Of a DNA stretch of 64,000 nt, positions 1 to 64,000 are shown in pieces (the stretch's first letter is position 1; each line of letters begins with the position of its first letter). This DNA comes from Salvelinus alpinus (lineage: Eukaryota > Chordata > Actinopteri > Salmoniformes > Salmonidae). Location: assembly GCF_045679555.1 (NCBI RefSeq), contig NC_092115.1, forward strand, positions 39,627,728 to 39,691,727. Reading direction: 5' to 3'. The notes beneath the pieces are model-generated. The model worked only from the letters and a program-made list of their open reading frames with translations. It made no database searches and was not told the DNA's origin. The position numbers were made by a program, and so were the translations under genes.

Positions 1-282
1 ATTGCAACAGTACTGAATGAACAATGAACACTTTTATTTTAACTTAATATAATACATAAATACACACACAGCTCTGAAGTGACAATGATACTGAAGAGTC
101 TGCTTAGGAGACAAATACTCTCAACTGTTTGAATAAAAATAGAGTTTAAGTTACCTGTGATGAATGTTGAAAACAAAAACTTTAATTTCTATATGCAGGA
201 AATCCTATTTTAATAATGGGCATGGTAAGAATTGACAACCAAAGTGCGAGTCATAATTCCCATGACACATAGCAAAATCTGA

Positions 283-630
283 AAAGCGGTTCCTTCATTT
301 ATTCCATAGGATATTTTTAGATTCACTTAAAATAAGGTCTGTGTTTCGTGTAGGCTTACATCACCGTGCCAATTTTATAACTGTGTAGATATCCATAGGA
401 CAAGGTAACTCTGATCAATATTGGCTAAATATAAGCGAAGATAAAAAAAAATTGTAGAGTGGATTTATGAAAATATGTTGACAAACGTTACCTTATCCTA
501 GTGAGATTTACACGGGTATCAAAACGTCGAGGCGGTTTAAACCTGCACGAAACACAGACCTTATTTGAAGTAGATCAAGACATTCTCTATGGAAGACATG
601 AACGGTAAAATAACGAAGGAACCCCTTTCA
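283..630. mobile_element. Palindromic MITE-like element, copy 1
   Basis: The left part (from GGTTCCTTCATTTATTCC near 289) and the right part (GAAGGAACCCC near 615) are diverged inverted repeats. A second inverted pair lies inside them: AAGGTCTGTGTTTCGTG near 333-349 and CACGAAACACAGACCTT near 545-561. A related element with the same internal motif lies at 8243-8560. There is no coding capacity. The class is unknown and the ends are approximate. Confidence 0.5.
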
Positions 631-799
631 AATTCAGCCGCAAGTTATTACAGGAATTATAACGCGTCGACTATTTCTCTCTAAACCATATACCTTTGAC
701 TAATCCGGAAACTATCACCTCGAAAACAAAACGTTTATTCTGTTCCATATTTTATCTAACGGGTGGCATCCATGAGTCTAAATATTCCTGTTACATTGC

Positions 800-1401
800 A
801 CAACCTTCAATGTTGTCATAATTATGTAAAGTTCTGGCAAATTAGTTCGCAAAGAGCCAGGCGGCCCAAACTGTTGCATATACCCTGACTCTGCGTGCAA
901 TGAACGCAAGAGAAATGACACAATTTCACCTGGTTAATATTGCCTGCTAACCTGGATTTCTTTTTGCTAAATATGCAGGTTTAAAAAATATATACTTGTG
1001 TATTGATTTTAAGAAAGGCATTGATGTTTATGGTTAAGTACACATTGGAGCAATGACAGTCATTGATTGATTGTTTTTTATAAGATAAGTTTAATGCTAG
1101 CTAGCAACTTACCTTAGCTTACTGCATTCGCTAACAGGCAGGCTCCTCGTGGAGTGCAATGTAATCAATGCAAGATTGGATCCCCCGAGCTGACAAGGTT
1201 AAAAATCTGTCGTTCTGCCTCGTTCCTAGGCCGTCATTGAAAATAAGAATGTGTTCTTAACTGACTTGCCTAGTTAAATAAAGATTAAATAAAAAGGTGT
1301 AAAAAATAAAATTAAAATATATATTTTTTTAAATCGGCAAATCGGCGCCCAAAAATACCGATTTCCGATTGTTATGAAAACTTGAAATCGGTCGACCTCT
1401 A
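800..1401. repeat. Dispersed salmonid composite repeat with embedded HpaI SINE tail
   Basis: The end near 1385-1401 (TCGGTCGACCTCTA) and the run of short ATCGG/CGATT motifs before it are familiar as the terminus of a high-copy non-autonomous salmonid repeat. Bases 1182-1285 carry the 3' half of an HpaI SINE (GAGCTGACAAGG...TAACTGACTTGCCTAGTT). No gene is seen from position 1 to 1621. The left boundary and the class are uncertain. Confidence 0.45.
1182..1290 (+). mobile_element. 5'-truncated HpaI-type SINE
   Basis: It has the HpaI 3' region: GAGCTGACAAGG, AATCTGTCGTTCTGCC, GGCCGTCATTGAAAATAAG and TTAACTGACTTGCCTAGTTAAATAAAG. The tRNA-like head with the pol III boxes is missing. It sits inside a larger composite repeat. 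HpaI SINEs are restricted to salmonids, which supports the organism call. Confidence 0.75.
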
Positions 1402-1621
1402 ATTAGAACATCATTTTTCAATGCTCCCCAACCCTGTCATGAATGTACCTCACTGACAAGCACCAATGCACCAGCTAGAGCCCCACACCAAATGTAAATA
1501 CTAACATTCTGCTTCAATTCAACTGTTCAATTTAGAATCATTGTAATTCTTTGGTTCTACTCAACATACCCAGGGTTCATTCATTTGTAGTCCCACAGAC
1601 AGTTCTTGGCGGTACCATATA

Positions 1622-3217
1622 CAGTTGAAGTCGGAAGTTTACATACACTTAGGTTGGAGTCATTAAAACTCGTTTTTCAACCACTCCACAAAATTATTGT
1701 TAACAAACTATAGTTTTGGCAAGTCGGTTAGGACATCTACTTTGTGCATGACACAAGTCATTTTTCCAACAATTGTTTACAGACAGATTATTTCACTTAT
1801 AATTCACTGTATCACAATTCCAGTGGGTCAGAAGTTTACATACACTATGTTGACTGTGCCTTTAAACAGCTTGGAAAATTCCAGAAAATTATGTCATGGC
1901 TTTAGAAGCTTCTGATAGGCTAATTGACATCATTTGAGTCAATTGGAGGTGTACCTGTGGATGTATTTCAAGGCCTACCTTCAAACTCAGTGCCTCTTTG
2001 CTTGACATCATGGGAAAATCAAAAGAAATCAGCCAAGACCTCAGAAATAAAACTGTAGACCTTCACAAGTCTAGTTCATCTTTGGGAGCAATTTGCAAAT
2101 GCCTGAAGGTACCACGTTCATCTGTACAAACAATAGTATGCAAGTATAAACACCATGGGACCATGCAGCCATCATACCGTTCAGGAAGGAGGCACGTTCT
2201 GTCTCCTAGAGATGAACGTACTTTGGTGCGAAAAGGGCAAATCAGTCCCAGAACAACAGCAAAAGGACCTTGTGAAGATGCTGGAGGAAACGGGTACAAA
2301 AGTGTCTATATCAACAGTAAAATGAGTCCTATATCGACATAACCTGAAAGTCTGCTCAGCAAGGAAGAAGCCACTGCTCCAAAACCGCCATAGAAAAGCC
2401 AGACTACAGGTTTGTAACTGCACATTGGGACAAAGATTGTACTTTTAGGAGAAATGTCCTCTGGTCTGATGAAAGAAAAATAGAACTGTTTGGCCATAAT
2501 GATCATCGTTATGTTTGGAGGAAAAAGGGGGAGGCTTGCAAGCTGAAGAACACCATCCCAAACGTGAAGCACGGGTGTGGCAGCATCATGTTGTGGGGGT
2601 GCTTTGCTGCAGGAGGGACTGGTGCACTTCACAAAATAGATGGCATCATGAGGTAGGAAAATTATGTGGATATATTGAAGCAACATCTCAAGACATCAGT
2701 CAGGAAGTTAAAGCTTGGTCGCAAATGGGTCTTCCAAATGGACAATAACCCCAAGCATACTTCCAAAGTTGTGGCAAAATGGCTTGACTTCAATCCTATA
2801 GAAAATGTGTAGGCAGAACTGAAAAAGCGTGTGTGAGCATGGAGGCCTACAAACCTGACTCAGTTACACCAGCTCTGTCAGGAGGAATGGGCCAAAATTC
2901 ACCCAACTTATTGTGGGAAGCTTGTGGAAGGCTACCCGAAACGTTTGACCCAAGTTAAACAATTTAAAGGCAATGCTACCAAATACTAATTGAGTGTATG
3001 TAAAGTTCTGACCCACTGGGAATGTGGTGAAAGAAATAAAAGCAGAAATAAATCATTCTCACAACTATTATTCTGACATTTCACATTCTTAAAATAAAGT
3101 GGTGATCCTAACTGACCTAAAACAGGGAATTTTTACTAGGATTAAATGTCAGGAATTGTGAAAAACTGAGTTTAAATCTATTTGGCTAAGATGTATGTAA
3201 ACTTCCGACTTCAACTG
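1622..3217 (+). mobile_element. Native Sleeping Beauty-type Tc1 transposon (decayed)
   Basis: The ends are CAGTTGAAGTCGGAAG at 1622 and its complement ending at 3217, flanked by TA (1620-1621 and 3218-3219). Inner direct-repeat copies lie at about 1814-1846 and 2990-3027 (CAGTGGGTCAGAAG and its complement), giving the IR/DR arrangement. The length of 1596 bp is normal for the family. The transposase reading starts at 2010 ([20 protein letters not shown]), with the paired-like DNA-binding region and the GRR...SPRDERTLVRK segment. Catalytic-domain pieces (WSDE..IELFGHNDHRYVW, GCFAAGGTGALHKIDGIM) follow in other frames, so it is not functional. It is very close in wording to the salmonid elements from which Sleeping Beauty was derived. 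Confidence 0.93.
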
Positions 3218-3737
3218 TATGTAGGCTACATATACAGTACCAGTCAAAAGTTTGGACACACCTACTCATTCAAGGGTTTTTCTTTATTTCTACTATTTTC
3301 TACATTGTAAAATAATAGTGAAGACATCAAAACTATGAAATAACACATATGGAATCCATGTGGTAACCAAAAAAGTGTTAAACATATCAAAATATATTTT
3401 AGATTCTTCAAAGTAGATGACAGCTTTGCACACTCTTGGCATTCTCTCAACCAGCTTCATGAGGTAGTCACCTGTAATGCATTTCAACTAACAGTTGTGC
3501 CTTGTTAAAAGTTAATTTGTGGAATTTCTTTCCTTAATGCGTTTGAGCCAATCAGTTGTGTTGTGACAAGGTAGGGTTGGTATACAGAAGATAGCCCAGT
3601 TTGGTAAAAGATCCAAGTCCATATTATGGCAAGAACAGCTCAAATAAGCAAAGAGAAATGACAGTCCATCATTACTTTAAGACAAAGGTCACTCAATACG
3701 GAAAATTTCAAGAACTTTGAAAGTTTCTTCAAGTGAT

Positions 3738-4031
3738 TTTACATTTACATTTTAGTCATTTAGCAGACGCTCTTATCCAGAGCGACTTACAGTAGAGTGC
3801 ATACATTTTATTACATTATTTTTTTTACATACTGAGACAAGGATATCCCTACCGGCCAAACCCTCCCTACCGGCCAAACCCTCCCTAACCCGGACGACGC
3901 TATGCCAATTGTGCGTCGCCCCACGGATCTCCCGGTTGCGGCCGGCTGCGACAGAGCCTGGGCGCGAACCCAGAGACTCTGGTGGCGCAGCTAGCACTGC
4001 GATGCAGTGCCCTAGACCACTGCGCCACCCG
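3738..4031 (-). mobile_element. tRNA-derived SINE, full length, with 8-bp target duplication
   Basis: Read on the minus strand it starts with a tRNA-like head (GGGTGGCGCAGTGGTCTAGG, GGGTTCGCGCCC) and ends in TCGCTCTGGATAAGAGCG then TCATTTAGC-type tail sequence. CAAGTGAT flanks both sides (3730-3737 and 4032-4039), and the host transposon reads on across the insertion. A short unit (CCTCCCTACCGGCCAAAC) is tandemly doubled in the body. Confidence 0.88.
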
Positions 4032-4561
4032 CAAGTGATGTTGCAAAAACCATCAAGCGCTATGATGAAACTCTCAGGCTGCGTGAATCAGGCCTTCATG
4101 GTGGAATTGCTGGAAAGAAACCACCACTAAAGGACATGAATAAGAAGAAGAGTCTTGCTTGGACCAAGAAACATGAGCAATGGACATTCGACTGGTGGAA
4201 ATCTGTCCTTTGGTATGAAGAGTACAAATTTGCGATTTTTTTTGTTCCAACCGTTGTCTTTGTGACGCAGAGTAGGTGAATGGATGATCTCTGCATGTGT
4301 GGTTCTCACTGTGAAGCATGGAGGAGGACGTGTGATGGTGTCGGGGTGCTTTGCTGGTGACACTGTCAGTGATTTATTTAGAATTCAAGGCACTCTTAAC
4401 CAGCATGGCTACCAGAGCCTTCTGCAGCGATACGCCATCCCATCTGGTTTGCGCTTAGTGGGACTATCATTTGTTTTTCAACAGGACAATTACCCAACAC
4501 ACCTGCAGGCTGTGTAAGGGCTATTTGACCAAGAAGGAGAGTGATGAGTGCTACATCAGAT

Positions 4562-4887
4562 TTACATTTACATTTTAGTCATTTAGCAGACGCTCTTATC
4601 CAGAGCGACTTACAGTAGAGTGCATACATTTTATTACAATTTTTTTTTTTTTTTTACATACTGAGACAAGGATATCCCTATCGGCCAAACCCTCCCTACC
4701 GGCCAAACCCTCCCTAACCCGGACGACGCTATGCCAATTGTGCGTCGCCCCACGGATCTCCCGGTTGCGGCCGGCTGCGACAGAGCCTGGGCGCGAACCC
4801 AGTCCAGCCTGGGCGCGAACCCAGAGACTCTGGTGGCGCAGCTAGCACTGCGATGCAGTGCCCTAGACCACTGCGCCACCCGGATAC
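4562..4887 (-). mobile_element. tRNA-derived SINE with internal tandem duplication
   Basis: This is the same family and orientation as the SINE at 3738-4031. The flanks share TCAGAT (4556-4561 and 4888-4893). Around 4787-4830 the unit CCTGGGCGCGAACCCAG occurs twice in a row, duplicating the B-box side of the tRNA-like head. It sits in the same Tc1 copy as the other SINE. Confidence 0.85.
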
Positions 4888-5260
4888 TCAGATGACCTCC
4901 ACAATCACCCGACCTCAACCCAATTGAGATGGTTTGGGATGAGTTGGACCGCAGAGTGAAGGAAAAGCAGCCAACAAGTGCTCAGCATATGTTGGAACTC
5001 CTTAAAGACTGTTGGAAAAGCATTCCTCATGAAGCTGATTGAGAGAATGCCAAGAGTGTGCAAAGCTGTCATCAAGGCAAAGGGTGGCGACTTTGAAGAA
5101 TCTAAAATATATTTTGATTTGTTTAACACTTATTTGGTTACTACATGATTCCATATGTGTTATTTCGTAGTTTTGATGTCTTCACTATTATTCTACAATG
5201 TATAAAATAGTAAAAATAAAGAAGAACCCTTGAATGAGTAGGTGTCCAAACTTTTGACTG

Positions 5261-8190
5261 TATCTTGTGCAGGTATGTACTCACCAATTTTCACCAAGGG
5301 ACCAATTTTATGATTCAGTTATTTATCTGTTAAATATAAGAAGATATAAACCGGTATGACATGCCACACTACTTGGTGCTGATCATTGTCTGCCAGTAGG
5401 TTAATAAGAAACTCACAGAATGGTTATACACACACAGACATAGGCACATGTTCTGACAGTGTTTGGTGCTGCCCTTTGTAGGCTTTTAAAATGCAATGAG
5501 AAACCTCAGTCCCACACCCCCTTCCCTTGTTAATGCCACTTAGAGACAAGAAGAAAATAAATGATCTTTTAATTTATATACACATTTATAAATAAATATT
5601 TTAAATAAGAATGTATATAGATAAATGTGTGTGTGTGTATATATATATTTAGAGAGCAAGAGGGTGTGAGATGGAGAGAGGGAGATGAGCGGAGAGAAAG
5701 GGAGAGAAAGAAAAAAGGATAATGGACTCCGAGTGATCTCAAAAAAAGCACTCTTAGAAAATTATTTTTTTCCTGGACTGTTTTCCTCTCACTGGTTTCC
5801 AAGGCAACACCCACCCCCATTGCAACCCAATGGGGTTATGTACTGTATGTCATGTGACCAATGGGGAGGAGGCAGAACACTCTTTGCCTAGTGGATACTC
5901 CCGGGGTAGGCAGTCCAATCACACAAAGGCAAAGGAGGAGACACGTTCTTGGGCCAGTATCTGAACTGTACAGACTATGGCCCAACATTGTCAATGACCC
6001 AATATTGACGGAAACGTTGGACCCTTGCCTCAGGAGACCGCTGAAATAAGTATTGAGGAGAAGAGTTTCTCTGTGAGAGTACCTAACCAGTAACAGCCAG
6101 CCAATAGGAATAGGCTCCCCTTCACTCATAGCTTTTCTTTGGGTTACAATTAAGTTCGTATGTGTCATAAGCTTTCTTTGCTGGTTGGATCAACTGTATT
6201 ATTTTTGTACATTGATGTTCCTGTGTCCTCCACTCACTATATGTCAAAGATATTTCCTATCCACTGTCCCACTGGGTGGGCACAAGTCTAATGATGGACT
6301 GAGCTACCAGCTACCCCTGAGTTAGGCATTGATGTTAATTAGGTTTAGGATTCAGACAGAGCATCACTTACCCCTTTGAAGAGTATGGACGGACAGCATA
6401 TCCTGATTCTAATTCAGTCCTTATTGAACTGTAATGTTCCGGAACAGAATATTGAGAATAAGGTTCTAAGAACTCACTCCAGAAAGGGTTCAGAGTGACT
6501 CAGGGAGCTAGCTGAGTTCAGTCTGGGTCCTCTCACCAGTGTCTTCTACTAGCCTTGTATTCTTCTCACCTTGCACCTAAGACAAGACCCATAACCTTGA
6601 TCATTGTGTACGTAAGCTCTATTTTTGTGAATGGTACTCAGTGTCAAATATATTTTCTCTTTATTCTCAATATTATAACACAATCTGAATTTTAAAAGAC
6701 AGAATCAAGAAAATAAAAATTGAATTTTAAAAATATTTTGTTCTTGTGATTTAATGTTACCTTGGTTGTGATTTTTATTTCTCTGTTGATCTTTGATCAT
6801 TTTATTTTTTATGTCATAACTGACTTTACAAGACAAAAAAGTGATCTATTTTTTTAAGAACCTAGGGAAATTCAAAAAAATCTATAACATTTCTGTCTTC
6901 CCCCCCAAAATGTACAAGAGGTATTTTGTTAGTTAAAGAGTAAACGAGTCAATCAGCTCGATATATATTGTACATTGGGTTACATTACATGTGCGTTAAA
7001 GAATGTAATAAAAGTATTTCTTTTGAATCAGTGAAGTCTGTCTTTTAAAAATGTAAATTCCCTCATCACAAACCTGGTTTATTCACATTTTAAAAATAAT
7101 ACCACTTACATCATGTAATGAAGTGGTAATAGTACGGCAACAAGTTCACAATGGAAACATTATTTGCCTAGATGTTCCTTAATTTCAGTATAATCATATT
7201 CTTGTTTTCAGGGTAATACACAATATACTTGTATGTGCTATAGTATAGAGGGGGTAACAAAAATAATATCTGAAATGACTAGATAGGTGTGAATATTATC
7301 GTGATGGCTCCCCCTAGCCTTACAACAAGCTAAGTGGAGCGTCTGCCATATTGCTCTCACTGATCCTGATCTGTGAACACTGAAGTTGTAAGAACTGAAA
7401 GGGCTAGGGACCAAAATGGGCCTATGTATAACACATTAGCCTGGTCCCATTCTGAAATAGGGCCCTGGATCATTCAGGATGTCATTGTAAAATGTTCAGA
7501 TACAAATATATTGCACTGAACAGACATGATTGCCTGCATGTAGAAAATGTATTGGCCAACTGACATCAGCAACATTTTTTTTATATATAATATGCAGCAG
7601 TGTGAATATTGCAGCCCTCTGAATAAGGCACAAATGTTGCCAAAAACATTCACCCCTTGACACTGGGAAAGGAAAGTGAGCAGACTGAGATGCATCCATT
7701 GTCCCTAAGTAGAGCTGTCACATCTACGGCCCACAGCTAGTCCCTTCACCAATATCTCCTTTCCTTTACCTGTACGGGAGATTGGGTGAAGGTGAAAGAA
7801 GATTCCAAGTGGCATCCACCTTTTATTGTAGCAACCGCCTGTCCTCTCACAGATCAGCAGATAAAGAAGATAGCTAACACCTAACTCCTCGTGACATCAG
7901 TCTGGAATGGGTCTTTGATGTTGTTGGCACAAGGCCTAGATTAATTAAAGTGCTTTTACTGGTTGTCTCTCTGTCTTTCTCACTCAAAAACCCACACGCA
8001 AAACCATACACATCCCCCTACAATTACAACGGTTAGATTTTCAAACGCAAACAATGAGGTCTCAAACCCCGAGAAAAAAAAACATTTGAGACAACCAATC
8101 AAACCCGTCGCACAATTTCTAAACTAATATTGCATTAACACAGATTAGGCCTAGTCCTGGACTAAAAATAAAATTTCGGTAGATATTTTC
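5261..8190. other. No gene or repeat recognised
   Basis: This 2.9-kb AT-rich stretch has only short ORFs with no recognisable product. A small TA/TG microsatellite lies at about 5620-5652. I see no splice-framed coding segment and no transposon terminus. It may hold regulatory sequence upstream of sh3gl1. Confidence 0.4.
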
Positions 8191-8242
8191 CATTGTCATT
8201 TTCCATTGAGTGAATGCTCATAACACCTATAAACACATAAAC

Positions 8243-8560
8243 CATGGTTCCAATGGTTTTTCCGACATTCATTTTTCACATCGTGAATATTACAAAAAAG
8301 TTTACCTTAACGTGACATTTTTGATAGTCATGTAATTCTCTCTTGGTCAAGGTGAGTTTTATCAACATATTCGCCTCAATTTACTTGCAAAAATGTGCAA
8401 TGCTAATTATTGCTAAAAGTTACCTTGTCCAGAGAGATTTGCGAAGTTAAAACATCACACCAGGGTAAACCTACATGAAACACAGACCTTATATGAAGTG
8501 GCTGTGCAAAATCACAGATGGAAAAATGAATGGTGAAAAAACGATTGGAACCATTTCCGG
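8243..8560. mobile_element. Palindromic MITE-like element, copy 2
   Basis: The left arm begins CCATGGTTCCAATGG with ACATTCATTTTTC. The right arm contains GAAAAATGAATGGTG and GATTGGAACCATTTCC. Arms of about 45 bp match at roughly 85 percent by eye. The internal motif ACATGAAACACAGACCTTAT matches the element at 283-630. No coding capacity; boundaries approximate. Confidence 0.5.
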
Positions 8561-8969
8561 GTTCTTTGACTCATACTGTGCATGCTCTACAAATTCAGAA
8601 CTAGGTTTAGCATAAACCGTGTCTGGAAAACTAGTTAGATGTGTTCAAAAACAGAAGTGCTGTCATCATTGTGCCATGTAGTGGCACTGGGTTTACACCA
8701 TTCCAACACAGAAACGTTTATTTGTAACATACTTAATTAAAAACATTTTGGAAGGAAAACTATTTAACTCATATTGTAAGTAACTATAGGTCATATTTCA
8801 TATACATCTGGGAACAATGGACAGTTACTTTAATCCCCTTGGGCAATAGTGGGAGTTGCAAAATCGTCATCTAGCCACAGATTTTACTACTCCTTACAGG
8901 AAGTATGGTTGCCAGGCAAGTTCCACTCACCAAGGCATAAGGTAAACCAGCTGGAAGACGTGTATGGTC

Positions 8970-9074
8970 AAAGCAGCAGAGAAACTTCAGCGAGCTATTC
9001 CTAAAATCTAACTTTCGGCATTTATTTTGAAGCAGCTTGCACGTAAAGAAATAAACTAATATCCTGCTGCAAAA
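8970..9074 (+). promoter_or_regulatory. sh3gl1: Likely 5'UTR and start context of sh3gl1
   Basis: The sequence directly upstream of the ATG at 9075 has no ATG in frame that would extend the protein. The start gives the canonical endophilin N-terminus. No TATA box or initiator was identified, so the transcription start is unknown. The extent of the 5'UTR is an inference. Confidence 0.3.
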
Positions 9075-22347
<13,273 letters not shown>

Positions 22348-24790
22348 CGCTCAGAGAGGAGAAGAGCATGAGAGGGAGGGAGATGGGAGACGAGGGGGCA
22401 TCTCAATTGTCTGAAGTGGGTCACTGGTCTAAATAAAAGGAGATCTCGGCATGAGGAAAGTAGCTGAGGAGAGAGGTCACTTTAGATTGAGATTCACCCA
22501 ATGATGGATGGACAGAAAAAAGTGAGGGAGACAGGATATGGATGCTGACGGAGGGAAAAGTTAGTACAACATTGGGGTTGGGTGTATCTTTGTTTTCATT
22601 CTCTATGCACCTGTGCACTTTCTACTCTTCACCTCCCTTACCGGGAGATCTGAAGAAGGGGTTCCTAGAGGAGATGTTTGTGTTATTATGCGTGACCTGT
22701 ACCTATGAACACTACCAGGCTATGCTGTAAGCAGACCTAGGGGGAAAAACTGCAGCAAAATTGCCTTGCGATTGTTGCCTTTAATCACTCATTTACTTTA
22801 CGTTGTCCTCATTTCTAGGCAGAAGTGTTTAAATATGTGTTACTCTTCCACGAGTGGGAATTAAAAGGCTGTTTCATTTTAATGCACACACGCCCTCTTC
22901 TTTTATAGACAAACACAAGAGGTGGAGCGTGAGATGGATCTCTGTTTTAGCACTTACATGCTGCCCTCTGCTGGTCTACGTGTGTTATACCGTCAGGAGT
23001 AGGATGAAGTTGCAATAGATACTGATCCGTTTTGCGTGTTACCCCCCTAATGGTTTATTTCATGGTCCTTTTTTCAAACTCATAATCTATTCCATACTTG
23101 TCAAATGTGATTTCTGCTTGTATGTGGAATAACTAGCCTGTTTCTACTGAAGCCAACGTGGCCATTGTCTTGGTATGGCAACAATATGGGGTTGGGCACC
23201 GAGGCTAGTGAATAACTGTAGTGAATGGTCCTTTTCTGTTGGCGTACACACAGCTCTGCTGGTCAGAGTTGTACTACGTCTCTGAACACTATCTCTGTTT
23301 AGTACTGTTACTGCTGCTAGGCTGCCTTTCATAGACTCTGTCTGCAATACCCCTTTGCCTTCCTCTCCTCTATCTCTGCCTTTACACTAACTTTTACATG
23401 GTCTAATTATCAAAAAAGGGGACATTTTGCATTTCTCACAAAGTCCTTAGTTCTGAATGTGTTTTTGTGTTCTAAAACCGATTTGTAGTAATCTGCACCC
23501 TCTGACAATAACCCTAGTCTCTGTGCCTGAGGGCTGAAACCAAAGTAACATACTTTTTTGGGGGAGAGTGGAGATGGATACCACAGTGGCCTATAATTGA
23601 CTTGCTACAGTCAGTCTGTGTACAGTCAGTAAGGTATATGTCTGTCAGTATGCATCGCTTGTTGACACGGCTGGCAGTGTCTTGGAGAATGTATTCAGGT
23701 TTTCTAGAGTATTTACGTGTCACCCCCAGTGTGTGTGGGAGAGAAAGAGTGGACAGAGTACTGGATATGACCAAACACTCGTGTTTTTCTGGGTGTTACA
23801 AACTGTTCTAGTTTCAGTTCTACCTTTAACCCAGAGCCTCAGAACTGTAAATATATGAACTCTACACACAGACAATAACTGGTTCTCCTTGTTATCTCGT
23901 TGTTTCACTCCTTCATGGCATCCGTGGAACTGGAGCATAATCTTTTATATAGAAATAGCACAGTTTATCCCCTACCCCCACTCTCTGGCTCTCTGCCCCC
24001 ATCCCCTGCCCCCATTCCTATGCCCCCTTGCCTCCCCTCCTACCCCTCTCTCACACCTGCCCCTGGTCCCTCCCTATTGTCATCCCTAACCCCCCCCCCT
24101 CCCTTCACTCATCTCCTAATCCTCCCCCTTGAGCCCTGCCTCTCTCCCATCACTACAGAACTCTCCCTCTCTCTCCACTCCTTCCCTAGAACATGCAGCT
24201 TCACTACCAAAATAAACCGAATGTGCATTTTGGCATGTTCCTGTTAACTTAATGTGTACATGTTTCTCTTGTCTATTATATAACAGGGTTCAGACCACCT
24301 TTGTCAGTTTTTGTGGACATGTGTCGTTGTCAACAACTATTCTAATGCCATTGGTGACTAATTATATGTGTATGTTTTTCACACTACATTTAGAGCTGGG
24401 GTAGATCTACCAACCCCCCCCCCACTGGAGTACCATATTATTTAGATATTATGAAAATAAGTATTATCTTAACATTATTTTAATATACAGAATCATATTG
24501 GAAGGTGTCCAGTGTAAATTGCTAGTAGCCTGCATGTGTGTCTATAGGTAATGCCTTGGTTTAGCGATTTAATGCCTCATTTTGAGGCTCTTTTTTTGTT
24601 GTAACTGTGACACTCCAGCGATCGAGGCTTGAACCAATTCAGGATTATCTTTTTATATGGATTATCTCTATATTATCTTTGTATTGTCATAATCTCCTGT
24701 GTATTGTATATTTTTTGTGATGATGTAAAGGGGAAAGGAGGCTGTCCTTTCAATTGTTAAATAAATATAAAGTGAAGTGGCCCTCTGTGT
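22348..24790 (+). other. sh3gl1: Probable 3'UTR of sh3gl1 with three candidate poly(A) signals
   Basis: No coding exon is visible between the sh3gl1 stop and the next gene. AATAAA occurs at 22432-22437, 24211-24216 and 24760-24765. The last lies about 560 bp before the stap2 start codon, so a full-length 3'UTR would be about 2.4 kb. The stretch 23960-24190 is strongly C-rich and pyrimidine-biased. ORFs here are short and unlike known proteins. Which signal is used cannot be told from sequence. Confidence 0.5.
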
Positions 24791-25325
24791 GCTGGTTGTG
24801 TCTTCAGGTCTACAATGCATGATTGGATGAATTGTTTTCTTTCGGGGGGATGCACATTATGCATATCATTTACATATGAATTACACTATTTTCAGAAGTC
24901 TTTCATTAATACAGTGTAGTTTAAATATTATACACAATGTTGAATGAAATTATGACGGTAACGGTAGCCTAAATTCATAGAATAATTTAATCAGTGGTTT
25001 CAAAAACAATTTGATTGTCAAAAAATGTATTGATCAGTCAGGCTCTGGAATAAGTGTCCAAGCAGGTGGTGGTCGACTTTTCAAGCAATATATTTGAGAT
25101 GTCACAACCAATCTCTCACCCTACTGAAGAAGCCTAATCAAAGCAAACTTCACAATAAACCACACAATGACATATCCTATACTGACTGACACATAAGGAC
25201 GCGCACGACAGCCAGCTGTTGGCGGATATCCATGGTGATATCTCTTCGGAGGAAGGCGTGTCATCTCTCCCAATTACTAAGCGCCCCTTTGTCCTCTGTC
25301 TATGCCCAGCCAGCCAGCGATACTC

Positions 25326-28261
25326 ATGGCGGCTGCACCAGTCAAACAGCGCTCGGGAACGAGGGCTCAGCTCCCGCCCTGCTACTACGAAGGATACCTG
25401 GAAAAACGGGGACCGAAAGAAAAGGTAGGTGCAGTCATACCGTCAATGTACAAATGTCGGTGTATTGCATGCTGTGTGAGTGGCTGCATAGTGTCGCCCA
25501 GATAGCGCGCACCGGGCGGGGGCGAATTCCTTGGAAACCCCATTCTGCGAAAGCTGTCAACTTCCTTATTGTGTGCGAATGGGCGAGTCTTGAAAAAGCT
25601 GGCAGTGATTTTCATCTAGCGGTACACTTGCTTATTGCGCACGATTACTAGCAGACAACTGGAGTGCGAGTTAATTAAGCGCGTATACTAAGCGTCCTCC
25701 TATTAACCTCGGGTTAGAGTGGCCACTGAATTTAAAAGGATAACACTACAGGCATTTCCCGGTGAATGTAGCCTAGTCAAGACATGATTGGTCATTATGT
25801 CAGTAACACAAATGATTATATGTATTGGCCTATTCAACCAAAAAGGAAGGCTCGGGCTGACTCAGTGATTTTTGACAACGGTAAATGTTTGACAGCTGCT
25901 TGTACTTTGGCCATGCCTATCGCTGAGTGGTAGTGCCGCTGTGCTATGGAGTTTGGGAGAGGAGAGAAGTATGGGGGGGTTGTGTCAGTGGTCAGCTGAG
26001 CTGTGTGGGTTGTGGTGCTGCATGATAATGACACCGCCTGGGCACAGCTGGGAGGGAGGTGATGGGGGAATGTGGAACAAAGACACACACATAGACCAGA
26101 TATTTGGGCTGGGGTTCAGGTGCACTCTATTGAAGGGAGGATCACATGGCCACAGATTGACAACAGCTGTGGTGCAGATTCATCCCCTGAGACCTGGGAT
26201 CACTAGTGGGCCAAAGTGTGTGTGTATGTGTGAGGGAGATAAACTGTGTGTGAATATATGTAATACAACTCATGTTATAACCATGATAGATGTTGAAGTT
26301 GTCAATTAAAATATTAAACCGCTCTAATTCCCTCTGTGTAACTGTCCGTCTGTGTTACCAGATCTCTCGGCGGCTGTGGACCTGTCTGTGTGGGAACACC
26401 CTCTTCTTCTTTAATAATGCCAAGGACACTCACGTAAATGCTCTGTGTGTGTGTGTTAAACACTTTGTAAATCTTCAGGGATGAGTTATTGTGTATGTTA
26501 ATTTGTCTATCTGTGTATCTGTTGCAGTATGTGGAGAAGATGGATCTCAGTGGCTTTGTCTCACTCAAAGACGACTGCAGCCGAGACAGAAACCTGGAGG
26601 CAGCTAGACTCATACTGCGCATGAAGGATGGAGAGACAAAACTCACAGTAATAAAACACACAGACACACACCCACACACACACAGCCAGCCAGAGAGAAA
26701 CAACTTCTTCTCTGGTCTCCTCTCATCCAGGTTGCCAATCTAGAGGCTCGAGAGCTGTGGAAGGGTTTCCTCCAATCTGTCGTAGATGTAAGTATCACAC
26801 ACCCTACATCACAGTATAATCCTGTCTGATTGGTGGTTGATCCCTGAACTTTCAGTAACCCCCTGTGTGATTGGTTGTTGTAGCTGAGTGTGCCCAGCTG
26901 TCTGACGTTGCTGCCGGGGCAGGTGCAGATGCTGAGAGAGGTGGTGGACCGAGAAAGGAACAGACGCAGAGCAGCACGCACCCCCACCCGCGCTCCCCCC
27001 TCACCCCTATCAGTACCTCTACTGGGGGAGATCCCATCGTGAGTCACACACACTGCTGACACTGAAGTGAGTGCAGGTGTGTTACACCTAGGTGTGTTTG
27101 TGTGTGTATATGAAACTGCTGTATATGCTTTTGTGTGTCTATAGGTGTTTCCGGCCTGTGTCGAGGACTGAGGCAGAAGTTCTGTTAGAGAGACATCCAG
27201 ACTGTGGCAACATGCTGCTGAGGCCCGGCAGAGACGGATCCTCATTGGCTGTCACCACCCGCCAGGATCTCAACGGGTAACGGCCACTCAACATAGATAT
27301 ACACACATAGATCTGCAAGCATTTTTTTGATTGATTTGATCTGTCAATTGCATTCTCTCTCTCTCTCTTTCTCTTTCTCAGGTCAGTGTTCAGACACTAT
27401 CGTGTGACTCAGAGAGAGCAGGGGGGATATGTGATAGATGTTGAGAACCCAGTAAGTCCAACACACTCACACACGCATTGTTACAACACGCATATAAACA
27501 CATGCTACATTGTTGTCTTGCCTCATATCTTGCTATTCCATGGGTCCTAACTCTGTGTTTTCCCTCTCTAGATTCCCTGTGCTACGCTTCATGATGTCAT
27601 CGACGCACTGGTGGAGAAGACAGCAGGAACCCTACAGCCCTTTCTTCTGGAGGAACCTTATGAGGAGAACATCAGTGAGACACACACGGACACACACTAA
27701 TTCTCAACACATTTCCACTTACACAGTGTTGATTGAAATCCTAAGAGATACAGTATCTGAGGTTCTGTCCAATGTTCATGTAGTTAATTGATATTTGTGT
27801 ATTTGTCGCCTTCAGCGTTTGTTTCGTCCAATGAAGAGAATGGAGAGAGAATATTACACTGTGCCCCTTCCAGCCCACTACCCAAAGCCCCCGCCCTACC
27901 CCCCAAACAAGGTACCCAGAAATCCTACACCACACACACACACACACACACACACATACTAACCGCTCTGTTTGTCCTGGTGTAGAGCGATGGAAACCCC
28001 TACCCAGGTCTCCTGCTCCCGACCGCCGTATCCTGTCAGCTGTGACATCACCAGTACCGTCATCACCCAGCAGCCCAATGAGACGGCTTGTTCTCTCCCC
28101 CTCCCCCCTCCTCGCACAAAGTGAGTGGCATGTGTCCTGATCAATGTATCCACTCATTCCCACACGCACACTCATACTACAGAGGTCTCACTCCTCTCTC
28201 CCCAGGCCTCACAGAGGAGCTCAAAATGAAACTGGAGAAGAGACGGACCAGTCAGGAGTGA
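25326..28261 (+). CDS. stap2: Signal-transducing adaptor protein 2, eleven coding exons
   Basis: Exons: 25326-25424, 26362-26433, 26528-26647, 26731-26787, 26884-27038, 27145-27276, 27382-27451, 27572-27674, 27816-27911, 27986-28120, 28206-28261. Total 1095 nt (364 residues), with all phases consistent. A PH domain covers about residues 18-125 (YYEGYLEKRGPKEK to ELWKGFLQSVVD). An SH2 domain covers about 169-265, with its phosphotyrosine-binding Arg194 in GNMLLRP. The tail is proline- and serine-rich (LPKAPALPPKQ) and ends in LTEELKMKLEKRRTSQE, like human STAP2. Family knowledge: STAP2 is a cytosolic adaptor of tyrosine kinases such as BRK/PTK6 and modulates STAT and NF-kB signalling. From exon 9 to the stop there is no tyrosine, so the YXXQ motif of mammalian STAP2 is absent. 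STAP1 is the alternative name, but the C-terminal match favours STAP2. It lies in tandem behind sh3gl1. Confidence 0.92.
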
Positions 28262-28674
28262 CTTCCGGTAATTGCTCAGCCAACTAGCGGTCAAAACTCT
28301 TCCACCACCAGCAGCAGCAGCAGCTTTCTTCTCTTCCTGTGCCTTCTGATTGGTGCACAACTCTGGTCCTCATGGATCACAGTCCTACTGTACCTTTCAA
28401 AGTGTTTCCCACCATGTTTGGGTAACGCACCTTATCCACCTGAGTTGTGTTCAGCAGCCTAAAATTGCAGCCTCAAAACCGTTTTCAAGAAGGGATAACC
28501 AGTGGGGTTGAGCATTAGATGAGCACACAAATACAAAGGACCAATGACTGAGCCTGTTACTCCATTGTTCCGATTGAGCCAATGTCTGTTGTCCTGCTGC
28601 TGATGTAACTGACGCCACACTGGAGACTAGAAAGAGTGACACCAGAAGCTTGAGAAACCAGACTAGAGACTAGA

Positions 28675-28870
28675 GCGGTAGTCACCAACCCTGGTCCTGG
28701 AGCGCTACTGGGTGTGTGTGCAGGCTTTTGTTCAAACCCAACACTAACACCTGGATCAACGAATTAAAGTCTTGATAAATGAAATCGTGTGTTATTGCTG
28801 GGCTGGAACAAAAGCATGCACACCTTGAACCTGTACATCACTACACACCTTCCAGGTCCTGGGTTAATGA
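28675..28870. repeat. Dispersed repeat downstream of stap2
   Basis: It starts with GTCACCAACCCTGGTCCTGG and contains GCAGGCTTTTGTTC and, inverted, GGAACAAAAGCATGCAC. It resembles a common non-autonomous fish repeat with inverted ends. Non-coding; class undetermined. Confidence 0.45.
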
Positions 28871-29084
28871 CAACTGGATTAGATGTAAACATGTCTAGTT
28901 GTTCTCGTGCATCTAGAATGCCAATGCTCTAATCTATTGTATTATGTTGGTGCAATGATGGTATGGTGCTCCACTTGACTAAACCTTCTCTACTGTGTGT
29001 GTCGTTGCTACAACTCACGTGAAACCTTATTTTCTACTGTGTGTGTGTGCGTGTGTGTGTGTGTGCTAGGCCTAGGCTACTGTT

Positions 29085-29405
29085 AGCCGACTATACTCAA
29101 CTAAACTCCATGATTTACGATGGAGTTGAGCGGCGACTAGTGTGGGCGGACTGGAGCTCCGACATCACGAAAATGTAGTTTTTTTTAATCAAAAACAATT
29201 GATGATTGATTTTAGCACCAAAGGAATAGCCGCGATTACACAGAACAATGTTGTGTGTAATTGCGGGCTATTCTTTGGGTGCTGAAATCAGTAGATGTGG
29301 ATAAGAATGTAATTTTATGTGATGTCGGAGCTCCAGTCCGCCCACACTAGTCGCCACTCGACTTAATTTTAAATCGTGGAGTTGAGTTTAATCGGCTAGG
29401 CTATT
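29085..29405. mobile_element. Foldback MITE with long inverted arms
   Basis: Left arm features (TTAGCCGACTA, GATGGAGTTGAGCGGCGACT, AGTGTGGGCGGACTGGAGCT, CCGACATCAC) recur in reverse complement in the right arm (AGCTCCAGTCCGCCCACACT at about 29329). The centre is a tight hairpin around ACACAGAACAATGTTGTGTG. Total about 320 bp, no coding capacity. It lies between the stap2 stop and its only downstream AATAAA. Confidence 0.8.
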
Positions 29406-29799
29406 GTGTGATGCTATGACCTACTGGTGCTAGGACACTTTTTACTCCTCAAAGGTTCTTTGTCCCGTCGCAACAAAGAACAAAGTATGAAAGTATTGTA
29501 ATTTAGGCTTACTGTGCACCATTGATTTCATTTGCTCCTCTTGTTCTTTGGTGTTGTGGGCTGGTACACAAGCACAATTCAGTGGAACTCAAACCCTGTG
29601 GTCATTGGCTGATTTGTTCGGAGGGAGTGCATCCTCTATTGGACTCTCAGAACTACATTGTACACTGTGCATTGTCTTGTACAATTCTCTTCTATGTCCT
29701 GGGTGTTGGTCAGTGTTGTTTAAGAGAAACATCAGTGGTATTTATGAGATGTCCTATTCAAGGATATTAAATAAATGGTTTGCATGAAACAAGAATACT

Positions 29800-30800
29800 T
29801 TTTTGGTATTTGGTATTTTATTAGGATCCCCATTTAGCTGTTGCAAAAGCAGAAATGTAGCACATGTAGCCTACATTTCAATGCATACACACAAAATATC
29901 TAGGTCAAATAGGGGAGAGGCGTTGTGAGGTGTTGCTTTTTCAGTTTTTTGAAACCAGGTTTGCTGTTTATTTGAGCAATATTAGATGGAATGGAGTTCC
30001 ATGCAATAAGGGCTCTATAGAAAACTACGCTTTCTTGCATTTGTTCTGGATTTGGGGACTGTGAAAGACCCCTGTTGGCATGTCTGTTGGGGTAAGTATG
30101 TGTGTCAGAGCTGTGTGTAAGTTGACAATGCAAACTATTTGCGATTTTCAACATAATGTTCCTTATAAAAAGAAGTGATGCAGTCAGTCTCTCCTCAACT
30201 CTGAGCCAAGAGAGACACTGGCATGCATATTATTTATATCAGCCCTCTGATTACAATGAAGAGCAAGACATGCCGCCCTGTTCTGGGCCAGCTGCAGCTT
30301 AACTAGGTGTTTCCTTGCAGCACTGGACCCCACGACTGGACAATAATCAAAATTAGACCAAACTAGAGCCTGCAGGACTTGCTTTGTGTGGTGTCAAAAA
30401 GCAGAGCATCTCTTTAATACGAACAGACCTCTCCCCATCTTTACAACCATTGAATCTATATGTTTTGACCATGACGGTTTACAATCTAAGGTAACGCCAA
30501 GTAATTGAGTCTCTCAACTTGTTCAACAGCCACACCATTCATTACCAGATTCAGCTGAGGTCTAGAGCTTAGGGATTAATTTGTACCAAATACAATGCTC
30601 TTAGTTTTAAAGATGTTCAGGACCAGTTTATTACTGGCCACCCATTCCAAAACAGACTGCAACTCTTTGTTAAGGGTTTCAGTGACTTCATTAGCTGTGG
30701 TTGCTGATGCTTATATGGTTAAATCATCAACATACATGGACACGCATGTTTTGTTTAATGCCAGTGGCAGGTCATTGTTACACCAACAGAATCAGCTCTT
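29800..30800 (-). mobile_element. LINE reverse-transcriptase C-terminal part, decayed
   Basis: Minus-strand reading shows a YVDDLTI-like catalytic box near 30720, then SVLEWVASNKLVLN, SRPQLNLVMNGVAVEQV, a thumb-type region, and near the 3' end LTHSSDTHTYPNRHA with FYRALIAWNSIPSNIAQI. Several stops and shifts. The 5' part is missing. It belongs to the jockey/CR1/L2 group of non-LTR elements; the clade was not resolved. Confidence 0.75.
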
Positions 30801-30964
30801 GCAGCCTTTCCTCTGCTCTCATCGGAGCCTTGCACACCAGCAGGTGGAAGCAAAGTGCAAATTTGAATGAGAGCAATATCCTCTCCAGCATACCTTCCAT
30901 AATTGTTTCAAAAATGTTTTGTAACATTTTGCTCATTGTCTGTTTTTATTTTGTTAGTCAGTCT

Positions 30965-31250
30965 CAGTCAGATATCATATTAAAAAACTGCAAACATTTC
31001 TCTCCACCCTATGGAGAAAAAAATTTGAATCGCAGGAAAATAGCTGTAAAATAGCAAATGTTCCTCTCTGCCCCATGGCAAAATGAGTAGAATTGCAGAA
31101 AAGGAGTTATATAATTGCAAAATCCTCTCTCCGCCCCATAGCAAAATGTTTAGAATTGCAGCAAATTTGTTTTAAAAAACTATAACATTTTCTCTACACC
31201 CCATGGCAAAATGTGTAGAATTGCACTAAATTAACTCTAAAATGTAAAAA
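30965..31250 (+). repeat. Minisatellite, about four units of roughly 75 bp
   Basis: Units share CTCTCTCCRCCCYATGGCAAAATG-like and TAGAATTGCAGAAAA-like blocks (for example GCCCCATGGCAAAATGAG near 31070 and CCCCATGGCAAAATGTG near 31199). They are diverged. Non-coding. Confidence 0.7.
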
Positions 31251-31394
31251 ATAATTATCTCCGCTGTCAAGAGGGAGGCCACTAAAATGTTTCGCTCACA
31301 ATGTGGTGGTGGTGGTGAGGGGGCAGGGGTATGGATGTGGGTACGCAGACCAGCGAGCAACTGGCCACCCTCATGAGTTCAGATTTTTTTGTGG

Positions 31395-31770
31395 CCCATC
31401 CCTGCTGTAGAATACTATACTACACACCGTAGGATCCCTTGATCGTACAGTGCTTACTATAAAATATTGTAGTCTACTGTAGAACAGTGTTTCCTGGTCC
31501 TGGGGACTCAAAAGGGTGCACATTTGCGTTTTTGCCCTACCACTAAACAGCTGATTCAAATGTTCAACTCATCATCAAGCTTTGATGATTCGAATCAGGT
31601 TTGTAGTGCAATGCTTTGGGTCCCCAGGACCATGAATAAGAATATGCTGCTGTGGAATTCTATACTCCACACTGTGGTATCCCTTGATCGTGTGTGGTAC
31701 TTACTATAGAATTTTGTAGTATACTGTAGAATACTATACTACATGCTGTAGTATCCCTCAATCGTAATAT
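31395..31770 (+). repeat. Diverged tandem units plus a palindromic repeat
   Basis: GTAGAATACTATACTACA and ATCCCTTGATCGT recur near 31404, 31660 and 31722. Between them, 31485-31635 holds a palindromic unit (TTCCTGGTCCTGGGGAC... and GTCCCCAGGACCATG) typical of short non-autonomous elements. Confidence 0.55.
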
Positions 31771-31773
31771 ATA

Positions 31774-33343
31774 CACTGCTCAAAAAAATAAAGGGAACAC
31801 TTAAACAACACAATGTAACTCCAAGTCAATCACACTTCTATGAAATCAAACTGTCCACTTAGGAAGCAACACTGATTGACAATAAATTTCACATGCTGTT
31901 GTGCAAATGGAATAGACAAAAGGTGGAAATTATAGGAAATTAGCAAGACACCCCCAAAAAAGGAGTGATTCTGCAGGTGGTGACCACAGACAACTTCTCA
32001 GTTCCTATGCTTCCTGGCTGATGTTTTGGTCACTTTTGAATGCTGGCGGTGCTCTCACTCTAGTGGTAGCATGAGACGGAGTCTACAACCCACACAAGTG
32101 GCTCAGGTAGTGCAGTTCATCCAGGATGGCACATCAATGCGAGCTGTGGCAAAAAGGTTTGCTGTGTCTGTCAGCGTAGTGTCCAGAGCATGGAGGCGCT
32201 ACCAGGAGACAGGCCAGTACATCAGGAGACGTGGAGGAGGCCGTAGGAGGGCAACAACCCAGCAGCAGGACCGCTACCTCCGCCTTTGTGCAAGGAGGTG
32301 CACTGCCAGAGCCCTGCAAAATGACCTCCAGCAGGCCACAAATGTGCATATGTCAGCATATGGTCTCACAAGGGGTCTGAGGATCTCATCTCGGTACCTA
32401 ATGGCAGTCAGGCTACCTCTGGCGAGCACATGGAGGGCTGTGCGGCCCCACAAAGAAATGCCACCCCACACCATGACTGACCCACCGCCAAACCGGTCAT
32501 GCTGGAGGATGTTGCAGGCAGCAGAACATTCTCCACGGCGTCTCCAGACTCTGTCACGTCTGTCACATGTGCTCATGTGCTCAGTGTGAACCTGCTTTCA
32601 TCTGTGAAGAGCACAGGGCGCCAGTGGCGAATTTGCCAATCTTGGTGTTCTCTGGCAAATGCCAAACGTCCTGCACGGTGCTGGGCTGTAAGCACAACCC
32701 CCACCTGTGGACGTCGGGCCCTCATACTACCCTCATGGAGTCTGTTTCTGACCGTTTGAGCAGACACATGCACATTTGTGGCCTGCTGGAGGTCATTTTG
32801 CAGGGCTCTGGCAGTGCACCTCCTTGCACAAAGGCGGAGGTAGCGGTCCTGCTGCTGGGTTGTTGCCCTCCTACGGCCTCCTCCACGTCTCCTGATGTAC
32901 TGGCCTGTCTCCTGGTAGCGCCTCCATGCTCTGGACACTACGCTGACAGACACAGCAAACCTTTTTGCCACAGCTCGCATTGATGTGCCATCCTGGATGA
33001 ACTGCACTACCTGAGCCACTTGTGTGGGTTGTAGACTCCGTCTCATGCTACCACTAGAGTGAGAGCACTGCCAGCATTCAAAAGTGACCAAAACATCAGC
33101 CAGGAAGCATAGGAACTGAGAAGTTGTCTGTGGTCACCACCTGCAGAATCACTCCTTTTTTGGGGGTGTCTTGCTAATTTCCTATAATTTCCACCTTTTG
33201 TCTATTCCATTTGCACAACAGCATGTGAAATTTATTGTCAATCAGTGTTGCTTCCTAAGTGGACAGTTTGATTTCACAGAAGTGTGATTGACTTGGAGTT
33301 ACATTGTGTTGTTTAAGTGTTCCCTTTATTTTTTTGAGCAGTG
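31774..33343 (-). mobile_element. Foldback Tc1-like transposon (family D) with 581-bp inverted arms
   Basis: Both ends are the same 5' terminus (CACTGCTCAAAAAAATAAAG and complement), flanked by TA (31772-31773, 33344-33345). From the right end the minus strand reads a transposase start, [20 protein letters not shown], helix-turn-helix region, then [13 protein letters not shown] and [20 protein letters not shown], up to [11 protein letters not shown] near 32360. There the sequence turns back into an inverted copy of the element's own first 581 bp (31774-32354). The 3' third of the transposase and the 3' terminus are absent. The arms differ at only a few positions. Confidence 0.92.
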
Positions 33344-33349
33344 TATATT

Positions 33350-33864
33350 CAGGTAACTGCCTAAAGAAAGGAAACACTGTAGTAAATGAGGGATACAAAG
33401 TATGTTGAAAGCAGGTGCTTCCACACAGGCGTGGTTCCTGAGTTAATTAAGCATTTTAACATCCCATCATGCTTAGGGTCATGAATAAAAATTCCCAATT
33501 GCCCATTATTTTGGCTACCATGGTTAGAAGAAGAGATCTCAGTGACTTTGAAAGAGGGGGCATAGGGGGTTTAAAGGGTATGTGTGTGTGTGTGTGTGTG
33601 TGTGTCTTAGTCACCAGATCTCAACCCAATTGAACTCTTCTGGGAAATTCCAGTGCGGCGTCTGAGGATTTGTTTTCCCCCACCATCAACAAAACATCAA
33701 TTGATAGAATTTATTGTGTAAGAAGGGTGTCACATCCCTCCAATATAGTTCCAGACGCTTCTAGAATCTATGCCAACGTGAATTGAAGGTGTTCTGGTGG
33801 CTCATGGTGGCCCAATGCCCTATTAAAACACTTTATGTTGGTTTTTCCTTTATTTTGGCAGTTG
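33350..33864 (+). mobile_element. Tc1-like element (family E), short internally deleted copy
   Basis: The left end is AGGTAACTGCCTAAAGAAAG, the right end TTTTTCCTTTATTTTGGCAG. Inside are TAGAAGAAGAGATCTCAGTG and a short transposase relic (CTCAACCCAATTGAACTCTT) after a GT run at 33581-33606. It begins directly beside the foldback element. Confidence 0.7.
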
Positions 33865-34009
33865 CTGAAAGATCATACCCCCAAGACATGCTAACCTCCA
33901 CTGTTAATGTTAATTTTTCTGAATATACAATAAAGCTCAGTATTTCAATGATTTACTTCATAGTCATTATTGCTCATGGTTATCAAGGGTGTCAATAATA
34001 TCGGACCTC

Positions 34010-34037
34010 ACTATATATATATATATATATATATATA
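34010..34037 (+). repeat. TA microsatellite at a Tc1 boundary
   Basis: About 14 TA units run straight into the left terminus of a family B Tc1. Tc1 elements insert at TA, so this was a target-rich site. Confidence 0.85.
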
Positions 34038-35420
34038 GCATCAGTCAAAATTCTGGGCACACCTACTCAATCCAGGGTTTTCTTGATTTTGACTTTTCTA
34101 CATTGTAGAATAATAGTGAAGACATCAAAATTATGAAATAACACATATGGAATCATGTAGTAACCAAAAAAGTGTTAAACAAATCAAAATGTATTTTGGC
34201 ATTCTCTCAACCAGCTTCATGAAGTAGTCACCTGGAATGCATTTCAATTAACAGGTGTGCCTTGTTAAAAGTAAATTTTCTTTCCTTAATGTGTTTGAGC
34301 CAATCAGTTGTGTTGTGACAAGGTAGGGTTGGTTTACAGAAGATAGTCCTATTTGGTAAAAGACCAAGTCCATATTATGGCAATAACTGCTCAAATAAGC
34401 AAAACCCTCATTACTTTAAGACATGAAGGTCATCAATCTGGGAAATATCAAGAACTTTGAACGTTTCTTCAAGTGCAGTTGCAAAAACCATCAAGTGATA
34501 TGATGAAACTGGCTCTCATGAGGACCACCACAGGAAAGGAAGACCCAGAGTTACCTCTGCTGCAGAGGATAAGTTCATTAGAGCTACCAGCCTCACAAAT
34601 TGAAGCCCAAATAAATGCTTCACAGAGTTCCAGTAACAGAGATATCTCAACATAAACTGTTCAGAGGAGACTGCATGAATCAGGCATTCATGGTCAAAAT
34701 GTTGCAAAGAAACCACTACTAAAGGACATCAATAAAAAGAAGAGACTTGCTTGGGCCAAGAAACATAAGCAATGGACGTTAGACGAGTGGAAATCTGTCC
34801 CTTTGTCTTTTGAGTCCAAATTTGAGATTTTTGGTTCCAACCGCCATGTCTTTATGAGACGCAGAGTAGGTGAAGGGATGATCTCCGTGGAGGAGGTGTG
34901 ATTGTGGTGTGATGGTGTAGGGGTGCTTTACACTGATGGTGTGGGGGTGCTTTGCTGGTGACACTGTCTGTGATTTACTTAGAATTCAAGGCACACTTAA
35001 CCAGCATGGCTACCACAGCATTCTGCAGCGATACGCCATCCCATCTGGTTTGCGCTTAGTGTGACTATCGTTTGTTTTTCAACAGGACAATGACGCAACA
35101 CTATTTGACCAAGAAGGATAGTGATGGAGTGCTGCATAAGATGACCTGGCCTCCACAATCACCCGACCTCAACCCAATTGAGATGTTTTGGGATGAGTTG
35201 GACCGCAGAGTGAGGAAAAAGCAGCCAACAAGTTCTCAGCATATGTGGGAACTCCTTCAAGACTGTTGGAAAAGCATTCCAGGTGACGCTGGTTGAGAGA
35301 ATGCCAAGAGTGTGCAAAGCTATCATCAAGGCAAAGGGTGGCTACTTTGAACAATCTAAAATCTAAAATATATTTTGATTTGTTTAACACTTTTTTGCTT
35401 ACTACATGATTCCATATGCT
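34038..35420 (+). mobile_element. Tc1-like transposon (family B), fused to family A at its right end
   Basis: The left terminus (GCATCAGTCAAAATTCTGGG) is diverged but recognisable. Internal blocks follow the copy at 3235-5260 and include the stretch lost there (CAGGAAAGGAAGACCCAGAG). The transposase is broken by stops and shifts. The right end stops after TTCCATATG at about 35418, without its terminus, and passes into family A sequence. Confidence 0.8.
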
Positions 35421-35429
35421 CAGACTCTA

Positions 35430-36480
35430 AAAACCTGTTTTCTGCAGCATTGAAGGTCCCCAAGAACACAGTGGCCTTCATCATTCTGAAATGGAAGAAG
35501 TTTGGAACCACCAAGACTCTTCCTAGAGCTGGCCGCCTGGCCAAACTGAGCAATTGGGGGAGAAGGGCCTTGGTTGGGGAGGTGACCAAGAACCCGATGG
35601 TCACTCTAACAGAGCTCCAGAGTTCCTCTGTGGAGATGGGAGAACCTTCCAGAAGGACAACCATCTCTGCAGCACTCCACCAATCAGGCCGTTATGGTAG
35701 AGCGGCCAGACGGAAGCCACTCCTCAGTAAAAGGCACATGACGGCCCGCTTGGAGTTTGCCAAAAGACACCTAAAGGACTCTGAACATGAGTAACAAGAT
35801 TCTTTGGTCTGATAAAACCAAGATTGAACTCTTTGGCCTGAATGTCAAGCATCATGCTGTGGGGAAGTTTTTCAGCGGCAGGGACTGTGAGACTAGTCAG
35901 GATCGAGGGAAAGATGAACAGAGCAAAGCACAAAGAGATCCTTGATGAAAACCTGTTCCAGAGCGCTCAGGACCTCAGACTGGGGCGAAGGTTCACCTTC
36001 CAACAGGACAATGACCCTAGGCACACAGCTAAGGCAACACAGAAGGGGCTTCGGGACAAGTCTCTGAATGTCCTTGAGGGGCCCTGCCAGAGCCCGGACA
36101 TGAACCCTAGAACATCTCTGGAGAGACCTGAAAATAGCTCTGTAGTGATGCTCCCCGTCCAACCTGACAGAGCTTGAGAGGATCTGCAAAGAAGAATGGG
36201 AGAAACTCCCCAAATACAGGTGTGCCAAGCTTGTAGCGTGATACCCAAGAAGACTTGAGGCTGTAATCGCTGCCCAAGGTGCTTCAACAAAGTACTGAAT
36301 AAAGGGTCTGCAATCTTATGTAAATGGATTATTTCAGTTTTTATACATTTTCAAAAATCAGTTTTTGCTTCATCATTATGGGGTATTGCGTGTAGATTGA
36401 TGAGGGGAAAAAACGATTTAATCCATTTTAGAATAAGGTTGTAACGTAACAAAATGTGGAAAAATTAAAGGGGTGGAACG
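35430..36480 (+). mobile_element. Tc1-like transposon (family A), 5'-truncated
   Basis: It starts inside the transposase (TTTCTGCAGCATTGAAGGTC). ORF 35375-35794 reads ALKVPKNTVAFIILKWKKFG and RRTTISAALHQSGRYGRAAR. A second ORF at 35842-36177 reads GRRFTFQQDNDPRHTAKATQ. It ends near CAAAATGTGGAAAAATTAAA without the terminal repeat. Confidence 0.82.
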
Positions 36481-36580
36481 CTCTTAGAGACTCACCCAGA
36501 AAGACTCACAGCTGTAATCGATGCCAAACGTGCTTCTACAAAGTATTGACTCGGGTGTGAATACTTATGTAAATCTGAGA
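36481..36580 (+). mobile_element. Small Tc1-like fragment (third family)
   Basis: AGACTCACAGCTGTAATCG, CGTGCTTCTACAAAGTATTG and GTGTGAATACTTATGTAAAT mark the 3' end of another Tc1 family. It lies 52 bp before the semaphorin exon relic. Confidence 0.6.
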
Positions 36581-36632
36581 TCTGAGACCAGGCTAAAGTC
36601 TTTAGGTTGATATCTTCTATGTTATTTCCCAG

Positions 36633-36784
36633 AGCCCAACTTCATCTCCATGGCCCAGATTCCAGAGTGTGAGAGCAGGTCAGTGGGTGTTGATGACAAG
36701 GTCTACCTGTTCTTCAGTGAGACTGCTGTGGAGTATGACTTCAACAGCAAACTGGTGGTGTCCTGCGTGGCTCGTGTCTGCACG
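36633..36784 (+). pseudogene. Semaphorin exon relic (sema-domain segment)
   Basis: This is an open segment framed by an AG acceptor (36631-36632) after a pyrimidine tract and a GTAGGT donor. It translates to EPNFISMAQIPECESRS followed by DDKVYLFFSETAVEYDF and ends in VARVC. That is a sema-domain beta-propeller segment most like class 4/7 semaphorins (DDKVYFFFSE...RVARVC). Semaphorins are secreted or membrane-bound guidance and immune cues. Upstream coding exons are missing: about 8 kb in front is transposon DNA and the stap2 3' region. The usual next residues (KGD...) and several exons are not found downstream. The exon itself shows no stop. I therefore read it as part of a broken gene, although a gene with very distant exons outside this window cannot be excluded. 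Confidence 0.7.
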
Positions 36785-36810
36785 GTAGGTGTGTGAACCA
36801 CCGCATTTAA

Positions 36811-36956
36811 CCATGACAAGGTGACTGGGATTATGGCCGAATACAAACAGTGTAGTTATTCCCTCCATAAGGCAATCAAACAGGCAAAACGTCAGTACAA
36901 AGACAAGTCGCAATACAACGGCTCAGACACGAGCGGTATATGGCAGGGTCTACAGA
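36811..36956 (+). mobile_element. LINE fragment (linker before reverse transcriptase)
   Basis: Translation gives DKVTGIMAEYKQCSYSLHKA then IKQAKRQYKDK and GIWQGLQ. The MWQGLQTITDYKGKH segment at 39070 belongs to the same LINE family. It is cut off at about 36956 by Tc1 family G sequence. Confidence 0.65.
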
Positions 36957-38118
36957 GTTCCTCTGTCCAGTGTCTGTGTTCTTTTGCTCACCTTAATCTT
37001 TTATTTTTATTGGCTAGTCTGAGATATGGCTTTTTCTTTGCAACTCTCTGTTGACGTTGAGACGAGTGTTTTACGGGTACTATTAAATGAAGATAGGACC
37101 TGTGAGGCGTATGTTTCTCAAACTAGACACTCTAATGTACTTGTCCTCTTGCTCAGTTGTGCACCGGGGCCTCCCACTCCTCTTTCTATTCTGGTTAGCG
37201 CCAGTTTGCGCTGTTCTGTGAAGGGAGTAGTACACAGCGTTGTACGAGATCTTCAGTTTCTTGGCAGTTTCTCGCATGGAATAGCCTTAATTTCTCAGAA
37301 CAAGAATAGACTGAAGAGATTCAGAAGAAAGTTATTTGTTTCTGGCCATTTTGAGCCTGTAATCGAACTCACAAATGCTGATGCTCCAGATACTCAACTA
37401 GTCTAAAGAAGGACTGTTTTATTGCTTCTTTAATCAGGACAGTTTTAAGCTGTGCTAACATAATTGCAAAAGGGTTTTCTAATTATCAATTATGTCAGAC
37501 CCTGATCTGTTTCACCTTTCCTCGTTATTGTCTTCACCCCCTCCAGGTGTCGCTTGTTTTCCCCAGTGTATTTATCCCTGTCTCTCTGTGGCAGTTTGTC
37601 TTGTATGTTTCCAAGTCAACCAGCGGTTTTCCCGGTCGCCTGCTTTTTTATTTTACCCATGCCTGTTTCTGGACTTTGTACCCGCCTGCCTTGACCACGA
37701 GCCTGTCTGCCACTCTGTACCTCCTGGACTCCTGATCTGGTTTTGACCTTTTTGCCTATCCACGACCATTCTCTTGCCTACTCCTTTGGCTTAATAAACA
37801 TTGTAAGACTCCAACCATCTGCCTCCTGTGTCTGCATCCAGGTCTCGCCTTGATAAATTAGCCTTTTAAAATGATAAACTTGGATTAGCTAACACAACGT
37901 GCCATTGGAACACAGGAGTGATGGTTGCTGATAACGGGCCTATGTAGATATTCCATAAAAAATCTGCCGTTTCCAGTTACAATAGTCATTTGCAACATTA
38001 AAAATGTCTACACTGTTTTTCGGATCAATTTGATGTTATTTTAATGGACAAAAAAAGTAGCTTTTCTTTCAAAACAAGGACATTTCCAAGTGACCCCAAA
38101 CTTTTGAACGGTAGTGTA
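36957..38118 (-). mobile_element. Tc1-like transposon (family G), truncated, holding an LTR-like insert
   Basis: The right-hand terminus is CCCCAAACTTTTGAACGGTA near 38096-38118. The minus strand reads MRETAKKLKISYNAVYYSLHR near 37277 and GRPRCTTEQEDKYIRVSSLR. The other terminus is missing at about 36957. A 363-bp insertion lies at 37493-37855. A related copy lies at 58988-59549. Confidence 0.75.
37493..37855 (+). repeat. Probable solo LTR (fossil), 363 bp, with 5-bp target duplication
   Basis: It begins TGTCAGACCCTGATCTG and ends GTCTCGCCTTGATA, with AATTA on both sides (37488-37492 and 37856-37860). The related Tc1 at 59290-59340 lacks the insert, which fixes its borders. AATAAA lies near 37795, about 60 bp before the end, as in LTRs. 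No coding part is present. LTR status is inferred from the duplication length and the poly(A) signal; the family was not determined. Confidence 0.5.
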
Positions 38119-40410
38119 TATCCTACCAACGGGACATTAACTGTAATATCTTATGTTTCACTGAGTCGTGCCTGAAGGACGACATTAATAACATACAGCT
38201 GGCGGGTTATACACTCTATCGGCAGCATAGAAGAGAAGCCTCTGGTAAGACACGGGGCGGGGGCCTATGCATATTTGTAAAGAACAGCTAGTGCACGATA
38301 TCTAAGGAAGTCTCAAGTTTTTGCTCGCCTGAGGTAGAGTATATCATCATAAGCTGTAGACCACACTATCTACCTAGAGTTTTCATCTGTATTTTTCGTA
38401 GCTGTTTACATACCACCACAGACGTATGCTGGCACTAAAACCACACTCAATGAGCTGTATACCGCCATAAGCGAACAGGAAAATGCTCATCCAGAGGCGG
38501 CGCTCCGAGTGTCTGGGGACTTTAAACGCAAGTAAACTTAACACAGTTTTACCTCAATTCTATCAGCATGTTAAATGTGCAACCCGAGGGGAAAAAAACT
38601 CTAGACCACCTTTACTACAAAGCTCTCCCTCGCCCTCCATTTGGCAAATCTGACCATAATTCTATCCTCCTGCTTACATGCAAAAATTAAAGCAGGAAGC
38701 ACCAGTGACTCGGTCTATAAAAAAGTGGTCAGATGAAGCAGATGCTAAACTACAGGACTGTTTTGCTAGCACAGACTGGAATATGTTCCAAGACTCTTCC
38801 GATGGCATTGAGGAGTACACCACATCAGTCACTGGCTTCATCAATAAGTGCATGGATGACGTTGTCCCCACAGTGACTGTACGTACATACCAGAAGCCAT
38901 GGATTACAGGCAACATTCGCACTGCGCTAAAGAGCTGCTGCTTTCAAGGAGCGGGACTCTAACCCGGAAGCTTATAAGAAATCCCGCTATGCCCTCCGAC
39001 GAACCATCAGGCAAGGGTCAATACAGGACTAAGTTCGAATCGTACTAAACCGGCATCGACACTCGTCAGATGTGGCAGGGCTTGCAAACTATTACAGACT
39101 ACAAAGGGAAGCACAGCCGAGAGCTGCCCAGTGACACGAGCCTACCAGACGAGCTCAATAACTTCTATGCTCACTTCGAGACAAGTAAAACTGAAACATG
39201 CATGAGAGCATCAGCTGTTCCGGACGACTGTGTGATCCTGCTCTCTGCAGCAAGACCTTTAAACAGGTCAACATTCACAAGGTCGCATGGCCAGACGGAT
39301 TACCAGGACGTGTACACCGAGTATACGCTGACACACTGACATTTTCAACCTCTCCCTGTCTGAGTCTGTTATACCTACATGTTTCAAGCAGACCGCCAGA
39401 GTCCATGTGCACAAGAACACTAAGGTAACCTGCCTAAATGACTACCGACCCATAGCACTCAAGTCTGTAGCCATGAAATGCTTTGAAAGGTTGGTCATGG
39501 CTCACATCAACACCATTATCCCAGAAACCCTAGACCCACTCCAATTTTCATACCGCCCCAACAGATCCACAGATGATGCAATCTCTATTGCACTCCACAC
39601 TGCCCTTTCACAGCTGGACAAAAGGAACACCTATGTGAGAATGCTATTCATTGACTACAGCTCAGCGTTCAACACCATACTACCCTCAAAGCTCATCACT
39701 AAGCTAAGGACCCTGGGACTAAACACCTGCCTCTGCAACTGGATCCTGGACTTCCTGATGGGCCGCTCCCTGGTGGTAAGGGTAGGTAACAACACATCCC
39801 CTACGCTGATCCTCAACATGGGGGCCCCTCAGGGGTGCGTGCTCAGTCCCCTCCTGTACTCCCTGTTCACTCATGACTGCACGGCCAGGCATGACTCCAT
39901 CCCCATCATTAAGTTTGCTGATGACACAACAGTGGTAGGCCTGATCACTGACAACGATGAGACAGCCTATAGGAAGGAGGTCAGAGAACTGGCAGTGTGG
40001 TGCCTGGACAACAACCTTTCCCTCAATGTGAGCAAGACGAGTTGATCGTGGACTACAGGAAAAGGTAGGCCGAACAGGCCCCCAATAACATCAACAGGGC
40101 TGCAGTGGATTGAACACTGCTGCTACTCGCTGTTTATTGTCTATGCATAGTCACTCCACCCCTACATACATGTACAAATTACTTCTAACCTGTACCCCCG
40201 CACACTGACTCGGTACTGGTACCCCTTGTATATAGCCTCGTTATTGTGTTACTTTTTATTATTTTTTACTTTAGTTTATTTGGTTAATATTTTCTTTACT
40301 CTTCTTGAACTGCACTGTTGGTTAAGGGCTTGTAAGCATTTCACGGTAAGGTCTACATTTGCTGTATTCAGCGCACGTGACAAATAACGTTTGATTTGAT
40401 TTGATTTGAT
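38119..40410 (+). mobile_element. Non-LTR retrotransposon (LINE, jockey superfamily), 5'-truncated and decayed
   Basis: 38119-38560 holds an endonuclease-like part (CFTESC-type relic, TPPQTYAGTKTTLNELYTA-like and SGDF). 39070-39330 is a linker. The ORF 39407-40045 (212 residues) is reverse transcriptase: [51 protein letters not shown] and the catalytic FADD at 39914-39925. The 3'UTR runs to the TTTGAT repeats at about 40395-40410. Several stops and shifts elsewhere. L2/Rex1-like by eye; clade uncertain. Confidence 0.85.
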
Positions 40411-40617
40411 ATTCTATTGTATTTTAGTTTATGCCGCTCCGACACTGCTCGTTCAAATATTTATTGATTCTTAATTCCATTCCTTTACTTTATATGTGTG
40501 TGTATTGTTGTAAAATTGTTAGATATTACTGCACCGTTGAAGCTAGAAACACAAGCATTTCACTACACCCGCAATAACATCTGCTAAACATGTGTATGTG
40601 ACCAATAAAATTTGATT
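40411..40617 (+). mobile_element. Second LINE 3' tail
   Basis: AGATATTACTGCACCGTTGA, CAAGCATTTCACTACACCCG and GACCAATAAAATTTGATTTG form the 3' end of a related LINE. It is joined tail-to-head with the preceding LINE. A GT run follows at about 40636-40662. Confidence 0.65.
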
Positions 40618-40629
40618 TGTGTGTTAGTG

Positions 40630-40662
<33 letters not shown>

Positions 40663-40722
40663 ACGCGCATGTGAGAGTTTCTCTTTAATGTCTCTTTAAT
40701 GCACTGTGTTGTTGTGTCCAAG

Positions 40723-40835
40723 GGACCTCTCTGTGGTGTGTGCGTACAGCGTGTTGGACATCGGTAACCGTGGAACTGTCCTTTGTGAAGTTGGTGATGT
40801 ACAGCTGTGACATCCCCACCCCCAGACTTGGAGCT
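40723..40835 (+). pseudogene. Second semaphorin exon relic, frame-disrupted
   Basis: After an AG at 40721-40722 the sequence reads DLSVVCAYSVLDIGNRG, matching the conserved SAVCAYS.LDI motif of the sema domain. Its frame then stops. A neighbouring frame reads VMYSCDIPTPRLGA before a GTGAGT donor, matching the PxPRPG motif that ends this exon in semaphorins. The exon thus carries at least one frame-breaking change. In intact semaphorins several exons separate this motif from the segment at 36633-36784. Here only transposon DNA lies between them, which supports decay of the locus. Class 4 or 7 is a guess from the two short segments. Confidence 0.6.
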
Positions 40836-40839
40836 GTGA

Positions 40840-41530
40840 GTCAGACTGATATCCTCTCTCTTTTCTCTTCTGTTTTTTATTCAACTTTATTCTCTCCCCA
40901 CCCCCATTTTGAGAAATGGAAACAGAACCCGGAACTAAAGTGATCTCTTGTGTTCTGGAACAGAACCGTTATTTTCAAGTCTTGAGAACCTTTTTGTACC
41001 AAAAATATTCCTTATGTCCTCATTATTCTATAATTTGGTGAAATGATAATGCTAGTAATAGCCTGAACACATTCCAGTTCATGTCATGATGTTCAGCTTT
41101 TCAAGCCAAGCCCCCTCCATGTCCACCCCTCTCTCTCCCCACCTGTGAAATTTCTGTTGCATCTCGCGCCGAGCGTTCCATAGCAAGCTTCTCTAGCTGT
41201 GCTAATAGGTTGAGTAAATGAATGATCTATTCTGTAAAAACTATGTTGATTTCACAGGTTACAAAAATTACAAAAAGGAACTATATGGGTTCGAACTGGT
41301 TCAGAACTTTATTTTATTTTTTGTTCAGAACAAAGAAAATATGGGTTCTGTTCAGAATGATTGGAAAATAATTTTGGTTCCAACTAAATGGATCATATTT
41401 GGAGTGTATTCAGCACTCACTGTGACTGAACAGTATGCAAAGGATGAAAGTTAAGTTTTCTTTGGGAAAATCATTTTAATTAGAACAGATAGGTGTTCTG
41501 TAACTGTCAAATAATGACATTAACATACTT
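40840..41530. other. Stretch downstream of the semaphorin relic: nothing recognised
   Basis: No further semaphorin exon was found. The 78-residue ORF at 41218-41454 has no recognisable domain and low-complexity composition. Confidence 0.35.
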
Positions 41531-41534
41531 TCTA

Positions 41535-41625
41535 ATCAATCAAATGTATTCATAAAGCCATTTTTACATCAGCAGATGTCACAAAGTGCTTATACAGAAA
41601 CCCAGCCTAAAACCCCAAATAGAAA
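41535..41625. repeat. Short LINE/SINE-type tail
   Basis: ATCAAATGTATTCATAAAGC, CAGCAGATGTCACAAAGTGC and AGAAACCCAGCCTAAAACCC are a widespread fish retroposon tail. Only about 90 bp remain. Confidence 0.5.
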
Positions 41626-41930
41626 GCACGCTACTGTGTGCTTGTGTCTTGAAAGGCTTATTACATTTTGTGTAATTGCCCATTGTTGATATGCTGTAAG
41701 TGTGTGAATGAGATTAAAACATGATCACACATTGAAAAACTAGTTGGCTTCGGCTATTCAGACACCACAGAGGCATGGCAGTGCCACTCATAAATATAGC
41801 AAGAGCTGTATGAAACCCTTTTAGAATAATGCAATACAAAATGAACAAGGGCTACTTATTTGTGGGCAAAGGTGTTGAGTGTAATCATGTTGGCCATATT
41901 GGATTCAGAATCAAATGTATTTACATGGCC

Positions 41931-42285
41931 TCCCGAGTGGCGCAGTGGTCTAAGGCACTGCATCGCAGTGCTAGAGGCATCACTACAGACCTCGGTTTGA
42001 TCACAGGCTTTACTTGGCTCATCGAGCTCTAGCGACTCCTTGTGGCAAGCCGGGTGCCTGCAGGCAGACCTCTGTCGTCAGTTGAACAACGTTTACTCAG
42101 ACAGGGGTTAAGCGGGCGGATTTTAAGAAGCGCGGTTTGACGGGTCATGTTTCGGAGGGGGCCCCTTTGCACTTCTTCAAATAATAATTTTGCAGGAATC
42201 TCCTTGCGAATGATTTTGCTGAAGATTGTATCTCCCGAGCCTGTTGGGGAGTTGCAGCGATGAGACAAGATCGAATTTGGGGGTA
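41931..42285 (+). mobile_element. tRNA-derived SINE with a foreign coding fragment inside
   Basis: The head is CCTCCCGAGTGGCGCAGTGG with GGTTTGATCAC near the B box. The body has CTCCTTGTGGCAAGCCGGGT, GCCTGCAGGCAGACC, GTCATGTTTCGGAGG and, after an interruption, TCCCGAGCCTGTTGGGGAGT and TGCAGCGATGAGACAAGA. Between the last two blocks about 70 bp are replaced by sequence with no counterpart in this SINE family as I know it (42163-42232). Confidence 0.75.
42167..42232 (-). pseudogene. HINT-like coding fragment, 22 codons
   Basis: The minus strand reads [20 protein letters not shown] then VQ, from 42232 down to 42167. Human HINT1 has [20 protein letters not shown] at residues just before its HIT fold core; 17 of 22 positions agree by my recall. 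HINT proteins are histidine-triad nucleotide hydrolases. Only this piece is present, with no start, no HIT motif and no neighbouring exon. It is not expressed as a gene. The match is from memory and was not searched. Confidence 0.6.
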
Positions 42286-42289
42286 AAAT

Positions 42290-43870
42290 AAACACACAAA
42301 AAAGTATTTACACCAACAGTCTTTATAGGCATGAGTGTTGTACACAATTCTGAAAAAAGGCCTCATTTACAAAAGTAATATTTACAGGTGATTTAACCTC
42401 CATCAAATGTTATTATGGCAGCCATATTGGATTTGAGACCAAATATAAAGATAATCTGTGATGGCCCTCTGATTTAATTGCAAGACTAGGGAACCTTTAC
42501 AGAACCTTTGACCTCAAAACATCTTATTTGGATGTCAGAGCCCACTTGTTTTCCTTAGAGCGATTACAATAGCTACAACATAAAATAATGTTTAACTGTA
42601 TGTATTTTTGCCAGGCGGTACCATACAGCACTGAATGAAAGCAAATTTGACATAGAAAGTTGTCTATTGAACAGCTACCAAAAAGCAAAGTTTACATTCA
42701 TCAAGATTCTTGATAGTTATTTCTGCCTATTGTATGGATCTGTGTTAACAGGTCTTTATTATAGAAGTTATTTAAGATATCCAAATGCTGTTTGTGTATT
42801 TGGGCAGACAATTGACTTGTTGTATTAAAGATTTGAGCAATATCAGAGCTTGCCATATTGGGTTACCCCTGCAGCCAGGCATTATTCTGCACTGTTTGAG
42901 TCAAAGGGTGTCACAATATCTATAAATGTAACCCCTTCTGCAGTAAAATATTTTTACACAACCATCCATTTCATACATGGGAGACCTTAGAGATGTGGAA
43001 AAACATGGTTGTGCTTTGTTATACCTCAGGTCGAAGTATCTAAAAAAACTAAATACATTTGAGGATTGGCCACTAGCCTAAAGTGCATTCTCAGGATCCT
43101 GTTAACTGTACTGTATCAGTGTTGTTTACGTTATTAAAACTCTTTCTACCTGAACTGTTTTTGGCATCTCCAATGTGTGTGTATAGAATAGTCAACAGGC
43201 ATGACTGGTTTCAATCTGGAGCAGGAGTGGACTTGCTAAGAAAGTGCTCACATTGGGGGTTAATTAGTCCTAAATCGAACAGCTGTTGTTCCTAAGATTG
43301 AAAATAGGTCAACGTTACACTTAGCCAATGGTAAAAGGGACAGTTGACTATCTTGTGATTTGTTGACATCCTCTTCCTGACTGATTATGAGACATAGTTA
43401 ATGCCACTCCTAGGAAAATTGAAATCTTGTCAAATGTTTTGTTATTAGACTGTTTTACCTCACAGCTCTGATGGCAACAAATGGAAGACAGCTCGGGAAA
43501 AAATCTTTAATATGTAATTTCAGAGACAGGTACATTGAAAGCCTATCTGATCAAACTAAAATATAAACCATTCTTTGTGACAACAGAATGGGCAGGGCTG
43601 CCGTAGTAATAGCAAGGAGAAAGGTTAACACTAAGATAACCAATAAAAACACAGTAGATCCAAAGTGTGTAAAAAAAAAAATTTTAGGCCTTCAGACTAA
43701 ACATTAACCGCTAGAACACATATGAACCTTACTGATGATCCCAACTGATGTGATGTCTGATCTATACATTCCATTTCTATGGTTAAAACCTGGCAGTGTG
43801 AGTTTCCTGGTCCGGATTGGGGTCCAGGCCCAAGGCTGGTGTTGGACTGTTGAGGTTCTAAACTCAGCTG
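42290..43870. other. Intergenic stretch and 3' flank of cactin: nothing recognised
   Basis: The motif GCCATATTGG recurs near 41892, 42421 and 42853. A minus-strand ATTAAA candidate poly(A) signal for cactin lies at 43505-43510. No gene or transposon was identified. Confidence 0.35.
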
Positions 43871-43873
43871 GTT

Positions 43874-46800
43874 CTATCTTCTGTAGCGGTACCTCTTGAA
43901 GTGGAACCACAGCTGGAAGATCCCGTTGGCGAACTGACAACGGAACCCGTGGCGGTGAGAGTACTCCCACTCGCGGTTAACGATCTTAAAGGCAATGTCC
44001 TCGTATGGCGGGCCCGCATGGAACCGCAGAACACCAAAGTCCTTGTTGTCGGGACTGGGTTCTAGGAAGTACTGCGGTGTGGAACGTTTGTTGATCAGGT
44101 CCGGGTAGAAGATGTTGAACTTGTAGCCCTGGACGATCTTAGGCGGAGGGTTGTCGAAGTCGTAATGGGTCTGGTTATATTTGTTCCACTCGAAGCCTGT
44201 GTGGACCCTGTTGAAGAAGCGAGGTTTCCGGGGACGGTATTTATCAGCCCACAGGTACATCTTCCCTGTGAGGGGAAGCTCTACGCTAAACTGAGCCTCG
44301 TCCCCGCCCATGCCCTGTTTGGCGCGACGCACAAACTCATCCTCTGCATTCTCATTGGCATCACCTGGAGAACAAGGGGTGAGCGGAGAGAGAAAGATGG
44401 ATTAACAGGACGATGGGTAGAGATAGGCCTTGTAAGAATGTCTGAGCGTTTTTGTGTATGTACGAATATGGGTGTGTAAAGCCTCTTACCTGTGACGGCG
44501 AGCTGTCTGCGTGAGAGGTGTAGTTTGTGTGTGTCTTCGTCAGGTGTGATGGTGTGTGTGTCCAGCGGTTGCTCTGAGGGAAGCAGCAGTGTGGGACTGT
44601 AGCGGCCAGAGTCATACTCTGCCTGGCTCTGCTGGATCAAATCCTCCTCTGTCAGAACAGCCTCTACCACCTCACCCTTCTCCTCTCCATCCCCCTCTTT
44701 CTCCCCGTCTCCCTCCGTGGATGGGCCCGCCACTTGCTCATCCTTCTCCTCTGCATCTCTCTTTTGATTGATGGAAGAGGAGGGTCCGGGCACCTCTGAG
44801 GGAGTGTCTTTCCCACTCTCGGTCCTGTGAATGAAAAACAGAGGCGGCAAAGGTCATACCCTGTGTACCTCAGCGCGTGTGTGTGCGAGCGCGCGTAGAA
44901 AGAGGTTGCCGGTGTGCGTGCGCGTACTCACACAGCCTCGTCCTCAGGCTCCTCTTTGATGATCGGGAAGAGAGGCACACTCTCCACTCCCTGCTCCTGT
45001 TTCAGCTTGAACAGCTTCTGACGCAACACGTCCTGGTGCCTCTCTCTCAACCTACAACACAGATAGGGGTTGACATTTGTTTTCTTCATTTTAGTCATTT
45101 AACAGACACTTATCCCGAGCGGCATATGGTAGCGATTGGACACATTTCTGTACTTTTGCCTGTACTGGTCCCCAGTGGGAATCGAACCCACAACCCGGGC
45201 GTTGCAAGCACCATGCTCTACACGCAATCAACCGGTCCTCACCGTGCTCGGCCCATGAAGACCCTGACTTGCTGCATCAGGCTCTCCCAGTAGCCTATGT
45301 CCAGGTTGGATCCCCCAGCTCGGATCTTAGTCTCCATGTTGAGGTTCAGCGCCTGGAGCTGGCTGTACGTCTTTCCCTTAAACACTATCTGAACATCGGT
45401 GCTCACTGACGTGTTAATGCCATCACGACGGTCACCTGGAGAACAGAGAGACGGTCAACTAAACAGTAAACATCAGTAGACAGACTAGGGCTGCACCAGA
45501 AATGGCACCCTATGCCCTAATTATATATTACACTACTTTTAACCAGGGTGCCATTTCCGACACACCCTAGGAGAAAGAGACAAGGGGAGAAATGCCTAGG
45601 CGTAAAAAATATAGAGGTTGATGGTGGACAGCCAAGACAGAAAATGGGCCAATGAGAGAGAGCAATACTGAGATGTCCATGTAGCTGGGCCTATGAGTGG
45701 TTGAGGTGGTGCACCTGGGCCTTTTCCAGATGCCTCCAGTTTCCGGAGCTTGCTGATCTCATCCTCCGTGATGGTGGTCATATCCCTCCAGAAGTCTACA
45801 TTCTTCCCCTGCTCCAGCTCCATGTATACCTACGGAGAAAACACACAGGGTCACACAAAAAACAAACACTCTCTTCCTCTACACACCACAATTTCTCAAC
45901 CAACAAGCTCCATTTATTCTAGAATGACAGTAAGCACACACACCTTGATATCTTCAAGCAGGTCGTCCATGTCAGTGACGGTGAGTCCGTTGAGGAAGGT
46001 GTAAGGTTCGTGCATCTCCACAGCCAGGTCGTCATCCTCAGCACTGATGTACTTAGCCAAAAGGTCTATGGGCTTAGCACGGCCATCACGGATACGGATC
46101 TTAGACCTAAACACACAAACATTTATTAGCTAGAGGGCTACACACTAATCCACATCGGCAGACACCGGAGCAGTGAGCTGTTGTTTTTGGACCAGGCTGT
46201 TTTTGAGTGAGTGAATGGAACCACAGTGCCTTCGGAAAGTATTCAGACCCCTTGACATTTTCCACATTTTATTTGGTTAGCCTTATTCTAAAATGAATTA
46301 AATAAAAAAAAATCCTCATCAACAACAAAAAGTATTCAGACCCTTTGCTATGAGACTCGAAATCGAGCTCAGGTGCTGCATCCTGTTTCCAGTGATCATC
46401 CTTCAGATGTTTCTACAACTTGATTGGAGTCCACCTGTGGTAAATTCAATTGATTGGACAGGATTTGGAAAGGCACACACCTGTCTATATAAGGTCCCAC
46501 AGTTGACCGTGCATGTCAGAGCAACAACCAAGCAATGAGGTCGGAGGAATTGTCCGTAGAACTCCGAGACAGGGTGGTGTAGAGGCACAGATCTGGGGAA
46601 GGGTACCAAAACATTTCTGCAGCATTGAAGGTCCCCAAGAACACAGTGGCCTCCATCATTCTTAAATGGAAGAAGTTTGGATCCACCAAGACTCTTCCTA
46701 GAGCTGGCTGGCCGCCCGGCCAAACTGAGCAATCGGGGGAGAAGGGCCTTGGTCTGAGAGGTGACCAAGATCCCGATGGTCCCTCTAACAGAGCTCTAGA

Positions 46801-49800
46801 GTTCCTCTTTGGAGATGGAAGAACCTTCCAGAAGGACAACCATCTCTGCAGCACTCCACCAATCAGGCCTTTATGGTAGCGTGGCCAGACGGAAACCACT
46901 CCTCAGTAAAAGGCACATGACAGCCCGCTTGGAGTTTGCCAAAAGGCACCTAAAGGACTCTGACCATGAGAAACAAGATTCTCTGGTCTGATGAAACCAA
47001 GATTGAACTCTTTGGCCTGAATGTCAAGGTCATGTCTGGAGGAAACCTGGCACCATCCCTTGGGTGTTGCATGGTGACAGTATCATGCAACACGTGGTGA
47101 CAGCATCATGCTGTGGGGATGTTTTTTTTCACCGGCGGGGACTGGGAGACTAGTCAGGATCAAGGGAAAGATGAAAGGAGCAAAGTACAGAGAGATCCTT
47201 GATGAAAACCTGCTCCAGAGCGCTCAGGACCTCAGACTGGGGCGAAGATTCACCTTCCAACAGAACAACGACCCTAAGCACACAGCCAAGACAATGCAGG
47301 AGTGGCTTTGGGACAAGCCTCTGAATGTCCTTGAGTGTCCCAGCCACAGCCCGGACTTGAACCCGATCGAACATCTCTGTAGAGATCTGAAAATAGCTGT
47401 GCAGCAATGCTCCCCATCAAACCTGACAGAGCTTGAGAGGATCTGCAGAGAAGAATGGAAGAAACTCCCCAAATACAGGTGTGCCAAGCTTGTAGCATCA
47501 TACCCAAGAAGACATGAGGCTGTAATCGCTGCCGAAGGTGCTTCAACAATGTACTGAGTAAAGGGTCTGAATACTTATGTAAATGTGATATTTCAGTTAA
47601 ATTTTTTATATATTAGCAAGTTTTTTTTAAAAACACGTTTTTGCTTTGTCATTATGGGGTATTGTGTGTAGATTAATGAGGGAAAGAAACAATTGAATAC
47701 ATTTTAGAATACGGCTGTAACGTAACAAAATGTGGAAAAAGGGGTCTGAATACTTTCTGAATGCACTGCATGTGAGAGGTTGAGGGTCAGGGTATACAGA
47801 GGGACAGTAATGAAGGTGGCACCACTAACCGTAGCTTGGCCTGGTGCAAGTGAAAGTTGTCCTCTTGTTCCGCCCAGGTTTTGAAATGCTCTGCCTCCTT
47901 CTCTCTCTGCAGCATCTCCAGCTCGGTCTCTCTCATGGCCTTCTCTCGCTCCCTCTCCAGACGCAGCTGCTTCACCTAAACACAGGCAGACACACAAACA
48001 CAGTTACACAAAAACACAGGTCCTGCTCTTGCATGGCTTTCTCTCTCTCTCACTCCACATTGTCCTACAGTAAAATTGCATGACTTCGTTGGAGTCAAAT
48101 GTAACACTTTATATGGTCCCAACCCCATTTTGTGTTAAAACTACACTGATTTAAAAGATTTTCAAACCACAACTCTATGCACAAGGGCTACTTTTAACAA
48201 TTTCCACAGAAAAATGAACAAAAACGAGTTTGGTGGAAGAATTGTGCAGATGTAACCCTAAGGTTTTTATGCGACCAACGTTTTTCAAAAACGATGTTAA
48301 ATATCTTCTCCGAATTAAGATTAAAAGATGTCTGCTATCAGCTATGACATGGCACCTTGCGTTTGAAAAATCTCTTTTGGTTATTGAACTACAGTAAGTG
48401 AAGTGGATTTATCCCGGTGCCGGCATTACGGTAACATAATTACATCATGGGTCCCTGATCTGTACTACACAAAAATGCATAAATATGGATACGAATGTCA
48501 TTTACAGCACAGTTTCACAAGTTTGGACATCACAGTAGAATACAATGCAGTACAATACAGAGCAGCAGAGTTCAGTACAGTTGAGTTTAGTACAGTAGAG
48601 TATAATATATACTCAGCAAAAAAAGAAACATCCTCTCACTGTCAATTGTGTTTATTTTCAGCAAACGTATTAACATGTGTAAATATTTGTATGAACATAA
48701 CAAGATTCAACAACTGAGACATAAACTGAACAAGTTCCACAGACATGTGACTAACAGAAATTGAATAATGTGTCCCTGAACAAAGGGTGGGTCAAAATCA
48801 AAAGTAACAGATAGTATCTGGTGTGGCCACCAGCTGCATTAATTACTGCAGTGCATCTCCTCCTCATGGACTGAACCAGATTTGCCAGTTCTTGCTGTGA
48901 GATGTTACCCCACTCTTCCACCAAGGCACCTGCAAGTTCCCGGACATTTCTGGGGGGAATGGCCCAGGCCCTCACCCTCCGATCCAACAGGTCCCAGGCG
49001 TGCTCAATGGGATTGAGATCCAGGCTCTTCGCTGGCCATGGCAGAACACTGACATTCCTGTCTTGCAGGAAATCACATATAGAACGAGCAGTATGGCTGG
49101 TGGCATTGTCATGCTGGAGGGTCATGTCAGGATGAGCCTGCAGGAAAGGTACCACATGAGGGAGGAGGATGTCTTCCCTGTAACGCACAGCGTTGAGATT
49201 GAGCTTGTTGTCATTGCAGGCAGTCCGATGATGCTGTGACACACCGCCCCAGACCATGACGGACCCCCCACCTCCAAATCGATCCCGCTCCAGAGTACAG
49301 GCCTCGGTGTAACGCTCATTCCTTCGACGATAAACGCGAATCTGACCATCAGCCCTGGTGAAACAAAACCGCGACTCGTCAGTGAAGAGCACTTTTTGCC
49401 AGTCCTGTCTGGTCCAGCGACGGTGGGTTTGTGCCCATAGGCGACGCTGTTGCCGGTGATGTCTGGTGAGGACCTGCTTTACAACAGGCCTACAAGCCCT
49501 CAGTCCAGCCTCTGGTGGCAGACCACACGTGGTCTGCCTCTGCGAGGACGATCAGCTGTCCGTCCTGTCTCTCTGTAGCCTGTCTTAGGTGTCTCACAGT
49601 ACGGACATTGCAATTTATTGTCCTGGCCACATCTGCAGTCCTCATGCCTCCTTGCAGCATGCCTAAGGCACGTTCACCCAGATGAGCAGGGACCATGGGC
49701 ATCTTTCTTTTGGGGGTTTTCAGAGTCAGTAGAAATGCTTCTTTAGTGTCCTAAGTTTTCATAACTGTGACCTTAATTGCCTACCGTCTGTAAGCTGTTA

Positions 49801-52525
49801 GTGTCTTAACGACCGTTCCACAGGTGCATGTTGATTAATTGTTCATGGTTCATTGAACAAGCATGGGAAACAGTGTTAAAACCCTTTACAATGAAGATCT
49901 GTGAAGATATTTGGATTTTTACAAATTATCTTTGAAAGACAGGGTCCTGAATAAGGGACATTTATTTCAGTTTAGTACACTCTACTGTGCTCTACTCAAT
50001 GTACAGTACTGTACTCAGTACAGTCCAAACTTATGAAACATACGTCTATGATAGATTCAGATTTGGTTCAACTACTTTTAAAAGTCCATGGACGCCCAGT
50101 GTCCATGGAAAGAGAAGGGGCTCATGGGTAGGTGTCAGTAAGACCTGGGAGAGGTGACATTAACTAGAGAGAAAGAGAGAGGGGTTGTCCAGACTCAGAC
50201 TGTTGTAACACTGGGTTTGACCACAAGAAAGACAAAAAAAACAGTTATGAACTGAACATAACAGTATGTCAGTGGAAGAGAGGACAGTAGCAGGTGACCC
50301 AAGCAGGTGACTATTATGATTTCACATTGTAGCTAATTCAGTTGCAGTAAGTCCGTTCCAGATTTTTTGGTAATTCCTTTGCCAAATTGGTCATGGAATT
50401 ACGAGTTTTAATCACATAATAATTCATTAACAAAATTGATATCAGTAAAATCACTATAACTAATTGGTAGGTCTACCATTAGTTGTTACTTCTGTGGACT
50501 TAATTTAACACCGATTTCAACTATCCTTGATATATTATTCAGACCCAGAAAACTTGTGTTGCATAGAAGCATACCTTCTGCAGTTCTCTGCGATTCTCCT
50601 CCTGGATACGTTTGTTCCTGTCCTTCAGGTCCTTCTCCCCCAGATGGCCAATGCCCTTCCTGTCCAGAGCCTGACCACAACAACAACATACAGAAATACA
50701 CAAATTCCTCAGAGCCTTGTCTGATGAAGCCTGAAGACCTGACGTTGAATTGAATTCTAAGTCGAGCAGAAATTAGCATTTCGACCAGGAAAGTTTCATT
50801 TCATGACCTCTACAAGCCAGAATGCTGAATAAAAGTATTGGCTATCCATGTGGTTGTTCCTTTTGCTGGTAGGAATGTGAGACAAAATTACCAACAGAAT
50901 AATGTTATCAACTCAACCTTCAGTACGCTGTTCTGTAGATCATTTGTATTTCCGGATTTTATTTTCAATACTGATGCAATTAGCACGTGACAAGCACAAT
51001 GTGGCCGAGCCTAACCGAATGGCAAACACTTCCAGCTGATTGCGAGGAAACGTGTTTCGGCTATTGTTTACATATTGTGCATCACGTGTAATGTGACAAC
51101 AAATTGATAATACAAGTGACAGAACCTATCGGCTCCGCAAAAAGTCAGGTAAACACTTTCCTGTGGAAACATTATCTCCACCTCCTACCTCCAAAAAGGA
51201 CCAACAGCATGTACAACCGGTGAAATAAGTATAAATATTTTATTTTCAAATTCTGCCTTGTAGAGACTATTGCATTTTCTTTTACAGCGACTTCTTTCAG
51301 ACTGATATTCATGGAGTAACCATTGTATCAGTCTGCTGTTTAGTCTAGGTCTGATAACCACTGCACTTCTAAAAGCAGGAGGTTGATAGTCCCATATACA
51401 CCCATTTCTCAAGTGCTCATTCTCCTCTCCCTGTCTTACCTTCTGCCATTTGAAGGTGCCCAGCAGGTTGTTGTCTCCGAAGGGGTTGTCTGCATTGGTA
51501 TAGCCCATGTACTCCTCACTCCAGCCCATCTTTTCTCTCTTCTTCCTCTCCTTGGCCTCCTTCTTGGCCAGTCGTCTGGCCCTCTTCTCCTCTGGGGTCT
51601 CCAGGGCCTTCAACATCTCTCTCTGGTTCTTCTTCTCATCTCGTACAGAGGGACCGGCCTCTCCAGACCCCGGGCTGCCTCCACGGGCCCCGCCATCCGA
51701 CCCAGAGCTCTTAGACGAGTCAGAGGATCCAGAGCGACGTCTATTACGCTCTTTGTCCCTTTGGTCCTTCACTCTGCTTCCTTCTCTCCTCCCACGGTCT
51801 TCACTCCTACGGCTGCTTCTTTCTCTGTCTCGACTTTTCCTTGGGTCCTTGTCTCGGCTTCTCATTCTCTCCCTGTCCCTCGTTCTCTCCCGCATCTGTC
51901 GTTCCCTTTCTCTGCTGGGGCTTCTGCTCCCTCTGTCTGCACTCCTCCGCCATCTCCTCTCCCGGTCATTGTTCCCCCCGTCCCTCGAACTCTTCCGGTC
52001 TGCACTAGACCCTGAGTCGGACTGGGACTGGCTCCTGCCAATCATCTTCTCTCCTTTGTCTTCTCTTCTGCTCTTCTCTCTTTTCTTCCTCCCCTTTGGA
52101 TCATCTGAGTCAGACCTGATAGATAGAAAAAGGTATAGTTGCAGATACAGTATGTGGGCCATTTTTTGCGAACTACATACACAGTACATTTTTATTTCAT
52201 ATAGCTTAACCTGTAACGTTTACCTGGATCTGTCTTTTGATTTGCCCTTCAGTTTACGTCTCTTGTCGCTGTCTGAGTCGCTTCTCGATCCGGGATGGTC
52301 TCTGCTACGGGGCGGCTGTCCTTGTCGCCTCGTAGATCCACCACTGCTGTTCGAGTTTCCGCTCTCAGAACGCGCAATTCTCCGGGGTTTTATGTTCCGA
52401 TCAATGGACCGACTCCGGCCTCTCTTCTCTTCGGGTGATTGTGATCTGCTTATTTTGGACCTGTTTCGATCCTGGTTCCGACTACGAGAGCCAGAACGGG
52501 ACCGACGATGCTTTTTTGGACCCAT
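43874..52525 (-). CDS. cactin: Cactin, spliceosome C-complex factor, ten coding exons
   Basis: Exons in transcript order: 52525-52224, 52115-51440, 50670-50575, 47975-47830, 46106-45944, 45829-45715, 45435-45243, 45051-44932, 44824-44490, 44364-43874. Total 2637 nt (878 residues), with all phases closed. The N-terminal third is an RS/RD/RE-rich low-complexity region starting MGPKKHRRSRSGSRSR. Then come a charged coiled-coil stretch (KQLRLEREREKAMRETELE), the central cactin domain (RIRDGRAKPIDLLAKYI to DEISKLRKLEASGKG) and the near-invariant C-terminal domain in the last exon, ending GIFQLWFHFKRYRYRR. Family knowledge: cactin binds spliceosomal C complexes, supports splicing of weak introns and sister-chromatid cohesion, and was first found as a Cactus (IkB) partner; it acts in the nucleus. 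The protein is about 120 residues longer than the human one, mainly in the RS region. Introns 3 and 4 each carry a Tc1 transposon; intron 7 carries a SINE. Confidence 0.96.
45090..45238 (-). mobile_element. tRNA-derived SINE in cactin intron 7
   Basis: On the minus strand: GGTTGATTGCGTGTAGAGCA (A-box region), GGGTTGTGGGTTCGATTCCC (B box), and a tail GGATAAGTGTCTGTTAAATG. The head resembles an alanine-type tRNA but is not cloverleaf-intact. It starts about 5 nt inside the intron after exon 7 (donor at 45241-45242). Confidence 0.8.
45490..45575. repeat. Short dispersed repeat in cactin intron 6
   Basis: GAAATGGCACCCTATGCCCT and, inverted, AGGGTGCCATTTCCGACAC frame TACACTACTTTTAACCAGGG. This is a common salmonid palindromic repeat of unknown class. 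Non-coding. Confidence 0.5.
46225..47768 (+). mobile_element. Tc1-like transposon (family A) in cactin intron 4
   Basis: The ends CAGTGCCTTCGGAAAGTATT (46225) and ...TACTTTCTGAATGCACTG (47768) are both present, length 1544 bp. Flanks are CA on both sides instead of TA. Transposase blocks: MRSEELSVELRDRVV near 46536, ALKVPKNTVASIILKWKKFG, WSDETKIELFGLN near 46990, and an ORF at 47108-47557 with GRRFTFQQNNDPKHTAKTMQ and SPDLNPIEHLCRDLKIAVQQ. A few stops and shifts break it. It is antisense to cactin. Confidence 0.9.
48612..49975 (-). mobile_element. Tc1-like transposon (family F) in cactin intron 3
   Basis: The left terminus CTCAGCAAAAAAAGAAACAT follows TA at 48610-48611. The other end is decayed near 49975. 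The minus-strand ORF 49392-48751 (213 residues) reads [55 protein letters not shown] and LDLNPIEHAWDLLDRRVRAW, a DDE catalytic domain (D, D, E of DESRF, HDN, PIEH). The N-terminal part is at 49702-49490, with a deletion between. It is in the same orientation as cactin. Confidence 0.88.
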
Positions 52526-53800
52526 GGCAAAAGAGTTCCCAAATTGTTGTGGTCCGTTCTCTTCTAGGTCGCGTAAATAGGACCTGTATAATTATTTGTG
52601 TTCGCAGCACACAACTGTATTGTATTTGAGGGGGAAAAAACATTAAGAAAAATATAAACATCATTATTTAACTTAAACAACGAAGGGATCCTCTCCTAAT
52701 AAACTTTATATTGATTTTGTTCGCATTTGTTTAATTCTCAGGCATATTTAAAGCCAACCACTGGGACTTGCATTGAGCCCCGACGCAGTTTGTATGCGTC
52801 ACATTATAAACTGATTGGTCGTTTCGTTTGGAGCAGAATGGGGGATGGTGAAATACAACTCCGCTTTTCTCAAGTATTTTATTATGATCAATGAAATCCG
52901 CACACTACATCCCATCTATAAGTATTTCGTATAGAGATATTTTAGTTTACACATAAATTGACATCGAAAGTGCCAAGCAAGGCACTTCACATCAAAACAA
53001 ACAACATTCGTGTTGTTGTAACGTCACACCATTTGACTGTTTTCCAGAAATGCAGTGAGTGTAGTTCTTAAAACCTCGAAAACAATCAATGAGTCGTAAA
53101 TACATTGCTATACACAATTAATTGGAATACTTGTACAATAACCACGGTGATTAAAATGTATATCATATAACATTTTGGTAAATTTTGCAATGCTGACATG
53201 AGAAGTTTAAGTTCTATATTTCATTGGAACTTCATTTCCCAGACGGCACTGCAATCTTATTGAACGTTTTGAGAGGAGAGGAGGAGACTGCTTTCACTCC
53301 TCACATTGCTAGCCAGCAGGGACACAGACGTTCGCAGTTGAAAAATATCGTTGGTGAATAATTATTCATGTTCTATAGACTTTGGCTGGTCCAAAACTAA
53401 TTATTTTAGTATAACTATCAGTAGCAAAGTAACCTTTTTTTTATATTCATTTGATCAATAGCTAGCGCCAGATACTAACTACTAGCTAGCTCCACGGCAG
53501 TCAGCTAGGTCGGTGAGCCTAACTACTGAAATACCAAAACATTTATTTATAGTATGAGTTTTTATAAATTCAGCTATTTTATAAAGATAATTAGCCAGAT
53601 AAAACATATTGCGCGTTTTCACAACAAATCCATCCACCTGAAGCAAAATAAAGGTTAGCTATCTAGCATTTGTCCGCATCGCGAAATCGCAACAAAGAAA
53701 ACGTTTTTTTTGTTTTGCAGAATCAGGTGGCTAGCTAGGTTGTTACGTGTGTTCGAGTAAACAACGAGGTTGACTAGAGTAGCTAGTTCGCTATTTTACC
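52526..53800. promoter_or_regulatory. Divergent intergenic region between cactin and cdc34
   Basis: The start codons of cactin (minus) and the cdc34-type gene (plus) face away from each other across 1275 bp, with no recognised transposon in between. Both are broadly expressed in other vertebrates, so this stretch should hold both promoters and 5'UTRs. No clear TATA box or CpG island was identified by eye. Shared promoter function is inferred from layout only. Confidence 0.4.
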
Positions 53801-56066
53801 ATGGCGCAACATGGTCCTACTCACGTAGCAAGCTCACAGAAAGCATTAATGTTAGAAATGAAGAGCCTTCAAGAGGAGCCAGTCGAGGGCTTCAGAATAA
53901 CATTGGTGGACGAGGCAGATTTATACAATTGGGAAGTGGCCATTTTTGGACCTCCTAACACTCACTATGAAGGAGGGTATTTCAAGGTAAGTTCGACGCA
54001 TAGGTATGTCAGCTTGTTTTGCAAATATGTTACATACTCAAATGCTATTTTCCTCATTTATTTTGTTTGCTAGCTAGCCACCATTACTAATGGACATTGT
54101 TGGCTTCCGTTAATAGTAGGCCCGTGAAAAACGTAACATCGCATCTGCATTCTATTGATGCAGCCTGCAGTGACAAACAGTACTGTTTAGTGTCAAACTT
54201 GTTTCTGGGTCACGTTGTTGTTGCTCTCTAGTATGGTCTACACAGCACTGGGTTGCAACATCAGGATTACTATTGAATCCGGATCAGGATTACTATTGAA
54301 TCCGGTTAGGTAATTTAGGCCCCAGAGACGCATGTTAGGACATGTTGCTGACATATTTGCTTCTCTCCCTGTGTCCCACAGGCTCGTATCAAGTTCCCCA
54401 TTGACTACCCCTATTCACCACCAGCTTTCCGTTTCCTCACCAAGATGTGGCACCCCAACATCTATGAGGTAAGCAGAGATCACTGACCCAATTCTAGAAA
54501 AATACATTGTGTAACCTTTATTAAACTAGGCAAGTCGGTTAAGAACAAATTCTTATTTACAATGACAGCCAAACCCAGATGACGCTGGGCCAATTGTGCG
54601 CAGCCATATGGGACTCCCAATCACAGCTGAATGTGATTCAGCCTAGATTCGAACCAGGGACTGCAGTGACGCCTCTTGCACTGAGATGCAGTGCCTTAGA
54701 CCACTGCGCCAATTAATTACTCCATGTAATTAATTTTCAGACAAATTTTGTGGTGTTAATCTACATTTCTCTCCATCTTTTTATGTGGCCTAATCCTAGT
54801 CACACCTGCATTTGTGAACATGAACTTGTTTGTGTATTCATTTTTTCCCTTGTGTTAGAATGGGGACGTGTGTATATCCATTCTGCACCCTCCGGTTGAT
54901 GACCCTCAGAGTGGGGAGCTGCCCTCTGAGAGGTGGAACCCTACCCAGAATGTTAGGTACACATCTCAGCATGTTCTCTAACCCCTTCTTTCTGTACCTT
55001 TTCTTTCCTTTCTGCTTCATTTTTTCCTCTGTGACCTTCTCCCATTACCAAACATTTGCAAAACGATAATTTCTATTTGACAAATTCAGGTAGGTCCCTC
55101 CCTGATTCATTTGGTTTGCTTCCGATTAAGAAACGGAATCGACGGAATTAATACACCCCTGCTCTCCCTCTGCTTACTATATCACTCTCCCTTCTATCTA
55201 TCACGCTCCCTTTTCATCCCCTCTTTCTCTGTCCCTCTCCTCTATGCCCCACTCTCTCCCATTGTGCTGTGTCACTCATACTCAGATCACATGACACATG
55301 TCCATCTGGCTTCAGTGGAACCTTTCCAGGACTTCCTGGATCATGCACAGAACTCCTGTTACACTTTGGTTTATTTTCTGTCTGACCCAGTTACGTGGAA
55401 TACTATAAGTCATGTTTGTCAGTTCTAATTTAAGTTGTAGGTCTTATTTTTACCAGCACCATTTTAGGTTTATATCAACATCGACAGGCTAACATATTTG
55501 CAGAAATATCCTCGCCTCTATCCCACAAAGCAGGATCAATGAGTCAACCAGCTTACTTTGATAGAAACTGCTTGGTGCTTCTTTCTGACATTAAACCCTC
55601 TGTGTGGCTCCTGTAGGACCATCCTTCTGAGTGTAATCTCTCTGCTGAACGAGCCCAACACCTTCTCCCCGGCCAATGTGGATGCCTCCGTCATGTACCG
55701 CAAGTGGAGAGACAGCAAGGGCAAGGACAGAGAGTACGCAGAGATCATTCGGTAGGTACACACACAAAGGACAGAGTGTAGTATGCATACATACCACAAG
55801 TACAAGGACAGAGAGTACAACACACACACACTTCACCCTCTATCTCACTGTCTCTCAGGAAGCAGGTGTTGGCCACTAAGGCTGAGGCGGAACGCGACGG
55901 GGTGAAGGTCCCCACCACGCTGGCCGAATACTGTGTCCGCACTCGCGCCCCGCCACCTGACGAGGGCTCCGACCTCTTCTATGACGATTACTATGACGAT
56001 GAGGATCTGGAGGATGAAGACGATTGCTGCTATGATGAAGATGACTCTGGGACAGAGGAGTCGTGA
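53801..56066 (+). CDS. cdc34: CDC34/UBE2R-type ubiquitin-conjugating enzyme E2, five exons
   Basis: Exons: 53801-53986, 54382-54468, 54859-54956, 55617-55751, 55859-56066, giving 714 nt (237 residues; CDC34 236, UBE2R2 238). The UBC fold spans about residues 10-180. The HPN motif is at 86-88, the catalytic cysteine is Cys96 ([10 protein letters not shown]), and the acidic loop typical of this class ([18 protein letters not shown]) follows. The acidic tail ends [27 protein letters not shown] and is the region used to bind cullin-RING ligases. Family knowledge: it works with SCF ligases to build K48 chains on cell-cycle targets, in nucleus and cytosol. The N-terminus ([20 protein letters not shown]) resembles UBE2R2, while the DSGTEES end and the synteny favour CDC34. 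Gene symbol confidence is therefore lower than the family call. Intron 2 carries a SINE. Confidence 0.93.
54512..54712 (-). mobile_element. tRNA-derived SINE with HpaI-like tail in cdc34 intron 2
   Basis: Read on the minus strand: GGCGCAGTGGTCTAAGGCAC, GGTTCGAATC B box, GGCCCAGCGTCATCTGGGTT, and the tail AATAAGAATTTGTTCTTAAC then CGACTTGCCTAGTTTAATAA. No clear target duplication. Confidence 0.82.
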
Positions 56067-57635
56067 CGCGTCCCAAATGTGGACCTGGACGGCTGACGCA
56101 TGCGCTCCCTGACCTCTCCTCCCATAGGAGAGACAGTTCTGAAAGGACTACTTCACATATTTTAAACCTCTCACTTTTTCTATCCACAGATGGCAAGTGG
56201 TTCTCCCCCTCAGTTTCTTCTCAGAATCCAAGAACACTTAGGCTGGGCCTGATGTGCTCAGTTTTCTACCAGTGCAAAGGCTGCACCTGTTATTTTCTGA
56301 AAGGGTTGACTAAAATAAAGCAAAAAATGACATGCTACCTTTTGTCCTTGTTTGACTACCTGTTAAAAAAAACAAAAAAAACAGGTGTCAACATTGCGCT
56401 GGTGAAAACAAAAAATCAGGCCCATAAGTTAGATCTCTCACTTGTTAAGTTTCCCTTCAACTTGCTGCCTCTCTTGTTCTCTCACCTATAGACTTCATTG
56501 ACTGAACAGGTGACTGAAGACTTCTCCACCTGTCATGGTATCTGTGTGACTGACACAGCAGAACTTATTTATCTCCAAGATGAGGTTCTGTGTTTTCTCC
56601 ACCCTTAAATTTTTGTGCTAGGGAAAACGGACGATACATTTTGCAACATGGGTGTTTCTGCATGTCAGACATCTTGGACACGTTAAATTTCTCTTAGATG
56701 GACCGTTGCTCTTGTTATACTGGTTTGATTGAATTAAGAAAAAATTGTGATCATGGAAACGCTAATGACTTCTGTCTGGGGGGCCCCAGGTTGAGCTTGA
56801 GCTGTGGCCCAAACCCAGTTTGAACATTTTAACAGTGTTTCGCTGGCTTAGAGAACACCACCTCAGATAGTTACGGCTGTCGTTTGAAAGTGGAGTGTGT
56901 GATTCTAAATCACCCAACGATGCTGCGGCAACCTGTTCTCCTGCATCTGGACAGAATCTCCTCAAGAGACCCTTTGCTCATCAAGGTTCCCCTCTGCGAA
57001 GCAGGGTGGAGCCAGAGACCTCAACCAGTCTTTGGTGGGGCCCAACTGTATGGAGAGGGGGAAAAGTTAGCTGTATGGGTTTAGCAGCTTAATAATTAGC
57101 TACGTTTGCAATTTTTATTCTCCTTTCATTGAGAATTATGCCTGTAGTCTTTGTTAGAGAATGCTTTCAAATGTCCTGGGGTCGATGTTGGTGGGTTTCT
57201 GTAGGAAGATTGTATCTCTTCAATATGTTGTGGCAGTATCAGTCAGCAAGCAGTGGGAATTGGGAATGAATATGGCAACCACTTTTTAGTTTTTGCTTAT
57301 TTATTTTGTGTGTGCTGCTTGGGTGTACTATCATAAATCTCCAAACAGATGTGTGTGTGTGTGTGTGTCAGCAATATTGGATGTTGCATTTTATTCTAAT
57401 TTGGCTTAATTTAACTTTCTCAGGATATTTAAGAATGAGGAAAACATTTATTTTAAGATGGTATCGTGATCTAGTTTATCCTACCTGGTGGGCTTCAGAG
57501 ATGGTTTACAGTAACATGTACACTTACTGATTTGCACATGTGGCTATATGTACGATCACCGTTTCATTTTATTTACATGTATTTTATTTTTTGCCTATTT
57601 AAAACTGAAAAAATAAAGATCATTATTGGAAAACA
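56067..57635 (+). other. cdc34: Probable 3'UTR of the cdc34-type gene
   Basis: No coding exon follows the stop at 56066. AATAAA occurs near 56314 (AAAATAAAGC context) and again at 57612-57617. The longer form would be a 1.55-kb 3'UTR. It contains a short GT run near 57351-57368 but no recognised transposon. Which site is used is unknown. Confidence 0.45.
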
Positions 57636-57639
57636 AAAT

Positions 57640-57955
57640 GGTATTTTCTTCCTCTTACCCCCAATTGAAATGGGCAGTATGCATCACAATTGTTTTTACA
57701 ACAATGCAAAAGTTGATTGTGGTGTAACAATGGTGTGTGTGCTGTCTATAGTACATCAACCATAGACAGCCTATAGAAGTAATTGTCAAACTCAAAGTTC
57801 CAGAAAGGGTTGAAAATGGCAGCCATATTGGTCAGCGAGAAAGTCTAACGAATTAATGGTAGTAGAGGCATATTTCATATTTTACTTATACAAGAAAATA
57901 AAAGGTGATATCAGAAATTGTGTAAAGATTTGTCAACCAAAAATATTCTCACATA
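57640..57955. other. Stretch after cdc34: nothing recognised
   Basis: A short palindrome (TAGTACATCAACCATAGACA with GTCTATAG nearby) and a GGCAGCCATATTGG motif similar to 42415 are present. No gene or transposon terminus was seen. Confidence 0.3.
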
Positions 57956-58827
57956 CTGAACAAAAATATAAATCCAACTTGCAACAATTTAAAAGATTTT
58001 GTGTTACAGTTCAATAAGGAAATCAGTCAATTGAAATAAATAAATCAGGCCCTAATCTATGGATTTCACGACTGGGCAGGGGCGCAGCCAATTAGAATGA
58101 TTTTTTTCCCCCACGAAAGGGCTTTATTACAGAAATATTCCAAAACAATATTTTGCTCCGTATGGAACATTTCTGGGATCTTTTATTTCAGCTCAAGAAA
58201 CATGGGACCGGCACTTAACATGTTGCGTTTATATTTTTTTCACGTCGGCCCAGGACCTCCACATTCGGCTTGTTCACCTGCAGGATCATCTGATACCAGC
58301 CACCAAGACAGCTGATGAAAAAGTGGGTTTGCACAACTGAAGAATTTCTGCACAAACTCAGAAACCGTCGCAGGGAAGCTCATCTGCGTGCTCTCAATCC
58401 TCACTAGGGTTTTGACCTGACTGCAGTTTGGAGTCGTGATTGACTTCAGTGAGCAAATGCTCACCTTCGATGGCCACTGACACACTGGACAAGTGTGCTC
58501 TTCACGGATGAATTCCGGTTTCAGCTGTACCGGGCAGATGGCGTCATGTGGGCGAGCAGTTTACTGATGTCAATGTTGTGAACGGAGTGCCCCATGGTGG
58601 CGGTGGGGTTATGGTATTGGCAGGCATAAGCTACGGAAATCGAACACAATTGCATTTTATTGATCGCAATTTGAATACACAGAGATACCCTGACGAGATC
58701 CTGAGGCCCATTGTCGTGCGATTCATCTGCCGCCATCACATCATGTTTCAGCATGATAATGCACGGCCCCATATCGCAAGGATTTGTACACAATTCCTGG
58801 AAGCTGAAAATGTCCCAGTTCTTCCAA

Positions 58828-60988
58828 ATCAAATGTTATTTGTCACATGCGCTGAATACAACATGTGTAGACCTTAACGTGAAATGCTTACTTATACAAG
58901 CCCTTAACCAACAGTGCAGTTCAAGAAAGAGTTAAGAAAATATTTACCAAATAAACTAAAGTAACAATAAAATAACAATAACGAGGCTATATACTCCCAC
59001 TCCTCTTTATATTCTGGTAAGAGCCAGTTTGCGCTTTTCTGTGAAGGGAGAAGTAGATAGCGTTGTACCAGATCTTCAGTTTCTTGGCAATTTCTCGCAT
59101 GGAATAGCCTTCATTTCTCAGAACAAGACTGGACTGACGGGTTTCAGAAGAAAGTGCTTTGTTTCTTGCCATTTTGAGCCTGTAATCGAACCCACAAATG
59201 CTGATGCTCCAGATACTCAAGAAGGCCAGTTTTATTGCTTTTTTAATCAGTACAACATTTTTCAGTTGTGCTAGCATAATTGAAAAATGGTTTTCTAATG
59301 ATCAATTAGCCTTTTAAAATGATAAACTTGGATTAGCTAACACAACGTGCCATTGGAACACAGGAGTGATGGTTGCTGATAATGGGCCTCTGTACGCCTA
59401 TGTAGATATTCCATAAAAAATCTGCTGTTTCCAGCTACAATAGTCATTTACAACATTAACAATGCCTAAACTGTATTTCTGATCAATTTGATGTTATTTT
59501 AACGGACAAAACATTTCTAAGTCACCCCAAACATTTGAACAATAGTGTAGGTGTTCCTTTTGTCCAGGTGGGAAAGGGCAGTGTGGAGTGTGATTGAGAT
59601 TGCGTCATCTGTGGATCTGTTGGGGTGGTATGCGAATTGGAGTGGGTCTAGGGCATCTGAGGATGCTGTTGATGTAAGCCATGACCAGCCTTTCAAAGCA
59701 CTTCATGGCTACCGACGTGAGTGCTACGGGGCGGTAATCATTTAGGCAGGTTACCTTCCGTTCCTTGGGCACAGGGACTACGGGGGTCTGCTTGAAACAT
59801 GTAGATATTACAGGGAGAGGTTGAAAATGTCAGTGAAGACACTTGCCAGTTGGTCCGCGCATGCTTTGAGTACATGTCCTGGTAATCCATCTGACCCCGC
59901 GGCTTTGTGAATATTGACCTGTTTAAAGGTCTTGCTCACATCAGCTACCGAGAGCATTATCACACAGTCATCCAGAACAGCTGGTGCTCTCATGCATGCT
60001 TCAGTGTTGCTTGCCTCGAAACGAGCATAAAAGGCATTTAGCTTGTCTGGTAGGCTTGTGTCATTGGGCAGCTCGCGGCTGCTTGGGATATGTACGTACG
60101 GTCACTGTGGGGACGATGTCATCAATGCACTTATTGATGAAGCCGATAACTGAGATGGTATACTCCTCAATGCCATTTGATGAATCCCGGAACATATTCC
60201 AGTCTATGCTAGCAAAACAGTCCTGTAGCGTAGCATCCATCTGACCACTTCCGTATTGAACGAGTCACTGGTACTTTCTGCTTTAGTTTTTGCTTGTAAG
60301 CAGGAATCAGGAGGATAGAATTATAGTCAGATTTGCCAAATCGAGGGCGAGGGAGAGCTTTGTATGCGTCTCTGTGTGTGGGGTTAAGGTGGTCTAAACT
60401 TTTTTTCCCTCTGGTTACACATGTGACATGTTGGTAGAAATTAGGTCAAGCGGATTTAAGTTTGCCTGCATTCAAGTCCCCGGCCACTAGGAGCGCCACT
60501 TCTGGATGAGAATTTTCTTGTTTGCTTATGGCCTTATACAGCTGGTTGAGTGCTGTCTTAGTGCCAGCATTGGTTTGTGGTGGTAAATAGACAGCTACGA
60601 ATAATATAGATGAGAACTCTCTTGGTAGATAGTGTGGTCTACAGCTTTTCATAAGGTACTCTACCTCAGGCGAGCAATACCTCGCCTGAGGTATTTGTCA
60701 TTGACAGATAGACACACCCCCGCCCCTCGTATTACCAGACGTAGCTTCTCTGTCCTGCCTGTGCATGGAAAATCCCGCCAGCTCTTTATTATCTGTGTCG
60801 TTGTTCGGCCACGACTCGGTGAAACATAAGATATTACAGTTTTTAATGTCGCGTTGGTTGTATAATCTTGATCGTAGGTCATCCATTTTATTTTCCAATG
60901 ATTGCACGTTGGCCAATAGAACGGATGGCAGTGGGTGTTTACTCACTCGACTACGAATTCTCAGAAGACAACCCGACCTCGGCTCCCT
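58828..60988 (-). mobile_element. LINE (jockey superfamily) inserted in Tc1 family H
   Basis: On the minus strand from 60988: SVLLANVQSLENKMDDLRSR (endonuclease start), CFTESWPNNDTDNKELAG, VAVYLPPQTNAGTKTALNQL, VAGDLNAG, then a linker and the start of reverse transcriptase ([10 protein letters not shown]-like, near 59580). The catalytic half of RT is missing at 58988-59549, where a Tc1 family G fragment lies. The 3'UTR (58985-58828) ends AACATTTGATTT. Same family as 38119-40410. Stops and shifts throughout. Confidence 0.8.
58988..59549 (-). mobile_element. Tc1-like fragment (family G) inside the LINE
   Basis: The terminus ACCCCAAACATTTGAACAAT lies at the right (59525-59549). The minus-strand ORF reads MARNKALSSETRQSSLVLRN, EGYSMREIAKKLKIWYNAIY, a Tc1 N-terminal DNA-binding region. 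The rest of the transposase and the other terminus are missing at the left. Confidence 0.8.
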
Positions 60989-61414
60989 TTTCCATGGCCT
61001 CCATACTCACCAGACATGTCACCCATTGAGCACGTTTGGGATGCTCTGGATCGACATGTACGTCAGCGTGTTCCAGTTCCCGCTAATATCCAGCAACTTC
61101 GCAAAGCCATTGAAGAGGAGTGGGACAACATTCCACAGGCCACAATCAACGGCCTGATCAACTCTATACGAAGGAGATGTGTCGCGCTGCATGAGGCAAA
61201 TGTTTGTTACACTAGATACTGACTGGTTTTCTGATCCACCCCCCTGCCTTTTTTTGTAAAGGTATCTGTGACCAATAGATCAATATCTGTATTCCAAGTC
61301 GTGAAATCCATATATTAGGGCCTAATCAATTGATTTCAATTTACTGATTTCCTTATATGATCTGTAACTCAGTAAAATCTTTGAAATGGTTGCATGTTGC
61401 ATTTTTCTTCAGTG

Positions 61415-61995
61415 TAAATATCTTATCACATCACTGGCAAACCATATTTACTGTATTTAAATTATTTGATTTCAACATACTTACACCAAAATGGCTGACC
61501 TTTATACCATCATAAGTTTATTTACTAAAGCCAAAGTAAGGGAAATGTGTACTGTGAAAGTAGAAACTACAGCCAAAGATTTTTATAACTAACCCAAGAT
61601 AGACCACAGCCTCTCGTTTTCAATGGGCGCAAATTAATTATAGTGTGCAGAACAAGCAAGGAGGTGGGCAAGCCTATTGGCTCGTTCTAGCATGTATTGC
61701 ATATTTCCGTTAAGTGAACTACTCTGTGAAGTGCGCCTGTGCAATAACTCAACTCGCCCTTGCACTCCAATATAACGCAATTTTTTAAAACTTTGGCAAA
61801 TGGTTAAGTCTACAAAACCTAGTCCACTCTGTAACAGATTTTAGTTTGGGAAACAGAAAACTGTATTGAGATCAAATTTTTCATCGATGAGAAAAGTAGT
61901 TATCTATCATCTATATCATGCTGAAACAATCCACCCTTAGGATTATTCAGCATGTCTACAACCATTTAAAAAGTAACATCTGTTACCCCCAATAA
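61415..61995. other. Stretch without recognised content
   Basis: It is AT-rich, with no gene, transposon end or tandem repeat identified between the family H Tc1 and the LINE ORF1 relic. Confidence 0.35.
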
Positions 61996-62458
61996 CTATT
62001 TTGCCGTATCCACAATAACTTTCAACCTGGCATTTCTGCTTTCCACAACCCAAGTCGTGTTGATAACCTTACCAATGAAAGCAACGAAATTAACTTTTTT
62101 CACTATTAAAGTGTCCTTTGACACAGCACATTCATGAGCGTAACATTTCTGATCAGGTCTTGAAACCATGCCAGGACCAGAAGAAACAACAGCCCCGACA
62201 TTAGGTCTATTTAGTACAGGAGCAGCCATGGAAGCTCTATCATTCCGCACTGTAGTTACACCAATCTGTCTTAAAGCCTCTGCATACGATACATCATGAA
62301 TGATTCTATATCTCTGAGCCTCTCTCTGCACCCTCCATCCACCAAATGCTGCAGTATGTTCCCCCCACAATTATAACACTTAACCTTCACATTGCTCCCG
62401 CATTCACCGTAATCATGTTCCACTCCACACTTGGCACATCTTTTCTTTACACTGAACA
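61996..62458 (-). mobile_element. LINE ORF1 relic with zinc knuckles
   Basis: On the minus strand: CAKCGVEHDYGECGSNVKVK and CYNCGG in one frame, then GEHTAAFGGWRVQREAQRYR and IIHDVSYAEALRQIGVTTV in the next. The pattern (two CCHC-type knuckles followed by a VSYAEAL motif) is that of ORF1 nucleic-acid-binding proteins of I/jockey-type LINEs. A frame change separates the two parts. It is cut at 62458 by a Tc1. Confidence 0.7.
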
Positions 62459-63967
62459 TCTTGACTTTTTCCACATTTTGTTACGTTACAGCCTTATTCT
62501 GAAATTGATTACATAGATTTCCCCCCTCATCAATCTGCACACAATACCCCATAATGACAAAGCAATAACAGTTTTTTTTTTTTTTTTGCAAATGTATTAA
62601 AAATTTGAAACGGAAATATGACATTTACATAACTATTCAGACCCTTTACTCAGTACTTTGTTGAAGCACCTTTGGCAGTGATTACAGCCTTGAGTCTTCT
62701 TGGATATGACGCTACAAGCTTGGCACACCTGTATTTGGGGAGTTTCTCCCATTCTTCTTTGCAGATCCTCTCAAGCTCTGTCAGGTTGAATGGGGAGCAT
62801 TACTGCACAGCTATTTTCAGGTCTCTACAGAGATGTTCGATCAGGTTCAAGTCCGGACTCTGGCTGGGCCACTCAAGGATATTCAGGGACTTGTCACGAA
62901 GCCACTCCTGCATTCTCTTGGCTGTGTGCTTAGGGTCGTTGTCCTGTTGGACGGTGAACTGTTTCCCCAGTCTGAGGTCCAGAAAGCTCTAGAGCAGGTT
63001 TTCATCAATGATCTCTCTGTACTTTGCTCCGTTCATCTTTCCCTTGATCCTGACTAGCCCCCCAGTACCTGCTGCTGAAAAACATCCCCACAGCATGATG
63101 CTGCCACCACCATGCTTCACCGTAGGGATGGTGCCAGGTTTCCTCCAGACGTGACGCTTGGCATTCAGGCCAAAGAGTTCAATCTTGGTTTCATCAGACC
63201 AGAGAATCTTGTTTCTCATGGTCTGAGAGTCCTTTAGGTGCCTTTTGGCAAACTCCAAGCGGGCTGTCATGTGCTTTTTACTGAGGAGTAGCTTCCGTCT
63301 GGCCACTCTACCATAAAGGCCTGATTGGTGGAGTGCTGCAGAGATGGTTGTCCTTCTGAAAGGTTCTCCCGTCTCCACAGAGGAATTCTGGAGCTCTGTC
63401 AGAGTGATCATTGGGTTCTTGGTCACCTCCCTGACCCGAATGCTCAATTTGGTCAGGCGGACAGCTCTAGGAAGTCTTGGTGGTTCCAAACTTCTTCCAT
63501 TTAAGAATGATGGAGGCCGCTGTGTTCTTGGGGACTTTCAATGCTGCAGACATTTTTGGTACCATTCCCCAGATCTGTGCCTCGACACAATCCTGTCTCA
63601 GAGCTCTACGGACAATTCCTTCAACCTCATGGCTTGGTCTCGGGTGTGCCTTTACAAATCATATCCAATCAATTCAATTTACTACAGGTCGACTTCAATC
63701 AAATTGTAGAAACATCTCAAGGATGATCAATGGAAACAGGATGCACCTTAGCTCAATTTTGACTCTCATAGCAAAGGGTCTGAATACGTATGTAATAAGG
63801 TATTTCAGTTTTTTATTTTTAATACATTTGCAAAAATATCTAATAACCTGTTTTCACTTTGTCATTATGGGGTATTGTGTGTAGATTGATGAAGATTTTA
63901 GAATAAGGCTGTAATGTAACAAAATGTAGAAAAAGTCAAGGGGTCTGAATACTTTCCGAATGCACTG
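62458..63967 (-). mobile_element. Tc1-like transposon (family A), one terminus missing
   Basis: The right terminus TACTTTCCGAATGCACTG is at about 63950-63967. The left end starts at TTGACTTTTTCCACATTTTG without the outer CAGTGC repeat. The ORF 63489-62989 (166 residues) reads RRTTISAALHQSGLYGRVAR, WSDETKIELFGLNAKRHVWR, GGGSIMLWGCFSAAGTGGLV. The downstream DDE part continues in another frame. It is the best-preserved family A reading in the window. Confidence 0.87.
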
Positions 63968-64000
63968 TGCATGTCCCATTGTTTGGCATTTAAAACACTG

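Follow-up and report, generated by a model that had tools for sequence, protein, structure and literature searches.

A foldback Tc1 family in Salvelinus alpinus, most likely founded by one ancestral rebuild of the 3' side of an ordinary element

The window, a 64,000-nt stretch of the Salvelinus alpinus genome, contains a hairpin element of 1,570 nt whose two ends correspond to one and the same end of an ordinary Tc1 transposon. We consider it highly probable that this element belongs to a single foldback family of non-autonomous Tc1 transposons, which arose by one rebuild of the 3' side, has been mobilised in trans, and whose arms template each other and exchange sequence with ordinary copies. 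Most likely the conversion happened once, in an ancestor of the at least 1,531 copies in which the junction is exactly preserved. The origin and the success of foldback elements are hard to study once the parent element and the original junction have disappeared. Here, one genome holds the ordinary Tc1, the junction at base level, an older form (1,414 junctions) and a younger one (117), as well as copies in which a variant occupies the left arm, the right arm, both or neither.

The element extends from 31774 (CACTG) to 33343 (CAGTG) and is composed of two inverted arms of 581 nt each, separated by a loop of 408 nt. The right arm (32763-33343, minus strand, reading inward) is the original 5' end of the element and the left arm (31774-32354, plus strand, likewise reading inward) its inverted second copy, while the loop (32355-32762, minus strand) holds the transposase centre of the right-hand copy, as judged from its translation and from comparison with ordinary copies. 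No other inverted pair reported in the window is as long as 31769-32357 with 32760-33348 (589 nt, 99% complementary). Aligned over 31774-32354, the arms mismatch at three of 581 positions (31840, 32048 and 32350), and they are thus near-exact reverse complements with few differences, as the original prediction had it. TA lies on the outward sides at 31772-31773 and 33344-33345, also as predicted; we read it as the target-site duplication, and all 67 copies of the window's form that are complete have it in these places. The turn, expected near 32355-32365, could be placed at 32354/32355 from the sequence and from genome-wide junction counts, with 0-1 nt shared across it. A single-strand DNA fold at this junction is not unusual (z -0.35), and the breakpoint is therefore not explained by a local hairpin.

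The insertion point of the element is a TA-rich stretch directly adjoining a different, shortened Tc1-like element (33350-33868), which lies outside the foldback and has a second shortened copy at about 17789-17970; the ends of this family are CAGGTAACTGCC, and it is from these ends that we take it to be Tc1-like. The left flank (31402-31765) contains degenerate repeats with a unit of about 45 nt (CTGTAGAATACTATACTACA...). Elsewhere in the window, Rfam at gathering scores returned only UnaL2, twice: these LINE 3' elements (3750-3803 and 4573-4626, minus strand, 823 nt apart) adjoin a near-identical local duplication (3816-4031 / 4645-4882). An exon of a cactin gene lies at 43874-44332 on the minus strand (CactinC_cactus, E 2.5e-61), and a candidate cactin exon at 51185-52189 on the same strand was assigned by reading and gave no Pfam match.

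The nature of the two ends becomes apparent from comparison with ordinary, full-length Tc1 copies. A string running past the junction point in the ordinary element has 2,910 exact occurrences in the 2.37-Gb genome and none for its control. At the 10 measurable loci among the first 12, the copies are about 1,536-1,628 nt long including some nt of flanking sequence, and L092, an ordinary copy, measures exactly 1,574 nt. Their 5' and 3' ends have in common a terminal repeat of 28 nt, perfect in most copies including L092, and diverge beyond it. Measured against these copies, both ends of the window element are of the 5' type and the 3' third is missing: nt 1-989 of the ordinary copy are retained, and the last ~590 nt have been exchanged for an inverted copy of nt 1-581. 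This comparison supports the claim that the 3' part of a Tc1 was replaced by an inverted 5' copy. The accompanying claim of two 5' termini applies to everything from position 29 inward, whereas the outer 28 nt could be the terminal repeat of either end.

Ordinary copies also provide what the foldback has lost. A frame of 338-341 aa is open in four of the 12 complete ordinary copies examined, and L040, L045, L046 and L047 carry HTH_Tnp_Tc3_2 and DDE_3 domains. L040, the only copy compared with solved structures, matched the Sleeping Beauty transposase; its translation has 34 residues between the second D and the E, counted by eye, so that we take its motif to be DD34E. The window copy, in turn, retains a truncated transposase frame from ATG 33046 (32573-33046, minus strand) within a frame of 172 aa (32573-33091), in which HTH domains were matched and no DDE_3 domain was found at E 0.001. 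A second copy of the frame start, beginning at ATG 32071 and contained in a frame with HTH domains, lies within the left arm (32071-32354, plus strand). If the catalytic residues are placed as in Sleeping Beauty, the loop stops before the second and the third. The frame is moreover shifted by an 8-nt tandem duplication (32566-32581, minus strand) that is missing in some foldback copies and carried by three of 12 ordinary ones; the tandem-repeat block around it (32540-32600) varies from 44 to 61 nt across 67 copies and sets the transposase frame. Because its frame is shifted and, in addition, ends ahead of two of the catalytic residues, the window copy has no complete transposase of its own and is non-autonomous. 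Its membership in Tc1/mariner is indicated by the TA duplication in 72 of 72 complete copies and by the presumed DD34E transposase of the autonomous relative, and its foldback character by the 581-nt arms, the 408-nt loop and the TA-flanked copies with different flanks. With 1,570 nt and transposase remnants it is not a MITE, since MITEs are usually shorter than 600 bp (PMC3573991) and carry no remnant of coding sequence.

Searching the same genome for the junction revealed how abundant the rearranged form is. A 26-nt string across it, in the window's form with A at 32350, has 117 exact occurrences including the window, against none for the reversed-pattern control, and the junction is thus not a product of chance. 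The older form, with G at 32350, has 1,414 (control 0). Since only exact strings were counted, the resulting total of at least 1,531 is a lower bound, and it exceeds half of the 2,910 counted for the ordinary element with a shorter string, which loses fewer copies to mutation. A longer probe of 121 nt gave 40 scored perfect matches among 218 candidates. For the window's form 78 loci were fetched and 66 proved complete, making 67 with the window copy; the remaining 12 (truncated, deleted or interrupted, L057 only just so) fell below the completeness cut-off and stand outside the arm statistics. For the older form, five of 10 fetched loci were complete, a small sample out of 1,414, and the other five were left out in the same way. 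Relatives were sought also in viral contigs, prokaryote genomes, phages and plasmids, and none was found, as expected for a fish transposon; pattern matches in viral contigs (2) and in prokaryote genomes (34) were not confirmed.

Base 32350 separates two subfamilies: A marks that of the window, and its presence in 67 of 67 copies simply follows from the probe and the string used to find them, both of which contained it. Mean pairwise difference is 0.94% among these 67 copies, 1.90% among the five of the older form and 1.58% between the forms. The first 37 copies, picked by a perfect 121-nt match and therefore biased towards young ones, lie 0.49% from the majority, and the next 30, picked by the 26-nt match, 0.54%. 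The window copy thus belongs to a young subfamily with 117 exact junctions. Most of the variants that had been considered private to its arms are subfamily variants found beyond this copy. We had also regarded the A at 32350 as an error of the junction event, an idea that was dropped, given that G stands at this position in the older form and the join there is clean.

For the ordinary copies, the mean pairwise difference over nt 1-989 is 1.80% (1.05-2.95, n=10, the two most diverged of 12, L049 and L050, being excluded). Work on Atlantic salmon (PMC2198921) describes an element, DTSsa2, with a TA target, CACT ends, an ITR of ~40 bp and a length of ~1,600 bp, and assigns it to a short-ITR subclass with the most recent burst, at ~1.8 to 0.9% divergence; DTSsa7, with an ITR of ~20, has CACT ends too. 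In their TA target, CACT ends, length of ~1,536-1,628 nt and mean pairwise difference of 1.8%, our ordinary copies resemble DTSsa2 as it is described there, and the ordinary element fits the published DTSsa2, matched by description rather than by deposited sequence. It seems, then, that the foldback multiplied in the same burst as the DTSsa2-like ordinary element and that the young subfamily appeared late in it.

The two arms of a copy do not evolve independently. Across the 72 complete copies the arms are ~98-100% alike. In seven deep copies, picked for depth (the five of the older form, L054 and the window copy), the arms differ by 0.82% within a copy versus 1.73% between copies, and none of 2000 re-pairings was as low; over all 72 copies, the arms of one copy differ by 0.87% and re-paired arms by 1.03% on average, again with none of 2000 as low. 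A single inversion followed by free divergence predicts a within-copy difference at least as large as the most distant between-copy difference. The opposite is observed, and therefore the arms exchange sequence. L103 illustrates this well, as its arms do not differ at any of 576 positions compared, yet it lies 2% from the window copy. The variants at 196, 282, 344 and 381 occur in one arm, in both or in neither, depending on the foldback copy; for site 381, the count among 68 copies is both arms 61, left only 2, right only 4 and neither 1. At site 31840, the joint states in 67 copies are A/G 44, G/A 11, G/G 8 and A/A 4. At 15 sites the two arms carry the same change, where shuffling gave a mean of 1.8 and 0 of 1000 shuffles reached as many; with the three most polymorphic arm sites included, the figures are 18 and 4.7. 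Relatedness among copies inflates these shuffle tests.

The two arms thus undergo concerted evolution, probably with one serving as template for the other. Among changes private to one copy, just 3 of 135 are present in both arms, so exchange after insertion is slow and most of the transfer must be either tied to the mobile phase or old. Because the arms exchange sequence, their high identity is no simple clock of recent origin. The original prediction had read it in that way; with at least 1,531 junction copies, a recent conversion gives way to what was probably an ancestral event.

Sequence appears to move between foldback and ordinary copies as well. L068, L072 and part of L061 carry an ordinary-type tract in one arm; ordinary copies therefore seem to donate sequence to foldbacks, and mixed arms are partly explained by this conversion, without any arm-to-arm transfer. 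Transfer in the other direction is suggested by L092 (C27:47309650-47311500), which has the ordinary structure and is identical to the majority of young foldbacks at 986 of 988 aligned nt (99.8%). Its 3' part is generic: 40 of 231 candidates were scored, and none of the other 39, at ~98%, is a close relative. Relative to ordinary copies its substitutions are spread evenly (11 in 989 nt, 7 in 585 nt), a density that fits L092 as a parent or as a recipient alike. Its candidacy as the parent of the foldbacks was weakened by L054, L100, L103 and L104, which suggest that several of the shared variants arose or assorted within the foldbacks. We infer that L092 received its variants from a young foldback, appreciably the likelier of the two readings. 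In a tree of 82 half-element sequences the foldbacks do not form one clean clade: L068, whose right arm has the ordinary tract, falls outside them and L092 inside, with node supports toward L092 of 0.26-0.95.

These data bear on the strongest of the competing explanations, according to which the same junction formed repeatedly from different ordinary parents and the arms of each copy match because they were newly made. It would account for two copies of the older form, L100 and L103, that differ in their variant sets and are each arm-symmetric at the diagnostic sites, and for L104, symmetric at 6 of 8 arm sites. Against this, there is no evident reason why a junction with 0-1 nt of homology should recur exactly. 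In addition, 196A, 282C, 344T and 381A occur in varied combinations in foldbacks and in none of the 12 first-listed ordinary copies, and L092, an ordinary copy that does carry all four, was chosen for its likeness to foldbacks. Moreover, some copies carry a variant in a single arm. Overall, we regard repeated origin as improbable and retain a single founding event followed by exchange.

We see a far smaller chance that gap repair recently rearranged an ordinary Tc1 at the window's locus itself. The three mismatches in 581 arm positions speak for such a local event, but the same junction is present 117 times, and 1,414 times more with one base different, and these other copies refute it for this locus. 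Furthermore, every one of the 72 complete copies, of which 67 have the window's form and five the older one, is bordered by TA at either end, and these copies have different flanks. Among their 2,556 pairs, none shares both flanks. The original prediction had suggested that the unit may have moved in this form, and the foldback has indeed transposed as a unit, many times, judging from the TA that borders each of these 72 copies and from the lack of any pair sharing both flanks. The target around the TA is AT-rich and palindromic in the first 37 copies. Mobilisation was presumably in trans, by the transposase of ordinary copies.

An equally slight chance attaches to the idea that the foldback is dead and old and has been multiplied by segmental duplication only. 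A tandem array of three foldback copies with a 3.2-kb unit on C8 speaks for some such multiplication, and in eight of the 2,556 pairs one flank abutting the element is shared (71.8-99.0% identical over 86-298 nt). Pairs among L038, L067, L070 and L072 have one flank in common at ~99% over ~290 nt, and L029 and L036 likewise share one flank only, the listed pairs of this kind being 96-99% identical over 86-298 nt. We read the one-flank pairs as probable separate insertions next to members of one dispersed repeat, much as the window copy sits next to a repeat. Duplication alone, however, is difficult to reconcile with the 0 of 2,556 pairs sharing both flanks, with the TA on both sides of every complete copy and with the spread of the window-form junction, whose 100 listed occurrences of 117 fall on 29 of contigs C1-C30.

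The array itself (L022, C8:13349000-13358900) includes two near-identical copies without the last part of the right arm. Separately, breaks or interruptions in L062, L079, L002 and L056 fall within ~20 nt of each other, at element nt ~1012-1032 in the window's orientation, and this spot just inside the right arm, at the loop edge, is possibly fragile.

Two further explanations had been raised with the original prediction itself, and we give hardly any credence to either. Long inverted repeats are generally known to be prone to false palindromes in assembly or sequencing, but an artefact of this sort would repeat the flank on both sides, while here the flanks differ exactly from the TA outward and one junction recurs genome-wide at many unrelated sites. 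Two oppositely oriented Tc1 insertions, one inside the other, might be entertained in a window with many related repeats, yet the junction contains no terminal repeat and no element terminus lies at the centre, position 989 being joined directly to 581.

Starting from the structure, the copy number, the different TA-flanked sites, the likeness of the arms and the transposase-length frames elsewhere, all of which are read directly from sequence, we propose the following course of events. The 3' side of an ordinary DTSsa2-type Tc1 would have been rebuilt once by synthesis from the element's own 5' end; given that both ends are of the 5' type, it is the 3' side of the break that would have copied the 5' end, and copying could have proceeded through the shared terminal repeat. 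The copied tracts of 989 and 581 nt would then have been joined with 0-1 nt of homology. The join of 989 to inverted 581, with 0-1 nt in common and no filler in the older form, is compatible with end joining of two incomplete repair tracts, and template switching during gap repair is accordingly what we infer as the origin. Copying of the 5' end could have been directed by the 28-nt terminal repeat or by the palindromic, TA-rich target, and a switch inside the outer 28 nt looks the same as a switch at the very end. With its two 5' ends, the product would have been cut and inserted at TA by the transposase of intact ordinary copies. As its ends are interchangeable, repair of one arm could be templated by the other, which would keep the arms similar, and sequence would also pass between foldback and ordinary copies.

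A bolder reading, which we put forward tentatively and on balance rather doubt, is that of a self-templating transposon, in which each repair after transposition can rebuild one arm from the other, and which spreads and returns sequence to its source family. If this were true, variants, better end sequences included, would be fixed at both ends at once, and one structural accident would have created a selfish element whose concerted evolution follows a mode peculiar to it. Both a gain in mobility from two identical 5' ends and the mutual repair of transposon arms are testable. Quite apart from the mechanism, more than 1,500 palindrome junctions, each belonging to a 1.6-kb palindrome if complete, could give rise to double-stranded RNA, to inversions and to errors in the assembly of fish genomes.

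We found no description of a foldback Tc1 family of salmonids in the open-licence literature searched, and the terminal sequence letters of the element had no match there; the family may already be present, unnamed, in some repeat library. In the text on DTSsa2 (PMC2198921), the words 'palindrom', 'hairpin' and 'non-autonomous' are absent, and the elements described there are ordinary ones, whereas here we deal with a foldback form.

Several known systems share individual features with this family. Ds elements usually have the centre deleted and both natural ends kept, and according to Rubin and Levy in 1997 they reportedly result from abortive gap repair. Like Ds, the foldback has a rearranged centre after what would have been incomplete gap repair; unlike Ds, one of its ends is replaced by the other. 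FB, TU, FARE and Tc4 are counted among the foldback transposons. Unlike foldback transposons in general, however, the present family allows its source element to be named and its junction to be given at base level. As in foldback transposons such as Tetris (PMC4079207), its long inverted repeats nearly meet around a loop. Bari1 of D. rhopaloa is reported with a complete transposase and identical inverted ends of 255 bp in a subfamily usually having short TIRs (PMC4877112). It is likewise a Tc1 element with identical long inverted ends, but the foldback arms described here include coding sequence and the 3' third has been lost. A further comparison is with the two-TIR and recombinant-TIR copies of Galileo in Drosophila mojavensis, a member of the P superfamily with a 7-bp target duplication and 170 copies of several structures. 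In Galileo, two-TIR copies outnumber nearly complete ones, TIRs within one copy are 98-100% alike, and its authors propose that a broken TIR is repaired from a TIR1 template with internal sequence being carried along (PMC3573991). The foldback family thus resembles Galileo in its long inverted arms and in the proposed repair of one end from the other, and differs from it in being a Tc1 with one junction and more than 1,500 copies of that junction.
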